Part shown: piece by piece, positions 1 to 64,000 of the stretch | Layout: each line of letters opens with the position of its first letter | Numbering within the stretch: position 1 is the stretch's first letter | DNA from: Mycolicibacterium aubagnense | Lineage (GTDB): Bacteria > Actinomycetota > Actinomycetes > Mycobacteriales > Mycobacteriaceae | Direction: 5' to 3' | DNA length: 64,000 nt | NCBI RefSeq assembly: GCF_010730955.1 | Contig: NZ_AP022577.1 | Location: forward strand, 3,224,001-3,288,000 | Notes under the pieces: model-generated | The model's database searches: none | What the model was told of the DNA's origin: nothing | The model's input: the letters and a program-made list of their open reading frames with translations, nothing else | Position numbers and translations under genes: made by a program

Positions 1-1
1 C

Positions 2-658
2 GACACGCATGTCCTGGTGAACTACCGAGAGAAGGCCAAGCGCGCCGGCACGATCGTGGACAGCATCCGCGCAGCCGGCGGGCAGGCGTCCGCCATCGGC
101 GCCGACGTGTCCGACGCCGCCGCGACCAAGGAAATGATCGATCGGATCGACAGTCGCTTCGGGCGCCTCGACATCCTGGTGCTCAACGCGTCCGGTGGCC
201 TGGAGTTCGGCGCCGCACCGGACTACGCGATGCGCCTGAACCGCGACGCCCAGCTGCGACTGGTCGATCTGGCGCTCCCCCTGATGCCCGCCGGCGCTCA
301 GATCGTCTTCGTCACCAGCCACGAGGCCCACTGCTATCCGCACCTGCCAGTGCCCGACAGATACGGCCCCATCGCCGCCAGCAAGCGGGCCGGGGAGAAC
401 GCGCTACGTGCGCTGCGACCTGAATTCGACCGGTGCAGAATCGGATTCACCGTGGTCTCGGGAGACATGATCGAAGGCACGATCATCGCCCGGCTGTACG
501 AACGTCGCGATCCCGAGGCCGTCGGCGCACGCCGCAGCCAAGGACCGCTGCCGACCATCGACGAATTCGCCACCGCCATCACCACCGCCGCCACGGGCCG
601 CGACCTACGTGACACCGTGTACGTCGGGGGCGCGGACCACCTGGTCCTGCCCGCGTGA
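2..658 (+). CDS. SDR-family oxidoreductase, 5' end cut by window
   Basis: NAD(P)-dependent short-chain dehydrogenase/reductase fold. The reading frame is open to the left edge (…THVLVNYREKAKRA…), which matches the region after the first Rossmann strand, so the true start lies upstream. Visible landmarks are the ADVSD motif after beta-3, ILVLNASGG (the NxxG region after beta-4) and VTSH after beta-5. The usual YxxxK catalytic pair is not clean: the tyrosine and lysine appear as YGPIAASK, seven residues apart rather than four. The substrate cannot be read from the sequence. The gene converges on the alcohol dehydrogenase gene only 17 bp away. Family assignment is firm; catalytic competence is less certain. 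Confidence 0.85.
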   Translation, partial: DTHVLVNYREKAKRAGTIVDSIRAAGGQASAIGADVSDAAATKEMIDRIDSRFGRLDILVLNASGGLEFGAAPDYAMRLNRDAQLRLVDLALPLMPAGAQIVFVTSHEAHCYPHLPVPDRYGPIAASKRAGENALRALRPEFDRCRIGFTVVSGDMIEGTIIARLYERRDPEAVGARRSQGPLPTIDEFATAITTAATGRDLRDTVYVGGADHLVLPA

Positions 659-675
659 ATCCAGGCCGAGGCCGA

Positions 676-1725
676 TCAGGGCTCGAGCAGCACCTTGATG
701 GCCGTGCGCTGATCCATCGCCGTGTACGCGTCGGCGACCTGGGCGAGCGGTAGGGCCAGGTCGAAAACCCGGCCGGGCTCGATGGCCCCGGACAGCACGT
801 CCGGCAGCAGCTCGTCGAGGTAGGGCCGGACGGTCGCCATGCCGCCCGCGACGTGGATGTTCGTGTTGAACAGTTGGCGCATCGGCAACTCGGGTGCGCC
901 GGCAGGCACGCCGACGAACCCCAGATGGCCACCGGGACGGACCGCGCCGAGCGCCTGGCGCATCGAATCCTTGGTGCCCACGCACTCCAGCACCGAATCG
1001 GCACCGACGCCGCCCAGCAGGTCCTCGATGGCCGCGATCCCCTCATCACCCCGCTCGGCGACGATATCTGTCGCACCGAAGGCGCGGGCCAAATTCTGCC
1101 GGTCCTCGTGCCGAGACATCACGATGATTCGTTCCGCGCCAAGGCGTTTCGATGCCAGCACCGCGCACAGCCCAACGGCGCCGTCCCCCACGACCACCAC
1201 CGTGGCGCCGGGGTGCACGTTGCCGGCCCGCGCGGCATGATGCCCGGTGGACATGACGTCGGCGAGGGTCAGCAGGTGCGGGTACAGCTCGGCATGTGGT
1301 GTTTCCGGCACCGTGAACAGAGTGCCGTCGGCGAAGGGCACGCGGACGTATTGCCCCTGCGCCCCGTCGAGCGGTTCGCCGGATCGGGTGGCCCCGCCCC
1401 AGATCCCGAAATTCACGCACGAGGTGGTGATCCCGTTGCGGCAGTGCACGCACGTGCCGTCACTGTCGGTGAACGGCGAGATCACGAAGTCTCCGACGCG
1501 CACGTTGTTCACCTCGGCGCCAACAGCTTCCACGATCCCGATGAACTCATGCCCGATCGGGTGCGGTGCGTTCGTCGGCGCGACGCCGCGGTACGGCCAC
1601 AGGTCCGAACCGCACACGCAGGTCCGCACCACCCGGACCACTGCGTCGCCCGGTGACTGAATCTGCGGGTCGGGGCGCTCCTCGAATCGAATGTCGCCTG
1701 GCCCGTAGATGATCGTGGTCTGCAC
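676..1725 (-). CDS. Zinc-dependent medium-chain alcohol dehydrogenase
   Basis: A 349-residue medium-chain dehydrogenase/reductase expected to oxidise an alcohol or reduce an aldehyde with NAD(P). I start it at the GTG at 1725 (MQTTIIYGPGDIRFEE), preceded by AAAGGGCGG; the open frame extends upstream, but that extension does not look coding. Catalytic zinc ligands are Cys38 (TCVCGSD) and the GHE motif at 58-60. The structural zinc loop reads DGTCVHCRNGITTSC: Cys92, Cys95 and Cys103 are present, while the position of the first of the usual four cysteines is Asp89. The nucleotide-binding segment is VVVGDGAVGLCAV. The gene is followed closely by the convergent SDR. Substrate unknown. Confidence 0.9.
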   Translation of the reverse strand: MQTTIIYGPGDIRFEERPDPQIQSPGDAVVRVVRTCVCGSDLWPYRGVAPTNAPHPIGHEFIGIVEAVGAEVNNVRVGDFVISPFTDSDGTCVHCRNGITTSCVNFGIWGGATRSGEPLDGAQGQYVRVPFADGTLFTVPETPHAELYPHLLTLADVMSTGHHAARAGNVHPGATVVVVGDGAVGLCAVLASKRLGAERIIVMSRHEDRQNLARAFGATDIVAERGDEGIAAIEDLLGGVGADSVLECVGTKDSMRQALGAVRPGGHLGFVGVPAGAPELPMRQLFNTNIHVAGGMATVRPYLDELLPDVLSGAIEPGRVFDLALPLAQVADAYTAMDQRTAIKVLLEP

Positions 1726-1774
1726 AGCTGCCCGCCCTTTCAGGTGTCGATTCCGACCCCTGAGTCTTGCGGAT

Positions 1775-3010
<1,236 letters not shown>

Positions 3011-3045
3011 TTACCAAGGTGTTTGGCTATCGAGTCCAGAACGCT

Positions 3046-4233
3046 TCACGCAGTGCCGTGATCGGTGCCATCGCCGACGACGGTCACGTCGCCGGAGGTG
3101 CACGGCTCCTGATGCCAGTCCCCGAACGGATCCGGGTAGTCGGACCAGGCGCCGCGCACGGCGAATTCCTCGTCGGTCAGCAAGGCGCCGTTCAGCGCAG
3201 CGGTGACATCGTCGGGGCGGGCGCCGCACACCAGAATGATCATCGCGGTGTTCCGGTCCCCGAAGTCGTTGTCCCACATCAGGTCTGCCAGAGCTCGCCG
3301 TTCGCGGTCCAGGTAGGCCGCTTCGCTGACGGTCATGGCGGCGATCCACCGGCCGGCATTGCTGACCCGCAGGCCGCCGCCGGCCGACTCCAGCCACATG
3401 ACGTGATCAGCCCTGTTGGCCAACCAGATCCGGCCACGGGTCCGGATCACCCCGTCCAGGAGGTGGTCGATGGCGTCGTGCAGGCGTTCGGGGTGGAATG
3501 GCCGGCGCGCGTTGAACTCAACAATCTGAACGGGCCCTTCAGGTTTGAGGCTGGGCTGCCCGGCGAGCAGCGGTCCGTGCGGCTCGTCGGCGCGGCCCAG
3601 CCGGGCGTCGGGCCGCAAGGTGCGCAACGCACCCTCGACCAGGTCGGGCTCGGTGACGAGCCGCGCTCGCGGTGCCAGCCGGCGGCAGGCCGCCAACAGC
3701 ACGGGTTCGGCGTGGGTCACCACGAGCACGTCGGCGAACTCCGCCTGCCCCACTGCCACCTGGGCGACGGTCCGACCGTCGGGCAGTTCGTCGTCGCCAA
3801 GCGCCTCGGACAGCCAGTCGGACGCTTCGATGCACGTCACCACACCCGCAATCGCCACATCCCGGGCAGCCGGCCCGTCGATATATCCGGGGCCGACGTG
3901 CACGCGTACGTGGTTGATGGCCCAGCAGATCGGCTCGGGCTCCATCCACGGCTCCAGGTGGACCACGATCCGGTGGATGTCGTCGCGCCGGTGCAGCAGG
4001 CGCAGGTAGATCAGCAGGTCATTGCGGACAGTGCAGGACACGCAGCCGTGGGCCAGTTCCAGCGCCGCCTCGGTTTCGTTGACGATGCCGTGGGGCGCGG
4101 TGACGGTGCGACGGCGCACGACGTGACCGTCGAACTGGTGCTCCACGAGCACCGTGCCCGGCCCCTTCAACAGTTCCTCGGTCGCGTATCCGGTCGGTCC
4201 CTGACCAGCCACGACGATCACCGGCGTCCGCAT
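3046..4233 (-). CDS. COG0523/CobW-like protein of the Zur regulon (Rv0106 type), P-loop degenerate
   Basis: A 395-residue protein resembling the COG0523 metallochaperone-like GTPases and, in its N-terminal sequence (MRTPVIVVAGQ…) and gene position, M. tuberculosis Rv0106. I choose ATG 4233 because AAGGAG sits five bases before it; the GTG at 4239 would abut that site. COG0523 proteins normally have a GxxGxGKT P-loop and a CxCC metal motif. Here the first is GQGPTGYA without Lys/Thr, and the second is GCVSC. So GTP hydrolysis is doubtful and a scaffold or zinc-sensing role is more likely. It diverges from the C-minus ribosomal protein genes with a Zur-like box just upstream of its start. A Zur-regulated factor (Mrf) is known to recruit a hibernation factor to C-minus ribosomes in mycobacteria; equating it with this gene is inference. 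Confidence 0.8.
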   Translation of the reverse strand: MRTPVIVVAGQGPTGYATEELLKGPGTVLVEHQFDGHVVRRRTVTAPHGIVNETEAALELAHGCVSCTVRNDLLIYLRLLHRRDDIHRIVVHLEPWMEPEPICWAINHVRVHVGPGYIDGPAARDVAIAGVVTCIEASDWLSEALGDDELPDGRTVAQVAVGQAEFADVLVVTHAEPVLLAACRRLAPRARLVTEPDLVEGALRTLRPDARLGRADEPHGPLLAGQPSLKPEGPVQIVEFNARRPFHPERLHDAIDHLLDGVIRTRGRIWLANRADHVMWLESAGGGLRVSNAGRWIAAMTVSEAAYLDRERRALADLMWDNDFGDRNTAMIILVCGARPDDVTAALNGALLTDEEFAVRGAWSDYPDPFGDWHQEPCTSGDVTVVGDGTDHGTA

Positions 4234-4244
4234 CGCCACTCCTT

Positions 4245-4263
4245 ATCGACAATCATTTTCAAT
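4245..4263 (-). promoter_or_regulatory. Zur-like box upstream of the COG0523 gene
   Basis: On the minus strand this reads GAAAATGATTGTC, a GAAAA-N3-TTNTC dyad like the actinobacterial Zur operator. It lies about 12 bp before the COG0523 start codon, so a bound zinc-loaded Zur would block transcription. The half-site symmetry is visible; Zur identity is inferred from the zinc-free ribosomal proteins next door. Confidence 0.65.
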
Positions 4264-4299
4264 TCGGTCGCTGCCACGCTACAGTGGCGGTCGGCACTT

Positions 4300-4319
4300 G
4301 TCGAAAACGATTTTCATTA
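4300..4319 (+). promoter_or_regulatory. Zur-like box upstream of C-minus ribosomal operon
   Basis: GAAAACGATTTTC forms a perfect GAAAA-N3-TTTTC dyad 21 bp before the L28 start codon. Its centre is about 55 bp from that of the second copy, which faces the COG0523 gene. The two boxes would let one zinc-dependent repressor control both divergent units. Confidence 0.7.
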
Positions 4320-4336
4320 ACGATAGGGCATGAGAC

Positions 4337-4573
4337 ATGTCAGCGCACTGCCAGGTCACCGGGCGCCGGCCCGGCTTCGGCAACACGGTTTCGCACTCCA
4401 ACCGCCGCACCTCGCGTCGGTGGAACCCCAACATCCAGACCAAGACCTACTACCTACCTTCGGAAGGCCGGCGGATCCGGCTCCAGGTCAGCACCAAGGG
4501 CATCAAGGTGATCGACCGGGACGGCATCGAAGCCGTCGTGGCCCGACTGCGTCGAGACGGGGTGCGAATCTAG
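4337..4573 (+). CDS. rpmB: 50S ribosomal protein L28, zinc-independent (C-minus) form
   Basis: A 78-residue L28 ([20 protein letters not shown]…) that would replace the zinc-binding L28 in the large subunit. It keeps the [15 protein letters not shown] core but lacks the paired CxxC zinc ligands of the C-plus form; only Cys5 remains. It is the first gene of a tight four-gene operon; the L33 start follows the stop immediately. The Zur-like box upstream indicates derepression under zinc limitation, when such paralogues free zinc held in ribosomes. Confidence 0.93.
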
Positions 4574-4738
4574 ATGTCCCGCACCGATATTCGTCCCGTG
4601 GTGAAGCTGAAGTCCACCGCGGGCACCGGCTACACGTACGTCACCCGCAAGAACCGGCGCAACGATCCCGATCGGCTGGTGCTGCGCAAATACGACCCGA
4701 TCATCCGCAAGCACGTCGACTTCCGCGAGGAGCGCTGA
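4574..4738 (+). CDS. rpmG: 50S ribosomal protein L33, zinc-independent (C-minus) form
   Basis: A 54-residue L33 starting at the ATG directly after the L28 stop codon. It contains the L33 signature [21 protein letters not shown] and ends in REER. The positions of the two CxxC pairs of zinc-binding L33 are occupied by non-cysteine residues (KSTAGTGY and YDPIIRKH); the protein contains no cysteine at all. Second gene of the C-minus operon. Confidence 0.92.
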
Positions 4739-4744
4739 GCCGCC

Positions 4745-5050
4745 ATGGCCAAGAAATCGAAGATCGCCAAAAACGAGCAGCGCCGGCTGACCGTCGCGCG
4801 TTATACCGAGCGCCGGACCGAACTCAAGGCAATCATCAAGTCCCCGCTGAGTACTGCCGACGAACAGGCCGCGGCCATGCGGGAACTGGCCCGCCAGCCG
4901 CGCGACGCGAGCCCGGTGCGCGTGCGCAACCGTGACGCCGTCGACGGCCGCCCGCGCGGTCATCTGCGTAAGTTCGGACTGTCCCGGGTCCGGGTACGGG
5001 AAATGGCGCACGAAGGACAACTGCCCGGCATCCGGAAAGCGAGCTGGTGA
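4745..5050 (+). CDS. rpsN: 30S ribosomal protein S14, zinc-independent (C-minus) form
   Basis: A 101-residue S14 of the long, zinc-free type ([14 protein letters not shown]…[18 protein letters not shown]). It is longer than the roughly 61-residue zinc-binding S14 and has no cysteine. The C-terminal [21 protein letters not shown] is the universally conserved S14 core. It begins six bases after the L33 stop, and its TGA overlaps the S18 ATG by one base. Confidence 0.94.
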
Positions 5051-5283
5051 TGGCGCAGCGCAAGACCAGTCGGCGGCCGGTTGAAACGAAACGGCCCGCC
5101 GCGAACATGTTCACCAAGCTCGGGATCGAGCGCATCGACTACAAGGACACCGCCGTGCTGCGGCAGTTCATCTCGGAGCGCGGGAAGATCCGGTCCCGGC
5201 GCGTGACCGGCCTGACCGTCCAGCAACAGCGGCAGGTCGCCACCGCGATCAAGAACGCCCGGGAAATGGCGTTGCTCCCCTAA
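5050..5283 (+). CDS. rpsR: 30S ribosomal protein S18, zinc-independent (C-minus) form
   Basis: A 77-residue S18 with the family core [19 protein letters not shown] and [20 protein letters not shown]. The segment that carries cysteines in the zinc-binding paralogue reads NMFTKLG, and the GNCV position reads GLTV, so no zinc site remains. I use the ATG at 5050, which overlaps the S14 stop (TGATG), rather than the GTG one codon upstream. Its stop overlaps that of the convergent rhomboid gene by a few bases. Last gene of the C-minus operon. Confidence 0.94.
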
Positions 5284-6131
5284 CCCGGGATCATCCCGTA
5301 CATCGTCTGTAGCTGCTGCGTCCGCAGCAGCACCAAGCCGACGAACAGTACGAGCAACACCGTGGTCACCGAGATCAGCGCCAGGAGTCGTTGCCGTGCA
5401 GGGATATACGCGAAGACAGCCGCCACCAACGTGCCGGTGACCAAGCCGCCGACGTGGCCCTGCCAACTGATCGACTGGGAGCTGACCGCGGGTAGCACGA
5501 AGGTGATCACCAGGTTGATGACGATGAGCAGTGCGATGCCGCGGACCTGAAGCTGCAGCCGCCGGAAGAGGACGAACGTCGCGCCGAACAGGCCGAAGAT
5601 CGCGCCCGACGCGCCGGCGGTACCCGAGTTCAGCGGTGACAGCAGATACACCAGGACCGCCCCACCGAGGCCACTGAGCGCGTACAAGACCCCGAAGCGA
5701 AGCCGGCCCAGCCATTGCTCCAACTGCGGCCCGACCGCCCACAGCGCCCACATGTTGAAGACGATGTGCGCCAGGCCGTAGTGCAGGAAAGCAGACGTCA
5801 CCAAGCGGTAGTACTGGCCGTAGACGGCAACGCCGGGCGGCCAGAGCACCAGATCCTGCTGCATCTGCGCCGAGGTGTGCTGCAACACGAACATCACCAG
5901 GTTGACCGCGATCAGCGTGTAGGTGACCGGCGAGCCCTTGGCGATCCGGCCGCCGAAGTGGGTCCGGGCCTGACGGACCGACTGCCTGCCTTCGTTGACG
6001 CACTCCGGGCATTGCTGGCCGACCGCAGCCGACGTCATACAGTCCGGGCAGATCGGACGGCCGCACCGGCTGCAGCTCACGTACGTCGGGCGGCTGGGAT
6101 GCCGATAGCAGGTCGGCGTCGGGACGGTCAT
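5280..6131 (-). CDS. Rhomboid-family intramembrane serine protease
   Basis: A 283-residue membrane protease. The N-terminus has a small zinc-ribbon/B-box-like segment (CYRHPSR…[13 protein letters not shown]…CPEC, residues about 8-42), then six or seven membrane helices. The catalytic serine is in GASGAIFG and the histidine in [11 protein letters not shown]; the oxyanion-side HxxxN appears as HIVFNMW. It should cleave within or near membrane segments of client proteins. A rhomboid gene close to an Rv0106-type gene and an L28 gene is also found in M. tuberculosis (Rv0110 near Rv0105c-Rv0106), which supports conserved synteny. Clients unknown. Confidence 0.92.
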
Positions 6132-6147
6132 TGAGTGATCTTCCGGG

Positions 6148-6924
6148 CTACAGCCGCCATAGGGCTTCCTGGCTGGTGCTGGCGATCAGCACCCCATCAG
6201 TGTCGTACAGGGCTCCGGTGACGAGCCCGCGGGAGTCGGTGTTGTTCAGCCGGGTGACTTCGTAGCGATGCCAGTCATGCGGGACGAACGGGCGGTGGAA
6301 CCACACCGCGTGGTCCAGGCTGGCCGCGAATCCGTCGTGCAGGTGTGTACCGTCGGGCCGCGCGACGGGGACCGGGCCGAAGTCGGACATGAAGGTCAGC
6401 GCGGCGGCCCGGATCAGCGTGTCGTCCTCGATCTGGTCTTTGGTGCGAATCCAGAACGGCGGCACGGCGAACGCTCCGGCGTCTTCCGGCCGCACCCGGA
6501 TATCGAAATGGTCGGCGGCAGTCAGGCTCGGCGCCTTCGGCACGGCGACGTCGAACTCGAGACCCACCACTTCGGGACGCTGCCAGTCGGCGCCGGGCTC
6601 GGGAATATGGAACGACGCGATCATTTCCAGGATCGTCTTGCCGTGCTGCTTCGCGGTGACGCGACGGGTATCGAAGGACCGGCCGTCCCTGGTCCGTTCC
6701 ACGTGAAACTCCACGTCGACCCCGTACTGGCCGCCCCGGACGAAGTAGAGGTGCAGCGACTGCGGCAGCTTGTCCGGCTCGACGGTACGACCGGCCGCAC
6801 CGAGCGCCTGCGCGGCGATCAGCCCACCGAACAGGGAGCGCCCCGGCCCGTCCGTCGGCTGCGGCGCGATGAACGTGTCACCGTCGCGCGCGAAGTTCAG
6901 AAGTTGGGCGATCCAAGAACTCAT
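6148..6924 (-). CDS. tesB: Acyl-CoA thioesterase II (TesB-like)
   Basis: A 258-residue double-hotdog thioesterase that hydrolyses acyl-CoA to free acid and CoA. N-terminal hotdog: FGGLIAAQALGAAGRTV and SLHLYFVRGG. C-terminal hotdog: FAASLDHAVWFHRPF (Asp of the TesB catalytic network), then NTDSRGLVTGALYD and STSQEAL supplying the Thr/Ser and Gln positions. Length fits the actinobacterial TesB group, slightly shorter than the E. coli enzyme. It lies 16 bp upstream of the rhomboid start in the same direction and diverges from the methyltransferase gene across a 56 bp gap. Confidence 0.9.
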   Translation of the reverse strand: MSSWIAQLLNFARDGDTFIAPQPTDGPGRSLFGGLIAAQALGAAGRTVEPDKLPQSLHLYFVRGGQYGVDVEFHVERTRDGRSFDTRRVTAKQHGKTILEMIASFHIPEPGADWQRPEVVGLEFDVAVPKAPSLTAADHFDIRVRPEDAGAFAVPPFWIRTKDQIEDDTLIRAAALTFMSDFGPVPVARPDGTHLHDGFAASLDHAVWFHRPFVPHDWHRYEVTRLNNTDSRGLVTGALYDTDGVLIASTSQEALWRL

Positions 6925-6980
6925 AAGGCGGCAGCGTAGCTATCCGCGCCCAATCTGCGGCGACGCCTAGGCTGACAGGC

Positions 6981-7607
6981 ATGGTTCAACGCCGGGGATT
7001 CAATGACACCGTCACCCGATTCTGGGGCTTCGCCGCCCCCGCCTATGACACCCAGGTACTCCAGCGCATCGTCTACCAGCCCGCGCAAGATGAGGTGCTG
7101 GCCCAGCTCCGCGCGCACGACGCCCTGACCGTCGCCGACATCGGCTGCGGGACCGGCATTTTCGCAGACCGGATCGAACGCGAGCTCAATGCCGTGGTAA
7201 CGGGCGTGGACATGTCCGAGGGCATGCTGGCCCAGGCCAAGGCCCGGTCCTCGAAGGTCACCTGGGTCACCGCGCCCGCCGAGGAGCTGCCGTTCAACGA
7301 CGGTGCGCTGGACGCAGTGGTCACGACGTCGGCCTTCCACTGGTTCGACCAGCCCGCGGCCTTGCGCGAGTTCCACCGCGTGCTCAAGCCGGGCGGGATC
7401 GCGGCCGTCACCACCATCAGCCCACGCCAGGTTCTGCCGCTGCACGCGCTGTCGTCGCACATCCTGAACCCCGCCCACAACCCGTCGCCCGCGGAGATGA
7501 AGAAGCTGTTCGAGGGCGCCGGATTCACGGTGTCCGAGCAGCACCGGGTGAAGCGGCCGGTGTGGACGCTTATCGTGTCCGACCTGCTGACCGTCGGAAC
7601 GAAGTAG
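6981..7607 (+). CDS. Class I SAM-dependent methyltransferase
   Basis: A 208-residue methyltransferase of the UbiE/type-11 kind. The SAM-binding motif I is [15 protein letters not shown]; further landmarks are [14 protein letters not shown] (acidic loop), [26 protein letters not shown] (motif II region) and VLKPGGI (motif III). No membrane segment. The substrate cannot be inferred. It heads a rightward run with the nitrobindin-like and serine hydrolase genes, with a 5 bp gap and then a 4 bp overlap, so these are probably cotranscribed. Confidence 0.88.
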
Positions 7608-7612
7608 CCGAC

Positions 7613-8095
7613 GTGCCCGAACTACACCCCGACGTCGCGATCCTGGCCCCGCTGCTGGGTACCTGGGCCGGCACCGGCTCCGGCGAGTACCCGACCATCG
7701 CTTCGTTCGACTACCTCGAAGAGGTCACCTTCGGCCATGTCGGCAAGCCGTTCCTGGCCTACAGCCAGAAGACGCGCGCCGCTGAGGACGGCCGTCCCCT
7801 GCACGCCGAGACCGGCTACCTCCGGGTGCCCGCACCCGGACGTATCGAGTGGGTGCTGGCGCACCCCACCGGCATCACCGAGATCCTGCAGGGCACGCTC
7901 AGCACCGACGACGAGTTCGTACTGGACCTGTCCTCCACCGACATCGGACGCACCGACTCAGCGAAAGAGGTTGACGCCCTGCGTCGTTGGTACCGCCTTG
8001 ACGGAGACACGTTGAGCTACAACGTCCGGATGGCCGCCGTGGGCATACCGCTGCGCCACCACCTGGCGGCCGTCCTGCATCGGAAGGACGCATGA
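7613..8095 (+). CDS. Nitrobindin-like heme-binding beta-barrel protein (FABP/THAP4-like)
   Basis: A 160-residue lipocalin-like barrel. The N-terminal [14 protein letters not shown] is the nitrobindin signature (GxWxGxGxGxYPT), and the C-terminal [12 protein letters not shown] carries the histidine region that ligates heme in the family. Known members bind heme b and are proposed to handle NO or peroxynitrite; that role is family knowledge. I start it at GTG 7613, giving the compact N-terminus [14 protein letters not shown]; the open frame extends further upstream into the methyltransferase gene. Its stop overlaps the start of the serine hydrolase (ATGA). Confidence 0.85.
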
Positions 8096-9333
8096 CGGAG
8101 CAACAGACCGGCCGCATTCGGGTCCCGGCCGACCTGGACTCGGTGACCGCAATCGGCGAAGAAGACCATACTGCCGTCGATCCCCAAGCGGTGGAACGGA
8201 TTTGGCGCGCAGCGGAGCACTGGTACGCAGCCGGCATGCACCCGGCCATCCAGGTGTGCTTGCGGCAGAACGGCCGGGTGGTGCTCAACCGCGCGATCGG
8301 CCACGGCTGGGGCAACGGACCGGACGATCCGGTGAACGCCGAGAGGATTCCCGTCGGTGTCGATACCCCGTTCTGCGTGTACTCGGCAGCCAAGGCGATC
8401 AGCACGACGGTGGTGCACATGCTCGTCGAGCGCGGAGAACTCGACCTGGACGCCCGCGTTTGCGACTACCTGCCGACGTACACCAGCCACGGCAAGGATC
8501 GCACCACCGTGCGGCACGTCGTCACCCACAGCGCCGGGGTGCCACTGGCCACCGGCCCGCGGCCCGACCTCAAGCGGATGAACGACAGCGAGTACGCCCG
8601 CGAGATGCTCGGGAATCTCCGGCCGATCTACCGGCCCGGCCTCATGCACATGTACCACGGCCTCACCTGGGGTCCACTGATCCGCGAAATCGTTTCGGCC
8701 GCAACAGGTCGCAACATCCGCGACATCCTGGCCACCGAGATCCTCGAACCGCTGGGCTTCCGCTGGACCAATTACGGCGTTGCACCGGAAGATGTTCCGC
8801 TGGTCGCGCCGAGCCACGTCACGGGCAAACCACTGCCGGCGCCGATGGCGGCGGCGTTCAAGAAGGCGGTCGGTGGCACCCCGAACCAGATCATCCCGTT
8901 CAGCAACACGCCGGACTTCCTGACCAGCGTGGTGCCGTCGTCGAGCACGGTCTCCAACGCCGTCGAACTGTCCCGGTTCGCTGAAATGCTCTGTCGCGGC
9001 GGGGAACTCGACGGGGTGCGCGTGCTACGTCCGGAAACTCTACGGGCGGCGACCGCCCCGTGCCGGCGGTTGCGCCCCGACATCGCCGTCGGGCTCCAGC
9101 CGATGCGGTGGGGCACGGGATACATGTTGGGCTCCAAGCGATTCGGCCCGTTCGGCCGGGGCGCCCCCGAGGCCTTCGGGCACACCGGGCTGACCAATAT
9201 CGCGGTATGGGCCGACCCGGCCCGGAATCTTGCCGCCGCCGTGGTCAGCAGCGGCAAGCCCGGCGGTCATCCTGAGGCCAACCGGTACCCGGCGCTGCTC
9301 GACGCGATCGCCGAGCAGCTCCCGGTCACCTGA
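8092..9333 (+). CDS. Serine hydrolase of the class C beta-lactamase/EstB family (LipE-like)
   Basis: A 413-residue serine esterase with the beta-lactamase fold. The catalytic SxxK is Ser98-Ala-Ala-Lys101 (VYSAAKA), the second motif is MYHGLTWG in the YxN position, and the third is GHTG near residue 366. No signal peptide is visible, so it is probably cytoplasmic or exported by another route. LipE and related mycobacterial lipases of this fold hydrolyse short-chain esters; the actual substrate here is unknown. It overlaps the nitrobindin-like gene by 4 bp. Confidence 0.87.
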
Positions 9334-9337
9334 TAGC

Positions 9338-9757
9338 TCAGGCCTTCGACGCGGCCTTCGCGAACAGCCGCAGCAGGACCTGGTTGATGGCCGTCAAAGC
9401 CAGCTTGACCGGCGGGAAGGACGCGGTCGAGTTCAGCGTGTAGTCGATGCGGGTGCCCGAGCCCTCGGAGGTCAGGCGCACCTCACCCGAGTAGCCCGGG
9501 AACGGCACGCCGGAGCGGGCCTTGTAGCCGAACACATGGGGGGCGTCGAAGGTCACGACCTCTTCGACGATTGCCGGAGCCGGTCCAGGCGCCGAGATGC
9601 GCCGGACGGCGCCCAGGCCATTCGGTGCGGGCGTGCCGGGCTGATCGATGGTCACGGTGATGCCGGGACCCCAGTTGGCCATGCCTTCGTGGTCGATCAG
9701 GGTGGCCCAGACAACGTCGATCGGGCGGGCAACTGTGGTGGTTGCTGTCGATTGCAT
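9338..9757 (-). CDS. SRPBCC-family (polyketide cyclase/START-like) protein
   Basis: A 139-residue helix-grip protein beginning at ATG 9757 (MQSTATTTVARPIDVVWATL). The pattern fits the SRPBCC fold: an N-terminal strand, PIDVVWATLIDHEGMANWGP, then a long C-terminal helix (PPVKLALTAINQVLLRLFAKAA) that closes a hydrophobic cavity. Such proteins bind or act on hydrophobic ligands; no specific reaction can be named. It converges with the serine hydrolase (4 bp apart) and diverges from the carboxylase subunit across 49 bp. Confidence 0.85.
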   Translation of the reverse strand: MQSTATTTVARPIDVVWATLIDHEGMANWGPGITVTIDQPGTPAPNGLGAVRRISAPGPAPAIVEEVVTFDAPHVFGYKARSGVPFPGYSGEVRLTSEGSGTRIDYTLNSTASFPPVKLALTAINQVLLRLFAKAASKA

Positions 9758-9806
9758 GGACCGATCATGCCGCACCCCCACCCGCGACGCCTGGCAGGCT
9801 GTCCCC

Positions 9807-11351
9807 ATGCCCGACGAACCGTTGCGCGACGACCACACCGAGCTCCTGCGCCGCCGCGCGCTGACCGAGGACAGTGCCCGGCCGGACGCCGTACAGCGGC
9901 GGCATGACGCCGGCGGACGGACGGCTCGGGAGAACATCCTCGACCTGGTCGACGCCGGCAGCTTCGTCGAATATGGGCGCTTCGCGATCGCCGCACAGCG
10001 GGCACGCCGGGAGCTCGACGACCTGATCGCCCGCACCCCGGCCGACGGCCTCGTGGCCGGCACCGCCCACGTCGACGGCCGGCCGTGCGCGGTGTTGTCC
10101 TACGACTACACGGTGCTGGCCGGCACGCAGGGTGCCCTCGGCCATCTCAAGAAGGACCGGCTGTTCGAGCTGATCGAACGGATGAAGTTGCCCACCGTGT
10201 TCTTCGCGGAAGGCGGCGGTGGACGCCCCGGCGACACCGACCATCCGACGGTGTCGTCACTGGACGTCCGCGCGTTTGCGCTGTGGGCCGGCTTGTCCGG
10301 CGTGGTGCCGCGAATCGCCGTCGTGAAGGGCCGCTGTTTCGCGGGCAACGCGGTGATCGCGGGCTGTTCGGATCTGATCGTCGCGACCGAGGACACCTCG
10401 ATCGGCATGGGTGGCCCGGCGATGATCGCCGGCGGCGGGCTCGGCGACATTGCACCCGACGCCGTCGGGCCGATTTCGGTGCAGGCACCCAACGGCGTGG
10501 TCGACGTGGTGGTAGCGGACGAGGCTGCGGCAGTCTCAGTTACCCGACAACTGCTCGGCTATTTCCGCGGGCCCACCACACCCGGCACCGCACCAGACCA
10601 AACCGCCTTGCGCACAATCGTTCCCGAGCGCGCCCGGCGCGCGTACCACGTGGCACCGATCATCGAGACGCTCGCCGACGAAGGCTCCGTCATCTTCCTG
10701 CGGCAGAAGTTCGCGCCCGAATTGGTGACTGCGCTGGCCCGCATCGAGGGCCGGCCGGTCGGGATTCTGGCCAACAACACCATGGTCATGGCCGGCGCCA
10801 TCACCGCTGCGGCGTCCGACAAGGCGGCGCGCTTCCTACAACTCTGCGATGCCTTCGGAATTCCGGTGGTCTCTCTGGTCGACTGCCCCGGCTTCATGGT
10901 GGGGCCTGCGGCGGAGGCCGAAGCACTGGTGCGCCGCGGGTCGCGGCTGTTGGTCGCCGGTGCGGCACTGCGCGTCCCGCTCATCGCGGTGATCCTGCGT
11001 CGCGGTTACGGCCTTGGCGCACAGGCGATGTGCGGAGGCAGCCTGCACGAGCCGCTGCTGACGGTGGCGTGGCCGGGGGCACATCTCGGCCCGATGGGAC
11101 TCGAAGGCGCGGTCCGGCTCGGGCTGCGCAAGGAGCTCGAAGCCATCGCCGACGACGATGCCCGCGAGCAGGCGGTGCGGGACGCCACCGCGGCCGCGCA
11201 GGCCAATGCCGCGGCGCTCAACGCTGCCTCGATGTTCGAGATCGACGACGTCATCGACCCGGCCGAGACTCGGGCCCTGATCGCCGCGACGCTGGCTACC
11301 GCAGAGCCCGCGGGACTGCCTCCGCGCCGGGGCTTTGTCGATACCTGGTGA
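9807..11351 (+). CDS. Acyl-CoA carboxylase beta subunit (carboxyltransferase)
   Basis: A 514-residue biotin-dependent carboxyltransferase that transfers CO2 from carboxybiotin to an acyl-CoA. The N-half has GRTARENILDLVDAGSFVEYG, the oxyanion-type glycine patch FFAEGGGGRPGD, and FAGNAVIAGCSDLIVATED. The C-half has VGILANNTMVMAGAITAAASDKAARF, VSLVDCPGFMVGPAAE and GGSLHEPLLTVAWPGAHLGPMGLEGAV. I start at ATG 9807 (MPDEPLRDDHTELL); the frame extends upstream without support. No biotin carboxylase/BCCP alpha subunit lies nearby, so it must pair with one encoded elsewhere. The substrate acyl-CoA is unknown. Confidence 0.9.
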   Translation: MPDEPLRDDHTELLRRRALTEDSARPDAVQRRHDAGGRTARENILDLVDAGSFVEYGRFAIAAQRARRELDDLIARTPADGLVAGTAHVDGRPCAVLSYDYTVLAGTQGALGHLKKDRLFELIERMKLPTVFFAEGGGGRPGDTDHPTVSSLDVRAFALWAGLSGVVPRIAVVKGRCFAGNAVIAGCSDLIVATEDTSIGMGGPAMIAGGGLGDIAPDAVGPISVQAPNGVVDVVVADEAAAVSVTRQLLGYFRGPTTPGTAPDQTALRTIVPERARRAYHVAPIIETLADEGSVIFLRQKFAPELVTALARIEGRPVGILANNTMVMAGAITAAASDKAARFLQLCDAFGIPVVSLVDCPGFMVGPAAEAEALVRRGSRLLVAGAALRVPLIAVILRRGYGLGAQAMCGGSLHEPLLTVAWPGAHLGPMGLEGAVRLGLRKELEAIADDDAREQAVRDATAAAQANAAALNAASMFEIDDVIDPAETRALIAATLATAEPAGLPPRRGFVDTW

Positions 11352-11413
11352 GTTTCGTTGAGGGTTGATCCTGAATTGAGGGCACAAAAGCGCGAGTAGC
11401 GGGTGCCCTGGTT

Positions 11414-11456
11414 GCAGAGTCAACGGCGGCAGCTGCGCGCGCAGCTTTGACTCTGC
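11414..11456. terminator. Nested inverted repeat between convergent genes
   Basis: Outer arms GCAGAGTCAA and TTGACTCTGC enclose a perfect 16 bp palindrome, AGCTGCGCGCGCAGCT. It lies between the stop of the carboxylase subunit and the end of the convergent FAD oxidoreductase, so a bidirectional terminator is the simplest reading. There is no T tract. Confidence 0.5.
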
Positions 11457-11510
11457 ATCTACGGCGAGAAAGGTCGAGTAGGCCGCACCGCCACGCAGGG
11501 TCAACGGTCG

Positions 11511-12611
11511 TCAATCGCGCACGCCCCGATACAGCTGCCGGCGCACCACGAAGCGCTGCAGCACCCGGTCGACCGTCCACGCCGGGAAGCGCACCGCCTG
11601 TCCCCACGGGGTGAAGACCTCCAGCCCGTCTGGCTGTGGGCCGAGCACTGATCCCCAGCGCACGGTCGGCGGCCGGTAGCGCCGCAGCTTTCGAGAATTC
11701 ATCTGTGCCAGTATGTTTCGGGCGACGAGCGCGCCACCACCATTACGTGCCGACGTCCGCTGCGGATCGGTGGCCGCCACGTCGCCGACCGCGAAGACGG
11801 CCGGATACCCGGGCACCGTCAGTTCCGGCGTGACCCGGACAAAGCCATCGTCGTCGAGTATCTCGGCCGGTAGCCATCCGGTGTTCGGCTGCACCCGCCC
11901 GACCGCCCACAGCACCGCATCGACGTCAGCGTCCGGTTGACCCGTGCTGAATTCGATTGGTCCGGTGGTGATTTCGTCACGGTCCGGAGGCAGGATCGCG
12001 CGGTGGCCGAGGTGCTGCCGGACGCCCAACTCCGCGAGCCGCTGAGCGACGCGCACCTGGGTCCCGACGTGGTATCCCGGAAGTATCTGGGCACCAGGGA
12101 AATACAGGTCGATCACCTTGTCGGGCCAGGTGCGCGCCAAGTTACCTGCGCTGCTCACCGCCGTGGCGCCGCCGCCCACCACGGCGATGCGCTGCGCACC
12201 GGCCAGCCGCTCGTGGGTGTTCTTCAGATCCGCAGCGACGTCGTCTGCCGTCTGCAGCGTCGGCCGGCGCCAGAATCCGTTGGTCGTTCCCGTCGAGATC
12301 ACCAGCACATCGAACGGTTCGGTGGTCTCGGTTCCGTCGGCTGCGATCACCGTCACCGTGCGGGCGTCCAGATCGGCACCGGCCAAGGCCCCGTGCATGA
12401 TTCGCACCCCATCCAGCCCACGGAACCGTCGGAAACCGATGAAGTAGTCGCGCGCCCAGGCGTCCGGCCGGGAAACCCGCATGCCGAGTTCCTGCCCACT
12501 GACCAGCCCGTCCTTGACAGAGATGCCGACCACGTCCGCGTGCGGCGCCAGGCGGACCGCGGCGAGGATGCCGCTGTCCCCCAGCCCGGCGATGACGATG
12601 CGCTTACGCAA
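11511..12611 (-). CDS. FAD/NAD(P)-dependent oxidoreductase (NDH-2/AIFM2-like)
   Basis: A 366-residue pyridine-nucleotide-disulfide-type flavoprotein. FAD-binding Rossmann motif at the N-terminus (RIVIAGLGDSGILAA), second dinucleotide motif IAVVGGGATAVSSAGNLA near residue 140, and the FAD-closing motif VFAVGDVAATDP near 285. No redox-active CxxxxC is visible, so it resembles NADH dehydrogenase-2 or ferroptosis-suppressor-type reductases more than disulfide reductases. The start is a TTG two bases after the upstream SDR stop, which implies translational coupling. Electron acceptor unknown. Confidence 0.87.
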   Translation of the reverse strand: MRKRIVIAGLGDSGILAAVRLAPHADVVGISVKDGLVSGQELGMRVSRPDAWARDYFIGFRRFRGLDGVRIMHGALAGADLDARTVTVIAADGTETTEPFDVLVISTGTTNGFWRRPTLQTADDVAADLKNTHERLAGAQRIAVVGGGATAVSSAGNLARTWPDKVIDLYFPGAQILPGYHVGTQVRVAQRLAELGVRQHLGHRAILPPDRDEITTGPIEFSTGQPDADVDAVLWAVGRVQPNTGWLPAEILDDDGFVRVTPELTVPGYPAVFAVGDVAATDPQRTSARNGGGALVARNILAQMNSRKLRRYRPPTVRWGSVLGPQPDGLEVFTPWGQAVRFPAWTVDRVLQRFVVRRQLYRGVRD

Positions 12612-12613
12612 AA

Positions 12614-13405
12614 TCAGGGCAGGATCGAGTCGACGTAGCCCCCGTCGGCGCGCACCGCCGCGCCGGTGGTTGCCGAGGACTGTTGCGAACTGAGGTAGAC
12701 CACCATGTTGGCGATCTCCTCGGGCTCAATCAGCCTGCGCAGCAACGATTGCGGGCGGTATTTGATGATGAACTCACGCTGCGCCTCGTCCCACGGCAGG
12801 TCCTTGTCGACCAACTGATAGACGAAGTCCTCGACGCCACCGGTGTGCGTCGGTCCGGCGATCACCGAGTTCACCGTGACCCCGGTGCCGGCAGCGTCCT
12901 TGGCGAAGCCACGGGTCACCGCCAGCAGCGCGGTCTTCGACGTCCCGTAGTGGATCATTTCTTCCGGGATGACGATTGCGGAGTCACTGGCGATCTGGAT
13001 CATGCGGCCCCAGCCACGTTCCGTCATCCCCGGCAGATAAGTACGAATGAGCCGGACTGCCGACAGCACGTTCACCTCGAAGTACGTACGCCACTGCTCG
13101 TCGGTGATCTCCTGGGCGGGGACCGATCCGAAGATGCCGAGGTTGTTCACGAGGATGTCGACATCCGGAAGCTGTTGTGTGAGTTGCGCGACGCCTTCGG
13201 CGGTGGTGACGTCCGCGGCGACGCCGATGACGTCGGTGATTCCCTTGCCGGCGAGCTCGGCGACGGCCGCCTGCACGCGCTCGTCACGGCGTCCGTTCAC
13301 GGCCACGCGCGCTCCGCTGGCCCCCAGCCCCTCGGCGATCGCAAGCCCGATGCCCTGAGTGGACCCCGTGACCAAGGCGGTCTTGCCGGTCAGATCAATG
13401 TGCAC
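12614..13405 (-). CDS. SDR-family oxidoreductase
   Basis: A 263-residue classical short-chain dehydrogenase. TGSTQGIG cofactor motif at about 14-21, ILVNNLG at about 84-90, the catalytic serine in QIASDSA, and YGTSK giving the YxxxK pair. The C-terminal ADGGYVDSI matches the usual end of the fold. Start is GTG 13405 with GGAGG six bases before it. It is translationally linked to the downstream flavoprotein gene, suggesting that the two act on a common substrate or pathway, and it diverges from the propeller gene across 97 bp. Confidence 0.9.
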   Translation of the reverse strand: MHIDLTGKTALVTGSTQGIGLAIAEGLGASGARVAVNGRRDERVQAAVAELAGKGITDVIGVAADVTTAEGVAQLTQQLPDVDILVNNLGIFGSVPAQEITDEQWRTYFEVNVLSAVRLIRTYLPGMTERGWGRMIQIASDSAIVIPEEMIHYGTSKTALLAVTRGFAKDAAGTGVTVNSVIAGPTHTGGVEDFVYQLVDKDLPWDEAQREFIIKYRPQSLLRRLIEPEEIANMVVYLSSQQSSATTGAAVRADGGYVDSILP

Positions 13406-13502
13406 GCTCAGCCTCCAATGATTTCACGGGTCGGTGCAACGCTAGCCGCCGGTCAAACATTTCAGTAGCGTCTGCGACGAGCCGTCCGAACCGGAGAGCG
13501 TC

Positions 13503-14396
13503 GTGACCGAACTGCTGGTGCTGCACATCGCCAAACGCGAGATCCAGGCCGTGTCGCTCGACGGCTGCCGCGTGCGAACAGTGGTCACCGACGTCGACGA
13601 GACACCCGACGGAATCGTCGTCGACCACGCTCGGGGCCACATCTACTGGACCAATATGGGGACGCCCGACCCCGAATCCGGGCGGGGTGCCTTCTCGACG
13701 TTCTTCACCCGCAACGGGTCGATCGAGCGGGTGAACCTGGACGGATCGGACCGGCAGACCATCGTCACGCGGGGTGCGTTCACCACCGGCAAGCAGCTGA
13801 CCGCCGACTTCGAGGCCGGGCTGCTCTATTGGTGCGACCGCGAAGGCATGCAGGTGCTGCGCTGCCGGCTGGACGGTTCCGGTTTGGAGACGCTGGTGGT
13901 GGCGGGCACCGATGCGCAGGACGCGCGCAATCACTGCGTCGGCATCGCTGTCGACCATGTCAACAAGCTGATCTATTGGACGCAGAAGGGCGCGCCCGAC
14001 GCCGGGCAGGGACGAATCTTCCGGTGCGGCATCGAAATTCCAGCGGGGCAGACGGCCGCTGACCGCGACGACATCCATCTGCTCTGGCGGGACCTGCCCG
14101 AGCCCATCGACCTCGATCTGGACAATTCAGGGAACCTGGTCTGGACGGACCGCGGCGCCGAGCCTGACGGCAACACGCTCAATCGCGGTCAGGTCCAGCC
14201 TGCCGTCGGGGCGTACACAATCCTGTCCCGGGGGTATCAGGAGGCGATCGGCCTGGCCACGCCCGACTACACGACGTACTACGTCAGCGAGTTGCGCTCC
14301 GGCGGCATCCGCGTGGTGAATCTCGCCGACGGAACCGACCGCGAGCTGACGCAACTGGGTCCGGGTGTCACGGGCATCGCGCTGGCCGAGCTGTAG
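13503..14396 (+). CDS. YWTD-like six-bladed beta-propeller protein
   Basis: A 297-residue protein built from YWTD-type blades: HIYWTN, LLYWCD, LIYWTQ and LVWTD appear at regular spacing, each after a D(G)-rich strand such as VNLDGSDRQTIV. This is the repeat found in LDL-receptor propellers; bacterial relatives are often annotated as 3-hydroxyacyl-CoA dehydrogenase or SMP-30-like, but no such active site is evident here. No signal peptide is seen. It diverges from the SDR/flavoprotein pair. Function unknown; a ligand-binding or lactonase-like role is speculative. Confidence 0.75.
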   Translation: MTELLVLHIAKREIQAVSLDGCRVRTVVTDVDETPDGIVVDHARGHIYWTNMGTPDPESGRGAFSTFFTRNGSIERVNLDGSDRQTIVTRGAFTTGKQLTADFEAGLLYWCDREGMQVLRCRLDGSGLETLVVAGTDAQDARNHCVGIAVDHVNKLIYWTQKGAPDAGQGRIFRCGIEIPAGQTAADRDDIHLLWRDLPEPIDLDLDNSGNLVWTDRGAEPDGNTLNRGQVQPAVGAYTILSRGYQEAIGLATPDYTTYYVSELRSGGIRVVNLADGTDRELTQLGPGVTGIALAEL

Positions 14397-14429
14397 CTGG
14401 TGCGGGACAGCGGGTGGTCGAGACGGGAG

Positions 14430-14891
14430 TCAGCCGCTCGGGGTGATGAGTCGCCGGGGGCCGGGGCCGTGCTGTGAGAGGGCGTCGCTGGGATTGACGA
14501 TGCGGCAGGTGGCCAGGGATAGACAGCCACATCCGATGCATCCAGTCAGTTCCGATTCGAGATGCTCGATTTCGCGGCGCCGGGCTTCGAGTCGAGCATG
14601 CCAGCGACGCGAGATGCGGGTCCAGTCGGCCTTGCTTGGCATGCGGTCCTCAGGCAGGCCGGCCAAGACGGTCGCCACTTCGGCCAAAGTGACGCCGAAG
14701 CGCTGCGCGGCCTGAATGATGCTGATGCGCCGCAGGACGTGGCGTGGGTAGCGACGCTGATTGCCTGCGGTGCGAGTCGAGGTGATCAGCCCCTGCTGCT
14801 CATAGAACCGCACCGCACTGGTTGCCATACCGGCCCGGCGGGCGACCTCACCCACAGTGAGAAGTTCAGTGGGGTTGTGCGACAACGTCAT
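14430..14891 (-). CDS. soxR: SoxR-type redox-sensing MerR regulator
   Basis: A 153-residue MerR-family activator. The N-terminal winged helix (LLTVGEVARRAGMATSAVRFYEQQGLI) is followed by a dimerisation helix and the [2Fe-2S] cluster loop CIGCGCLSLATC, whose CxxCxC…C spacing is diagnostic of SoxR. Oxidation or nitrosylation of the cluster by redox-cycling compounds or NO switches target promoters on. It diverges from the flavin-dependent gene, and a SoxR-like operator sits between them. I saw no SoxS-type regulator beside it. Confidence 0.93.
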   Translation of the reverse strand: MTLSHNPTELLTVGEVARRAGMATSAVRFYEQQGLITSTRTAGNQRRYPRHVLRRISIIQAAQRFGVTLAEVATVLAGLPEDRMPSKADWTRISRRWHARLEARRREIEHLESELTGCIGCGCLSLATCRIVNPSDALSQHGPGPRRLITPSG

Positions 14892-14900
14892 CCCCTCCGA

Positions 14901-14931
14901 TTGACTTCAACTGCACTTGAAGTTTTAGCCT
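14901..14931 (+). promoter_or_regulatory. SoxR-type promoter/operator with 19 bp spacer
   Basis: TTGACT (14901-14906) and TAGCCT (14926-14931) are separated by 19 bp, the overlong spacer characteristic of MerR-family activated promoters. The near-perfect 20 bp palindrome ACTTCAACTGCACTTGAAGT (14904-14923) fills the spacer. It drives rightward transcription toward the flavin-dependent gene. Confidence 0.8.
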
Positions 14932-14980
14932 ACCGGATCGTGCATGATCGACGACAGCCGTCCTTAGGAGACTCCCGCTG

Positions 14981-15439
14981 ATGAGGCCTTCTCAGCTACC
15001 CGCCCACGAGTACGAATTCTTGTTGCGTCATCAGGTCGCGGCGATGCTCACCGTCGGAGCCGACGGCCGCCCCAAGGCCGCCAAGATGGAACCCACCGTG
15101 CTCGACGACCGGCTACTCAGCGTCGGACACCGCCACAAGGTCCGCACCCGCCGGCTCCTCCGCGACCCGCGGACCACCTTGTTCTACGACGGCCCCGGAC
15201 CCACGTGGCTGGCGGTGGAAGCCACCGCCGACGTCGTCGATACACCCGATACGCCCCGCCTCATCCTCGAATTCATGCGGTTGCTCCAACAACGCCCCAC
15301 TGGTCCACTGGCCTGGCACAGCGACAACCACACGGAAGTCGAATTGGACGACCACGACTTCATGGCGACCATGGCCGCCGAGGGCTGCCTGATCTACCAC
15401 TTCGACATCGACAAGACCTACGGCAACCTGCCGAGTTGA
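14981..15439 (+). CDS. Pyridoxamine-phosphate-oxidase-fold F420/flavin-dependent oxidoreductase
   Basis: A 152-residue split beta-barrel protein of the PPOX/FDOR class. It has the N-terminal pattern MLTVGADGRPKAAKMEPTVLDDRLLSV, then KVRTRRLLRDPRTTLFYDGPG, where the basic stretch binds cofactor phosphate. Mycobacterial members use F420, FMN or heme; which one applies here cannot be decided. The SoxR-type promoter upstream makes it the likely direct SoxR target, implying a role against redox-active compounds. Confidence 0.85.
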   Translation: MRPSQLPAHEYEFLLRHQVAAMLTVGADGRPKAAKMEPTVLDDRLLSVGHRHKVRTRRLLRDPRTTLFYDGPGPTWLAVEATADVVDTPDTPRLILEFMRLLQQRPTGPLAWHSDNHTEVELDDHDFMATMAAEGCLIYHFDIDKTYGNLPS

Positions 15440-15499
15440 ACCGTGGCAGCGCAGGACGTGCGGTGCGCATTGCCACCTGCTACACCCAGACCAAAGCCG

Positions 15500-17413
15500 T
15501 CAACGATGCGTTGTAGCGGCACCAGCCGCGGCGAGTCGCGCCTGCGCCCCGGCGGCTCGGCTCGCGGCCTCGATCCCCGACACGTCGCGCACCGCTCCCG
15601 TGTCGGCCGAGAGGGCCATTGCGGCATAGGCCCGCAGCGCCGGCGACACCTCGCGGTCCCGGTGCTGCGGCCAGTATCCGCCAGCCTGCTCGAGCCGGCG
15701 TCGGCGTCCATCCAGTTCGCTTGCCTCGACCCGTAATTCGATACGGCGGGCCGGGATGTCGATGTCGACGAGGTCGCCATCCCGCACCAGGGCGATGACA
15801 CCACCGGCCGCCGCCTCCGGTGAGATGTGGCCGATCGACAACCCCGAGGATCCGCCGGAGAACCGCCCATCGGTGATCAGAGCGCACACTTTCGCAAGCC
15901 CGACACCCTTGAGATACGAGGTGGGATACAGCATTTCCTGCATCCCCGGCCCGCCGCGCGGACCCTCGTAGCGCACCACCACAACGTCACCGGGCTGCAC
16001 CCGGCCGCTCAGGATGACGTCCTGCGCCTCCTCCTGAGACTCGACGACCACGGCGGGCCCGCTGAACCGCAGGATCGAGTCGTCGACGCCGGCCGTCTTG
16101 ACCACGCACCCATCCTCGGCGAGATTTCCCCGCAGGATGGCCAGCCCGCCATCCGCCGAATACGCATGCGCGACATCGCGAATACAGCCTGACTCTGCAT
16201 CAAGGTCGAGGCTTTCCCAGCGGCAGGACTGGGAGAAGGCAGAACTGGACCGCACCCCGCCCGGCGCGGCGTGGAACAGGTCCACCGCCGTGTCCGAGAC
16301 CCCGGGAGATCTCGTGTCCCACGTGTCGAGCCACGAGATGAGCGAATCGGCGTGGATCGCATGCACATCGGTGTCCAGCAGCCCCGCGCGCAGCAGCTCT
16401 CCCATCACAGCGGGGATCCCGCCGGCCCGATGCACATCCTCCATCAGATACTTGCCGTTGGGGGCCACCTTGCAGATGCACGGAATTCGGGTCGAGAGCG
16501 CTTCGATGTCGGCCAGATCGAAATCCACCTCAGCCTCGTGAGCTGCGGCAAGCAGATGCAGGATGGTGTTGGTCGACCCGCCCATGGCGATGTCAACCAC
16601 CATCGCGTTGGAAAACGCTGCGGCAGAGGCAATGTTGCGCGGCAGCGCACGAACATCGTCATCGTCGTAGAAACGGCGCGCCAATTCCATCACCGCCGTG
16701 CCGGCGTCCTCGTACAACCTGCGACGCGCCGTGTGGGTCGCCAGCGTCGTGCCGTTGCCCGGCAGAGCCAGACCCAGCGCCTCCGTCAGACAGTTCATCG
16801 AGTTCGCGGTGAACATGCCGGAGCACGACCCACAGGTCGGGCACGCCGCGGCCTCGACGCGCTCGAGGTCGGCGTCGGAGATCTCGGGAGCAACCGCGCC
16901 CGCCACGGCCGAGATCAGATGGAGGCGGGCGCGCACCGTGCCGTCGACGAGCGTGGCAGTACCGCCCTCCATGGGGCCGCCGGACACGAACACGGTGGGG
17001 ATGTTCAGGCGCAACGCGGCCATCAGCATGCCGGGAGTGATCTTGTCGCAGTTGGAGATACAGACCAGCGCATCGGCCCGGTGCGCATTGACCATGTACT
17101 CGATCGAATCGGCGATGAGATCACGAGAAGGCAGTGAATACAGCATGCCGCCGTGTCCCATCGCGATGCCGTCGTCGACGGCGATCGTGTTGAATTCCCG
17201 CGCTATCCCGCCGGCCGCCTGCACGGCCTCGGACACGATCCTGCCCACAGGCTGAAGGTGTGTGTGGCCGGGCACGAATTCGGTGAAACTGTTGGCGACC
17301 GCGACGATGGGCTTACCGAAGTCTGAAGCAGACACACCGGCCGCGCGCAGCAATGCTCGCGCGCCCGCCATGTTCCGACCGTGAGTGATTGTCCTGGATC
17401 GCAATTCGGGCAT
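15500..17413 (-). CDS. ilvD: Dihydroxy-acid dehydratase, long E. coli-type IlvD
   Basis: A 637-residue Fe-S dehydratase that converts 2,3-dihydroxy-isovalerate (or -methylvalerate) to the 2-keto acid in branched-chain amino acid synthesis. Landmarks are [17 protein letters not shown] at the N-terminus, [12 protein letters not shown] (cluster Cys122), [17 protein letters not shown] (Cys191-197) and [20 protein letters not shown] at the C-terminus. I use ATG 17413 (MPELRSRT) over GTG 17419 because it matches the E. coli N-terminus. The usual mycobacterial IlvD is about 575 residues and belongs to another subgroup, so this may be a second copy or a sugar-acid dehydratase. It diverges from an MmyB-like regulator. 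Confidence 0.88.
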
Positions 17414-17495
17414 GACCACATCGTCGTGGCAGCCGTGCGGTAGGCGAAGACGGTGCTGACACTAGTACTGCCACTACCAGCCCTAAAATCAAGCG

Positions 17496-18335
17496 ATGCC
17501 CAACCAGGCCGCTCGCACAGAACTGGGCGGATTTCTGCGAATGCGCCGGGAGTCGCTCGACCGGTCGGAACACGGCCTTCCCGCGGTCCGAGGCCGCCGC
17601 CACGGCTTACGCCGCGAGGAAGTGGCGTTCCTGTCGTCCATCAGCGTCACCTGGTACACGTGGCTGGAACAGGGCCGCGATATCAACCCATCCCGGCAAG
17701 TTCTCGACGCCATCGGGCAGACGCTTGCGCTGTCACTCGCCGATCATTCGTATCTGCTGTCACTCGCGGGGTTTTCCCCGGGAGGCGCCCAGCTCATGCC
17801 GGATTCCGGCGAGCCGCCGGACCATCTGCTGCGGCTTCTGGAGGCGTTCGGCACGTCTCCGGCCTTCGCGATCGATTTCGATTGGGAGATCACCGCATGG
17901 AATCGCGCCTACGCGCAGCTCTACCCCGAGGTGCGGACCGTCGCCCGCGCGGATCGCAACCTGCTGTGGCTGGTGTTCACCGATCCATCGATCCGACAGC
18001 TCATGCCCGACTGGGAAGTGGAGAGCCGGCGCTTCGTGTCCGAGTACCGCATGCAAAACGGCGCCCGACTCGAGGAGCCCGAAGTCAGCAGGCTACTGGA
18101 CCGGCTGCGCACGGAAAGTCGGGAGTTCGACCGCGTCTGGAACGACCACACCATCGAAGGTTTTCAGACCCGCATCCGCCGGTTCGACCACCGGGTGATC
18201 GGAGAGATCGAACTGGAGTACCACCGACTGACACCGGCTGACCTGCCGGATCTGAACATCGTTGTCTACACCCCCGCCAACCCGGCGGCGGACCGACAAC
18301 TCGACCGCATGGGGACCAGCGGGGGCATCGGCTAG
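17496..18335 (+). CDS. MmyB-like XRE-family transcriptional regulator
   Basis: A 279-residue regulator. The N-terminal helix-turn-helix covers residues about 8-80 (LRMRRESL…GLRREEVAFLSSISVTWYTWLEQGRDI…SRQVLDAIGQTL), with the RGRRHGLRREEVA stretch typical of the MmyB group. The C-terminal half is the PAS-like MmyB ligand-binding domain (FAIDFDWEITAWNRAYAQLYP … NLLWLVFTDP), which binds fatty-acid-like molecules in studied members. It diverges from ilvD across 82 bp containing the imperfect dyad CACTAGTACTG at 17460-17470, a possible operator. Confidence 0.88.
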   Translation: MPNQAARTELGGFLRMRRESLDRSEHGLPAVRGRRHGLRREEVAFLSSISVTWYTWLEQGRDINPSRQVLDAIGQTLALSLADHSYLLSLAGFSPGGAQLMPDSGEPPDHLLRLLEAFGTSPAFAIDFDWEITAWNRAYAQLYPEVRTVARADRNLLWLVFTDPSIRQLMPDWEVESRRFVSEYRMQNGARLEEPEVSRLLDRLRTESREFDRVWNDHTIEGFQTRIRRFDHRVIGEIELEYHRLTPADLPDLNIVVYTPANPAADRQLDRMGTSGGIG

Positions 18336-19132
18336 CCAGCCTGGATGAACGCGGCGATGCCTCGGGCCACCGCGTTGGCGATGGCCTGCTGGCCTTGCTC
18401 AGAGCTCAGCATCGCCGCATCCTGCGCGTTCTTCATGTTGCCGCACTCGACCAGGATCGACGGGTACTGCGCGAGATTCAGGCCGGTCAGATCGGCCCGG
18501 CCATACAGACCATTGCTACCGATGTACGTCGCCGGCGTCAGCCCGCCGGCCACCAACTGATCACGCATGATCTGCGCGAACTTGACCGACGGACCTGCCT
18601 GCACCTGGTTGAGTGGCGGCGCCGAGTAATTGACGTGGAAACCGTGGCCGCCGGGGGGACCACCGTCGGCGTGGATCGACACGACGGCATTGGGCCGCAG
18701 GGCATTCGCCATCGCGGCCCGCTGGTCCACACACGCTGCCACCGCGTTGTCGTTGTCTCTGGAGAGGCCGACCTGCACCCCGGCGTTGATGAGCTCCTGC
18801 CGGATGCGCAGCACCACGTCCCACGTGAAGGTGTGCTCGGGAAAACCTGCGTTGGTGCTGGTGCCGGTGGTCTGGCAGTCCTTGGTACCACCGCGTCCGG
18901 TTGGCACCTGCTTCGTGATCGACGCGTCGTTGGCCCCGTTGTGCCCTGGATCCAGAAACACGATGGCACCGGCAAGATTTTGTGCCTTCGCCACGGGCGC
19001 GGTGAGCGACGACATCATGGCAGGCATGCCGACCAGAACCGGCGCTGCCGCAGCCATTCTCAGCATGCGCCGGCGCGAGATGCAGCCGACGCCCTGGGCG
19101 CCGTTGTCTTTTTCACACGGACTACTGGTCAC
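18332..19132 (-). CDS. ami1: N-acetylmuramoyl-L-alanine amidase, Ami1/Rv3717-like
   Basis: Zinc amidase that cleaves the lactyl-L-Ala bond of peptidoglycan outside the membrane. Zinc ligands are His in DPGHNGAND, Glu in FPEHTFTWD and His in VSIHADGG; the catalytic Glu is in ILVECGNMKN. The stretch PTGRGGTKDCQTTGTSTNAG closely resembles M. tuberculosis Rv3717. The N-terminus has SRRRMLRMAAAAPVLVG, a twin-arginine export signal. I start at GTG 19132 (266 residues); the open frame runs much further upstream but into the divergent gene. The stop is four bases inside the end of the MmyB-like gene. Confidence 0.92.
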   Translation of the reverse strand: MTSSPCEKDNGAQGVGCISRRRMLRMAAAAPVLVGMPAMMSSLTAPVAKAQNLAGAIVFLDPGHNGANDASITKQVPTGRGGTKDCQTTGTSTNAGFPEHTFTWDVVLRIRQELINAGVQVGLSRDNDNAVAACVDQRAAMANALRPNAVVSIHADGGPPGGHGFHVNYSAPPLNQVQAGPSVKFAQIMRDQLVAGGLTPATYIGSNGLYGRADLTGLNLAQYPSILVECGNMKNAQDAAMLSSEQGQQAIANAVARGIAAFIQAG

Positions 19133-19234
19133 CAATCGGATGCTACGGACCCAACCTTGGGACTCCGCCGCGCGTGCTGACACGGTTCCGTTACGAAGCA
19201 ATAACTTCTTTCCGATTCGGCGTACGGTCGAGGT

Positions 19235-21169
19235 GTGGAGACGAATGTCGAGACACCAGGGGTGGGCGCACGGATCAAGGCGATGGCGAGTTGGGCCGCC
19301 GCGCGCACGCGGAAGACCAGCCCATCGCCACTGTTGCCGCCCTGGGAAGCGCCGCCCGCACAGTACGGCGTCGGCGTCCACCACAACGTCGCGGTGCCGA
19401 TGAGTGACGGCATCTCGCTGCGGGTCGATATCCACTACCCGACCGACCCCGCGACCGGCGAGGCCGCCACCGGGCCGTTCCCGGTGCTGCTGTCGATGAC
19501 GCCCTACGGCAAGAAAGCACCCCCTCCGGCCGCCCAGATCGGCGGTGGCGCAACGCCATATTTGATCCGCCGTGGCTACCTCGAGGTGATGGCCGACGTG
19601 CGGGGCACCGGCGTATCGGGTGGTTCCTTCGAGATGTTGGGACCCGAGCAGGTTCAGGACGGCGTCGACCTGGTGAATTGGGCTGCGTCCCTGCCCAATT
19701 CCAATGGCCGCGTCGGCATGTTCGGGATCTCCTATCTGGCCATCAACCAACTCCTGACGGCAGCTGAAGTGGGTCCCGGCTCGCCGCTGAAGGCGATCTT
19801 CCCGGCGATGGCGGCCAACGATTTCTATCGCGATGTCGTCACCATGGGCGGCGTGCCGCACATGCGTACCGTCCGCGCGTACGGCGCCACCTATTCACTG
19901 CTCAACGTCATCAACCCGGCGTTGGAGTACGCCCATCGCGGCGGACATGAAAGACCAAGGGCAGGTGGCATTTCCGCGGTGCGACAGCGGGGCCGCGACC
20001 AGCGCAGCTACTTCAAGAACCTGATCAAAGACGCGATGGCCGGCGGCGACACCGCGTTCGACGGCGCGTTCTGGGACACCATGCGCCCGGCGGACGTAGT
20101 GCCGAAGATCGTCGAGAACGGTGTCGCAGTGTTTCTGGTGGCCGGGTGGCATGACGCATTCCAGCGGGGTGCACCACTGAATTACGCCGCGCTGCAGAAC
20201 ACCTTCGCCGACCGTCCCGCCGGCGCTGCCATGACGGCTGATCAGCCCGTCTCCGACAAGTTCCAGCTGATGGCCGGCCCCTGGTACCACGTGTCGGATC
20301 TCGACGGGCAGCATCTGCAGGCTCTGCAGTTGCGCTGGTTCAACTACTGGCTCAAAGATGACAAGACCGCGGCCGTCACCGGTCAGCCCGTGCGCTTCCA
20401 GGCGATCGGCAGCTCAAAGTGGTTCCGCACCAATGCCTATCCGTTCCCCGAGGCCACGCCCACGCGGCTCTATCTCGGCCTGGGCGGTGGCCTCCATGCC
20501 ACGCCGTCGGCGGACGAGTCGACAGCAACGCTGCAATATCTCTCGCGCGGACCGGTTTCCGGGCGCAGCCTGGAGCAGTGGAGCCTCGGCATGGGCAGCT
20601 TCATGGTCTCGCAGACAGGCCGGAGCGTCCGGTACGACCAGGACAACAGCCGCCTACAGCGCCAAGCTCTGACGTACACCAGCGAGGCCTTCGAGACCGA
20701 GCGGCTGCTCGCCGGACCGGTCGGACTGACCATCTTCGCCACTGCCGACCGCAGTGAAACCCTTTGGGTCGCACACCTCGACGACCTCTCCCCGGATGGC
20801 ATCAGCCGCCCGCTGACGCAAGGTGCGCTCCTCGGTTCACACCGGGCGCTCGACCCCGACACCAGTTGGTGCCTGCCCGACGGCACGGTGCTGCGGCCGC
20901 ACCACATCAGCACCAAGTCGGCGGTAGAGCCCGTCGTACGCGGTGAATTGACCCGCTACGACATCGAGATCTTCCCCACCGCGGCGCTACTCGCCCCGGG
21001 TCACCGCATGCGGCTGACGCTGACCACTTACGACTTCCCGCATCTGGTGCCGACCCGACCACAGCGCGCAGCGCTGGCGGGCGGCGTCTACCGGATTTCG
21101 CAAGGGGGCGTCCACGCGTCACACCTGGTGGTTCCCTTGGCCGACCCGGTAACAATGGCACAGCCCTAG
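19235..21169 (+). CDS. CocE/NonD-family hydrolase (X-Pro dipeptidyl-peptidase fold)
   Basis: A 644-residue alpha/beta hydrolase with a C-terminal jelly-roll, the layout of cocaine esterase and X-Pro dipeptidyl-peptidases. Catalytic Ser is in FGISYLAI (the usual GxSYxG has Ala in the last place), Asp in AGWHDAF, and His in GPWYHVS. YGKKAPPPA and DVRGTGVSGG supply the oxyanion region. The C-terminal half (SRPLTQGALLGSHRAL … RYDIEIFPTAALLAPGHRMRLTLT) is the jelly-roll. No signal peptide is visible. The GTG start at 19235 has a weak ribosome site; ATG 19283 is an alternative. Substrate unknown. Confidence 0.87.
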   Translation: METNVETPGVGARIKAMASWAAARTRKTSPSPLLPPWEAPPAQYGVGVHHNVAVPMSDGISLRVDIHYPTDPATGEAATGPFPVLLSMTPYGKKAPPPAAQIGGGATPYLIRRGYLEVMADVRGTGVSGGSFEMLGPEQVQDGVDLVNWAASLPNSNGRVGMFGISYLAINQLLTAAEVGPGSPLKAIFPAMAANDFYRDVVTMGGVPHMRTVRAYGATYSLLNVINPALEYAHRGGHERPRAGGISAVRQRGRDQRSYFKNLIKDAMAGGDTAFDGAFWDTMRPADVVPKIVENGVAVFLVAGWHDAFQRGAPLNYAALQNTFADRPAGAAMTADQPVSDKFQLMAGPWYHVSDLDGQHLQALQLRWFNYWLKDDKTAAVTGQPVRFQAIGSSKWFRTNAYPFPEATPTRLYLGLGGGLHATPSADESTATLQYLSRGPVSGRSLEQWSLGMGSFMVSQTGRSVRYDQDNSRLQRQALTYTSEAFETERLLAGPVGLTIFATADRSETLWVAHLDDLSPDGISRPLTQGALLGSHRALDPDTSWCLPDGTVLRPHHISTKSAVEPVVRGELTRYDIEIFPTAALLAPGHRMRLTLTTYDFPHLVPTRPQRAALAGGVYRISQGGVHASHLVVPLADPVTMAQP

Positions 21170-22410
21170 CTGAGGAACCGCTGCGTGTACGGCGCGAAGC
21201 GGGCCTTCAGGTCAGCTGGGTCGAGCCCGAACATCTCACACGACGTCTCGACGCGGCCCAGCCGGCCACGCTGGTGGCCGGCGAGGTAGCCCGCCATCGC
21301 CGCGCGTTCGGTGTCCGAAAGTTGCTCCTCTGCAAGGGCGAACACGCTTTCCGCGGTGCCGAGATCGTCGGCCATGAAGTCGTCGAAGCGGATGTCGATG
21401 GACCGATCCCGGCCAATGACCTCGCGGTCCCGGACCAGCCCGGCAAGCATGTGCTCCAGCCGCTGCACCCAGTATGTCGCGATGTGCTCGACCGGAACCG
21501 GGCTGCGGTGCATGCGCGCCGAGTAGGTGATCATCGCGATCATCGACAGCACCACCGGTACCGGATCGCGGTGTGTGAAAACGCCGACCACACCGGGTAA
21601 TTCGGCATTGAGCACCGGGAGTTGTTCGAGGTGCTGCGGCGACTTGAGCAACCAGCGCCGGCCACCGCGCAGGAACTGCAAGGCCTTGAGCTGTGTCACC
21701 ATGTGCCGGTAGTGGGGCGTCTGGTCGTGCGACTCGTAGTAGTCACGCCATGCCGGGATATCCGCCAAAGTCTCGAAGTACATCGTGGAAAAGTCGTTGG
21801 CCAGCAACTGAATTTCCTCGTGCACGTGGTCGGTGGTCATTTCGTGCATCAGCGGGAAATACGGAATGACGATGTTCATCACGTTGACCGCGATATCCAT
21901 CCGAGTCCTACGAGGGTCCGGCTCGATACCGATCTCCGAAGCGAGCGGAAACGGCTCCACAGCTTCCCAATATGGCAGCGTCCGGAACGTGCCCGCCGCC
22001 GCGAGCAGATTGTGCAGGTGCGTGGTGCCGGTCCGTGGCAGCCCGACGATCGCCACTGGCGGCAGTAGTTCGATGTCGTGAATCTCGGGGTGCTGCTTCA
22101 ACAAATCGGTCAGCAGCAGCCGGTTCTTCAGCAGCTGCAGCAGCTGACCATAGAAGTTGACCACCCCAGGGCCGTTGAAACCGTCGATGTCGTGCAGCGC
22201 GGCGAGCAGCACATCGAGGCGCTCCCGATAGTCGGCAGGGCCGAAGTCATCGAGGCCGGTGTCAGCGCTCGCCTTGGCGTGCAGCGCGGCCGCGTCGAGC
22301 GGGCAGTCCGCCGCCATCATCGTCATCATGTCCCGGAACTGTTGAGCCTCGGCCGTGAAGGTGGGCTCGGCCAGGTCTTCGAGCCGGACAACATCTGTGG
22401 TGTCAGTCAC
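21166..22410 (-). CDS. PAPS-dependent sulfotransferase-family protein
   Basis: A 414-residue sulfotransferase of the large actinobacterial group (Sulfotransfer_3-like). The 5'-phosphosulfate-binding motif is VGLPRTGTTHLHNLL near residue 125, and the 3'-phosphate motif VFTHRDPVPVVLSM near 280. A family-typical LKSPQHLEQLPVL precedes the latter. Expected reaction: transfer of sulfate from PAPS to a hydroxyl of a lipid or small molecule; many mycobacterial members have no known substrate. GTG start. Its stop overlaps that of the CocE-type gene by 4 bp. It diverges from a TetR gene by under 30 bp. Confidence 0.85.
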   Translation of the reverse strand: MTDTTDVVRLEDLAEPTFTAEAQQFRDMMTMMAADCPLDAAALHAKASADTGLDDFGPADYRERLDVLLAALHDIDGFNGPGVVNFYGQLLQLLKNRLLLTDLLKQHPEIHDIELLPPVAIVGLPRTGTTHLHNLLAAAGTFRTLPYWEAVEPFPLASEIGIEPDPRRTRMDIAVNVMNIVIPYFPLMHEMTTDHVHEEIQLLANDFSTMYFETLADIPAWRDYYESHDQTPHYRHMVTQLKALQFLRGGRRWLLKSPQHLEQLPVLNAELPGVVGVFTHRDPVPVVLSMIAMITYSARMHRSPVPVEHIATYWVQRLEHMLAGLVRDREVIGRDRSIDIRFDDFMADDLGTAESVFALAEEQLSDTERAAMAGYLAGHQRGRLGRVETSCEMFGLDPADLKARFAPYTQRFLS

Positions 22411-22437
22411 ACCACTTATGTTACTATGAGTTTCGTA

Positions 22438-23013
22438 ATGATGAAAGAACTTGGACGCCCTCGCGATTCACGCATCGACAATGCGGTACTCACCGCCACG
22501 GCGGAGCTGCTCGGCGAAGTGGGGTATGCCGCGTTGTCGGTGGACGCCATCGCCAAGCAGGCCGGCACCAGCAAGCCGGCCATCTACCGGCGCTGGCCCA
22601 GCAAGGCGCATCTCGTCCACGAGGCGGCATTCCCCGCGGATATCGCCGCCGAACTGCCGGACACCGGTTCGCTCGCGGGCGATGTACGGGCGATGGTCCG
22701 TGGCACCGTCGCAGTGCTGAGCACGCCCGCGGCCCGCGCCGCGCTACCCGGGCTGCTCGGGGAGATGACCGCCGACGCCACCCTGCACAGCGCTCTACTG
22801 GATCGGTTCGCCGACGCCTTGGGACCCGGGCTGCATGCCCGCCTCGACGCCGCCGCGGCGCGCGACGAACTCCGCGCAGACGTCAGCGCCGCTGACCTCA
22901 CCGAGGTCATCACCGGCATCGCGCTGCTCGCCGCACTCACCCGCGGCGACGCCCCCGATGACGACTGGATCGACCGCAACACCACCCTGATTCTGAAAGG
23001 CATTGGCGCATGA
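22438..23013 (+). CDS. TetR-family transcriptional regulator
   Basis: A regulator of about 191 residues. DNA-binding domain: DNAVLTATAELLGEVGYAALSVDAIAKQAGTSKPAIYRRWPSK, the standard TetR helix-turn-helix; the rest is the ligand-binding helical domain. Three in-frame ATGs (22426, 22438, 22441) lie within 18 bp with no good ribosome site, so the mRNA may be leaderless and the exact start is uncertain. The start lies within 30 bp of the sulfotransferase start, so one operator could control both. The gene overlaps the DUF1214 gene by 4 bp. Confidence 0.88.
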   Translation: MMKELGRPRDSRIDNAVLTATAELLGEVGYAALSVDAIAKQAGTSKPAIYRRWPSKAHLVHEAAFPADIAAELPDTGSLAGDVRAMVRGTVAVLSTPAARAALPGLLGEMTADATLHSALLDRFADALGPGLHARLDAAAARDELRADVSAADLTEVITGIALLAALTRGDAPDDDWIDRNTTLILKGIGA

Positions 23014-24107
23014 CCGAATCCGCTGCCGCATGGCGGGAGCTCCTCGACACTCTTCGAGACCTCGACAACTCGTTCCTGGAGGGCCCCCGCGCGGTCACCG
23101 ACGATCGGCAGATCGCCGACGGTTACCGCATGCTCGCGACCGGACTCGGAGTGGCACTCGACTGCTACCTGTATCCCGAGCCCGGACGGCCACAGTTCAT
23201 CGTGGTCAATTCACCGTTCCGGCATGACCGTCGATGGGGCGGCGACAACACCGACGCCCACTACTACATGTGCCCGGTCGACCCGCAAGGCCGTTACCGG
23301 ATCAGCGGCAACAAGGGTGACAGCGTCTATCTGTCACTGACCGCATACAACGAACCCTCCCCCGGCGCCTGGTCCAACCGCGTGGTGGCAGTTATCCGGG
23401 ACAACGACATGGATTTCGACGACAAGGGCAACTTCTCGTTCGAGATCGGCCCATTACCCGACGCGGCGGTCTTCTTCACCCGCGATTATCAGGCGGACCC
23501 CGAAACCGGCCGGGCGGCCACCTGGCACATTGAGGCACTCGACGCACCTGAGCCGTTGCGGCACAACGATGTCGATACCGCCGCGGCGCTTCGGGCCAGC
23601 GCCAACTGGCTCCGAACCCTGTTCGCCATCATGCCGATGCCGGTGGGCACCCGGGCCGACGAAAGCTCCCTGGGCCACTCCATCGCCCACTCGGCCAACG
23701 AATTCGCCGCGCCCTACCAGGTGCCGGACGCGAACTTCGGCTGGTCGGCGCGCGATGCGTGCTATTCGTACGGCAGCTTCGTGCTGGCCGAGGACGAAGC
23801 GCTCGTCATCACTCATCGGCCGCCGGCGTGCCGGTTCTGGAACCTGGTGGTCTGGAATCAGTTCATGGCCAACCCGGGTGTCCGTGATGCCCGGAGCTCG
23901 GTCAACGGGTACAGCGCTGTGCCGAATTCGGACGGCACGGTGACGATAGTCCTGTCCGGCGATACCACCGCGCACCCGAATTCGTTGACCACACTGGACT
24001 ATCCGCAGGGCATTCTGGCATTTCGGTGGTTCCTGACGGATCAGGTACCGGACCGTCCCGAAGTCCAGCTGGTGAAGATCGCCGACGCCCCCACCGCCCC
24101 GTCCTGA
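23010..24107 (+). CDS. DUF1214-domain protein
   Basis: A 365-residue protein with the beta-rich DUF1214 domain in the C-terminal half (DANFGWSARDACYSYGS … WNLVVWNQFMAN … YPQGILAFRWFL) and a DUF1254-like front part (DNTDAHYYMCPVDPQGRYRISGNKGD). No signal peptide or membrane span. The biochemical role is unknown; such genes in mycobacteria often sit beside TetR regulators and lipid or steroid enzymes, as here. Cotranscribed with the TetR gene (ATGA overlap) and divergent from the sulfotransferase, which suggests a shared pathway. Confidence 0.85.
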   Translation: MTESAAAWRELLDTLRDLDNSFLEGPRAVTDDRQIADGYRMLATGLGVALDCYLYPEPGRPQFIVVNSPFRHDRRWGGDNTDAHYYMCPVDPQGRYRISGNKGDSVYLSLTAYNEPSPGAWSNRVVAVIRDNDMDFDDKGNFSFEIGPLPDAAVFFTRDYQADPETGRAATWHIEALDAPEPLRHNDVDTAAALRASANWLRTLFAIMPMPVGTRADESSLGHSIAHSANEFAAPYQVPDANFGWSARDACYSYGSFVLAEDEALVITHRPPACRFWNLVVWNQFMANPGVRDARSSVNGYSAVPNSDGTVTIVLSGDTTAHPNSLTTLDYPQGILAFRWFLTDQVPDRPEVQLVKIADAPTAPS

Positions 24108-24116
24108 GCGATTTGG

Positions 24117-24151
24117 GCACGATTTTCCGCGGTGAGCGCGGAAAATCGTGC
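24117..24151. terminator. Strong 15 bp stem-loop between convergent genes
   Basis: Perfect arms GCACGATTTTCCGCG and CGCGGAAAATCGTGC around the loop GTGAG. It lies between the DUF1214 stop (24107) and the hrpA stop (24157). Bases on either side (GATTTG/CAAATC) extend the symmetry. It is a probable bidirectional terminator without a T tract, or a member of a dispersed hairpin repeat. Confidence 0.65.
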
Positions 24152-24156
24152 ACAAA

Positions 24157-27100
24157 TCACGGAACGACGGCGTCGATGGCCCGGTAGATCCGTTGCTCGC
24201 TGACCGGCCGCGGGGTACCCAACTGCTGGGCCCAGAGGCTGACGCGCAGTTCCTCGATCTGCCGGGCGATGTCGCGGACGTCCTCACCTTGGCAGCGCAG
24301 GGGTGAAAGCGCCTGCCGCAGTTCGTCGTACGCGTCCTCGACGGCGTGTACCCGGTCCATCCGTTCGCGGTCGGCGGCCGGCGCTTGGGGCAACCGCTCC
24401 AAGCGCCGGCCGACCGCGGTCAGGTATCGGGTCAGGTCGGCCAGGTGGGTAACACCCGTAATCGCAACGAACCCGACAGGCAACAGCCGGCCCAGCTGCG
24501 CGCGAATATCCGCTATCGCATCGGCCTGGAGTGCAGAAGGCTTGTCGGGCAACGCAACCTGTGCGGCTTGCGCCGCGGCCAGCACGCGTTCGACGCGGCC
24601 GATCACGTCGAGTGTCGTCGGTACCAACTTGGCCGCGACGGTGTCACGGAGCGCCGTGAAGTCCGCGGCGGTCCAGACCGCCTTGGGCGCCAACACCCGC
24701 ACCGCGGCGTCGGCGCAGTCTTCGAGCAGCGCCGCCAGGCTGCCGTCTGGATTGGTCGACAGCGCCAGTCGCGTGCGGGGATTGAGCCCGCGCTCGGCGG
24801 CCTTGACGGGTGACGGCGCAGCGAGCCGCAGCAACCGCCGCAGCCCCGGGCCCATGGCCGCGGCCTGCTCCGCCGGGGTCGGGAACACCCGGATATCCAC
24901 CGCCGCACCGCTATCCACGAACGCCGGGAACCCGCGCACGGTGTGGCCACCGGACGAGCTCTCCACGGTGCGGGGCAGTTCGGCGAGGTCATCCGGCCAG
25001 GCCAACAGGGCGGTCCGCTGGAGATCGCCCGCGACGGCACCGGCGACCGCCTGCCGTACGGAGCCGGCCAGCTTGTCGTGCAGCGCGCCCAGGTCCTTGC
25101 CGCGCGCCACTTCGTTGCCGTCTTTCTCGACCGCGAAAGTGACCCGCAGGTGATCCGGAATCTTGCTCAGGTCGAAGGCGTCGATCGGCACCAAAATGCC
25201 GCTGCGCCTGCGTAGCTCACGCTGCAGTTCCTCCAGCAGTGAACCGTCTCCGGGATTGAGATCCGGCAGTACCGCCCGTGCCGTGTCGGGCGCGGGTACG
25301 AAATTGCGCCGCAGGTCCTTGGGCAGGGACTTGATCAGCGCGGTGACCAACTCCTCGCGCAGCGCGGGCACCTGCCAGGCGAAACCGTCACCACCGAGTC
25401 TGGCCAGTACCTCGACCGGAACGTGCACCGTCACACCGTCATCGGCGGCGCCGGGCTCGAACCGGTAGCTCAACGGCAGGGACAGGTCACTCGTCTGCCA
25501 CGTGTCGGGCTGGTCGGCGTCGGTATCGGTGCGCAGCAGGTCCGCGCGCGTCATGGTCAGCAGGTCCGGCGTCACGTGCCGCTGCTTCTTCCACCAGGCG
25601 TCGAAATGCCGCGCCGATACCGCGCTTTCGGGCACGCGCTGGTCGTAGAAGGCGTAGACCTCGTCGTCGCCGGCCAGCAGGTCCCGACGCCGCGCGCGCT
25701 CTTCCAGCTCTTCCAGTTCGGCCCGCAGCCGGGTGTTGTCCCGGGCGAAGTGGTGCCTGGTCTGCCAGTCACCTTCGACCAAGGCGTGCCTGATGAACAG
25801 CTCGCGCGCGACCACGGGGTCAACCTGTGCGTACCCGACCCGACGGCGTGGCACCAGCGGCAGGCCGTAGAGCGTCACCCGTTCGTACGCCATGACGGCG
25901 CCGCGGCGGGCATCCCAGTGTGGCTCACTGAAGGTGCGCTGCACCAGATCTCCGGCGACCCGTTCGACGGTCTCGGGTTCGATGCGCGCGGCGATGCGCC
26001 CGAACAGCCGGCTCGTCTCCACCAGATCCGCGACGACGATCCACCGCGGTGGCTTCTTGGTCAGCACCGAACCCGGCGCCAGCACGAACCGCGAGTTGCG
26101 GGCGCCCTGGTAATCCCGTGTCTCGCCTTCGCGCAAGCCGATGTGCGACAGCAGGCCGGCGGTCAGCGCGGTGTGGACGCGCAACGCGTCGGCGTCGTCT
26201 CCCGACTCCCGGATACCGAGATCCGCGGCGATGCTGCGCAATTGGCCGACCAGGTCCTGCCATTCCCGAATTCGCAGATAGTGCAGGAACTCGTCGCGGC
26301 ACATTCGGCGGAACGCGCTGCCGGACAACTGGTTCCGCTGCTCGCGCAGGTAGTTCCACAGGTTGAGGTAGGACACGAAGTCCGAATGCTCGTCGGCGAA
26401 TCGCGCGTGCTTCTGCCGGGCCGCCTCTTCCCGGTCCGCCGGCCGCTCGCGCGGGTCGGGAATGGACAGCGCGGCGGCGAGGATCAGGACCTCACGGACG
26501 CAGCCTTCGGCATCGGCCTGCAGGATCATCCGGCCGACCCGCGGGTCCAGCGGCAGCCGGGCCAATCGACGCCCGACGTCGGTGATGGCGCCCTTGGCAT
26601 CGAAAGCGCCCAATTCCTGGAGCAATTGGATGCCGTCGCGGATACTGCGCGCATCGGGCGGGTCCAGAAACGGGAACGCCTCGATGTCGCCCAGCCCCAA
26701 AGCAGCCATCTGCAGGATGACCGCGCCGAGGTTGGTGCGCAGGATCTCCGGATCGGTGTAGCGGGGCCGCGCCGCGAAATCCTCTTCCGAGTACAACCGG
26801 ATACATACACCGGGCGCGGTCCGGCCCGACCGGCCGGACCGCTGTGCGGCCGATGCCTGCGAGATCGGTTCGATCGGCAGCCGCTGCACCTTGGTGCGCC
26901 GGCTGTACCGCGAGATGCGCGCGGTGCCGGGGTCGACGACGTACCGGATGCCGGGCACGGTCAGGGATGTCTCGGCGACGTTGGTGGCCAATACAATCCG
27001 GCGCGGGCCGCCAGGTTTGGCGTTGAAGACCTTCTGTTGGTCCGCGGTGGGCAGCCGGGCGTACAGCGGCAGGATCTCCGTCGGGAAGGTGTCACCGGAG

Positions 27101-28065
27101 AGCGCATCACGCAAAGCCTCTGCGGTGTCCCGGATTTCCCGCTCGCCCGACAGGAACACCAGCACGTCGCCGGCCGGCTCGGATTCCAGTTCCCGTACCG
27201 CGTCGACGATGGCCTCGGTCTGGTCCCGTGTCTCGGTCCGGACGATGTCGTGGTCGGGGTCGTCGGGATCGTCCGAGGAGCCGGCGGAGCCGTTGGTGGC
27301 GATCTGAATTTCCAAAGGGCGGTAACGAATTTCGACCGGGTAGGTGCGGCCGGAGACCTCGACGATCGGGGCATCGAAAAAGTGCTTCGCGAACCGCTCC
27401 GGCTCGATCGTCGCCGATGTCACGATGACCTTCAGATCCGGGCGCCGCGGCAGCAACTCGCGCAGGTACCCCAGCAGGAAGTCGATGTTGAGGCTGCGTT
27501 CGTGGGCCTCGTCGAGGATCAGGGTGTCGTACCGGAGCAGCCGGCGGTCTCGCTGAATCTCGGCGAGCAGAATGCCGTCGGTCATCAGTTTGACGAGGGT
27601 CGAGTCGCTGGCCTGGTCGGTGAACCGCACGGTGTAGCCGATGGCTCCACCCAGCGCCGTCCCGGTTTCGTCGGCGATCCGCTGCGCCACCGTGCGGGCG
27701 GCCAGCCGGCGCGGTTGGGTGTGACCGATGGTGCCGCGAATGCCGCGACCGAGTTCCAGGCAGATCTTGGGCAGCTGTGTCGTCTTGCCCGATCCGGTCT
27801 CGCCCGCGACGATCACGACCTGGTTCTCGGTGATCGCCTTGGCGATCTCGGCCCGGCGGTCGGTGACCGGCAGGTCGGGGTAGGTGATGGTGGGCACGGC
27901 CGCGAGGCGACTGGCGATCACGCCTTCGGCCGCCGCGATCTGTTCGGCGATCTTGGCGGGATTGTCGCCGCGCAGGTTTTTCAGTCGGCGATCCAGCCGC
28001 GCCGCGTCTCGGATGGTCAGACCATCGAGGCGGGCACGCAGTTCGCGCAGCTGGGGGTCGGACAC
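24157..28065 (-). CDS. hrpA: ATP-dependent RNA helicase HrpA
   Basis: A 1302-residue DEAH-box helicase, the usual length for bacterial HrpA. Walker A GETGSGKTT at residues 88-96, DEAH box at 185-188 (LILDEAHERS), VTSATIEPERF (motif III), then VVDPGTARISRY and QRSGRSGR (motifs V/VI). The C-terminal 600 residues form the HrpA-specific DUF3418 region (VHVPVEVLARLGGDGF…). HrpA unwinds RNA and, in E. coli, resolves stalled or collided ribosomes. I start at GTG 28065 (SDPQLRELRARLDGL); the frame continues upstream without support. It is separated from the TetR gene by about 20 bp and may be cotranscribed with it. Confidence 0.95.
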   Translation of the reverse strand: MSDPQLRELRARLDGLTIRDAARLDRRLKNLRGDNPAKIAEQIAAAEGVIASRLAAVPTITYPDLPVTDRRAEIAKAITENQVVIVAGETGSGKTTQLPKICLELGRGIRGTIGHTQPRRLAARTVAQRIADETGTALGGAIGYTVRFTDQASDSTLVKLMTDGILLAEIQRDRRLLRYDTLILDEAHERSLNIDFLLGYLRELLPRRPDLKVIVTSATIEPERFAKHFFDAPIVEVSGRTYPVEIRYRPLEIQIATNGSAGSSDDPDDPDHDIVRTETRDQTEAIVDAVRELESEPAGDVLVFLSGEREIRDTAEALRDALSGDTFPTEILPLYARLPTADQQKVFNAKPGGPRRIVLATNVAETSLTVPGIRYVVDPGTARISRYSRRTKVQRLPIEPISQASAAQRSGRSGRTAPGVCIRLYSEEDFAARPRYTDPEILRTNLGAVILQMAALGLGDIEAFPFLDPPDARSIRDGIQLLQELGAFDAKGAITDVGRRLARLPLDPRVGRMILQADAEGCVREVLILAAALSIPDPRERPADREEAARQKHARFADEHSDFVSYLNLWNYLREQRNQLSGSAFRRMCRDEFLHYLRIREWQDLVGQLRSIAADLGIRESGDDADALRVHTALTAGLLSHIGLREGETRDYQGARNSRFVLAPGSVLTKKPPRWIVVADLVETSRLFGRIAARIEPETVERVAGDLVQRTFSEPHWDARRGAVMAYERVTLYGLPLVPRRRVGYAQVDPVVARELFIRHALVEGDWQTRHHFARDNTRLRAELEELEERARRRDLLAGDDEVYAFYDQRVPESAVSARHFDAWWKKQRHVTPDLLTMTRADLLRTDTDADQPDTWQTSDLSLPLSYRFEPGAADDGVTVHVPVEVLARLGGDGFAWQVPALREELVTALIKSLPKDLRRNFVPAPDTARAVLPDLNPGDGSLLEELQRELRRRSGILVPIDAFDLSKIPDHLRVTFAVEKDGNEVARGKDLGALHDKLAGSVRQAVAGAVAGDLQRTALLAWPDDLAELPRTVESSSGGHTVRGFPAFVDSGAAVDIRVFPTPAEQAAAMGPGLRRLLRLAAPSPVKAAERGLNPRTRLALSTNPDGSLAALLEDCADAAVRVLAPKAVWTAADFTALRDTVAAKLVPTTLDVIGRVERVLAAAQAAQVALPDKPSALQADAIADIRAQLGRLLPVGFVAITGVTHLADLTRYLTAVGRRLERLPQAPAADRERMDRVHAVEDAYDELRQALSPLRCQGEDVRDIARQIEELRVSLWAQQLGTPRPVSEQRIYRAIDAVVP

Positions 28066-28084
28066 CGGTCCCAGGATAGGTGGT

Positions 28085-28687
28085 CTACTCGCCCAGCAGC
28101 ACCTTGACCGCAAGGGCGACCCAGTCCTGGACATGAGGGTCGCGCGACGCGTTCCGGCGATCGAACGCATAGGTCAGGGCGACGCCGCGCATGCTGGTGT
28201 TGAGCGTTTCCCGGACGCGGGCGTAGTCCGGGTGTTGGTTGAGCGACTCACCGAACATGGCATCGGTCACCGTACGCACCTGCTTGTAGAGCACCCGCTC
28301 TTGCTGCTCGAGGCTGCTGCGAAGTTCGGCGTTGTGGCGCGCGGCAAGCCACAACTCGGTCGCCGCCCAGAAATAATCCTGCTGGTAGGTCGACCACATG
28401 GCCAGCACTGCCTCGCGAATCCGGTCACGGGAGTCCTCCGGCCACCGGGTCCGCGTGCTCATCTCATTGAATCGCGCTTCGGCAAGATGCTGGACCGCCG
28501 CGACGAGCAGGGCGTCCCGCGAAGGGAATTGGTGCAAGAGGCTCCCCCTGCTGACTTCTGCCATCTGCTGGATCCGCAACGTCGAGGTCCCGGCGTAGCC
28601 ATGCTCGACGAGCGCTCGCACGGCGGCGTCCAGGATGCGCTCCTGCACCGCGATGCCACGGCGTTGTGCCCGTCGAGGTTGCGTCAT
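28085..28687 (-). CDS. TetR-family regulator, divergent to an acyl-CoA dehydrogenase
   Basis: About 200 residues. The HTH is QERILDAAVRALVEHGYAGTSTLRIQQMAEVSRGSLLHQFPSRDALL; the rest is a TetR ligand-binding domain with a C-terminal TetR_C-like helix bundle. ATG 28687 or GTG 28690 can serve as start. A 30 bp palindrome lies nine bases upstream, inside the shared promoter with the divergent acyl-CoA dehydrogenase, so this protein very likely represses itself and that enzyme, relieved by an acyl-CoA or similar ligand (inference). Confidence 0.9.
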   Translation of the reverse strand: MTQPRRAQRRGIAVQERILDAAVRALVEHGYAGTSTLRIQQMAEVSRGSLLHQFPSRDALLVAAVQHLAEARFNEMSTRTRWPEDSRDRIREAVLAMWSTYQQDYFWAATELWLAARHNAELRSSLEQQERVLYKQVRTVTDAMFGESLNQHPDYARVRETLNTSMRGVALTYAFDRRNASRDPHVQDWVALAVKVLLGE

Positions 28688-28695
28688 CACCGAAT

Positions 28696-28725
28696 CATAA
28701 ACTAGTCAGGGTTGACTAGTTTATG
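28696..28725. promoter_or_regulatory. Palindromic TetR operator
   Basis: CATAAACTAGTCA and TGACTAGTTTATG are perfect 13 bp arms around GGGT, between the divergent TetR and acyl-CoA dehydrogenase genes. Length and position fit a TetR-dimer operator overlapping both promoters. Confidence 0.85.
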
Positions 28726-28770
28726 CGGATTTGCCTACGCTCTGCCGCAACAACTCGCAGGAGGATGCGC

Positions 28771-30000
28771 ATGGCCACCGAATCCATCACCCGAACCGCC
28801 GACCGCATGTGGCACGACGTGTTCCTGCCCGACGACGTCCAGCACGTCCGCGCGATGGCGCGCGACGCCGTCGCAACCCACTTGGCGCCGGTGGCACGCG
28901 AGATCGCGCAGCGCGAGGAATCCGTCGACTCGTTCCCCTGGAGTGCTTTCAAGGGCCTTGCCGGCGCCGGTTGTTTCGCGGTGCCGTTCGAGCAGCCATT
29001 CGGCGCAGGTCTGCAGCACCCGATGCTGGCGACCTGCATCGTCACCGAGGAAATCGCTTACGAGAGCTCGAGTTTGGCCGGCGTGTACGACGGTCAGTGC
29101 ATCCTCAATGCCCGCGCGCTCTCGTTCGCCCAGCCCCACATCCGCGAGCAGGTGCTCCCTGCCCTCATCAGCGGTGACGCCGTCTTCGCCTTCGCGACAA
29201 CCGAACCCGACGCATCGAGCGATCTGACACCGACTGCACTCAAGACTGTCGCCACCCGAAGCCCAAATGGATTCACAGTCAACGGACGCAAACGCTGGAT
29301 CACGAATTCCACGGTGGCCGACTGGGTTTGCGTCCTATGCCGTGACGGCGACACCGGCGACGCGACCATGCTGCTGGTCGACATGCACAGCCCGGGCATC
29401 CAGGTAGGTGAACCCGATCTGAAAATGGGCCATCGTGGCCAGATCACCGCCGACATCGTTTTCGACGACGTCGCGGTACCGGCAGACCACGCACTCGGAG
29501 CAGCCGGCCGGGGCCTGGCCACAGCCTTGGGGTCGCTGGCCGCCGGACGGCTCGGCATCGCGGCGGCCGGTGTCGGTGTCGCGCAGATCGCCCTCGACCT
29601 GGCGGTGGCCCGGCTTCGGAGCCGAGAACTGTTCGGCCGCAAGCTCGGTGAGATGCAGTACTGGCAATACAAACTGGCCGAACGCGCCACCGAACTCGAA
29701 GCCGCCCGCGCGATGTACCAGAAAGCCGCGGTCCGGCTGGACCGCGGTGATCGGTCTGGCGAGCCCGAAGCGTCAATGGCCAAGTCCTACGCCACTCGCC
29801 TCGCCAACGACCTTGCCCGCGACGCTCTCCAAATCCATGGCGGCTACGGGTTCGCCCGACGGGTCTCGGCGACCGGCGAAAGCTTCCGACTCGAAGAGAT
29901 CTACCGGGACGCCAAGATCCTGGAGATCTTCGAGGGCGCGAACGAAGTTCTGCAATGGGTCATTGCCCGACACCTGATCGGCCGCGACATCACGGGGTAG
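28771..30000 (+). CDS. Acyl-CoA dehydrogenase
   Basis: A 409-residue flavoenzyme for alpha,beta-desaturation of an acyl-CoA in beta-oxidation or a branched-chain or aromatic side path. Landmarks are FAFATTEPDASSD (substrate/FAD loop), KRWITNSTVADWVCVLCRD, LRSRELFGRKLGEMQYWQYKLAE, and YGFARRVSATGESFRLEEIYRDAKILEIFEGANEVLQ near the C-terminus. The base position in this tail (EIFEGANE) is occupied by Glu. Start at ATG 28771 with CAGGAGG six bases upstream; the frame opens earlier but within the operator. Regulated by the divergent TetR protein. Substrate not readable. Confidence 0.92.
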   Translation: MATESITRTADRMWHDVFLPDDVQHVRAMARDAVATHLAPVAREIAQREESVDSFPWSAFKGLAGAGCFAVPFEQPFGAGLQHPMLATCIVTEEIAYESSSLAGVYDGQCILNARALSFAQPHIREQVLPALISGDAVFAFATTEPDASSDLTPTALKTVATRSPNGFTVNGRKRWITNSTVADWVCVLCRDGDTGDATMLLVDMHSPGIQVGEPDLKMGHRGQITADIVFDDVAVPADHALGAAGRGLATALGSLAAGRLGIAAAGVGVAQIALDLAVARLRSRELFGRKLGEMQYWQYKLAERATELEAARAMYQKAAVRLDRGDRSGEPEASMAKSYATRLANDLARDALQIHGGYGFARRVSATGESFRLEEIYRDAKILEIFEGANEVLQWVIARHLIGRDITG

Positions 30001-30011
30001 CCGGAGGTAAC

Positions 30012-30905
30012 TCAGGCCTGGTCCGGCGCCCAGTAGGCCAGCATTTCGGCAAAAGTCTCGAACGCCGGCTTGGACACCCCGTACGCGGCCTCCAGGTGGA
30101 TGCTCAGCGGGAAGCCGAGTTCGCCGACTCCGTCGATGACGCGCTTGTACAGATCGAGCATCAGCGCCCGCTTGACCGCAGGCTCCTCGCCGGCCAGCCG
30201 TGCCACGAACTCCTGCTCAGCGGCGACCAATGGATTTCCGGCGTCCTGGATCAGCCAGTTGATCAGGCCGACCTTTGATTCCATTTTCGGCACGAAGCCG
30301 AACGACAGCAGAATCTCGGGGCGATGCTCGGTGGTCTCGGCGAACTTCTTCAGGAAGCCCACGATCGCGTCGGAGTAGAGCAGCTGGGTCATGCCGTACG
30401 TGGCGCCCTGGTCGCACTTGAAGTTGAAGCGGCCGTGCTCGCCGTCGCGGGTCGGGATCAGGATGACACCGCGGTTGGTGACCTGGTCGCGGTAGATCGT
30501 CAACGCGTCGGTCGGGGCGACGCCGGCGCCCTCGCCATCGCTCATGGTGCGCGGGACGCCGACGAAGGCGATGCCTTCGAATTCCGCATCCTGCAGAATC
30601 CTGAGCCGCTTCGAGAGGGCGTCCTCGTCCAGGAACGACGTCACCTGGGTGCACAGTCCGCGCATGCCCGGCAGCTCGGGCTTCATCAACTGCCAGAAGT
30701 CGAGGACATCCATCTTCGGCTTCATCTCGATGGGACGGTCGCCGTCTTCCTCGATCATCCCGGGGATCATGACGTGCCGAATGCGACCCTCGAGGCCGAC
30801 CGCGGCGGCATTGAGCAGCACCTTGTGCGCCTCGTCGACCGCAAACTGGGGACCGCGCTCGATATTGGGCGGGACCAGTTCGAAGGCGATGGTGTTCAGG
30901 GTCAC
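30012..30905 (-). CDS. Mycobacterial-type methylenetetrahydrofolate reductase
   Basis: A 297-residue TIM-barrel protein starting with MTLNTIAFELVPPNIERGP. The pattern (FELVPP, VMIPGMIEEDGDRP, LLSFGFVPKMESK, HLEAAYGVSKPAFE) is that of the distant MTHFR group typified by M. tuberculosis Rv2172c rather than classical MetF. The predicted role is NADH-dependent reduction of 5,10-methylene-THF to 5-methyl-THF for methionine synthesis. GTG start at 30905. A leader of roughly 150 bp with two adjacent hairpins precedes it. It converges with the acyl-CoA dehydrogenase and diverges from the hydrolase gene. Confidence 0.8.
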   Translation of the reverse strand: MTLNTIAFELVPPNIERGPQFAVDEAHKVLLNAAAVGLEGRIRHVMIPGMIEEDGDRPIEMKPKMDVLDFWQLMKPELPGMRGLCTQVTSFLDEDALSKRLRILQDAEFEGIAFVGVPRTMSDGEGAGVAPTDALTIYRDQVTNRGVILIPTRDGEHGRFNFKCDQGATYGMTQLLYSDAIVGFLKKFAETTEHRPEILLSFGFVPKMESKVGLINWLIQDAGNPLVAAEQEFVARLAGEEPAVKRALMLDLYKRVIDGVGELGFPLSIHLEAAYGVSKPAFETFAEMLAYWAPDQA

Positions 30906-30959
30906 GACTCTGCTCCGGATCTCAGGACTACATACGGGGTGCAGGCGTCACTGACCGCT

Positions 30960-30989
30960 ACGACCCGCAGGTCGTGTTTCCCGTGAAAC
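30960..30989 (-). other. Two adjacent small hairpins in the MTHFR leader
   Basis: ACGACC-CGCA-GGTCGT (30960-30975) and GTTTC-CCGT-GAAAC (30976-30989) sit end to end 55-85 bp upstream of the MTHFR start. They may be leader RNA structures or protein sites. I do not recognise a known SAM or B12 riboswitch here. Confidence 0.3.
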
Positions 30990-31060
30990 CTCCACCTTAC
31001 CGATGGCCGCCAGCAAAGAATCGGCCACGTCCGGCTTGCCACACGTGGTAAACCCTTCGC

Positions 31061-31822
31061 GTGGCTGAACGCGTCAAGTTCCAGAGTTCCACCGGCCCCA
31101 TGCTCGCCGGCATCATCGACCTCCCCGAAGGCACCCCGCGCGGGTGGGGCGTGTTCTCGCACGGCTTCACGCTCGGCAAGGATTCCCCGGCCGCGGCACG
31201 CATCTGCAAGCAGCTGGCCTCCGACGGCATCGGGATGCTCCGCTTCGACGCCATCGGGCTCGGCGACTCGGAGGGCCACTGGGGCGACGGCTCGTTCACT
31301 CACAAGACCAATGACGTCATCGAGGCGTGCAAGTTCATGACCGAACGCGGCACGCCCCCGGCGTTGTTGGTGGGCCACTCGTTCGGCGGGGCGTCGGTCC
31401 TGGCCGGCGCACGGCAGGCGCCCGGCGTTCGGGCGGTCGTCACCGTCGGTGCACCCATCGATCCGTCGCACGTGGAAAAGCAGTACGACGACATCCTCGA
31501 CTGCGTGCTGGCGAACGGCAGCGCGCAGTGGATGGTCGGCGGGCGCGAGCTGACCCTCAAGCGCGACTTCGTGGAGGACGTCCGCGCGGCCAAGCTGCAC
31601 ACCAAGATCAAAGAGCTGCACCTGCCGCTGCTCATCCTGCACTCCCCCACCGACAACACGGTGGGCATCGAGAATGCGAGCGAGATCTTCCGGACCGCCC
31701 GCCACCCGCGCAGCTTCGTGTCGCTGGAGGGCACCGAACACCTGCTCACCGGGCCTGGGCAGGCCAAGCGGGCGGGACGGATCATCGGCGCCTGGGCCGA
31801 CGCCTACCTGGGCCCTAAGTAG
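31061..31822 (+). CDS. Alpha/beta hydrolase
   Basis: A 253-residue soluble hydrolase. Nucleophile serine in the elbow [14 protein letters not shown] near residue 106, Asp in [15 protein letters not shown], and His in [12 protein letters not shown], giving a complete triad. [13 protein letters not shown] supplies the oxyanion loop. No signal peptide. Related proteins are annotated as osmotically induced or acyl-esterase types; the substrate is not deducible. GTG start. It converges with the keto-acid decarboxylase gene and overlaps it by a few bases. Confidence 0.88.
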
Positions 31823-33479
31823 TTTCGTTAGCCTTGGCGATCGCCGCGGCGAGTTCCTCCAGCAGCGGCGGCACATCCAGTGCGGTCACCACGGCTTCGA
31901 TGAAGACGAGATCGTCGGGATGCGCTGCAGCGTCGGCCAACGCGGCGTCCAGCTCGCCGCAGGTTGTCACCCGGTGGGACAATGGGTTTCGCACACCGAA
32001 CGCCGCCGGGATATCGCGCCAGCGCCAGCTCACGATGTCGTTGTAGGTCGCGGTGGGACCGTGGATCGCCCGTTCGACGGTGTAGCCGTCGTTGTTCACC
32101 AGGATCACCACCGCGGGCACCCCCTCGCGGCCGAAGTGGCCGAGTTCCTGGATGGTCAACTGCGCGGCACCGTCGCCGATCAGCAATACGGGACGACGGT
32201 CTCGCGCCGCCAGGCCCGCGCCGAGCGCAGCCGGCAGCGTATAGCCGATGGACGCCCACAGCGGCTGACCGATGAACGCCACACCGCTGGGCAGCCGGTG
32301 CCGGGCCATGCCGTAGTACGACGTGCCCTGCTCGGCCAGGACGACGTTGCCGGGGGTGAGCGCGCCGCAGACCTTGTCCCACAAGCCTTTCTGGGTGAGG
32401 AGCTGGTCCGGCGCGAGCTCTGGGTCACGTGCGTCGGGCACGGGCTGGGACACTGCCGGCGACCGGGTGGGCCGGGACTGCAGGATGCCGGTGATCGCCT
32501 CGAGTGCCGCCGACATATCCAGTGGCGCAAAGACTTCGCCGGCGACGGTGCTCTGGTTGGGCCCGATGTCGATGGTCCGGGCGGGATCGATCTGTTGCGT
32601 GAACGAGGCGCTGACCATGTCGGTGAACTGCACGCCCGCGGTGACGAGTACCGGGGCGTCTTCGATGGCCCGGCGGACCGACTCCTGACTGGAGGTGCCG
32701 GCGTAGATCCCGAGGAATTCCGGTGCGGACTCGTCGACCAGGCTCTTGCCCCACATCAGTGTGGCGTGCGGGACGACGTCGGCCGCCAGCAGCGCCTCGA
32801 GCTGCGGGACGGCTTCGAGCCGATGCACCAGCAGGTCGGCCAGCACGGTCAGTTGGTGGTCACCGATGAGGCGGGCAGCGGCCGCGGTGAACAGCGACAG
32901 GGCTCGCGGGCTGGTGCCGCTGGTGTATCGCGGCAGGGGCCCGGTCGGGGGTTCGACCGGGAACCGGGCGACGTCCGTGGCCAGCATCAGATAGCCGGGC
33001 AACTTGCGCTCGTGCACCTCGGACAGGACCCGGTCGATCTCCCGGGTGGCGGTGGCCGGCAGGAGTTTGGCTTGCGCGCACGTGATTTCGCGGGCGATCC
33101 GCAGGAAGTGGTCGAAGTCGCCGTCACCGAGCGAGTGGTGGATCACCCGTCGGGAACCTTGGACGTCGATCGAGGGCGTGCCGACGATGTGCACCACCGG
33201 CACATGCTCGGCGTAGCTGCCCGCGATCGCGTTGGCCGCCGACAGCTCGCCGACGCCGAACGTGGTGATGAGAGCCGCCATACCCCGCAACCGGCCGTAG
33301 CCGTCGGCGGCGTAGCCGGCGTTGAGTTCGTTGGCACTGCCCACCCACCGGATATCCCGGTGCGCGATCACATGATCGAGCAACTCCAGGTTGAAATCGC
33401 CTGGTACACCGAAAATCTCGGTGACACCGAGTTCAGCAAGCCGGTCCAGCAGGTAGTCACCGACGGTGTATTCGGGCAT
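31815..33479 (-). CDS. kdc: Thiamine-diphosphate-dependent alpha-keto-acid decarboxylase
   Basis: A 554-residue homologue of mycobacterial Kdc and indolepyruvate/pyruvate decarboxylases; it decarboxylates branched-chain or aromatic 2-keto acids to aldehydes. The N-terminal domain has the catalytic Glu in [13 protein letters not shown] and the paired histidines in [11 protein letters not shown]; the C-terminal thiamine motif runs from [13 protein letters not shown] to [12 protein letters not shown] start at ATG 33479, with GAGGAGG six bases before; the frame opens upstream without support. It diverges from a TetR gene that has a palindromic operator upstream. Confidence 0.92.
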
Positions 33480-33590
33480 GCCGGCCTCCTCGTGTCGCTG
33501 GTATGGCGATGGTATCGGCGTTGGCCGCCGATGTCGGCCCGACAAGGCCTCGAGAGATCACTGACACAGTGGACAACGCGCTACAGTTGC

Positions 33591-33606
33591 GGAACCAGCT
33601 GGTTCC
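33591..33606. promoter_or_regulatory. Palindromic operator GAAC-N6-GTTC, copy 1
   Basis: GGAACCAGCTGGTTCC is a perfect 16 bp palindrome, 20 bp before the TetR start and 112 bp from the divergent kdc start. The same GAAC-N6-GTTC core recurs inside the larger palindrome upstream of the FAD monooxygenase after the TetR gene. Confidence 0.75.
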
Positions 33607-33625
33607 ACTCATGCGAGGAGCACCC

Positions 33626-34264
33626 ATGCCGGCCAGTCGAACGCCCAAGCGTGCCGCCGGGCGCTGGAATCCGACACTCGAGGGCACCATCCTCGACGCG
33701 ACGCTGGCAGCCGTCACCGAACTGGGCTACGACCGGATGACGATGGATGATGTCGCCGCCCGTGCCGGCGTCGGCAAGGCGGCCATCTACCGGCGCTGGT
33801 CATCGAAAGGCGAGGTGGTCGCGCAGGCCATCGCGCACTGGCGCCGCTCACTCGGCCCGGCGCCGGCGCCCGATACCGGCACGTTGCGCGGCGACCTGGA
33901 CGCACTGGTAGCAGCAGTTCCGGACTACAACGTCGAGGAAATCAACATGTTTCGCGTGGTGATCGGGGTGGCGACGGCGGCGATGCACGACCCTGGACTG
34001 TCGGCCGCTCTCGACGATCTGGTGCTGAGCGTGCCACGCCAAGTGCTGCGCTCAATCCTGGATCGCGCAGTAGCCCGCGGCGAGATCCCAACCACCAATG
34101 ATCTGACGCTGCTGCCTGATGCGGTCCTCGGCCTCAACATTCTGCGAATGATCTCCGGGCGTCCCATCGATCGCATCTACGTGCGCCGCGTGTTGGACGA
34201 CGTGGTGTTACCCCTGGCCGCCGCTTCACCGGCCCGACATTCAGGGCTTGCACACGATAGGTAA
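33626..34264 (+). CDS. TetR-family regulator between kdc and FAD monooxygenase
   Basis: A 212-residue regulator with the HTH ILDATLAAVTELGYDRMTMDDVAARAGVGKAAIYRRWSSKGEVV and a C-terminal TetR_C-like domain. Start ATG 33626 is preceded by AGGAG at six bases. Palindromes with the same GAAC-N6-GTTC core flank the gene on both sides. It therefore probably represses itself and the downstream monooxygenase, and perhaps kdc. Confidence 0.88.
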   Translation: MPASRTPKRAAGRWNPTLEGTILDATLAAVTELGYDRMTMDDVAARAGVGKAAIYRRWSSKGEVVAQAIAHWRRSLGPAPAPDTGTLRGDLDALVAAVPDYNVEEINMFRVVIGVATAAMHDPGLSAALDDLVLSVPRQVLRSILDRAVARGEIPTTNDLTLLPDAVLGLNILRMISGRPIDRIYVRRVLDDVVLPLAAASPARHSGLAHDR

Positions 34265-34270
34265 CCGTGC

Positions 34271-34308
34271 CACTGTTGAATAGAACTGACTAGTTCCATT
34301 CAACAGTG
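34271..34308. promoter_or_regulatory. Extended palindrome containing GAAC-N6-GTTC, copy 2
   Basis: Arms of 17 bp (CACTGTTGAATAGAACT and AGTTCCATTCAACAGTG, one mismatch) surround GACT. The inner GAACTGACTAGTTC matches the core seen before the TetR gene. It ends ten bases before the monooxygenase start codon, so a bound repressor would block initiation. Confidence 0.8.
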
Positions 34309-34317
34309 GGAGGTCGG

Positions 34318-35889
34318 ATGACACCCCGACACACGCCCGTACTGATCGTCGGCGCCGGGGCGGCCGGACTGGCCACCGCCGCATTACTGGCCAAACACGG
34401 CGTCGAATCCCTGGTCGTCGAGAAACGCCGGGAAGTCTTCCGCTATCCGAAAGCGCGGAACCTGAGTTTCCGCACGTTGGAGGTATTGCGTGGGATGGGC
34501 CTGGCCGAAGAGGTCCACGCCGTCGGCGCCGCCACCCCCGACATGGTGGTCAAGCCGGCCCTCAACAGTTCCGAGGAACTGCCCGCCATCGACATCAGCG
34601 CCATCTTCGCCGGACTCGACGGGCTGAGCCCCGAACCCGTCATCCAGTACTGCCCACAGAGTCGGCTGGAACCAATCCTTGTGCGCCACATCAGAAATTT
34701 CGGCAACCAGGTGAGGTACGGAACCGAGTTGGTGGCTTTCTCCCAGCGCGCATCAGGCGTGGATGCGACGTTGCGCGACATCGATACCGGCACCACGACC
34801 GCGATCCGTAGCGACTACCTGGTCGCCGCCGACGGGGTGCACAGCCACGTTCGCGACATCCTCGGCATCAGTACATCCGGCCGCGATGCGCTACCCATCT
34901 ACGTGGTGTTCGTCTACTTCCGAGGCCCCTGGCAACGATTCGTCCCACACCTCGGTGACGGTGCCAGCGTTCAGGTGAAAAACGCTGAAGTGGACGGCAT
35001 CTTCGTGCCCGCGGACGGCGACCTGTGCGTCTTCATCACCACCTACTTCCCCCACCGCGGGCAGTCGGCCGGCGAGTTCACCGAACAACGCTGCCGGGAC
35101 CTGATTCTGGCCGCGGCCGGGGAGCCGATCGAGATCGAGATCGTCGACATCGCGCCCTGGCAGCCATACCAACGCGTGGCCGACTCGTTCGCGCGTGGGC
35201 GCACTTTCTTCGTCGGCGATGCCGCCCACGCGATGCCACCATTCCGGGCCGGTGGGGCCAACGTCGCGGTCCAGAGCGCCGACAACCTGGCTTGGAAACT
35301 GGCTGCGGTGCTACACGGTCAGGCCGGTCCCGAACTGCTCGCCACGTATCACGACGAGCGTCATCCCGTCGGGGCCTTCAGCAGCCGACAATCCTTGACC
35401 GGACCCGTACTCGATCTTCTCGACATCGGCTCCTATCCGCGCCTCGAAACCGATGACGAGCAACCGATGTTCGCCCTACTGGTGGGCTACCGGTACCAGT
35501 CCGCGGCCGTCGTCTCCGACACCGCCCCGGCCGGCGCATCCCCGGCCCTCGTCACCGAGTTGCGCGGGCAGGCGGGCACCCGGATTCCGCACGTCTGGCT
35601 GCAGCGTGGACGTATCTCCACGCTGGATCTCGTCGGCACCGGGTTCACGCTGTTGACCGCCGACAGCAGTGGCACGTGGGCCGCGACGTCCTCGGACACT
35701 GTTGTAGTACAAACCATTTCAGCTGATGACCGGACCGCGTGGCTCGCCGCGACCGGCCTGCAACCCTCGGGTGCTCTACTCGTCAGGCCAGACGCCTTCA
35801 TCGCATGGCGCACCGAGGCCCTGCCTTCTGATCCGGCTGCCGAGCTGTCCCGGGTGTTGCAGACCGTACTGGCCGGCCGGGCAGGGTGA
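34318..35889 (+). CDS. FAD-dependent aromatic monooxygenase (PheA/TfdB type)
   Basis: A 523-residue group A flavoprotein monooxygenase that hydroxylates a phenolic or polyketide-like ring using NAD(P)H and O2. GxGxxG motif LIVGAGAAGLATAALLAKHG at the N-terminus, DG motif DYLVAADGVHSHVRDILG near 175, and the GD motif TFFVGDAAHAMPPFRAGGANVAVQSADNLAWKL near 300. The C-terminal roughly 110 residues form the thioredoxin-like domain of the phenol hydroxylase group (RIPHVWLQRGRISTLDLVGTGFTLL). Start is ATG 34318 with GGGAGG upstream. Controlled by the palindrome directly before it, most likely through the adjacent TetR protein. Confidence 0.9.
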   Translation: MTPRHTPVLIVGAGAAGLATAALLAKHGVESLVVEKRREVFRYPKARNLSFRTLEVLRGMGLAEEVHAVGAATPDMVVKPALNSSEELPAIDISAIFAGLDGLSPEPVIQYCPQSRLEPILVRHIRNFGNQVRYGTELVAFSQRASGVDATLRDIDTGTTTAIRSDYLVAADGVHSHVRDILGISTSGRDALPIYVVFVYFRGPWQRFVPHLGDGASVQVKNAEVDGIFVPADGDLCVFITTYFPHRGQSAGEFTEQRCRDLILAAAGEPIEIEIVDIAPWQPYQRVADSFARGRTFFVGDAAHAMPPFRAGGANVAVQSADNLAWKLAAVLHGQAGPELLATYHDERHPVGAFSSRQSLTGPVLDLLDIGSYPRLETDDEQPMFALLVGYRYQSAAVVSDTAPAGASPALVTELRGQAGTRIPHVWLQRGRISTLDLVGTGFTLLTADSSGTWAATSSDTVVVQTISADDRTAWLAATGLQPSGALLVRPDAFIAWRTEALPSDPAAELSRVLQTVLAGRAG

Positions 35890-35914
35890 TCGCGCCGGCG
35901 GCAGCTGATCCTGG

Positions 35915-35951
35915 GGTGGCAATCACGTTGAACATCAAGGTGATTGCCACC
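35915..35951. terminator. 12 bp inverted repeat after the monooxygenase gene
   Basis: Perfect arms GGTGGCAATCAC and GTGATTGCCACC around a 13 nt loop, starting 25 bp after the monooxygenase stop and ending 12 bp before the lipoprotein start. It is either a terminator or an operator/leader structure of the lipoprotein gene; position alone cannot decide. Confidence 0.45.
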
Positions 35952-35963
35952 CGGAGCATTATC

Positions 35964-36491
35964 ATGACCACCATGACCGTTCGCCCACATCGGCTCGTGT
36001 GGCAGGTCGCGGCAATGTCGCTGCTCGCGGCCTGTAGTTCGAACACGTCAGCGACACCGTCGTCGAGCACACCCACCGCCGCGCCTGTGGAGACCACCAC
36101 CGCGCTGCCTTCGCCGGTGCCCATTGTGCCGATGAAACCGCATGCGCGGCAGGCCAAGTGGGTCGACCTGCAGGTCGGCGATTGCCTGAACACGCCCCCG
36201 CCCACCGACCCGAGCATCGTCGAGGTGACGCTGGTGGACTGCACCGCACCTCACCTCGCCGAGGTCTTCCTCCGGGCCAACGTCGCAGTGAACGACGCGA
36301 TTGCCGGTGTCGCCGACCAGCGGTGCGCGGCAGGCCTCGCGCAGTACGCCGGCCAGAGCAAGCAGTACACCTCCACCTATCTGATCGACTCGAACATGGA
36401 CCGCACGGGACACACGCCGCTGCCGAGCACGGTCATCTGCCTGCTGCAGTCGGCGACCGGCCGATCGCTGAACGGATCGGCTAAGGCTTAG
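35964..36491 (+). CDS. Lipoprotein with septum-formation-family domain
   Basis: A 175-residue predicted lipoprotein. The signal peptide ends in the lipobox LLAACSS (Cys near 26), followed by a Ser/Thr/Pro linker of about 40 residues and a domain beginning WVDLQVGDCLNTPPP. The spaced cysteines and CTAPHLAEVFLRANV match the GDC…C-PH-EVF pattern of the 'septum formation' family found in actinobacteria. Exact function unknown. ATG 35964 is chosen; a second ATG at 35973 is equally possible. Its end overlaps the convergent lipoprotein gene by 11 bp. Confidence 0.78.
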   Translation: MTTMTVRPHRLVWQVAAMSLLAACSSNTSATPSSSTPTAAPVETTTALPSPVPIVPMKPHARQAKWVDLQVGDCLNTPPPTDPSIVEVTLVDCTAPHLAEVFLRANVAVNDAIAGVADQRCAAGLAQYAGQSKQYTSTYLIDSNMDRTGHTPLPSTVICLLQSATGRSLNGSAKA

Positions 36492-37692
36492 CCGTCAACA
36501 GGATGTACTGGGCGGCAACCTGTTCGTGGGCGTCCTTCAATTCGGTACCGCGTGCCTCGATGACGTAATTGCCGGCGGGCGCGACACAATAGAACTGCTT
36601 GGGGTTGGCCAACAAGATGCAGCGACTGAGTGCCAGCCCGGGCACCGGATCGGCGGTCTCGGTGCCGTCGACCGACACCTCTTTGCCGAAGGCGTTCGCC
36701 ACGTTCACAGCTGACGCGGGGTCCTTTGCCTGGTACACGCCGGTCTTCCCGCGCGCGAACCCCGTCACGCCGTTGTCCTGGAACACTCTGGCCGAGGAGA
36801 TCGGGTTGCTCTGGAAGTGCAAGGCCCCGGTACCGGAGTAGACGGCGTTCTGGGAGTTGCGTGGCGAATCGGTCAGCAACGTCAACGCCAGGAGTCCCGT
36901 CGGATCGACCGGCACCGACGCCAGCTCGGCCGCCGGTTTGAACGGATCGATCGCACCGATCTGCGCGCCTATGGCCTTGGCCACCAACGCGATGGCGGGA
37001 TCGGGACCGGCTGTCGATTGGGCCAACTGGATCAGGACGTAGGGGCCGTGCGCGGTGAACGACCGCGCGGTGGTCAACTTCGCACCGTGGGAATCGATGT
37101 CGTATGTCGACGCCAGTGCATCCGGATGGTCGGGAATGGCAACGGTTTTCGGCTCCGCGCCGCGAATCTTGAGCTGGAGGGCCGCCGCATTCATCTCACC
37201 TGCGGCGGCGCCGGCATCGGCCGGGGAGGCAAAACGCAGTACGCCATTGATCAGTACGGACTTTGTCTCAGACTCCCGCGCAGAAGCGAACCCATCGATG
37301 AAGTTGTGCCTGCCGGCGGCGGTCGCGATGCTTTCGGGTCCGAACTGGGCCAGGACGCCGGGCTCGTCGATCACGAAATACGTTGACAGATAAGGATCGG
37401 TGAGCGTGCTGTCGACCGCCCACGGTCCCACCACATAACCGGCCAGCTGCTGCGACTCGACTTTCGCGCCGATCGCCGGGGTACCCGCGGCGCCGTAGGG
37501 TTCATGCGCCTTGGTCGGGTAAACGCCCGGTTTCAACTGCGCCGGAGCGACGATCGCCGGCGGCGGCGGTGCCGTGGAGGTCGTCGGCTTCGACGACGAC
37601 GTCGCCGGGCTGGACTGCGTTGACCCGCCGCCGCAGCCGACGGCCAGCACCGCCACCACGACTGCCGCTCCGCAGTTGACCAGACCCCGCAT
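36481..37692 (-). CDS. Mycobacterial lipoprotein of unknown function (DUF7373-like)
   Basis: A 403-residue predicted lipoprotein: signal peptide VVVAVLAVGCGGG with lipobox Cys20, then a Ser/Thr/Pro linker and a large soluble domain (LKPGVYPTKAHEPYGAAGTPAIGAKVESQQLAGYVVGPW…). The domain looks like two similar alpha/beta halves (FIDGFASARES…, GVTGFARGKTGVYQAKDPA…), with a Cys pair near the C-terminus (LSRCILL, FYCVAP). I assign it tentatively to the mycobacterial DUF7373 lipoproteins from overall pattern. ATG start with GGGAGG upstream. Role unknown; extracytoplasmic. Confidence 0.75.
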   Translation of the reverse strand: MRGLVNCGAAVVVAVLAVGCGGGSTQSSPATSSSKPTTSTAPPPPAIVAPAQLKPGVYPTKAHEPYGAAGTPAIGAKVESQQLAGYVVGPWAVDSTLTDPYLSTYFVIDEPGVLAQFGPESIATAAGRHNFIDGFASARESETKSVLINGVLRFASPADAGAAAGEMNAAALQLKIRGAEPKTVAIPDHPDALASTYDIDSHGAKLTTARSFTAHGPYVLIQLAQSTAGPDPAIALVAKAIGAQIGAIDPFKPAAELASVPVDPTGLLALTLLTDSPRNSQNAVYSGTGALHFQSNPISSARVFQDNGVTGFARGKTGVYQAKDPASAVNVANAFGKEVSVDGTETADPVPGLALSRCILLANPKQFYCVAPAGNYVIEARGTELKDAHEQVAAQYILLTAKP

Positions 37693-37732
37693 GCGTTCCT
37701 CCCGTGCCGACTACAGACCAACCTACCCACAG

Positions 37733-38308
37733 TCAGGTGCGCGTGGCGCTGAACCGCATCAGATGACCAAACATCTTGGTACCGGTATCGATACGGAGCC
37801 CGTTGCGTCGCCCCTCGGCAACCAGTTCATCAGGATTCACCAGGCGGAACGGCGACCGGTCCACCCGGTGGACCGCCGTGGCCACCGGTGTCCTGGTCAG
37901 GTCGTAGCCGACGAATACGCCACCGGGTCTCAGCACCCGGGCGATCTCGGCGACCGCAGCTTCCCATTCGATGACGTGGTGCAGCATCAGGCAACTGACC
38001 ACCGAATCGAACGCTCCGTCGCCGAACGGCAGGCGGGTCGCGTCGGCGCTCTGCACCGTGACCTGCGGTCGGTCCTTCAACCGCTGCGTGGCAGCATCGA
38101 CCATCACCGGGTCCAGGTCGGTCGCGGTGATCGACAGCCCGGGACGCGCGTTCGAGAGCCCTTCAGCGATTGCGCCACTGCCGGAGCCGATTTCGAGAAG
38201 CTGATCCCCCAGCTGATCAGTGGGCAGCATGTCGAGTACGGCGCGGGTGGTGGTTCGCCACATGGCGCCGCAGCAGAAGGCGCGCTCGACTCTGGACATC
38301 ACCGGCAT
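37733..38308 (-). CDS. Class I SAM-dependent methyltransferase
   Basis: A 191-residue methyltransferase. Motif I is LLEIGSGSGAIAEGL, the acidic loop ITATDLDPVMVDAA, then SADATRLPFGDGAFDSVVSCLMLHHVIEW and VLRPGGVFVGYD. The very short N-terminus has two adjacent cysteines (FCCGAMWRT). GAGGAGACC precedes the ATG. It has the same orientation as the lipoprotein gene, 40 bp upstream of it, and is 49 bp downstream of the AraC gene. Substrate unknown. Confidence 0.86.
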   Translation of the reverse strand: MPVMSRVERAFCCGAMWRTTTRAVLDMLPTDQLGDQLLEIGSGSGAIAEGLSNARPGLSITATDLDPVMVDAATQRLKDRPQVTVQSADATRLPFGDGAFDSVVSCLMLHHVIEWEAAVAEIARVLRPGGVFVGYDLTRTPVATAVHRVDRSPFRLVNPDELVAEGRRNGLRIDTGTKMFGHLMRFSATRT

Positions 38309-38357
38309 TGCGGTCTCCTCCTCGTGGTGTCCTTCGAGTATGGAGTCGCTCGTGACG

Positions 38358-39116
38358 TCACGACTTGGACGGATCCGTCGAATTCCGCAAAGCTCGGGCG
38401 ATCTCCGATGGCGGGGCTCCGGTCATCTCGCGGCACACCCGGTTGGCATGCGAGCCGTCGGCGAATCCGGCCAGGTGCGCGGCATCGGTGACGTGTTCAC
38501 CGTCGGCGAGATGCTTCAACCCGGAGAGCAGCCGGACCCAGCGAGTGGCGGCTGAGAAGGACACCCCGGTCTGCTGCCGGCACAGGCGGCCGAGATAGTC
38601 GGGAGACACCGCCACCTCGCGCGCGACTGCTGCCAGACCCACGGAATCGGTTGTGCCACTGTAGATCAGCTCCATCGCCTGCCTGAGTTGCGGGTGCAGC
38701 TCCGGTTGCTGCTCGGGGTCAGCGCAGAGGCGGTCGATCAGTGCCGCGGCGGCCACTTCGGGGTCCGCGGCGAAAGCGTCCGCCACCGCCCGCGCCAGTA
38801 CCTGCCCCTCGGCCGGCATCCAGATGCCGTCATCAGACTCGCTCAGGCTCAGGGCGTGCAGCGCCACCCCGGGCCAGGTGTGGGGCGCCAGATAGAGCGC
38901 CAGCGTCACATCGTCCGGATCGGCCCGGACGGCGTGGCCGGCACCGCTGGCGATGACCACGACGTGCCCGCTGCGGGGCGCAGCGCCGGCCGTTCGGACC
39001 GTCAGCGGACCCGTCATCCCGACACCGACCTGCACCGCGGGATGATGATGAATCTCCAGGTCACCGAAGGTGCCGACGACCATGACCTGCGCCTGACCTA
39101 TCTCCCAGACGGGCAT
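38358..39116 (-). CDS. AraC-family transcriptional regulator
   Basis: A 252-residue regulator. N-terminal cupin-like sensor (LEIHHHPAVQVGVGMTGPLTVR, with an HHHP metal-binding-like run) and C-terminal double HTH from about residue 150 (VGLAAVAREVAVSPDYLGRLCRQQTGVSFSAATRWVRL … VTDAAHLAGFADGSHANRVCREMTGAPPSEI). It may control the methyltransferase gene 49 bp downstream; no operator was identified. Confidence 0.87.
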   Translation of the reverse strand: MPVWEIGQAQVMVVGTFGDLEIHHHPAVQVGVGMTGPLTVRTAGAAPRSGHVVVIASGAGHAVRADPDDVTLALYLAPHTWPGVALHALSLSESDDGIWMPAEGQVLARAVADAFAADPEVAAAALIDRLCADPEQQPELHPQLRQAMELIYSGTTDSVGLAAVAREVAVSPDYLGRLCRQQTGVSFSAATRWVRLLSGLKHLADGEHVTDAAHLAGFADGSHANRVCREMTGAPPSEIARALRNSTDPSKS

Positions 39117-39124
39117 GCCTCATG

Positions 39125-39685
39125 CTAGCGCCGGGACTGCCGCCGCTCGATCGCCTCCAGCGCCTCTTGCGCCCACCGCAGGTTCTCCTGTTCGAATGAG
39201 ATACCGCGCATCAACGTCAGGTAGGGTCCCACCCGGTCCGCGTCGGCCAGGAACGCCGTCTCGCTGCGGCCACCCAGGATTCGGTTGCGGATGCGCTCAT
39301 AGAGTTCGAGCTGATTGGTGGACCACTGGATTCGGTCCCGCAGGCCCGCACACACCGCTGCGGCGTTACCGCTGTCGACGGTCGACACCTGGACCAGCAA
39401 GTCGTCACGCATGGCCAACGGCTTCGGCGTCGCCTCGGTGAAGGCGTGCACCGCGGCCCGCCCGGCGTCGGTCAGCGTGAACATCCGTTTGTTGGGCCGG
39501 CGCTCCTGTTCGACGACACGTGCCTCGATCAGCCCGTCGGCCGCGAGTCGGTCCAGTTCCCGGTACAACTGCTGCGGAGTGGCCATCCAGAAGTTGGCGA
39601 CGGACGCGTCGAAGCCCTTGGCCAGGTCATATCCCGAGGCCTCGCTGTCGAGCAGGGCCGCCAAGACGGCGTCACGCAGAGCCAT
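39125..39685 (-). CDS. PadR-family transcriptional regulator
   Basis: A 186-residue PadR regulator. Winged helix: MALRDAVLAALLDSEASGYDLAKGF … QLYRELDRLAADGLIEARVVEQERRPNKRMFTLTDAGRAAV; C-terminal dimerisation helices follow (PadR_C). Start ATG 39685; the frame opens 24 bp earlier. It diverges from the NTF2-like/LLM oxidoreductase pair, and two near-identical dyads lie in the 110 bp gap, one next to each start, so it should control both directions. Confidence 0.9.
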   Translation of the reverse strand: MALRDAVLAALLDSEASGYDLAKGFDASVANFWMATPQQLYRELDRLAADGLIEARVVEQERRPNKRMFTLTDAGRAAVHAFTEATPKPLAMRDDLLVQVSTVDSGNAAAVCAGLRDRIQWSTNQLELYERIRNRILGGRSETAFLADADRVGPYLTLMRGISFEQENLRWAQEALEAIERRQSRR

Positions 39686-39699
39686 GCCGGAAAGTGTAG

Positions 39700-39717
39700 T
39701 AGTCAACAAAGTGATTA
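39700..39717. promoter_or_regulatory. PadR operator candidate, copy 1
   Basis: TAGTCAACAAAGTGATTA: half-sites TA(G/A)TCA and TGATTA with the spacer ACAAAG, 14 bp before the PadR start. It is nearly identical to copy 2, with dyad centres 65 bp apart. Confidence 0.75.
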
Positions 39718-39764
39718 GTCACATATGGACACGGCGAGCTTGTCCGGCTAGCGTCACCGATACC

Positions 39765-39782
39765 TAATCAACAAATTGACTA
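39765..39782. promoter_or_regulatory. PadR operator candidate, copy 2
   Basis: TAATCAACAAATTGACTA: the same TANTCA-ACAAAN-TGANTA layout as copy 1, 13 bp before the NTF2-like start. The symmetric placement beside both start codons supports joint repression. Confidence 0.75.
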
Positions 39783-39795
39783 TGCGAGGTATGCG

Positions 39796-40215
39796 ATGCA
39801 GGCATTCCGCAAGGCCGTCGAGGCTGCCGACAGCGAGGCCATGGCCGCCTGTTTGGCCGATGACGTGGTGTTCACCAGCCCCGTCGCCTTCAAGCCGTAC
39901 CCCGGCAAGCCCATCACCGCCGCCATCCTGCGCGGCGTAATGCGGGTCTTCGAGGACTTCCGCTACATCCGTGAGATCAACGATCTCGAAACGGGCAGCC
40001 ACGCACTGGTTTTCGAGACCACGGTCGGCGGCAAGAAGATCACCGGCTGCGACTTCATCCACGTCAACGACGAGGGCCTGATCGACGATTTCATGGTGAT
40101 GATCCGGCCGCTGTCCGGCGCCATGGCGCTGTCCGAGGCGATGGGCGCCCAGTTCCCCCAGATCCAAGCGGAGGCCGCTGAGGAGATCGCGGCCCTCGCA
40201 ACGAAGGAGCAGTGA
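39796..40215 (+). CDS. NTF2-like/SnoaL-type protein
   Basis: A 139-residue cone-shaped NTF2-fold protein (MQAFRKAVEAADSEAMAACLADDVVFTSP … DFIHVNDEGLIDDFMVMIRP). Such proteins are small-molecule binders, isomerases or dehydratases; the key catalytic residues cannot be assigned here. It is the first gene of a PadR-controlled pair: its TGA lies 2 bp before the LLM oxidoreductase ATG, so the products likely act on the same compound. Confidence 0.83.
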   Translation: MQAFRKAVEAADSEAMAACLADDVVFTSPVAFKPYPGKPITAAILRGVMRVFEDFRYIREINDLETGSHALVFETTVGGKKITGCDFIHVNDEGLIDDFMVMIRPLSGAMALSEAMGAQFPQIQAEAAEEIAALATKEQ

Positions 40216-40217
40216 GC

Positions 40218-41255
40218 ATGAAGATCGGTCTGGGCATCAACTACGCCGGCGGCTTCAAGGAGGTCGTGGCGGAGGTCGCTGACCTCGAAAAGGCCGGACT
40301 GGACGTCGTTTTCGTCCCGGAGGCGTACTCCTTCGACGCCATCAGCGCGCTTGGCTACCTGGCCGCCGCGACCGAGCGGGTCGAGCTGGCCTCGGGCATC
40401 CTGCAGCTCTACACGCGCACCCCGACCCTGACGGCCATGACCGCCGCGGGTCTGGATTACGTGTCCGACGGCCGGTACATCCTGGGTCTCGGCGCCTCCG
40501 GCCCGCAGGTGATCGAAGGCTTCCACGGCGTCCCCTATGACAACCCGATCGGGCGTACGCGCGAGGTCGTCGAGATCTGCCGTCAGGTGTGGCGCCGTGA
40601 GCGACTCCAGTACCAAGGCAAGCACTACACCATTCCGCTGCCCGAGGGCCAGGGCACCGGGCTGGGCAAGTCGCTCAAGCTCATCAACCACCCTGTGCGC
40701 GAACGCATTCCGGTGCTGCTGGCGGCGCTCGGGCCGAAGAATGTCGAGCTGGCCGCAGAGATCGCCGAGGGCTGGCAGCCCATCTTCTACCTGCCGGAGA
40801 AGGCCAAGGACGTGTGGGGCGATGCTCTGGAGGCCGGGTACGCCAAGCGCGACGCCGCGCTGCCGCCCATGGACATCTACGCCGGCCCGGCACTCGCCAT
40901 CGGCGACAACGTCGAGGGCATGCGCGAGTTCATCAAGCCCCATATCGCGCTGTACATCGGTGGCATGGGCGCCAAGGGCAAGAACTTCTACCACAACGTG
41001 GCCACCAAATACGGATACGGCGCCGAAGCCGACCGGATCCAGGAGCTGTACCTGGCCGGCGACAAGGATGGTGCGGCGAAAGTTGTTCCCGACGAACTGG
41101 TTCGGGACATTTCGCTGATCGGTAGCCGGGAGTTCGTGAAGGAGCGGGTGGCCGCGTTCCGCGAGTCCGGGGTGACCGTACTCAACGTGGTGCCCATGGG
41201 CGCGACGACCGCCGACCGCATCAAGCTCATCGAGGAACTGCGCGACCTGGTGTAA
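40218..41255 (+). CDS. LLM-class F420-dependent oxidoreductase
   Basis: A 345-residue luciferase-like TIM barrel. It begins KIGLGINYAGGFKEVVAEVADLEKAGLDVVFVPEAYSFD, then ERVELASGILQLYTRTPTLTAMTAAGLDYVSDGRYILGLGASGPQVIEGFHGVPYD, the classic mycobacterial F420-dependent pattern with the hydride-binding pocket near the GLGASGPQV loop. Start ATG 40218 with AAGGAG eight bases upstream. Cotranscribed with the NTF2-like gene and under the PadR operators. Substrate unknown; related enzymes reduce or oxidise enones, alcohols or xenobiotics. Confidence 0.9.
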   Translation: MKIGLGINYAGGFKEVVAEVADLEKAGLDVVFVPEAYSFDAISALGYLAAATERVELASGILQLYTRTPTLTAMTAAGLDYVSDGRYILGLGASGPQVIEGFHGVPYDNPIGRTREVVEICRQVWRRERLQYQGKHYTIPLPEGQGTGLGKSLKLINHPVRERIPVLLAALGPKNVELAAEIAEGWQPIFYLPEKAKDVWGDALEAGYAKRDAALPPMDIYAGPALAIGDNVEGMREFIKPHIALYIGGMGAKGKNFYHNVATKYGYGAEADRIQELYLAGDKDGAAKVVPDELVRDISLIGSREFVKERVAAFRESGVTVLNVVPMGATTADRIKLIEELRDLV

Positions 41256-41329
41256 ATCCGGTGCGAGGTGATGAGACCGCGTGTCGTCTCTCCCTGCGAC
41301 CTGTGCGGCCTGGACGCGTCAACGCATGC

Positions 41330-41359
41330 TGACAATGTCAACGCACGCTGACAATGTCA
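41330..41359. promoter_or_regulatory. Tandem TGACAATGTCA palindromes
   Basis: TGACA-A-TGTCA occurs at 41330-41340 and 41349-41359, 19 bp apart, and a third half-site (GCTGACAG) follows near 41366. The second copy extends to GCTGACAATGTCAGC. They lie in the 276 bp gap between the LLM gene and the adenylate cyclase, 170-200 bp before the cyclase start. They look like operators of a TetR- or MarR-type protein; the regulator is not identified. Confidence 0.6.
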
Positions 41360-41531
41360 GCCTCGGCTGACAGCTCCGGGCGCGACATGATGAGCAGAGA
41401 GTTCCGGCCGGCTGATCAGGTGGACGCAGCCGACCGCGCCCCAACCGGACCTAACCGCGCCTCGCCAGATCGAGGACAAACCACGGGCCACCACGGGAAG
41501 ATGGGCGAACACTCCTGAGCCGGAGGACGCC

Positions 41532-43073
41532 TTGACCACCTTTGACCCGCCCGACCGTCTGGTACTGCTGCGCCTCCTGGCGCGGCCATATCAGCTCGGT
41601 GGGATCAGGATGCTCCGGCGTACCATCCTGCTCGTCTTCATCGCTGCCTCGCTGGTGTGGGCGGCAGCCGGACCGCAGTTCGTCCGGTTGTTCGCCCCTG
41701 GCCTCACCCGCACCGACTTGTTGATTCTCACCTGCCTCGGCGCGACCATCTACCTGATCGACGACGTGGTGACCTTTGCGGCCATCGCACCGCATCTGCG
41801 TACACTCCAGCACTGGTTCGACGAGCCGGACTCCGCTGAGGCAACCGATATGTGGCGGACGGCCGCGGAGATTCCGTTGGCGCCTATGCTGCGACCGTTG
41901 TCATTGGCCTTCCTCGCGGGTCTCAACCTGGTGTGGATCGTCGTACTGATCCGGCTGCTGCACCTACCAGCCGTCGCATTTCTGCTGTTCATCCCCGGCG
42001 CCATGCTGTTCCGGTTCTACTGGCTGGTCTTGCGGTCCATGCTCACCGAGCAGATGATGCGTCCGGTGCTGGCCGACATCAGCCGGCACGTCACGGACTT
42101 CGGCGGTCCGGTCCGGGTTCGAATCGGGCTGGCGTACCGGCTCCTCGGCACCATCCCATTGATCGCGGTGCTAGCAGGTACTGGCGTCGCCGGGCTTGTC
42201 GGCCCGCACACCATCCGCACCCTGGCCATCGGCGTCGCCCTGTCCGCTGCCATTTCGGTAACCGTCGCTTTCCCGCTCCTCCTGCTGGTCACTCGATCGG
42301 TGACCGAACCGCTGCGTGACCTGCGCCGGGCCGCTGACCGGGTCGGCGACGGTGACTTCACCGTCAGGGTGCCCATCACCAGCACCGACGAAATCGGCCT
42401 GCTGGCCACGGGATTCAATGCGATGACCGAAGGCCTGGCGGAACGAGAACGCCTTCGGACTGCGTTCGTCACCTACCACGACGCCGCCATCGTCGACCAC
42501 ATTCTGACCGGCGGCGGCCGGCTGGCTGACGGTGAGGAAGCCGAGATCACCGCGCTGTTCATGGACGTCCGCGGATTCACCGGCTACGCGGAACAACACC
42601 CCGCCAGGGACGTGGTCGCCATGCTGAACCGGTTGTTCGCAGCGGTGGTACCGATCGTCGGCAAGCACGGCGGCTACGTGGACAAGTTCATCGGCGACGG
42701 CCTACTTGCCGTATTCGGTGTGCCACAACGCTGTTCGGACCATGCCGACCGGGCCTTGGCAGCAGCTCGCGACATCGCCGCCGCACTGCATGACCGCGAC
42801 GGTGATCCCGACGTTGGCATCGGCCTGAACTCCGGCACGGTCGTCGCCGGGAATCTCGGTGGCGCCGGACGGTTCGACTTCACCGTCATCGGTGATCCGG
42901 TCAATGTCGCCGCACGCGTGGAATCAGCGACGCGGCAGACCGGAGACACGATCCTGCTGAGCCAGCACACCTGGGAGCTGCTGAGCCCGGCGGCGCGCGC
43001 GGATACCGTGGCCAGACCGGCAGTCCCGCTCAAGGGCAAGACGCAGACGGTCAGCCTCTACGCACCCGGCTGA
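41532..43073 (+). CDS. Membrane-anchored class III adenylate cyclase with HAMP domain
   Basis: A 513-residue cyclase that makes cAMP from ATP. It has six hydrophobic segments in residues about 27-255, a HAMP domain at about 255-310 (LLVTRSVTEPLRDLRRAADRVGDGDFTVRVPITSTDEIG), and the catalytic domain at about 335-510. Metal Asp residues are in ALFMDVRGFTGYAE and KFIGDGLLAVFG; the adenine-specifying Lys precedes FIGDG; GDPVNVAARVES supplies Asp and the transition-state Arg. This is the Rv1318c-Rv1320c layout of mycobacteria. Start is TTG 41532 with CCGGAGG before it. Its end overlaps the convergent CAP-protein gene by 16 bp. Confidence 0.92.
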   Translation: MTTFDPPDRLVLLRLLARPYQLGGIRMLRRTILLVFIAASLVWAAAGPQFVRLFAPGLTRTDLLILTCLGATIYLIDDVVTFAAIAPHLRTLQHWFDEPDSAEATDMWRTAAEIPLAPMLRPLSLAFLAGLNLVWIVVLIRLLHLPAVAFLLFIPGAMLFRFYWLVLRSMLTEQMMRPVLADISRHVTDFGGPVRVRIGLAYRLLGTIPLIAVLAGTGVAGLVGPHTIRTLAIGVALSAAISVTVAFPLLLLVTRSVTEPLRDLRRAADRVGDGDFTVRVPITSTDEIGLLATGFNAMTEGLAERERLRTAFVTYHDAAIVDHILTGGGRLADGEEAEITALFMDVRGFTGYAEQHPARDVVAMLNRLFAAVVPIVGKHGGYVDKFIGDGLLAVFGVPQRCSDHADRALAAARDIAAALHDRDGDPDVGIGLNSGTVVAGNLGGAGRFDFTVIGDPVNVAARVESATRQTGDTILLSQHTWELLSPAARADTVARPAVPLKGKTQTVSLYAPG

Positions 43074-43537
43074 CCGTACAACGCCACGACGACCGAGCGG
43101 TCCGGGCTGTTCTCTGACCACACCCCCATGACGCTGTTGGCGCAGTTGGACATGATGGCCAAATCGGCGGGGTCGTAGTACCACTGATTGAGCACATCAA
43201 GATTGTTGATCGCGATCGACCGGTTGATCGCCACCGTCTGAAACACCTTGCCCCGGAAGCCCGCTGCCTGGGCCCGCGCTTGGGGCGTCGACCCATCGGA
43301 ACCGAGGTCGCCGTCCAGCTCGCGGTTGTTCAGCACGTCATTCGCGTGCCACTCCGCGGCGAGCCTCAGCTGCGGACTGACCGCGACGTCGTTGGTGCAC
43401 CCGGCCTGATGTTGAATGGTGAAGACATTGGCGACCACGCTGTTGTTGAGGCGCGAATTGTCGGCCTGCGCAACGGCGGGCAGCACGGCACCACCGCCGA
43501 AGACAGCCAGTGTCGCCCAAACGATTCGAGTACTCAT
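43058..43537 (-). CDS. Secreted CAP-domain (SCP-like) protein, last gene of the mce operon
   Basis: A 159-residue exported protein. Signal peptide (IVWATLAVFGGGAVLPAVAQA) then a compact CAP domain: LAAEWHANDVLNNRELDGDLGSDGSTPQARAQAAGFRGKVFQTVAIN and MSNCANSVMGVW. Two cysteines (GCTN, NCAN) may pair. CAP proteins often bind sterols or lipids, which fits an mce operon, although a lipid role here is inference. Its ATG overlaps the DUF732 stop (ATGA), so it is probably translated from the mce transcript. Confidence 0.8.
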   Translation of the reverse strand: MSTRIVWATLAVFGGGAVLPAVAQADNSRLNNSVVANVFTIQHQAGCTNDVAVSPQLRLAAEWHANDVLNNRELDGDLGSDGSTPQARAQAAGFRGKVFQTVAINRSIAINNLDVLNQWYYDPADLAIMSNCANSVMGVWSENSPDRSVVVALYGQPGA

Positions 43538-43902
43538 CGTGTCCCCAGGCGGCTGTTGCCCGCGGAATTGCGCAGCTGCGAGATGAGTTCAGGGCATAGT
43601 TCGTTCAGGGCTTGCCCCACAAGATAGTTGGCTTCATTCAGGTCGCCGCCGGTCACCTCGGCCCCGATGTCACCGATGAGCTGCGCATAGCTTCGTCCCG
43701 CAGAGACCTTGTCGCACACACCGCGCCCGTAGGCGATGGCGGCATCGGCACTCGGGAAGTTGAAGCCGGGCCGCGCGTTGACGCTGTTGACGTACGTCAC
43801 CGGATCGGCCAGTGCCGTTGCCGCACATCCGAACCCGGTAGACAAGACGAGCAGCACCGCGAGTCCGCGAATCACACCGGGTCGAATTGCGAGATCAGCC
43901 AT
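43534..43902 (-). CDS. Secreted DUF732 protein in the mce operon
   Basis: A 122-residue protein with signal peptide (VIRGLAVLLVLSTGFGCAATALA) and a small helical DUF732 domain (YVNSVNARPGFNFPSADAAIAYGRGVCDKVSAGRSYAQLIGDI … YLVGQALNELCPEL), with a conserved cysteine pair GVCDK/ELCPE. DUF732 proteins are mycobacteria-specific secreted proteins without a defined function. It overlaps the upstream Mas gene by 31 bp and the downstream CAP gene by 4 bp, which places it in the mce operon. Confidence 0.85.
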   Translation of the reverse strand: MADLAIRPGVIRGLAVLLVLSTGFGCAATALADPVTYVNSVNARPGFNFPSADAAIAYGRGVCDKVSAGRSYAQLIGDIGAEVTGGDLNEANYLVGQALNELCPELISQLRNSAGNSRLGTR

Positions 43903-44441
43903 CGATCGTGCACCTTGTCGAGAGTCACCCGCACGGTCGACGTCGAGCCCGTGGGCGCGTCCGTGCCGATTGTGGTGGTCTGGTTCACGAAAACCAGTAC
44001 CACGGCGTGATTTTCGGTCGCCGAGACAGACGCGGCATCAGGCACCATTGCCACGGCCGTGATGTGTTTCTGCTTGGCCCCGGGCGCCACCACGGTGTCG
44101 ACCAACTTGGTGTAGTCGCCGCGGAACCCTCCGGTCAGCCGGTCGGCGGCAGATTTGAGTTCCGTATCAACGGTTTCCGCGTGATAGGAGAGCATGGCGA
44201 CAGTGCCGTCGCTGGCTGCCCGCACCGAGTCGTTGGCCGCGCGTTGGGCCAGCCGCACCGAGCCATCCTGCCATTTGAAGTATCCCGCGGCAACGGCAAG
44301 GAGCATGGCCGCGACCGCCAGCGTCGCTGTGATCCACTGCACCCGTGACTTGCGCGAATCACTCTGCGCTGGCGCGGGTTCGGTCTCAACGTCCGCTGTC
44401 TCGTCGAGCGAGACAATGCGTTCTTCGACATCCACTGTCAT
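43872..44441 (-). CDS. Mce-associated membrane protein (second)
   Basis: A 189-residue type II membrane protein: acidic cytoplasmic N-terminus, one membrane helix (WITATLAVAAMLLAVAAGYF) at about 35-55, then the NTF2-like extracytoplasmic Mas/VirB8-like domain (ANDSVRAASDGTVAMLSYHAETVDTELKSAADRLTGGFRGDYTKLVDTVVAP). Start ATG 44441 follows GAAGGACA. Mas proteins stabilise Mce complexes. It overlaps the DUF732 gene by 31 bp. Confidence 0.88.
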   Translation of the reverse strand: MTVDVEERIVSLDETADVETEPAPAQSDSRKSRVQWITATLAVAAMLLAVAAGYFKWQDGSVRLAQRAANDSVRAASDGTVAMLSYHAETVDTELKSAADRLTGGFRGDYTKLVDTVVAPGAKQKHITAVAMVPDAASVSATENHAVVLVFVNQTTTIGTDAPTGSTSTVRVTLDKVHDRWLISQFDPV

Positions 44442-44478
44442 GATCTGTCCTTCATGTGGTCCTGGCCGTCCGGTCTGC

Positions 44479-45087
44479 TCACGACACGAACTGGACGTTG
44501 GAAATCCTGGCGGTCGCACCGTCTTTCGCGACGCTGATCCGCATGCGCCAGTTTCGCGGCGGGCCGGCCGGCGCCTCCGCCAGCGACGTCCGCACCGACA
44601 CCGCGAGAAGCACCTGTGCGACATCGCCGTTCACCGATTCCAGGCCGGCCTCGGTGACCGTGCCCTCGGATTTCGACCGGGCCTGCTTCACCACGGCGAC
44701 GAACGGCTCCGACCGGCGCTGGAAGTCGTCGCGGAACGCGCCGGTTGTCGAGTCGAGTATCCGCCGGATGTCGGTGTCCGCCTCGGCGTAGCTGATCGTG
44801 GTCAGATTCAGCGCTGCCTGGCGGGCGGTCTGGACGTACAGGTTCCTCAGCGCCCGATCCTGCTGAGCCTGATGAGCTCGGAAGCCGAGCCAGCCCACCA
44901 GGGCACCGACGGCGACCACCAGCGCCAGCCCCGCCGCAACCACCGGCGCGATGCGTGGCAACCGCTGCCGTAGGGATGGTTTCGGCGCTGGGCCCGCCGT
45001 GTCGACGGCGTCAGTGTCGGTGTCAGTGTCAGTGTCGGCGAGATCGGCAATCGCGTCTAGTTGTTCGGGGTCAGCATGCTCTGCCAT
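44479..45087 (-). CDS. Mce-associated membrane protein (first), with Asp-Thr repeat
   Basis: A 202-residue single-pass protein: N-terminal acidic stretch with ADTDTDTDTDAVDTA, membrane helix VVAAGLALVVAVGALVGWLGF at about 50-70, and a Mas-type extracytoplasmic domain (LNLTTISYAEADTDIRRILDSTTGAFRDDF). The Asp-Thr stretch is encoded by a hexamer repeat. It overlaps mceF by 31 bp and should be cotranslated with it. Confidence 0.88.
   Translation of the reverse strand: MAEHADPEQLDAIADLADTDTDTDTDAVDTAGPAPKPSLRQRLPRIAPVVAAGLALVVAVGALVGWLGFRAHQAQQDRALRNLYVQTARQAALNLTTISYAEADTDIRRILDSTTGAFRDDFQRRSEPFVAVVKQARSKSEGTVTEAGLESVNGDVAQVLLAVSVRTSLAEAPAGPPRNWRMRISVAKDGATARISNVQFVS
45010..45039 (-). repeat. 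Hexamer microsatellite in a Mas gene
   Basis: Five tandem hexamers GTC(A/G)G(T/C) encode the alternating Asp-Thr residues at the N-terminus of the first Mce-associated protein. Copy changes would keep the frame and only vary the length of the acidic stretch. Confidence 0.8.
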
Positions 45088-46526
45088 GTCTTGCCTTTCG
45101 TCGTGGCGGCCAGGTCGGAGTCGGTGTACGGCTTGCCGTCCGGCCCTATGTACCCGCCGGTCGCCGGGTCATAGGGCACCACGGCCACCGGGGGTGCCGG
45201 TCCGGGCGGAGCACCGGGGCGTTGTCGTGGATCGGTGCCCGGCGCGTATTGGGGCACGCCCTGGCCCGTCAGGGTGGCGTTCGGGTCGCCCTTCCAGACG
45301 TACCCGTCGTTGAGAGGTACGTACTGCTCATTGCTCTCGCAGAGTTCAACGGTCGGTGCGCGCTTGGCGGGATTGTTCTCGCACGGAATGTTCCGCACGC
45401 CGCGAACATTCAGGTCGGAATCCTGCGGCACGCGGCAGTACAGCTCGCCGGCCGGCCGTTCCGGATAGTCCACCTCCGCGGGTATCCGCTGCTGCTTGAT
45501 CGGCAGGAAGCCGGTATTGCACGGTGGCGGCAGATTCATGTTGAGTTTGAAGTCCAGATAGATACCCCGATAGGGAGTCTTGAGGTCCGAATCGGCCACC
45601 GCGATGGCCGACATCAACGCGGTGCCCTGCGGGAACAGCACCAGCAATTGCTCGATGTCGTGTCGATAGACGACTGCGATTTCGCCAAGGCTCACCATGT
45701 TGGCCAGCAGCACCGGTAGAGCGGGGGCGAACCGGTCGAACAGGGCCCGGCCCTCGTCCAGGGCCGGCCCTCCGAGCTGGAGCAACTCGGCGAATGCCGC
45801 ATTCTGGGCCTTGAACTGACCGGTGATGGAGGCGAGCCGCTGCGCCCACGCCGCGATCGAATCCGCGGTCTGCACTTGGGAGTTCAACACCGCGGGGCTC
45901 TGGCCGATCAACTGCGTGATCGGGTCGACGTTCTTGCCGGCCTCGATGGCCAATGACGTGGACCCGTTGACGAGGCGAGACAGCTCGGGTCCGAGTCCAC
46001 CCACCGCTTTGTCGGCTTCGTCGACGACGGTGCGCAGATTCTCTTGCGGGATGGCTTCCAGCGCCCGGTTGGTGGCATCGAGCAGGTTGCCGATATCGGC
46101 CGGAATCTGCACCTTGGACACCGGGATGGTCGCGTCACCGCGCAGGGCCGGACTGGCATCGGATTGTGCTGCCGCCGGGATCAATTCGATGAACTGTTCA
46201 CCGACGGCCGAACGGCTGTGGACTGCGGCCGACACGTCCGCGGGCACCTTGACCGAGGAGTCGAGGTTCAGCTCCGCCCGTACCCCACTCGGGGTGACGT
46301 CGACCGCGCTGACCCTACCGATCTCTGTGCCGCGGTAGGTGACCACCGAGGTCGGGTACAGCCCACCGGACTCGGGCAGTTCGACCGTCACCGTGTAGCG
46401 GCCGAACCCGAGCAGGGTCGGCACATGTACGAAGCCGAATGCCATGACGCTGCAGGCGATCACGGTGACGGCACCGAGAATCGCCAGCTGGATCCAGACG
46501 GTTCGGGACAAGCGCAGACGCAGCAT
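45057..46526 (-). CDS. mceF: MceF: Mce-family lipid-transport protein
   Basis: A 489-residue MlaD/Mce protein: N-terminal membrane helix (QLAILGAVTVIACSVMAFGFVH), MlaD domain YTVTVELPESGGLYPTSVVTYRGTEIGRVSAVDVTPSGVRAEL, then a long helical region that in Mce complexes forms the lipid channel. The C-terminal roughly 150 residues are Pro/Gly-rich (PGTDPRQRPGAPPGPAPP). The SGGLYPTSVVTYRG motif is specific for the F subunit. Two bases separate its start from the mceE stop. Confidence 0.93.
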   Translation of the reverse strand: MLRLRLSRTVWIQLAILGAVTVIACSVMAFGFVHVPTLLGFGRYTVTVELPESGGLYPTSVVTYRGTEIGRVSAVDVTPSGVRAELNLDSSVKVPADVSAAVHSRSAVGEQFIELIPAAAQSDASPALRGDATIPVSKVQIPADIGNLLDATNRALEAIPQENLRTVVDEADKAVGGLGPELSRLVNGSTSLAIEAGKNVDPITQLIGQSPAVLNSQVQTADSIAAWAQRLASITGQFKAQNAAFAELLQLGGPALDEGRALFDRFAPALPVLLANMVSLGEIAVVYRHDIEQLLVLFPQGTALMSAIAVADSDLKTPYRGIYLDFKLNMNLPPPCNTGFLPIKQQRIPAEVDYPERPAGELYCRVPQDSDLNVRGVRNIPCENNPAKRAPTVELCESNEQYVPLNDGYVWKGDPNATLTGQGVPQYAPGTDPRQRPGAPPGPAPPVAVVPYDPATGGYIGPDGKPYTDSDLAATTKGKTWQSMLTPNN

Positions 46527-46527
46527 G

Positions 46528-47649
46528 TCAGTACCCCCCGAAGTGGTAGGGCGCGATCAGTGGATTGCCCGCGGTGTACGGGCTGGGCATCTGACCGATC
46601 GTGCGGCCCCACTGCATCTCCAGTTCGGTGAGGTTGCCCTCCCACCGGGTTCCGGTGAACAGACTGCTGTCGAGCCTGCTCAGCGTCAGGTCGATGACCA
46701 TCGTGATGTTGGCGAAGTCGCCGCGAAACCAATTGCCGAGATTGCTCTTCACCCACGGATACGTCGACAGAAAGTCGAGGCCCTTGGTCAGTGCGGGCCC
46801 CGAATCGGCCAGCGACCGTAGTACGGGCACCATGTTCCGGAGGTTCGCGACGAGGCTCTCCTTGGTCTGGTCCACCGTCGACGACGCGACGGCACTGAAT
46901 CGTCCGACGGCGTCGATCGCGTCGGCCAGTTTCGTGCGCTGCTCGGCGAGCACAGCCAGCGCCTGCGGGATGGTCGTCAGTGCCTTGTCCACGGTGCGCT
47001 GATTCGCGGCGACCTGGCCCGCCAAGGAGTTCAAATGCTCGGTAGCGGAGATGATGTCGTCGGTCTGGGCATTGAGCCGGGAGATGAACGTGTCGAGCTG
47101 CGTCAGCAGACTGCGCATGTCGTTCTCGCGGCCGGCAAGTGCCTTCGCGAACGTCTGGTTGATCTCCTGGAGCTGGGCCAACCCACCGCCGTTGAGCAGG
47201 ATCGACGCCGATGCAAGAGCCTGCTCGGTGGTCGGATACGTGGCAGCGCGCGACAGTGGGATCACCGAGCCATTGGCGAGTTCACCTTGCGGCGCTTCGT
47301 TCGTCGGCGGGCTCAGCTCGATGTGCATCGATCCCAGCAGGCTGGTCTGCCCTACCTTGGCGGTGCTGTTGGCGGGCAGGTGGACATCGCCGTTGATCCG
47401 CATGGTCACCAGTGCGTGCCAGTCCTGCACCTCGATCTTGGTGACGTTGCCGACGTTGACGTCGCCGACCCGCACCCGGGTGTTCTGCTGGATCACCACC
47501 ACGTCGGGCAGTTGCGCTTGGATCACATACGAGCCCGGTCCGTCGCCGACCGTGCCGGGCAGGGTCAGCGAATTCAGGCCCCGCCATTGGCATCCCGGTA
47601 GCGTCAGGATGCTGACGACGATGAGCGTCGCGGTCACGAGGTGCTTCAT
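46528..47649 (-). CDS. mceE: MceE: Mce-family lipoprotein (LprK-like)
   Basis: A 373-residue Mce protein with a lipoprotein signal (LIVVSILTLPGC, lipid-modified Cys20), the E-subunit hallmark. MlaD domain: YVIQAQLPDVVVIQQNTRVRVGDVNVGNVTKIEVQDWHALVTM; then a helical region and the C-terminus NPLIAPYHFGGY. It would anchor the hexamer in the membrane by its lipid. Its start overlaps the mceD stop (ATGA). Confidence 0.94.
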   Translation of the reverse strand: MKHLVTATLIVVSILTLPGCQWRGLNSLTLPGTVGDGPGSYVIQAQLPDVVVIQQNTRVRVGDVNVGNVTKIEVQDWHALVTMRINGDVHLPANSTAKVGQTSLLGSMHIELSPPTNEAPQGELANGSVIPLSRAATYPTTEQALASASILLNGGGLAQLQEINQTFAKALAGRENDMRSLLTQLDTFISRLNAQTDDIISATEHLNSLAGQVAANQRTVDKALTTIPQALAVLAEQRTKLADAIDAVGRFSAVASSTVDQTKESLVANLRNMVPVLRSLADSGPALTKGLDFLSTYPWVKSNLGNWFRGDFANITMVIDLTLSRLDSSLFTGTRWEGNLTELEMQWGRTIGQMPSPYTAGNPLIAPYHFGGY

Positions 47650-48974
47650 GGCTGCGTCCCCTGCGGCGGGACCATGAGGCCGGCCAGGCCCTGGCTCGGG
47701 TCGGTCGGCGCGGCCGCCGGTGCCTCTGCCGGCAGCGGATCCGGGTTCGGGGACTCCTGCGCCGGCGCCCCACCCGGCCGAAGTCGCGGCTCACTGTAGG
47801 TGACCTCATTGGGCCGCGCGGTCGCGCCGACGAATGGGTTCCCGCCGATCGGCAGGAAGTTGTATTGCCGGTTCTTGATGATCGGTGCGAGGTACTGCAC
47901 GCACAGCTTGGCGGACTGTGCGAAGTTCTCGCGCGCCGCGGACTGGATTGCACCGCAGAGGAATTGCACGGTATCGGCGAAGTTGACCGGCGCCAGGATG
48001 CCCGTGATCGCGCTCTGCGCGGGGTCGTAGATGTTGGTGAAGTTCTGGAACACCGTCGGTGCGATGTGCAGGACCTGTTTGAGGTCCGTGCGGCTGTCGT
48101 TGAGTGCCGTCGTGATCGCGTTGAGGTGGTCGAAGGTGACCCCCAGCCCTTCGCGGTTCTCCGCGATGAACCCCCGCAGATCCTTGACCGCGGTATCCAG
48201 ATTGCGGGTCGCGTCGGCGATGTTGTTCGGTGTGCTCGACAGCGCGGTCGTGATGGCTGCCATGTTGGTGTTGAAGGCGGCAAGCAGGTCGCTGCTCGAT
48301 GACAACGCCGACACCAGCAGCTGCAGATTCCGGACGGTACTGAAGATGTCGGTGCTGTGGTCGCCGAGAGCCGACATCGCCCGGGACAGCTTGATCACGG
48401 TGTCGCGTGCGGTATCGCCCTGGCCGCGCAGGTTGTCCGCGGCGCTGTTGATGAATTCGCCTACCGCACTGGGTCCGCCGGGGCTGCTCGGCTGCAGCGA
48501 GTCGGTGAGCTTCTCCAGTTGTTGGCGGAAGTCGTCCCACTCCACCGGCACCACGGTGCGGTCGAGTGCGATGGTGGAGCCGGCCGCGAGCTTCGGACCG
48601 GTGGTGTAAGCGGGCACCAACTGAATTGCCCGCGCACTGACCAGCGACGGCGACAGGATCGCGGCGCGGACGTCGGCGGGCAGCGCATACTGCGAGTCCA
48701 CCGAGAAGGTGACCTTGGCCGCATGCGGTTGCGGCTCGATCTTCTCGACCGTGCCGACGGTGACGCCCAGGATCCGGATGTCGTCGCCGGTGTACAGGCC
48801 GTTGGTGTTCGCAAAGTACGCGACGTAGGTGCTGCGCGCGGCGGTGACCCACCAGGAGCGGGTCAGCCCGGTGACCGCGACAACCAGGGTGACCACGAGA
48901 CTGAGCGCGATGACGATCTGCCAGATGCGGCGGTTGCCGACGCGTTGAGAGGCTGCGGGGGTAGGCATGGTCAC
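47646..48974 (-). CDS. mceD: MceD: Mce-family lipid-transport protein
   Basis: A 442-residue Mce protein with an N-terminal membrane helix (IVIALSLVVTLVVAVTGLTRSWW), MlaD domain TYVAYFANTNGLYTGDDIRILGVTVGTVEKIEP, helical central part and Pro/Ala-rich C-terminus (ESPNPDPLPAEAPAAAPTDP). The NGLYTGDDIRILGV motif marks the D subunit. GTG start overlaps the mceC stop (GTGA); an ATG two codons later is possible. Confidence 0.93.
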   Translation of the reverse strand: MTMPTPAASQRVGNRRIWQIVIALSLVVTLVVAVTGLTRSWWVTAARSTYVAYFANTNGLYTGDDIRILGVTVGTVEKIEPQPHAAKVTFSVDSQYALPADVRAAILSPSLVSARAIQLVPAYTTGPKLAAGSTIALDRTVVPVEWDDFRQQLEKLTDSLQPSSPGGPSAVGEFINSAADNLRGQGDTARDTVIKLSRAMSALGDHSTDIFSTVRNLQLLVSALSSSSDLLAAFNTNMAAITTALSSTPNNIADATRNLDTAVKDLRGFIAENREGLGVTFDHLNAITTALNDSRTDLKQVLHIAPTVFQNFTNIYDPAQSAITGILAPVNFADTVQFLCGAIQSAARENFAQSAKLCVQYLAPIIKNRQYNFLPIGGNPFVGATARPNEVTYSEPRLRPGGAPAQESPNPDPLPAEAPAAAPTDPSQGLAGLMVPPQGTQP

Positions 48975-50332
48975 CGCCCTCCCACCGGCGAAACCGGATC
49001 CGAAACCACGCCCGGTGAACCGCTGGGCGAATTGTTCGACGGCGGTAGCGGCGTCACCGGCGGGACCGTCGGAGCGGGCACCTCACCGGGCGCCGGGCCC
49101 AGGGCCGGCGGCCCGGGCGCCGGACCACCCGGCGCAGGTGCGGGCAGCGGCTCCCGATAGGGGTAGCGCGGATCTCCCGGATTTCCGGTAATGGCATCGG
49201 GCAGAAACAGATTCGGTGGCCCACCTTGGCCGGTACGGGGATACGGCGTCGGCAGCGGCGGGGTACCGGGCTGACCGGCTCCTGGTTCGGTCAGTTGCGA
49301 CGGCAGCAGCACGTTCGGGTCCAATCCCAGGTCGGAGAACGCCGCATCGACGAACGGCTGATCGAACTGTCCCGGGAACAGGTTGACGAGTGACGCTTTG
49401 AAGAACGGTCCGGCGCCGAGGACTTCACCGAATGACATCGCGTACCGACGCAGCAGGTACAGCGTGCGCTGCAGTTCCTTCTTGCGGTTGTCGAGGATGC
49501 CCAGTACTCCGTTGAGCTTGTCGAGGGCGGGTCTGAGCTGGGTCCGGTTGTCGTTGACCAGACCCGACAGCTGCGCAGTGGCGGCGCCGACATTGTCCAT
49601 CAACGTCTGGACCGAATTATGCTGCGCCAAAATCTCACTCAGCAGCGCATCGGTGTTCACCACCAACCGCGCGATCTGGTCGCTGCGCTTGGCCAGCACT
49701 GAGGTCACCTTGTTGGCGTCGGCGAGCAGCTGCCGTAGCTTCGCGTCGCGGGTGCCGAGAGTATCGGAGAACCGCGCCACGCCCTCCAACGCCAACTTCA
49801 GATCAGGCGGCGTGTTCTGGAATGTCTGCGCCAGCGTCTTGAGCGCCGAGGACAGCTGGGTGGTGTCGAGGCCGCTGATGGTGGTCGTCAGATCGCCCAA
49901 GGCCGCCGGCAGATCGTAGGGCGAGGTGGTGCGCTCAATCGGGATGGGACCGTTCAGATTTCGGTCACCACGCGGCGTCAGCTCCAGCACTTTCGTACCG
50001 AGCACCGTTTCGGTCTTGATCGCGGCCTCGGTGCGGTCGCCCAGCTCGACACCGTCGCGCACCGTGAAATCCACCAGAACCTTGGCGCCCTCCAGGTGAA
50101 TTCCCGACACCCGGCCGACGCCCAGCCCCGAGACCCGCACGTCACTGCCCGTCTTGATGCCGCCGGCGTCGGCGAAATACGCCTGATAGTCCGATGTCCC
50201 CTTGATGAACGGGATCTTGTCGTAGCTGAACGCGGCGGCGACGATGGCGACGATCAGCACGATGCCGGTCGCACCCACTGCCACGCGGTTGCGTTCGGCA
50301 AGTGGCTTGATGCTCAATCTCTTTCGTGTCAT
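48971..50332 (-). CDS. mceC: MceC: Mce-family lipid-transport protein
   Basis: A 453-residue Mce protein: membrane helix at about 17-37 (VAVGATGIVLIVAIVAAAFSY), MlaD domain YQAYFADAGGIKTGSDVRVSGLGVGRVSGIHLEG, coiled helical channel region, and a roughly 120-residue Pro/Gly-rich C-terminus (PAPAPGGPAPGPPALGPAPG). The Pro-rich tail is typical of MceC. ATG 50332 overlaps the mceB stop (ATGA); the frame opens 12 bp earlier. Confidence 0.93.
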   Translation of the reverse strand: MTRKRLSIKPLAERNRVAVGATGIVLIVAIVAAAFSYDKIPFIKGTSDYQAYFADAGGIKTGSDVRVSGLGVGRVSGIHLEGAKVLVDFTVRDGVELGDRTEAAIKTETVLGTKVLELTPRGDRNLNGPIPIERTTSPYDLPAALGDLTTTISGLDTTQLSSALKTLAQTFQNTPPDLKLALEGVARFSDTLGTRDAKLRQLLADANKVTSVLAKRSDQIARLVVNTDALLSEILAQHNSVQTLMDNVGAATAQLSGLVNDNRTQLRPALDKLNGVLGILDNRKKELQRTLYLLRRYAMSFGEVLGAGPFFKASLVNLFPGQFDQPFVDAAFSDLGLDPNVLLPSQLTEPGAGQPGTPPLPTPYPRTGQGGPPNLFLPDAITGNPGDPRYPYREPLPAPAPGGPAPGPPALGPAPGEVPAPTVPPVTPLPPSNNSPSGSPGVVSDPVSPVGGR

Positions 50333-51357
50333 TTCGGCGTGCACCGCCCCGAATCCTGGCCGGCGACCTTGACGTACACGGGTTGGCCACCTTTGCCGTT
50401 GAGCTTGAGCAGCGCGTCGCAGAGGTAGAACCCGAAGTAGTCGCCGTACAAACCGTTGCGCGAGAGGATCTGGTACGCATCGGGCAAGGTCTTCACCAGG
50501 TCGTCGACATAGTCGTGATCCGCCATGATCTGCCCTGACACCCGATCCGTCTGCTGCACAGCCTGTTTGATCGGCTCGCGGGCTACCGCCAGCAGGTCGG
50601 CGACCGACCGCGCCGCGGTATTGATGTTCGCCACCCCGATCGCGATATCGGACTTGCGCTCGGCCAGCCCCTGGACGAGTTGTGACAGCTTGTCCAAGCC
50701 GTCGGCGAACTGAGTGTCCCGAGCCGCGAAAGTCCCCAGCACCGTGTTCAGGTTGGTGATGACGTCACCGATGAGCTGGTCCCGACCGGCCAACGTCGTC
50801 GTGAGTGCAGAGGTCTGCGCCAGCACCGACGAGATGGTGCTGCCCTGGCCCTGGAACACTCGGAGCAGCTCACCGCTCAGCGCATTGACCTGGTCCGGGT
50901 CGAGCGCGCGGAACAACGGACGGAAGCCGCCGATCAGCGCGTCGACATCGAGGGCGGGTGACGTCCTGGACAGCGGGATCGTCTGGCCCGGAAGCAATTT
51001 CCGCACTGAGCCGGGGCCTTCGTCGAGCGCCAGATAGCGGTCGCCGATCAGGTTCTCGTAACGGATCGTCGCCGTGGTGCCTTCTGTGAGCGTCAGCTGC
51101 CTGTCGATCGCGAAGTCGACGGTAACGGTGCCGTCCTTGTGCAGGTTGAGGCTCTTGACCTTCCCGACCTCCACGCCGGCGATGCGGACGAAGTTCCCGC
51201 CCTTCAGCCCCGATACGTTGCTGAACACCGCTTGATAGGAGGCCCGCGAATCGAACCGGAACTGCCCGAACACCGTCAGCAGCCCGAACATGAAGAGCAG
51301 GCTGACCACGGTGAAGATCACGACGCGCGTTGCGGTCCCGCGGATCCGGCTTCTCAT
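50329..51357 (-). CDS. mceB: MceB: Mce-family lipid-transport protein
   Basis: A 342-residue Mce protein: membrane helix (VVIFTVVSLLFMFGLLTVFG), MlaD domain YQAVFSNVSGLKGGNFVRIAGVEVGKVKSLNL, helical region, and a C-terminus ending CDALLKLNGKGGQPVYVKVAG…GRC. The SGLKGGNFVRIAGVEVG motif marks the B subunit. It overlaps mceA by 4 bp and mceC by 4 bp. Confidence 0.94.
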   Translation of the reverse strand: MRSRIRGTATRVVIFTVVSLLFMFGLLTVFGQFRFDSRASYQAVFSNVSGLKGGNFVRIAGVEVGKVKSLNLHKDGTVTVDFAIDRQLTLTEGTTATIRYENLIGDRYLALDEGPGSVRKLLPGQTIPLSRTSPALDVDALIGGFRPLFRALDPDQVNALSGELLRVFQGQGSTISSVLAQTSALTTTLAGRDQLIGDVITNLNTVLGTFAARDTQFADGLDKLSQLVQGLAERKSDIAIGVANINTAARSVADLLAVAREPIKQAVQQTDRVSGQIMADHDYVDDLVKTLPDAYQILSRNGLYGDYFGFYLCDALLKLNGKGGQPVYVKVAGQDSGRCTPK

Positions 51358-52664
51358 GGTGTCCCCGGAGCAGGCTGGGGTTCACCCATTTCGACGCCGG
51401 GTAGCCCCGGCGCCGGACCACCCGGGTAGCGAATCCGCGGCGGTTCCGGCTGCGGCTTGGTCACCGGGAAATAGTTGGCGAAGCCGGGGAAACCGATGCC
51501 CGGGTTGGGCCGCATGTCCAGTCCGTCACCGAAACCGGTGTCGGTCACCAGATACTTGACCGGAAAGTTCTTACTGACATCGGGCAATGAACCACAGCTC
51601 GGCTTGCCGCCGGGCCCGCCACTGGCATTGACGACGGGCAGGTTGTCGGGGAACCGGTAGGGGTCGGCACCGGCCAGCAGCGCGGCATCCATGATCACGG
51701 ATTTGCCGTTGCCGCCCATGGCATATCGACCACCGTGCTCCAAGAACCATTGGGCCCCCTGGAACAGGCAGGTGTACGTCGGCGAATACTTGTCGAGCAG
51801 CGCGGTGGTCGGTCTGAGCAGTTCCATCGACCGCACCAGGGCGGTCTGGTTGGCGCCGACGGCATCGATGCCCGCCTGGGAAAAGCCGACGGCAGACAAC
51901 AGCAGACCGTCGAGTTCTTTCGACTGGCCGGCGATGGTGGTGGCGGTGGTCGAGAACGAATCAAGGGTGGACACGATGTCCTGCGCCGCAGTCGAATACG
52001 CCTGAGCGGTCTGGCCGAACAACTGCCAGTCCTTGCGCACCGTGTCCATGCGCGGATTCACCGCGAGCAGCACCTGGTTCGCATCGGTGATGGCCTGCCC
52101 GATGACTTCGCCCTTGCCCCGTAGTGATTCGGCCACCGCCGAGAGCACTGAGTTGAGCTTCGTCGGGTCGATGACCTGCACCACCGACTGCAGATTCTCG
52201 AACACCGTGTTGACCTCGACCGTCACGTTCCGCGACTGCAGCACCGCACCTGACCGGAGATGGCCTGCGCTGGGGCCGCTCGCAGGCACGTTGAGCTCGA
52301 CATACTTGGCGCCGAATGCGGTACTGGACCTGATCTGCGCTTCGACATTGCCGGGCAGTTGTGCGAAGGGTCTCGGATACATTCGCAGTTTCAGCGTCGA
52401 AAGTACGTGTCCCGCAGTGTCTGTCCGGCTGCCGATCGATTCTACTTCGCCGATCTGTACACCCCGGAGTTTCACCTTCGCGCCATCTTCCATCACCAGG
52501 CCGGCACGGTCGGACACCAGAGTCAGTGGCACGAATCCCTTGAGTGATCCGGAGAAGAACAGCCACGTCATCGTGGTCATGGCGACGACCGCCAGCACCA
52601 GCACCGGCGCCCACCAGATCGGGTCGATCTGCTCACGCCGAGTTCCGTTGTTTCCCTTTGCCAT
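51354..52664 (-). CDS. mceA: MceA: Mce-family lipid-transport protein
   Basis: A 436-residue Mce protein: membrane helix at about 16-36 (WWAPVLVLAVVAMTTMTWLFF), MlaD domain VPLTLVSDRAGLVMEDGAKVKLRGVQIGEVESIG, then the long helical domain (TAFGAKYVELNVPASGPSAG). The DRAGLVMEDGAKVKLRG motif is that of MceA. It starts 6 bp after yrbEB. The operon type (which numbered mce locus) cannot be settled by reading; no cholesterol genes flank it, which argues against mce4. Confidence 0.94.
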   Translation of the reverse strand: MAKGNNGTRREQIDPIWWAPVLVLAVVAMTTMTWLFFSGSLKGFVPLTLVSDRAGLVMEDGAKVKLRGVQIGEVESIGSRTDTAGHVLSTLKLRMYPRPFAQLPGNVEAQIRSSTAFGAKYVELNVPASGPSAGHLRSGAVLQSRNVTVEVNTVFENLQSVVQVIDPTKLNSVLSAVAESLRGKGEVIGQAITDANQVLLAVNPRMDTVRKDWQLFGQTAQAYSTAAQDIVSTLDSFSTTATTIAGQSKELDGLLLSAVGFSQAGIDAVGANQTALVRSMELLRPTTALLDKYSPTYTCLFQGAQWFLEHGGRYAMGGNGKSVIMDAALLAGADPYRFPDNLPVVNASGGPGGKPSCGSLPDVSKNFPVKYLVTDTGFGDGLDMRPNPGIGFPGFANYFPVTKPQPEPPRIRYPGGPAPGLPGVEMGEPQPAPGTP

Positions 52665-52670
52665 CGGAGT

Positions 52671-53525
52671 TCAGCCCGCCAAGTGGAAGTTGCCGGACTG
52701 CCCGTAGACGGACAGCGTGATGGTGAGCAGGATGAACACGCCGGCGGTGATCGAGGTACGCACCGCGCGGCCGACGGCCTCACCGACACCGGCCGGCCCG
52801 CCCGTCGCGGTGAAGCCGTAGTAGGTGTGCACTGCCATCACCGCGGCGGCCATGGCGAGTGCCTCGAAGAAGGACCAGGCGAGATCGTTCGGGTGCAGAA
52901 ATGTCGTGAAGTAGTGGTCGTAGACGCCCCGCGACTGGCCGTAGATGATCGTCGTCCCGAACCGGGTGGCCAGGAACGACATCAGCACCGCGACGGTGTA
53001 AATCGGGACGACGGCCACCACACCGGCGACGATCCGGGTCGCCGCGAGGTAGGTGACGACGCGGATGCCCATCACTTCCAGGGCGTCGATCTCCTCGTTG
53101 ATGCGCATGGCGCCGAGTTGCGCTGTCGCACCGGCGCCGATGGTGGCGGCAAGTGCCACGCCCGCTGTCGCCGGTGCGATGAAGCGCACGTTGAGGAAGG
53201 CTCCCAGGAAACCCGTCAGGGCTTCGATTCCGACGTTGGACAAGGTGTTGTAGCCCTGCACGGCGATCAATGCGCCGGTGGACAGGGTGAGGAATCCGAC
53301 GATCACCACCGTCCCGCCGATGACGGCGAGCGCGCCCGTGCCCATACCCATGACGGCGATCAGCCGCAGCACCTCACCCGGATACCGTCGGACGGCGTCC
53401 GCCGTGGCAGCCAAAGCGCTGCCGTAGAAGGCCGTCTGCTCCCCCAGGCGGCGGGTCGCCGCCACCGCCTGGTCTGCCAGTTCGCTGAGCAGGGACGGGC
53501 GGTCGACATCGACATCTGTTGTCAT
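52671..53525 (-). CDS. yrbEB: YrbEB/MlaE-type permease of the mce transporter
   Basis: A 284-residue integral membrane permease of the MlaE family (DUF140). It has five or six helices and the family motif IGAGATAQLGAMRINEEIDALEVMGIRVVTYLAATRIV, containing the EExDAL coupling segment that contacts the ATPase. I start at ATG 53525 (MTTDVDVDRPSLL), which overlaps the yrbEA stop (ATGA). It forms the inner-membrane channel with YrbEA beneath the Mce hexamer. Confidence 0.94.
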   Translation of the reverse strand: MTTDVDVDRPSLLSELADQAVAATRRLGEQTAFYGSALAATADAVRRYPGEVLRLIAVMGMGTGALAVIGGTVVIVGFLTLSTGALIAVQGYNTLSNVGIEALTGFLGAFLNVRFIAPATAGVALAATIGAGATAQLGAMRINEEIDALEVMGIRVVTYLAATRIVAGVVAVVPIYTVAVLMSFLATRFGTTIIYGQSRGVYDHYFTTFLHPNDLAWSFFEALAMAAAVMAVHTYYGFTATGGPAGVGEAVGRAVRTSITAGVFILLTITLSVYGQSGNFHLAG

Positions 53526-54340
53526 GGCGCCACTTTCACGCCGAATGCCGTTGCCAGGATGTTGATGAGGAACAGCGCCATGAAGGAGAAGACCACGGTC
53601 TCGTTGACGGCGTTGCCGACGGCCGTCGGTCCGCCACCGACCGAAAGTCCCTTGTAGCAAGCGATCAGTCCGGCCGACAGACCGAACAGCAACGCCTTGA
53701 CCAGAGAGACGATCACCTGCGGCAGACCCGTCAGCAGGGTCATCCCGGCGATGAACGCGCCGGGGGTCACGTGCTGGATGTAGACGACGAAGAAGTAGCT
53801 GCCGGCCAGACCAACGACGGCCACCATCGAATAGAGCATCGCGGCGACGAAGGTTGCGGCAAGCACGCGCGGCACGACGAGCGCCGGAATCGGGTTGACG
53901 CCAATGACTTTCATGGCGTCGATTTCTTCGCGGATGGTCCGCGCGCCGAGGTCGGCACACATCGCGGTCGAACCGGCACCGGCCACGACGATCGCGGTGA
54001 CCACCGGACCCACCTGCGTCACCGACGCCAGAGCGGCACCGGCACCGGACAGATCGCCGGCACCGACCTCGATCAACACGATGTTGAGTGTGAAGACGAT
54101 CAGCACCGTGTAGGGAATCGACAGCACGACAGTGGGTACGACGGAGACCCGGGCGACGAACCAGATCTGCTCGATCAGTTCACGCCAGGCGTACGGCGGA
54201 CGCAGCATCGCGGCGAACGTCTCGCCGGTGAGGACGATGAAATCGCCGACCGCCACAGCGGGTCGCGCCCACGGCGCGGAGGTGCGCGAAGGCGACTGAA
54301 GCGGTTGCGCCACAAGCTGCCTCCCAGTGTCTTCCGTCAT
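53522..54340 (-). CDS. yrbEA: YrbEA/MlaE-type permease of the mce transporter
   Basis: A 272-residue MlaE-type permease and the first gene of the operon. Family motif: VAGAGSTAMCADLGARTIREEIDAMKVIGVNPIPALVVPRVL, with the EEIDAM coupling helix; about six membrane helices. The 201 bp upstream of its ATG must hold the operon promoter; an inverted repeat at 54434-54477 is a candidate operator. No MceG-like ATPase is present in the window. Confidence 0.94.
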   Translation of the reverse strand: MTEDTGRQLVAQPLQSPSRTSAPWARPAVAVGDFIVLTGETFAAMLRPPYAWRELIEQIWFVARVSVVPTVVLSIPYTVLIVFTLNIVLIEVGAGDLSGAGAALASVTQVGPVVTAIVVAGAGSTAMCADLGARTIREEIDAMKVIGVNPIPALVVPRVLAATFVAAMLYSMVAVVGLAGSYFFVVYIQHVTPGAFIAGMTLLTGLPQVIVSLVKALLFGLSAGLIACYKGLSVGGGPTAVGNAVNETVVFSFMALFLINILATAFGVKVAP

Positions 54341-54433
54341 CGAGCTTGACCCGGACGTTAGGAAGGCGCCAGTTTGCTGTCAACGCAACAGGATTGGGAT
54401 ACGGCAACGTCAATTATTGAAGATGCAGGTCGA

Positions 54434-54477
54434 CTCAACGCAATTGATTCGGTTCACCCGGATTGAATCGCGTTGAG
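54434..54477. promoter_or_regulatory. Inverted repeat upstream of the mce operon
   Basis: CTCAACGCAATTGATTC and GATTGAATCGCGTTGAG face each other across GGTTCACCCG. Related CAACG(C/T)CAA-like words recur at about 54379 and 54402. The site lies 94-137 bp before the yrbEA start and 65 bp after the end of the upstream glycosidase gene, so it is either an operator for the mce operon or a terminator for the glycosidase gene. Confidence 0.5.
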
Positions 54478-54541
54478 CCAAACCCACCTGTACGTGCGTG
54501 GTTACCGCGTGACGATGTTTGCCGAAACGGGCCGGCCGGAC

Positions 54542-56548
54542 TCAGTTCTGGCCGGACTTGGTTCCCAAGGCGGACGAGCTGTCCGCGGTCGCGCTCGCCG
54601 CCGTGTTGGGCTTCGGCTTCGGCTTCGGCTTCGGCTCGGACTTCGGCTTGGGCGCCTTGCCCTGCGCGGTGTCGTCCGAAGTCGTGTTGTTCGATGCCTT
54701 GACGTCGTCGGTCTTGTGCTGCCCGGGCTTGGTGCCCTTGTCAGCCTTCGGCGTGTCGGACGCCGAAGGACCCTTCGTCGGCTCGGTCGAATCCTTTTGA
54801 TTTGCGGGCTTTTTGCCTTCAGACACCACCTTCACAGGGTCCTTGGTGTCCGGCGTCTTCGCCTCAGGCGCAGTGTTCGCCGGGTTCTTCGCGTCCGTGA
54901 ACTTCACCTCGGGCTCTGTCGCAGTTTCCTTCGACTGCTCCTTGGCCGGTTCCTTCGTCGCCTGCGTCACGTCCTGAGCGGCCGTGTCCTTGACGTCGGC
55001 CCCCTTGCCGGGCGCCGCCTTCAGACCGGCCACACTGACCGGGTTTTCCGACTTGGCCACCGCCGCCGTCTTCGGCGAGTCCACCCCCGCCGCAACCTCT
55101 TTCATCGCGGCTACCGCCTTCAGTGCAGCCGTCGGGCTCACCGCCGCGGCCCCTGCCGGCGGCCGGATGATGTCGCCGATCTTCTGAATCACATTCGAGA
55201 TACCGGCGACCACGGCCTTCGTGATGTCGACCGCCGTGTTGGCCACCCATTTCACGCCTTGCACCACGGCGTTGGTCACCCATTTGACCGTTTTGACCAC
55301 GGCTTGCGTCACCGCCTTCGTGATGTCGACGAACGCATTCCAGGCAGCGGTCGCGACTTTCACGACGGCCTGCCCGACCTTGGCAATGACATCCACGACG
55401 GCCCCCACCGCGAGCCGCACGGCAGCGAGTATTCGCTCTGCGATGCCCTCGACACCCCCGACACCGTTGAGCCGCAGGATTTCCTCAGCGAGGACGAAAG
55501 CGGCTTCCTTGGGAATCCAGTCCGCGTAGAAGACGCCGAACTTGCCGCTGCCCGGCTGGTCGTCGCGCGTCGTGTAGATGAAGAGCGGCCCGCCGAACGG
55601 CATGGTCTGCCAGGTGTCGATGAGGTTCTTGATGAAGTCGGCTTGTGTCTGCTCGCTGACGTTGTTGGTCGGCACCCCGTACTCGGTGATCCAGATCTTC
55701 TTGGCGGCGTCACCGTTGGCCACCATGATGTCGTAGATCTTCTGAACCTGGGTGAACGGCGAGAGCGGCACGCCCTCACCGTCGGAGAACTTCAGCGTCT
55801 CCTGGTACGGATGGAACGCCAGCGCGTCGAAGTAGCCCTGCGCGCCCGCAGCGTACATCGCATTCACGTAGTCCACCGGATTCATCGTGATTCCGTTGAC
55901 GGTGAAGACACTGCCGAGCCCCGCCGCGATAACCGTCGCCGACGGGTCCGCCGCCTTGATGGCCGGATAGGCAGCCTTCAGCAAGTCGGCGTAGCTCGAC
56001 GGCGAGATCGGGTCATAGAAACAGACACAGTTGACTTCGTTCCACACCTCATAGGCCGAGATGGTCTTGCCGTAGCGGGTCGCGACCTGAGTCATGAAGT
56101 TCGCGTAGGCAGTCGGGTCGGGTGTCTTTGCGCCCGGGAAGTTTCCGGCGGTACCGGCCCACACCGGCGTGCTGTTGACCATGGCGAGCACGCCCATGTT
56201 GCGGGCCTTCGCGGCGTTCATGATCGCGTCGATCGGTGCCCAGTTGTACTGGTTCGGCAGCGGCTGCGTGTAGATCCAGGGGATGTAGACGCGGATGTCC
56301 TGAACGCCCATGGACTGCAACACATCCAGGGTGGTGTCGATGTCTTGCTGCGACATTCCGTACAGACTTGAGTCGGCGATGCCGATGGTCGACGGCGCTG
56401 AGACGATCTCCGCGGTGGGCGTGACCGCCGTGTGGGTGACCGGCTGCACCAACTGCGCCGCATACGCGCAGACCACCACCAGCGGGATCAACGCGGTCAA
56501 CGCTCGAAGAGCCACCCGGCGTCCCGGTTTGCCGAAGAGCCCAACCAC
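54542..56548 (-). CDS. Exported TIM-barrel glycosidase with amphipathic-helix segment and Lys/Pro tail
   Basis: A 668-residue exported protein. Signal/anchor at residues about 10-35 (ALRALTALIPLVVVCAYA). Catalytic barrel from about 50 to 380, clan GH-A type (GH5/GH39-like): acid/base Glu in YEVWNEVN, nucleophile Glu in WITEYGVPT. Then about 90 residues of hydrophobic/amphipathic repeats (VVKVATAAWNAFVDITKAV, TVKWVTNAVVQGVKWVANTA), and finally roughly 190 residues rich in Lys, Pro, Thr and Ala ending in a PKPKPKPKP run. I chose GTG 56548 because AAAGGGGGG precedes it. The substrate may be a cell-envelope glycan (inference). The Lys/Pro tail could bind anionic wall polymers. Confidence 0.82.
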   Translation of the reverse strand: MVGLFGKPGRRVALRALTALIPLVVVCAYAAQLVQPVTHTAVTPTAEIVSAPSTIGIADSSLYGMSQQDIDTTLDVLQSMGVQDIRVYIPWIYTQPLPNQYNWAPIDAIMNAAKARNMGVLAMVNSTPVWAGTAGNFPGAKTPDPTAYANFMTQVATRYGKTISAYEVWNEVNCVCFYDPISPSSYADLLKAAYPAIKAADPSATVIAAGLGSVFTVNGITMNPVDYVNAMYAAGAQGYFDALAFHPYQETLKFSDGEGVPLSPFTQVQKIYDIMVANGDAAKKIWITEYGVPTNNVSEQTQADFIKNLIDTWQTMPFGGPLFIYTTRDDQPGSGKFGVFYADWIPKEAAFVLAEEILRLNGVGGVEGIAERILAAVRLAVGAVVDVIAKVGQAVVKVATAAWNAFVDITKAVTQAVVKTVKWVTNAVVQGVKWVANTAVDITKAVVAGISNVIQKIGDIIRPPAGAAAVSPTAALKAVAAMKEVAAGVDSPKTAAVAKSENPVSVAGLKAAPGKGADVKDTAAQDVTQATKEPAKEQSKETATEPEVKFTDAKNPANTAPEAKTPDTKDPVKVVSEGKKPANQKDSTEPTKGPSASDTPKADKGTKPGQHKTDDVKASNNTTSDDTAQGKAPKPKSEPKPKPKPKPNTAASATADSSSALGTKSGQN
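54608..54634 (-). repeat. GGCTTC hexamer repeat coding Lys-Pro run
   Basis: Tandem GGCTTC/GGCTCG hexamers encode the KPKP tail of the glycosidase. In-frame copy changes would only lengthen or shorten the basic tail. Confidence 0.7.
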
Positions 56549-57084
56549 GACTGCCCCCCTTTGATGCGTCTCCCAGGCAGCGACCAAAGTGTCGTAATCC
56601 CAAATTTACGTCCAGGGATGTCAGTCCGTAGTGGATTTGCCGGAACCACCTCACCCGCCGAGCGCTCCGAGGCGAGGAGACGGCCCCTACCGGCGTCGCG
56701 TCCCGCCGCAGACCCGCCTCACCGTATTGACGATCATGGCAAAATCCTTTGCCAGGGTGCGTTACCGCGCCCGGCCCGGGCTGATAATTTGCTGTACGCG
56801 CAGCGGTTCGACAGCGGCCATCGACCTGCTGACCGACGCCGGCGGTGTCACCGGCACCCCTGCGGTCGCCAATCGCGAGCACCAGCGTCCCGGGATGTAC
56901 ATCAACCAACGGATCGACGGTTTTCGACCTCTAAAGTCGCCCCGCCACCAACTCGTCACTGTTAATTTCCTACCAGTACTGCGCTTCTACCTCGAGCCGA
57001 CAGGCTCCCGTGCGCTAATTCGGCAACAGTGGTTTGATTTGCCGAGGTCGAACGACCGTGCGGCAAGACGTTGGAGGAACCGAA
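56549..57084. other. 536 bp intergenic region between glycosidase and aspartic protease genes
   Basis: Divergent promoter region for two exported proteins. No convincing complete gene. A stretch near 56811-56870 resembles the second active-site region of the adjacent aspartic protease gene (separate entry). The part from about 56900 to 57060 is less GC-rich and probably holds the protease promoter; GGAGG at 57073 is its ribosome site. Confidence 0.6.
56811..56870 (+). pseudogene. Possible remnant of an aspartic-protease paralogue
   Basis: Translation gives AAIDLLTDAGGVTGT, close to PINLLIDSGGVTGT around the second active-site Asp of the complete protease gene downstream. At DNA level the two share GGCGGTGTCACCGGCACC exactly and most flanking bases. 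The reading frame continues but contains no other family motif, so it looks like a decayed fragment of a duplicated gene. Chance similarity over such a short stretch is not excluded. Confidence 0.35.
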
Positions 57085-59130
57085 ATGGCTGGCAAACACC
57101 GTCGTCCGGAGCGTCGGACATTGGCAGTATCGACTTGGCTGGGCAGCGGAGTAGCGGTCTTCGGAGTGAGCGCGGCACTGCTCGGTGGAGCGGCCGTGGC
57201 GAGCGCTGCACCGTCGGCCGATTCGGACTCCTCGACGCACGCCAATGCCTCGCCCACGCACAAGGATTCGAGCAGCAACAAGAACACGAACAGCGCCGCG
57301 GCCGGCTCGGACGCGAAAGGGTCATCGACCACCGGTAATGCAGACAAGAAGTCGGCCGACACCGATATCACGGCGAGCGACACCGACACCAAGCCGAAGA
57401 CGAAGTCCTCCGGCACAGCACAATCGGTGACCAACAAGCAGAAGCATCAAGACACAGCGGCCAAGGACGATGCCGGCTCGGCCAAGCCGGCGGCAGCCAT
57501 CAAGCCGGTGGCCGCCTCGGTTCCTGCGACCTCGTCACCTGCCGGGAAGGCCGCACCGGTCGCGGCGTCGACTCCCGCGCCGACAACGTCGACGCCATCA
57601 ACGTCATCAGCGACATCGACTTCCTCTTCGTCACCGACCGCTCCGGCCACCGCTACAGCCGCCCGGACAGTAACCACCGCGGCCTCCGAATCGCCCACAT
57701 CGTCTACCACCAGCACGACGACGCAGGCCACAAGTCTTGTTGCATCGACGCCCACCAAGACCACCAGTGTGTCGGGAATCCTGTCCGTGTTCGCGGCCAT
57801 CGGTCAGGCTCTGGGCGCCGCCGCCCAGGGCACCGAACAGACCCTCGCCGCCGCGGCCGTCGGTACCAGCCAGACCCTCAAGGGGTTGCTCGCAACGCCC
57901 GGAACTCCAACTCCTGCAACAGCTCTCACGCCGGCTCCCACCACCATCTGGCAGCCGGGCCAGACCGAGACGACGACGCAGTACGTGCAGACCGCGCTGC
58001 AGGAAATCTCGGCCGCGCAGGCGCAGCTGAACGCGGACACCTGGGGCAAAGGCAACTGGTGGGCGGGCTTCGCCGCCGCCGGCACGCAGTTCCAGCTGTC
58101 CATCGCCAGCTGGGAGCTGAGCTCGTACCTCAACGGCAATCCCGGCGCGATGTCGTTCTACCAGAGCAACGCCAACGGCTGGCTGGGCGGCTTCGCCCTC
58201 GCTGCCCTGAACTGGAATGAGGCGCTGCCCGGCTATGCCGTGGGGGCGCTCAACGCCGCGAACTCCGGGACCAGCGATACGGCCGTCAAATCCCTGATTT
58301 CCCAGGCCGCCGTCAACGGCCGGGTCTACGGGTCGGTTCCGCTCACCATGTACGCGGGCACCGAGCCCATCGTCTACATCTCGGTGAACGGCGGCCAGAA
58401 GGTGCCGGTCTTGGTCGACACCGGCTCGTCGGGCCTGGTCATCGGCGGCAACAACGTCGGGTCGACAGGCCTCGGCAACGCGGTCGGCAGCGGCACCGGC
58501 GCCTACAGCGGCGGCCTGACCTACAACTACAGCGAGTACAACACCCCGGTCGACTTCGGGAACGGCATTGTCACCGCGCCCACCACCGTCGACATCATCA
58601 CCGACCCGACGCAGCAGACGGCCTTCAACGACTTCCTGTCGGCCGACGGCGTCGTGGGTGTCCTCGGTATCGGCACCAACGCGGTCGGTCCGGGGCCGAG
58701 CCTGGTGACCACCGCGCTGCCGGGCGACCTGAAGAACGGCATCTACATCGACGAACGCGCCGGAACACTACAGTTCGGCCCCAACCCGCTGCCTGCCCGG
58801 GTCACGACGTCGGGCTCGCCGAACGTCATCGGTTCGGTCACCGTGAACGGGACAAACACCCCGATCAACCTGCTCATCGACTCGGGCGGTGTCACCGGCA
58901 CCCTGCCGTCGACGATCGCGGGTTCCGGGCTGTCCGACGGCACCGTCATCTCGGTGTACGACAGCAGCGGCAACCTGCTCTACACCTACAAGACGACGTC
59001 GACGAACACCCCGGTGGCCACCACCGACGCCTACGACGCATCACTGATGAACACCGGAGCACAGCCGTTCCAGACAAACTCGATCTACATCGGGTACGAC
59101 ACAGCAAACGGCACGACGGTCTTCGACTAG
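57085..59130 (+). CDS. Exported PecA-like aspartic protease without PE domain
   Basis: A 681-residue exported protein. Signal peptide at about 12-45 (WLGSGVAVFGVSAALLGGAAVASA), then a Ser/Thr/Ala/Lys-rich low-complexity region of about 190 residues, an Ala-rich helical segment (AAIGQALGAAAQGTEQTLAAAAVGTSQTLKGLL), and a C-terminal pepsin-like domain. Active-site Asp motifs are VLVDTGSSGLVIGG and INLLIDSGGVTGTLPS. This is the fold of the C-terminal domain of PE_PGRS35/PecA, which cleaves exported mycobacterial proteins, but here the PE domain is replaced by a signal peptide. ATG 57085 follows GGAGGAAC. Substrates unknown. Confidence 0.82.
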   Translation: MAGKHRRPERRTLAVSTWLGSGVAVFGVSAALLGGAAVASAAPSADSDSSTHANASPTHKDSSSNKNTNSAAAGSDAKGSSTTGNADKKSADTDITASDTDTKPKTKSSGTAQSVTNKQKHQDTAAKDDAGSAKPAAAIKPVAASVPATSSPAGKAAPVAASTPAPTTSTPSTSSATSTSSSSPTAPATATAARTVTTAASESPTSSTTSTTTQATSLVASTPTKTTSVSGILSVFAAIGQALGAAAQGTEQTLAAAAVGTSQTLKGLLATPGTPTPATALTPAPTTIWQPGQTETTTQYVQTALQEISAAQAQLNADTWGKGNWWAGFAAAGTQFQLSIASWELSSYLNGNPGAMSFYQSNANGWLGGFALAALNWNEALPGYAVGALNAANSGTSDTAVKSLISQAAVNGRVYGSVPLTMYAGTEPIVYISVNGGQKVPVLVDTGSSGLVIGGNNVGSTGLGNAVGSGTGAYSGGLTYNYSEYNTPVDFGNGIVTAPTTVDIITDPTQQTAFNDFLSADGVVGVLGIGTNAVGPGPSLVTTALPGDLKNGIYIDERAGTLQFGPNPLPARVTTSGSPNVIGSVTVNGTNTPINLLIDSGGVTGTLPSTIAGSGLSDGTVISVYDSSGNLLYTYKTTSTNTPVATTDAYDASLMNTGAQPFQTNSIYIGYDTANGTTVFD

Positions 59131-59200
59131 TAGCGCCATCGCTCAGTAGCCCACTCGCGGCCGTTGTCATGCGCGAATAACGGTCGCATTGTGGACGATT

Positions 59201-59225
59201 CTCACGCCGGCATGGCCGGCGTGAG
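59201..59225. terminator. GC-rich hairpin after the protease gene
   Basis: CTCACGCCGGC-ATG-GCCGGCGTGAG has perfect 11 bp arms, 71 bp after the protease stop and 113 bp before the DUF445 gene. A stem this strong suggests a terminator, though no T tract follows. Confidence 0.6.
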
Positions 59226-59338
59226 CAAAATACGCGATCGATCGTTGCGAATCTGACGTCCCCGTTAGTCTTCTCGCACGTGTCGCCGGTTAAGGTACTG
59301 CCGGCAATCCGTCGAACGCGACTGAGGGGAGAGAGTCC

Positions 59339-60574
59339 ATGAACGATTTCATGGCACATGCGTTCGCCTACCCGTGGTGGGTGTACGTCACCATCCCGTT
59401 GGGCGCCGCGTTCGTCGGCTGGATCACCAAGATCATGGCCCTGAAGATGATGTTCTACCCCGTTGAATTCAAGGGCATCCCGCCGTACCTCGGCTGGCAG
59501 GGCCAGATTCCCAAGCGCGCACCGAAAATGGCTGCGGTAGCCGTGGATTCGCTGACCTCGGAGATTCTCAAACCCGAGGAGATGTTCGACAAGATCGACC
59601 CGAACGAACTGGTCAAAGAGCTCGCCGAACCGCTACGTCAGACCTCCGCGGAAATGGTCGACACCATCATGATGTCGTTCCAGCCGCAGATCTGGCGCGC
59701 CACGCCTGACCAGATCAAGGACGTCGTCGTCAAGAACGTCGAGAAGCGCATCCCGGTGGCGATGGCCGCGATGTTCGACAAGCTCCGCGGCCAGGTCGAC
59801 CAGATCTTCGACATCAAGCACATGGTCGTCACCAACCTGGTGCGCGACAAAGTCACGCTCAACACGGTCTTCCAGGACATCGGCAAGCCGGCGTTCAAGT
59901 TCCTCATCATGTCCGGTCTGCTGTTCGGCTTCCTGATCGGTCTGGTCCAGGCCGTCGTGTTCGGCATCACCAACTGGCACTGGTCGCTGCCGCTGTTCGG
60001 TCTGCTGACCGGTGGTCTCACGGACTACGTTGCGCTGCAGATGATCTTCCGGCCGCTCGAGCGGAAGAACGTCTTCCTCGGCATCACGTGGCAGGGCGTC
60101 TTCCAGCGCGAGCGCGCCCAGGTCGTGGAGGGCTATGCGGCGCTGATGGCCCGGGAGATTTTCACGCCCCAGGCCATCATGGAGAGCATGCTGAACGGTC
60201 CGTCGTCGGACCGGTTCTTCGACATGATCTCCACCGAGATCAGCCAGACCATCGACACACAGATGGGCTTCACGGGCAAGATCATCAAGTCCGTCGGTGG
60301 CCGCCAGTACGTGGACATGAAGAAGCAGATCACCGATTCGATCATCGCGAAGCTGCCCGAAACGTCGACCTACATCGAGGGGTACATGCGGGACCGCCTC
60401 GATCTGGAGAACGTCATGGTCACCAAGATGATGCTGCTGGATTCACTCTCGTTCGAGAATCTGCTGCGCCCGGCGTTCAAGGACGACGAGTGGATCGTCG
60501 TCGTGCTCGGCGCCACCCTCGGTTTTCTCTTCGGTGAGCTGCAGGCGCAACTGATCCTCCTGCTGGCGCACTGA
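59339..60574 (+). CDS. DUF445-family membrane protein with internal duplication
   Basis: A 411-residue protein of the DUF445/YheB-like family. N-terminal hydrophobic helix (WWVYVTIPLGAAFVGWITKIMAL), central membrane pair at about 180-225 (FLIMSGLLFGFLIGLVQAVVFG), and a C-terminal hydrophobic helix (WIVVVLGATLGFLFGEL). The N-terminal KIMALKMMFYPVEFKGI…GWQGQIPKRA and the later DYVALQMIFRPLERKNV…TWQGVFQRER are two copies of the same motif, implying an ancient duplication. Between them are amphipathic helices. Function unknown. GAGGGGAGAGAG precedes the ATG. Confidence 0.85.
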   Translation: MNDFMAHAFAYPWWVYVTIPLGAAFVGWITKIMALKMMFYPVEFKGIPPYLGWQGQIPKRAPKMAAVAVDSLTSEILKPEEMFDKIDPNELVKELAEPLRQTSAEMVDTIMMSFQPQIWRATPDQIKDVVVKNVEKRIPVAMAAMFDKLRGQVDQIFDIKHMVVTNLVRDKVTLNTVFQDIGKPAFKFLIMSGLLFGFLIGLVQAVVFGITNWHWSLPLFGLLTGGLTDYVALQMIFRPLERKNVFLGITWQGVFQRERAQVVEGYAALMAREIFTPQAIMESMLNGPSSDRFFDMISTEISQTIDTQMGFTGKIIKSVGGRQYVDMKKQITDSIIAKLPETSTYIEGYMRDRLDLENVMVTKMMLLDSLSFENLLRPAFKDDEWIVVVLGATLGFLFGELQAQLILLLAH

Positions 60575-60579
60575 TCGCA

Positions 60580-61725
60580 CTAGGTCTGGCCGGAGACGCC
60601 GGCCAGCTTGCGGACGGTGAGTACCTCGCTGTCCCGGAACGCCCGCCCGTTGGGGTAAAGCAGGTCACTGAACCAGGCCTTCGGTTCCGACGGGTACGGG
60701 TGATCCCACGAATCCCAGGGGAAGTAAGTCTGGGTCTTGCCCGCCACGAGTCCCCAGCTGTACGCACCGACGTTGCGCTGCTTGGCAATTGGCAAAATGC
60801 CCTCGACGGTGCTGCCCTGGTTCCGGGCCAGGTACTCGGTGCACAGGATGGGCCGGCCCAGCGGAGCCAGCTCGTCGATGCGGGCCGAGAAGTCGGCGGG
60901 CTTGGCGTAGCTGTGGAACGAGATGATGTCCGAGTTGTCCAGCTGAATCGACGCGATGGCGCTGCGCTGCGCGGGATTGGCCCAACCGCCTTGCCACACA
61001 CCACTTGTCAGTGGTTGCACAGGGTCGACGGCCCGGGCCCAGGCGAACACCTGCGGCAGCAGATCCGCGACGAGCTTGATCTTGTCGCTGCGCTCGACCT
61101 TGCGATAGACACTGGCCGGGTTATCCGGCTCGTTCCACAGGTCCCAGCCGAGCACGCGGTTGTCGGTGCGGAACAGGTTCAGCACACCGGTGACGTAATT
61201 CTGGAGCACGGCGCGATAATTCGCGTCGCCGAGGCGGTCCGCACCCGGGCTCTGCACCCACCCCGAGTTGTGGACGCCCGGCGTCGGGGCCCGCTGCACA
61301 CCGAGCCGGGGATGCGGATCCCAGCACGAGTCGAAGAAGACGAACAGCGGCTTGATGCCGTGGCCTGACGCGATGCCGACGAACTGCGACAGCCGCTGCG
61401 AGAAGCCTTGTGGGTCCTGCGCCCACAGCAGATCGTGCAGGAAGACACGGACGGTGTTGAAGCCGAACCAGCGCGCGGCCCCGAGTTCGGCGTCGATGCG
61501 ACCGGGGTCGTAGGTACCCGACTGGAACATCTCCAGCTGATTGACCGCGGTGGACGTGATGTAGTTTCCGCCGACCAGCCAGCCCTGCCCCTGGTACCAA
61601 CTATTGGCTCGTTCGGGCGTCCAGCGCGCGCCGGCGGCAGCCGCCGGGGTCGATCCGGAAAATCCGGCCATGGCAGAACCCGCTGCCAGCAGCAGCGGCA
61701 CCTTGAGAGCGGTTCTGCGGTCCAC
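60580..61725 (-). CDS. Exported GH5-like glycoside hydrolase
   Basis: A 381-residue TIM-barrel hydrolase. The N-terminus MDRRTALKVPLLLAAGSAMAG resembles a twin-arginine signal, then AAAAGARWTPERANSWYQGQGW. Landmarks of the mannanase-like GH5 group are FNTVRVFLHDLLW, acid/base Glu in GWDLWNEPDNP, HSYAKP and nucleophile Glu in ILCTEYLARNQGS. Substrate unknown; a cell-envelope or host/plant mannan is possible. Its stop lies 6 bp from that of the convergent DUF445 gene. Confidence 0.86.
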   Translation of the reverse strand: MDRRTALKVPLLLAAGSAMAGFSGSTPAAAAGARWTPERANSWYQGQGWLVGGNYITSTAVNQLEMFQSGTYDPGRIDAELGAARWFGFNTVRVFLHDLLWAQDPQGFSQRLSQFVGIASGHGIKPLFVFFDSCWDPHPRLGVQRAPTPGVHNSGWVQSPGADRLGDANYRAVLQNYVTGVLNLFRTDNRVLGWDLWNEPDNPASVYRKVERSDKIKLVADLLPQVFAWARAVDPVQPLTSGVWQGGWANPAQRSAIASIQLDNSDIISFHSYAKPADFSARIDELAPLGRPILCTEYLARNQGSTVEGILPIAKQRNVGAYSWGLVAGKTQTYFPWDSWDHPYPSEPKAWFSDLLYPNGRAFRDSEVLTVRKLAGVSGQT

Positions 61726-61817
61726 CGCACGAGGCTACTGATCTTGATACGGCTATTGGGGCGTGCTTATCGAGTTGCAACAAACACGATGTCGGGTGGT
61801 GACGTCAGGCGAATGGG

Positions 61818-62402
61818 TCAGGCATTGATGCCCGCCGTGAGAATCGCCGCGAGCTCGCGATATGCACTCGCGTCGTCGAGTCCGGTACTCTCGCGCACCC
61901 TACGCTGCTGGATCCGCACCATCATGGTCGACGCCACATCGGCGGCGAATGCTGCATGGACATCACGGAATTCGCCACTTTCGACGCCTTCGGCGATCAT
62001 CTCCTGCACCCGACGAGCCGCGATCTGGGTGTTCTTCTCGTAGACGCTGCGGGCCGGAGTGAAGGCGTCCAGGTCCGCCATGAACTGGTCCGACGCCGCG
62101 TCCAGCACCGTCCCCACTGCCGACAGATAGGCAGTGATCCGGGCCCGGGCGCCACCGACTCCGGCGACGAGCTGCTCGACCTCGTCGGTGGCCTGGCGAA
62201 AGAAGTGCACGGTCACGGCGCCTACCAGCTGCTCCTTGCTGCCGGCGAGGGTGTACAGCGTCGACTTCGAGCACCGCAGTCGCCCGGCGATGTCATCGAG
62301 CGTGAGGTGCGCGAACCCCTCGTCGAGGAACAACGCGATCAGGGCATCGAACAGCTCGGTGCGTCGGCGGGTGCCGAATGCCGGGGACGGGCGCGCGCTC
62401 AC
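61818..62402 (-). CDS. TetR-family regulator, divergent to an acyl-CoA dehydrogenase
   Basis: A 194-residue regulator with the HTH ELFDALIALFLDEGFAHLTLDDIAGRLRCSKSTLYTLAGSKEQL and a C-terminal TetR domain. Start ATG 62402 lies beside four AGTACT words shared with the divergent acyl-CoA dehydrogenase promoter, so it likely represses both. The ligand may be an acyl-CoA (inference from the target). Confidence 0.9.
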   Translation of the reverse strand: MSARPSPAFGTRRRTELFDALIALFLDEGFAHLTLDDIAGRLRCSKSTLYTLAGSKEQLVGAVTVHFFRQATDEVEQLVAGVGGARARITAYLSAVGTVLDAASDQFMADLDAFTPARSVYEKNTQIAARRVQEMIAEGVESGEFRDVHAAFAADVASTMMVRIQQRRVRESTGLDDASAYRELAAILTAGINA

Positions 62403-62410
62403 ATCGACAT

Positions 62411-62470
62411 AGTACTGCGGGCCTTTACTCAGTACTACTCAATCAGTACTGTGTTAGATAATTCAGTACT
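62411..62470. promoter_or_regulatory. Four AGTACT sites between TetR and acyl-CoA dehydrogenase
   Basis: AGTACT occurs at 62411, 62431, 62445 and 62465, spaced 20-14-20, and three are preceded by (A/C)TC. AGTACT is itself a palindrome. The regular, symmetric spacing suggests two operator units for the divergent TetR protein. Confidence 0.7.
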
Positions 62471-62495
62471 GTCCGACGTATTAGTGGAGTGCCCG

Positions 62496-63638
62496 GTGCC
62501 TGTTGATCGCCTCTTGCCCAACGACGAAGCCCACGCGCTCATCGAACTGACCCGCGACATCGCGGACAAGGTGCTGGACCCGATCGTCGACAAGCACGAG
62601 AAGGACGAGACGTACCCGGGCGGGGTGTTCCCCACCCTGGGCGAGGCCGGGCTGCTGAGCCTGCCGTACCCCGAGGAGTGGGGTGGCGGCGGCCAACCCT
62701 ACGAGGTGTATCTCCAGGTCCTTGAGGAACTCGCCGCCCGGTGGGCTTCGGTCGCCATCGCCGTCAGCGTGCACAGCTTGTCGTGCCACCCGCTGATGAC
62801 GTTCGGCAGCGACGAGCAGCGGGAGCGTTGGCTGCCAGAGATGCTGAGCGGCAACGTGGTCGGCGCCTACAGCTTGTCCGAACCGCAGGCCGGCTCCGAC
62901 GCCGCCGCACTGGCGTGCAAAGCCGTGCCGTCCGACGACGGGTACCGCATCACCGGCTCGAAAGCGTGGATCACCCACGGCGGACTTGCCGACTTCTACA
63001 CTCTGTTCGCCCGCACCGGCGAAGGGTCGCAAGGCATTTCGTGCTTCTTGGTACCCAAGGGCATCGAGGGACTCAGCTTCGGCCGCCCCGAAGAGAAAAT
63101 GGGCCTGCACGCGGTGCCCACCACCTCGGCGCACTACGACGATGTTTACTTGCCCACCGAGCGTCGCATCGGCGCCGAAGGACAGGGCCTGCCGATCGCC
63201 TTCAGCGCGCTCGACGCCGGCCGGCTCGGTGTCGCCGCCGTCGCGGTCGGCCTGGCCCAATCCGCACTGGACCAGGCGGTGGCCTACGCCCAGGAGCGAA
63301 CGACGTTCGGCCGCAAGATCATCGACCACCAAGGGCTGGGCTTCCTCCTCGCCGACATGGCCGCCGCCGTCGACTCGGCACGGGCCACGTACCTGGATGC
63401 CGCGCGCCGGCGCGATGCCGGCCTGCCGTACTCGCGCAACGCCTCGGTGGCCAAACTGGTCGCCACCGACGCCGCCATGAAGGTGACCACCGATGCGGTC
63501 CAGGTGTTGGGCGGCGCCGGCTACACCCGCGACTACCGCGTGGAGCGCTTCATGCGGGAAGCCAAGATCATGCAGATCTTCGAGGGCACCAACCAGATTC
63601 AGCGCTTGGTGATCAGCCGGAGCCTGGCGGGCCGGTAG
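62496..63638 (+). CDS. Acyl-CoA dehydrogenase
   Basis: A 380-residue flavoenzyme. FAD/substrate motifs: YSLSEPQAGSDAAALACKAV, KAWITHGGLADFYTLFARTG, AYAQERTTFGRKIIDHQGLGFLLADMA, and the C-terminal QVLGGAGYTRDYRVERFMREAKIMQIFEGTNQIQRLVISR, where the Glu in IFEGTNQ is in the base position of short-chain enzymes. Start GTG 62496 has GGAG six bases before it; GTG 62484 is an alternative, and the frame continues far upstream without support. Controlled by the divergent TetR protein through the AGTACT sites. Acyl chain preference unknown. Confidence 0.93.
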   Translation: MPVDRLLPNDEAHALIELTRDIADKVLDPIVDKHEKDETYPGGVFPTLGEAGLLSLPYPEEWGGGGQPYEVYLQVLEELAARWASVAIAVSVHSLSCHPLMTFGSDEQRERWLPEMLSGNVVGAYSLSEPQAGSDAAALACKAVPSDDGYRITGSKAWITHGGLADFYTLFARTGEGSQGISCFLVPKGIEGLSFGRPEEKMGLHAVPTTSAHYDDVYLPTERRIGAEGQGLPIAFSALDAGRLGVAAVAVGLAQSALDQAVAYAQERTTFGRKIIDHQGLGFLLADMAAAVDSARATYLDAARRRDAGLPYSRNASVAKLVATDAAMKVTTDAVQVLGGAGYTRDYRVERFMREAKIMQIFEGTNQIQRLVISRSLAGR

Positions 63639-63790
63639 CCGTCAGCGTTCAGCCACTGCGGACTTGCGCTTGACCTTGCCGACCGAACGAATCATCAAGG
63701 CCGCCAAGACGATGAGCGATCGTCGACCGTTGACATCGGTAATGTCACCTTTCGTCAGGGTAGGTCGTTGCACAATCTGTTCCGCGGCGA

Positions 63791-64000
63791 TCAGCGGGAC
63801 GCCATGCGACTCACATCACCTACTGCGGCAGCGAATTGTGCGGGTGCCTCCTGCGGCACGTTGTGGCCGATTCCATCGAGAACGCGGTGCTCATATGCCC
63901 CGGTGTACATCGAGCGATATCCGGCGCCGTCTTTTGCCGCGCCGTCGAAGTCGCTACCGATCGTGATGGTGGGCACGTGGATCGATGGTTTGGCCTGCAG
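63791..64000 (-). CDS. Alpha/beta hydrolase, C-terminal part (cut by window edge)
   Basis: The final 69 residues of a hydrolase whose start lies beyond the right edge. The frame is open to base 64000 (LQAKPSIHVPTITIGSDFDG). VPTITIGSDFDG is the strand carrying the acid residue and LDGIGHNVPQEAPAQFAAAV carries the catalytic histidine typical of epoxide hydrolase/haloperoxidase-like alpha/beta hydrolases. Substrate cannot be inferred from this fragment. Confidence 0.8.
   Translation of the reverse strand: MQAKPSIHVPTITIGSDFDGAAKDGAGYRSMYTGAYEHRVLDGIGHNVPQEAPAQFAAAVGDVSRMASR

Follow-up and report, generated by a model that had tools for sequence, protein, structure and literature searches.

Zinc-starvation ribosome modules in mycobacteria

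The closest described system is that of M. smegmatis, in which MSMEG_6065-6068 and MSMEG_6069 carry Zur boxes and show changes of hundreds- to thousands-fold, and in which MSMEG_6069 has been named the MPY recruitment factor (PMC7174638, in the accessible portion of the text). For this species derepression, remodelling, MPY recruitment and zinc-dependent Clp turnover of MRF have all been published, as given in the available excerpts of the literature. According to PMC5912738 (excerpted text), mycobacteria other than M. leprae conserve the altRP operon, and M. avium strains have it in truncated form. The M. tuberculosis orthologues are Rv0106 for MRF and Rv2055c-Rv2058c for the four ribosomal proteins, and a review, available in part, places Rv0106 next to another L28 copy.

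A zinc-free ribosomal protein operon lies opposite an MRF gene

In the window, the whole 64-kb stretch of DNA that was analysed, a tight L28-L33-S14-S18 operon (4337-5283, plus strand) lies opposite a COG0523-like gene (3046-4239, minus strand). The open reading frames are positioned as the first-pass annotation had placed them:

3046..4239, minus strand: MRF gene, COG0523-like and P-loop-less (NF047431, motif table)
4337..4573, plus strand: zinc-free L28 with a lone Cys5 (Pfam PF00830, comparison with the C-plus copy)
4574..4738, plus strand: zinc-free L33, no Cys (PF00471)
4745..5050, plus strand: zinc-free S14, no Cys (PF00253)
5050..5283, plus strand: zinc-free S18, no Cys (PF01084)

All four plus-strand proteins exceed their Pfam cut-offs, and the genome (6.3 Mb, two contigs) encodes exactly one further copy of each. 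These C-plus copies carry CDIC and CTSC (L28), CEVC and CPNC (L33), CNRC and CRIC (S14), and CVFC with one additional Cys (S18). The claim that all four window proteins lack the zinc-ligand cysteine pairs is true: there is not one pair among them, and the only cysteine is Cys5 of L28. Four proteins without zinc-ligand pairs, each with a single C-plus copy elsewhere, identify this as a mycobacterial altRP operon.

The M. smegmatis locus has the same five genes in the same order and orientation with intervening Zur boxes, as far as its description is accessible. The two genomes differ in the placement of zinc-free L31, which in M. smegmatis is MSMEG_6070, the next locus number after MRF, and which in the window genome lies about 1.1 Mb from the module, with high-scoring Zur sites of its own. 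In M. tuberculosis, unlike in the window, the gene numbers indicate that MRF lies apart from the four-gene operon. Among relatives, 52 of the 54 loci retrieved, a set that includes the window and counts some contigs twice, place L28 in divergent orientation to MRF. All 24 loci found in the contig collection with the window MRF have an adjoining divergent L28, and 17 have all four genes; for the best 30 of 61 genome matches over the cut-off (L003-L032, window included) these counts are 28 and 21, in stretches that reach only about 1.5 kb beyond the match, so that S14 or S18 may be missing from some. Several of the loci L033-L056 are contigs of L003-L032, and L018 is the window itself. In the closest named loci, M. 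llatzerense among them, MRF is 83-92% identical. Outside the genus, several stretches hold looser versions of the module beside MRF-like genes, and L28 was not seen in the fetched stretches L091, L094, L095 and L097; these stretches were hand-picked and may include some P-loop rows, and tallies over them are not frequencies.

The module as the first-pass annotation described it is already known, and its layout is ordinary for mycobacteria: the compact divergent unit of five genes, singled out there as the standout feature, is the usual mycobacterial arrangement and has been published for M. smegmatis. The genes represent a further instance of the published zinc-starvation system.

A rhomboid protease gene had also been noted as converging on the end of the operon. 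The convergence holds, as the last 4 nt of the gene (5280-6131, minus strand) and of S18 coincide (5280-5283); membership in the module is not supported. This overlap and the seven N-terminal cysteines of the rhomboid protein (which also has a weak B-box zinc-finger match, under the cut-off) would speak for a functional part of the module, a reading that we regard as extremely improbable, since the gene sits beside the module in only 6 of 24 contig-collection loci (L033-L037, L045), all close relatives, and no strong Zur-matrix match was found near its start. We therefore rejected it as a module part and treat it as neighbourhood, a case of local synteny among close relatives.

The MRF protein lacks the GTPase motifs of COG0523 proteins

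The minus-strand protein scores 560.1 bits against the NCBIfam model NF047431 (ribosome hibernation factor-recruiting GTPase MRF; cut-off 375). It had been called the product of an Rv0106-type gene; the type was borne out, and the function, which had been left unnamed, matches MRF. Its start is more likely the ATG at 4233 (395 aa), as homologues open with MRTPV. Pfam finds cobW and CobW_C domains, with the cobW match starting only at profile position 48, and a pattern search for Walker A (GxxxxGK[ST]) found no occurrence in the window MRF, in agreement with its earlier description as a P-loop-less COG0523 protein.

This loss extends well beyond the window. The P-loop is missing in 81 of 81 rows of the MRF alignment (distinct by exact match, with the window protein counted twice, as WIN and L112, and row L094 derived from a match with an in-frame TGA) and is present in 8 of 8 ZigA-type rows (one protein present twice, as L007 and L101); it is also missing in all 120 homologues among the matches listed, of 2255. 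Compared with the COG0523 GTPases YjiA, ZigA and CobW, MRF has lost Walker A, Walker B and NKxD across the 81 rows, as judged by pattern or by eye (by eye for NKxD in the window protein). Where COG0523 GTPases have CxCC, the window MRF reads CVSC (residues 66-69); both cysteines of this motif are kept in 81 of 81 rows, so that CxCC has shrunk to CxxC, row L103 with CICC being the exception. Rv0106 shares these features: a 2009 paper already noted that it lacks the GTPase motifs and has CxSC (PMC2770081, accessible part). A sequence search for a relative with a solved structure gave none at E 0.001. A predicted structure (mean pLDDT 74.5, 46 sequences), used solely for naming the fold, has YjiA as its nearest solved fold.

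The fold family, with cobW, CobW_C and the likeness to YjiA, is common to MRF and to zinc metallochaperone GTPases of the ZigA/YciC type, and the protein might be one of these, standing beside the C-minus operon only through a common Zur response. The ZigA model does match it weakly, at 115 bits, and many sources label it a G3E GTPase or a metal chaperone. We nevertheless consider this very improbable and rejected it as first choice on model scores and motif loss: the ZigA score is far under the cut-off of 600, whereas the MRF model passed its own; all 81 MRF rows have lost Walker A, Walker B and NKxD; and the genome also encodes a distinct ZigA-like protein whose motifs are intact and whose gene has a Zur site of its own. 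For the window protein we infer instead that MRF is an adaptor that arose from a COG0523 GTPase and needs no GTP hydrolysis for its function. It lacks the GTPase motifs contrary to its database name, NCBIfam and other sources calling it a GTPase, and since they are missing in every row examined, GTP hydrolysis should not be taken for granted in models of MPY recruitment.

Some genomes have a second MRF-type gene that has no adjoining ribosomal-protein genes (L103, L105, L107, L114).

Two Zur-type dyads separate the divergent genes

The region between MRF and L28 contains two dyads:

4245..4263, no strand: Zur-type dyad 1, MRF-proximal (26.8 bits, matrix of M. smegmatis sites)
4300..4318, no strand: Zur-type dyad 2, L28-proximal, 55 bp from dyad 1 (28.8 bits)

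Their inner sequences, GAAAATGATTGTC (4260-4248, minus strand) and GAAAACGATTTTC (4303-4315, plus strand), are exact matches to the published Zur core, and the two dyads thus face both transcription units as had been proposed. When up to one mismatch to the core is tolerated, 9 strand-wise matches occur in the window where 1.5 are expected, and 0 of 100 shuffles reach 9; a further exact core match lies at 37138-37150. For scoring we built a 19-column matrix from ten published M. smegmatis boxes (PMC7174638 Table 6), among them the smtB site, which the accessible text of that paper gives as a putative box, and excluded the boxes of the homologous M. smegmatis intergenic region. A scan with a Zur matrix, proposed with the first-pass annotation as a means of refuting its Zur reading, left that reading standing: the dyads take the top two ranks in the 64-kb window, with the third-best match at 15.9 bits. 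In 200 first-order Markov sequences of 64 kb the best score was 22.4 bits and the mean 12.0, and with the shuffles this led us to reject chance as the origin of the dyads. Zur boxes of 28.8 and 26.8 bits near the gene starts make both units predicted members of the Zur regulon and support Zur control of a ribosome-remodelling module that includes the Rv0106-type gene.

The third-best match (37135-37153) is under the best simulated score and probably arose by chance.

M. smegmatis probably differs from the window at this point. Its two published boxes appear to be a single palindrome taken once from each strand, so that the locus would be of the one-dyad form.

The space between the dyads holds a predicted bidirectional promoter

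Candidate promoter elements for both directions were found between the dyads, at the edge of dyad 2 and inside dyad 1:

4276..4285, both strands: ACGCTACAGT, predicted overlapping -10 hexamers, TACAGT (plus, 4280-4285) and TAGCGT (minus, 4281-4276)
4299..4304, minus strand: predicted MRF -35, TCGACA, at the edge of dyad 2, 17 bp from the -10
4256..4261, plus strand: predicted L28-operon -35, TTTTCA, inside dyad 1, 18 bp from the -10; weak

The -10 hexamers, one per strand, share TA and overlap by 2 bp, and this geometry would put the transcription starts near 4292 (plus) and 4269 (minus), about 23 bp apart. In M. tuberculosis, start-site mapping gave TAnnnT as the predominant -10 motif and no conserved -35 (PMC3898074, in its accessible part), and the -35 assignments are therefore weaker than those of the -10s. 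The L28 -35 is weaker evidence for a further reason, since the best -35-like hexamer within dyad 1, TTTTCA in most rows and matching TTGACA at 4 of 6 bases, consists of bases that the dyad itself largely dictates.

Conservation was followed in 66 distinct upstream regions (distinct only by exact match over the last 150 nt) from rows with MRF at least 50% identical to that of the window, 59 with a divergent L28 and 7 without. At a threshold of 15 bits, two dyads are present in 43 of the 59 divergent mycobacterial rows, the window region being one of the 43, and one dyad in 16 (42 and 17 at 18 bits). The dyads are 55 bp apart in 34 of the two-dyad rows, 54 bp in 3 and 56 bp in 6. Most bases between them vary, the exceptions being a central ACGSTACMGT and TTGTCGA at the edge of dyad 2. 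AnnnTAnnnT occupies the predicted position in all 43 two-dyad rows, as against 71 of 8600 shuffled spacers, and TCGACA stands exactly 17 bp from the MRF -10 in 42 of 43 (L050 is off by one base), counts that are not independent events because the rows share ancestry. Half of the one-dyad rows (8/16), in which dyad 2 has decayed, keep the -10 pair and a TTGACA-like hexamer (5/6 bases) at 17 bp; a further 2 retain only the -10 pair, and 6 have neither the -10 pair nor the -35. At the zinc-free L31 gene, two Zur dyads (L108:3829-3902, C1:4340828-4340901) are also 55 bp apart and, read by eye, come with TCGACA, 17 bp and TATCGT in the direction of that gene, the opposite strand having TACCTG, which is not a TAnnnT. 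Outside the genus the dyad geometry differs, or no dyad was found within 260 nt.

Taken together, the geometry of dyads and promoter elements, which is the new detail at this locus, suggests one bidirectional promoter with two Zur sites serving both directions. The main rival takes the conserved centre for the palindromic site of another regulator, with both promoters elsewhere, and it draws on the fact that the centre is near a 10-bp palindrome in many rows (ACGGTACCGT in some). We judge this to be somewhat unlikely, given that the two-strand TAnnnT is present in 43 of 43 two-dyad rows even when the palindrome is broken, that the TAnnnT pair and the TTGACA-like hexamer at 17 bp persist in 8 of the 16 one-dyad rows, and that at the L31 promoter a like dyad pair comes with this -35/-10 arrangement for a single direction. 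A second possibility is that there are two separate promoters, each independently tuned by its own dyad, and that the 55-bp spacing reflects common descent only. Lineages with a single dyad do exist (16 of the 59 divergent rows) and the rows are related by descent; against this, the spacing keeps to 54-56 bp, whereas the MRF and L28 genes are separated by anything from 90 to 122 bp in two-dyad rows, and most of the inter-dyad bases vary. Independently tuned promoters thus appear quite unlikely to us.

Overlapping -10 elements on both strands are likewise found in the bidirectional promoters of E. coli, for which a start distance of about 23 bp, the one predicted here, is among those called common (PMC12825309, accessible part); unlike these, the predicted promoter here is flanked by two Zur-type dyads. 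A search of the open-access literature, mostly at the level of record listings, found no description of the MRF/L28 promoter as bidirectional.

Proposed mechanism

The locus is very probably the mycobacterial altRP/MRF module under Zur control, and for it we further propose one bidirectional promoter and a non-GTPase MRF. Both units would start from this promoter, with -10 hexamers predicted to overlap by 2 bp, and each dyad would cover the -35 of one promoter and sit immediately beyond the transcription start of the opposing one. When zinc is present, Zur would occupy both dyads and both directions would be off; as zinc falls, Zur would leave and both transcription units would be made. Newly made ribosomes would then contain the zinc-free L28, L33, S14 and S18 in place of the zinc-binding versions. 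MRF, stabilised as long as its CxxC carries no zinc, would recruit the hibernation factor MPY to these ribosomes.

We are slightly more inclined to accept than to doubt a further proposal: that remodelling and hibernation depend on one symmetric promoter, used in one direction at a time between dyads at a fixed distance, that MRF is a pseudo-GTPase adaptor family-wide, and that competition sets the ratio of the products. If so, competition between polymerases at one site would in part determine the ratio of zinc-free ribosomal proteins to MRF, and the loss of a dyad would have loosened the coupling of remodelling and hibernation in the lineages concerned. At five tested E. coli bidirectional promoters basal transcription was too low for polymerase competition (PMC12825309, accessible text), so competition here would need a strong derepressed state. 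The shared-promoter geometry raises the question of whether the swap of ribosomal proteins and the parking of ribosomes are set by one regulatory event.

Zur sites elsewhere in the genome

Over the whole genome, the published 24-base consensus with at most 3 mismatches gives 25 strand-wise matches versus 3 with a reversed control. High-scoring sites adjoin a gene pair of the SmtB type and the Fur family beside glyS, and a zinc-type ABC transporter whose NCBIfam matches are under the cut-off. The zur candidate clears no Zur-specific NCBIfam cut-off and is so named because it adjoins the SmtB-type gene; in M. smegmatis smtB-zur also carries a listed Zur box (PMC7174638, accessible portion). The ZigA-like COG0523 gene with an intact P-loop (L102:5073-6219, about C1:1816000), scanned as a fragment and under its NCBIfam cut-off, has a 27.5-bit Zur site upstream. 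The genome has one gene of the HPF/YfiA family (MPY-type).

An open reading frame with a long His-Asp/His-Gly run (L109:3833-5373, C1:118832 onward), whose only NCBIfam match is a weak one to a nickel/cobalt transporter, is immediately preceded by a 25.6-bit Zur site. Presumably it encodes a PPE protein, and judging by its sequence it is possibly a Zur-controlled metal-binding surface protein.
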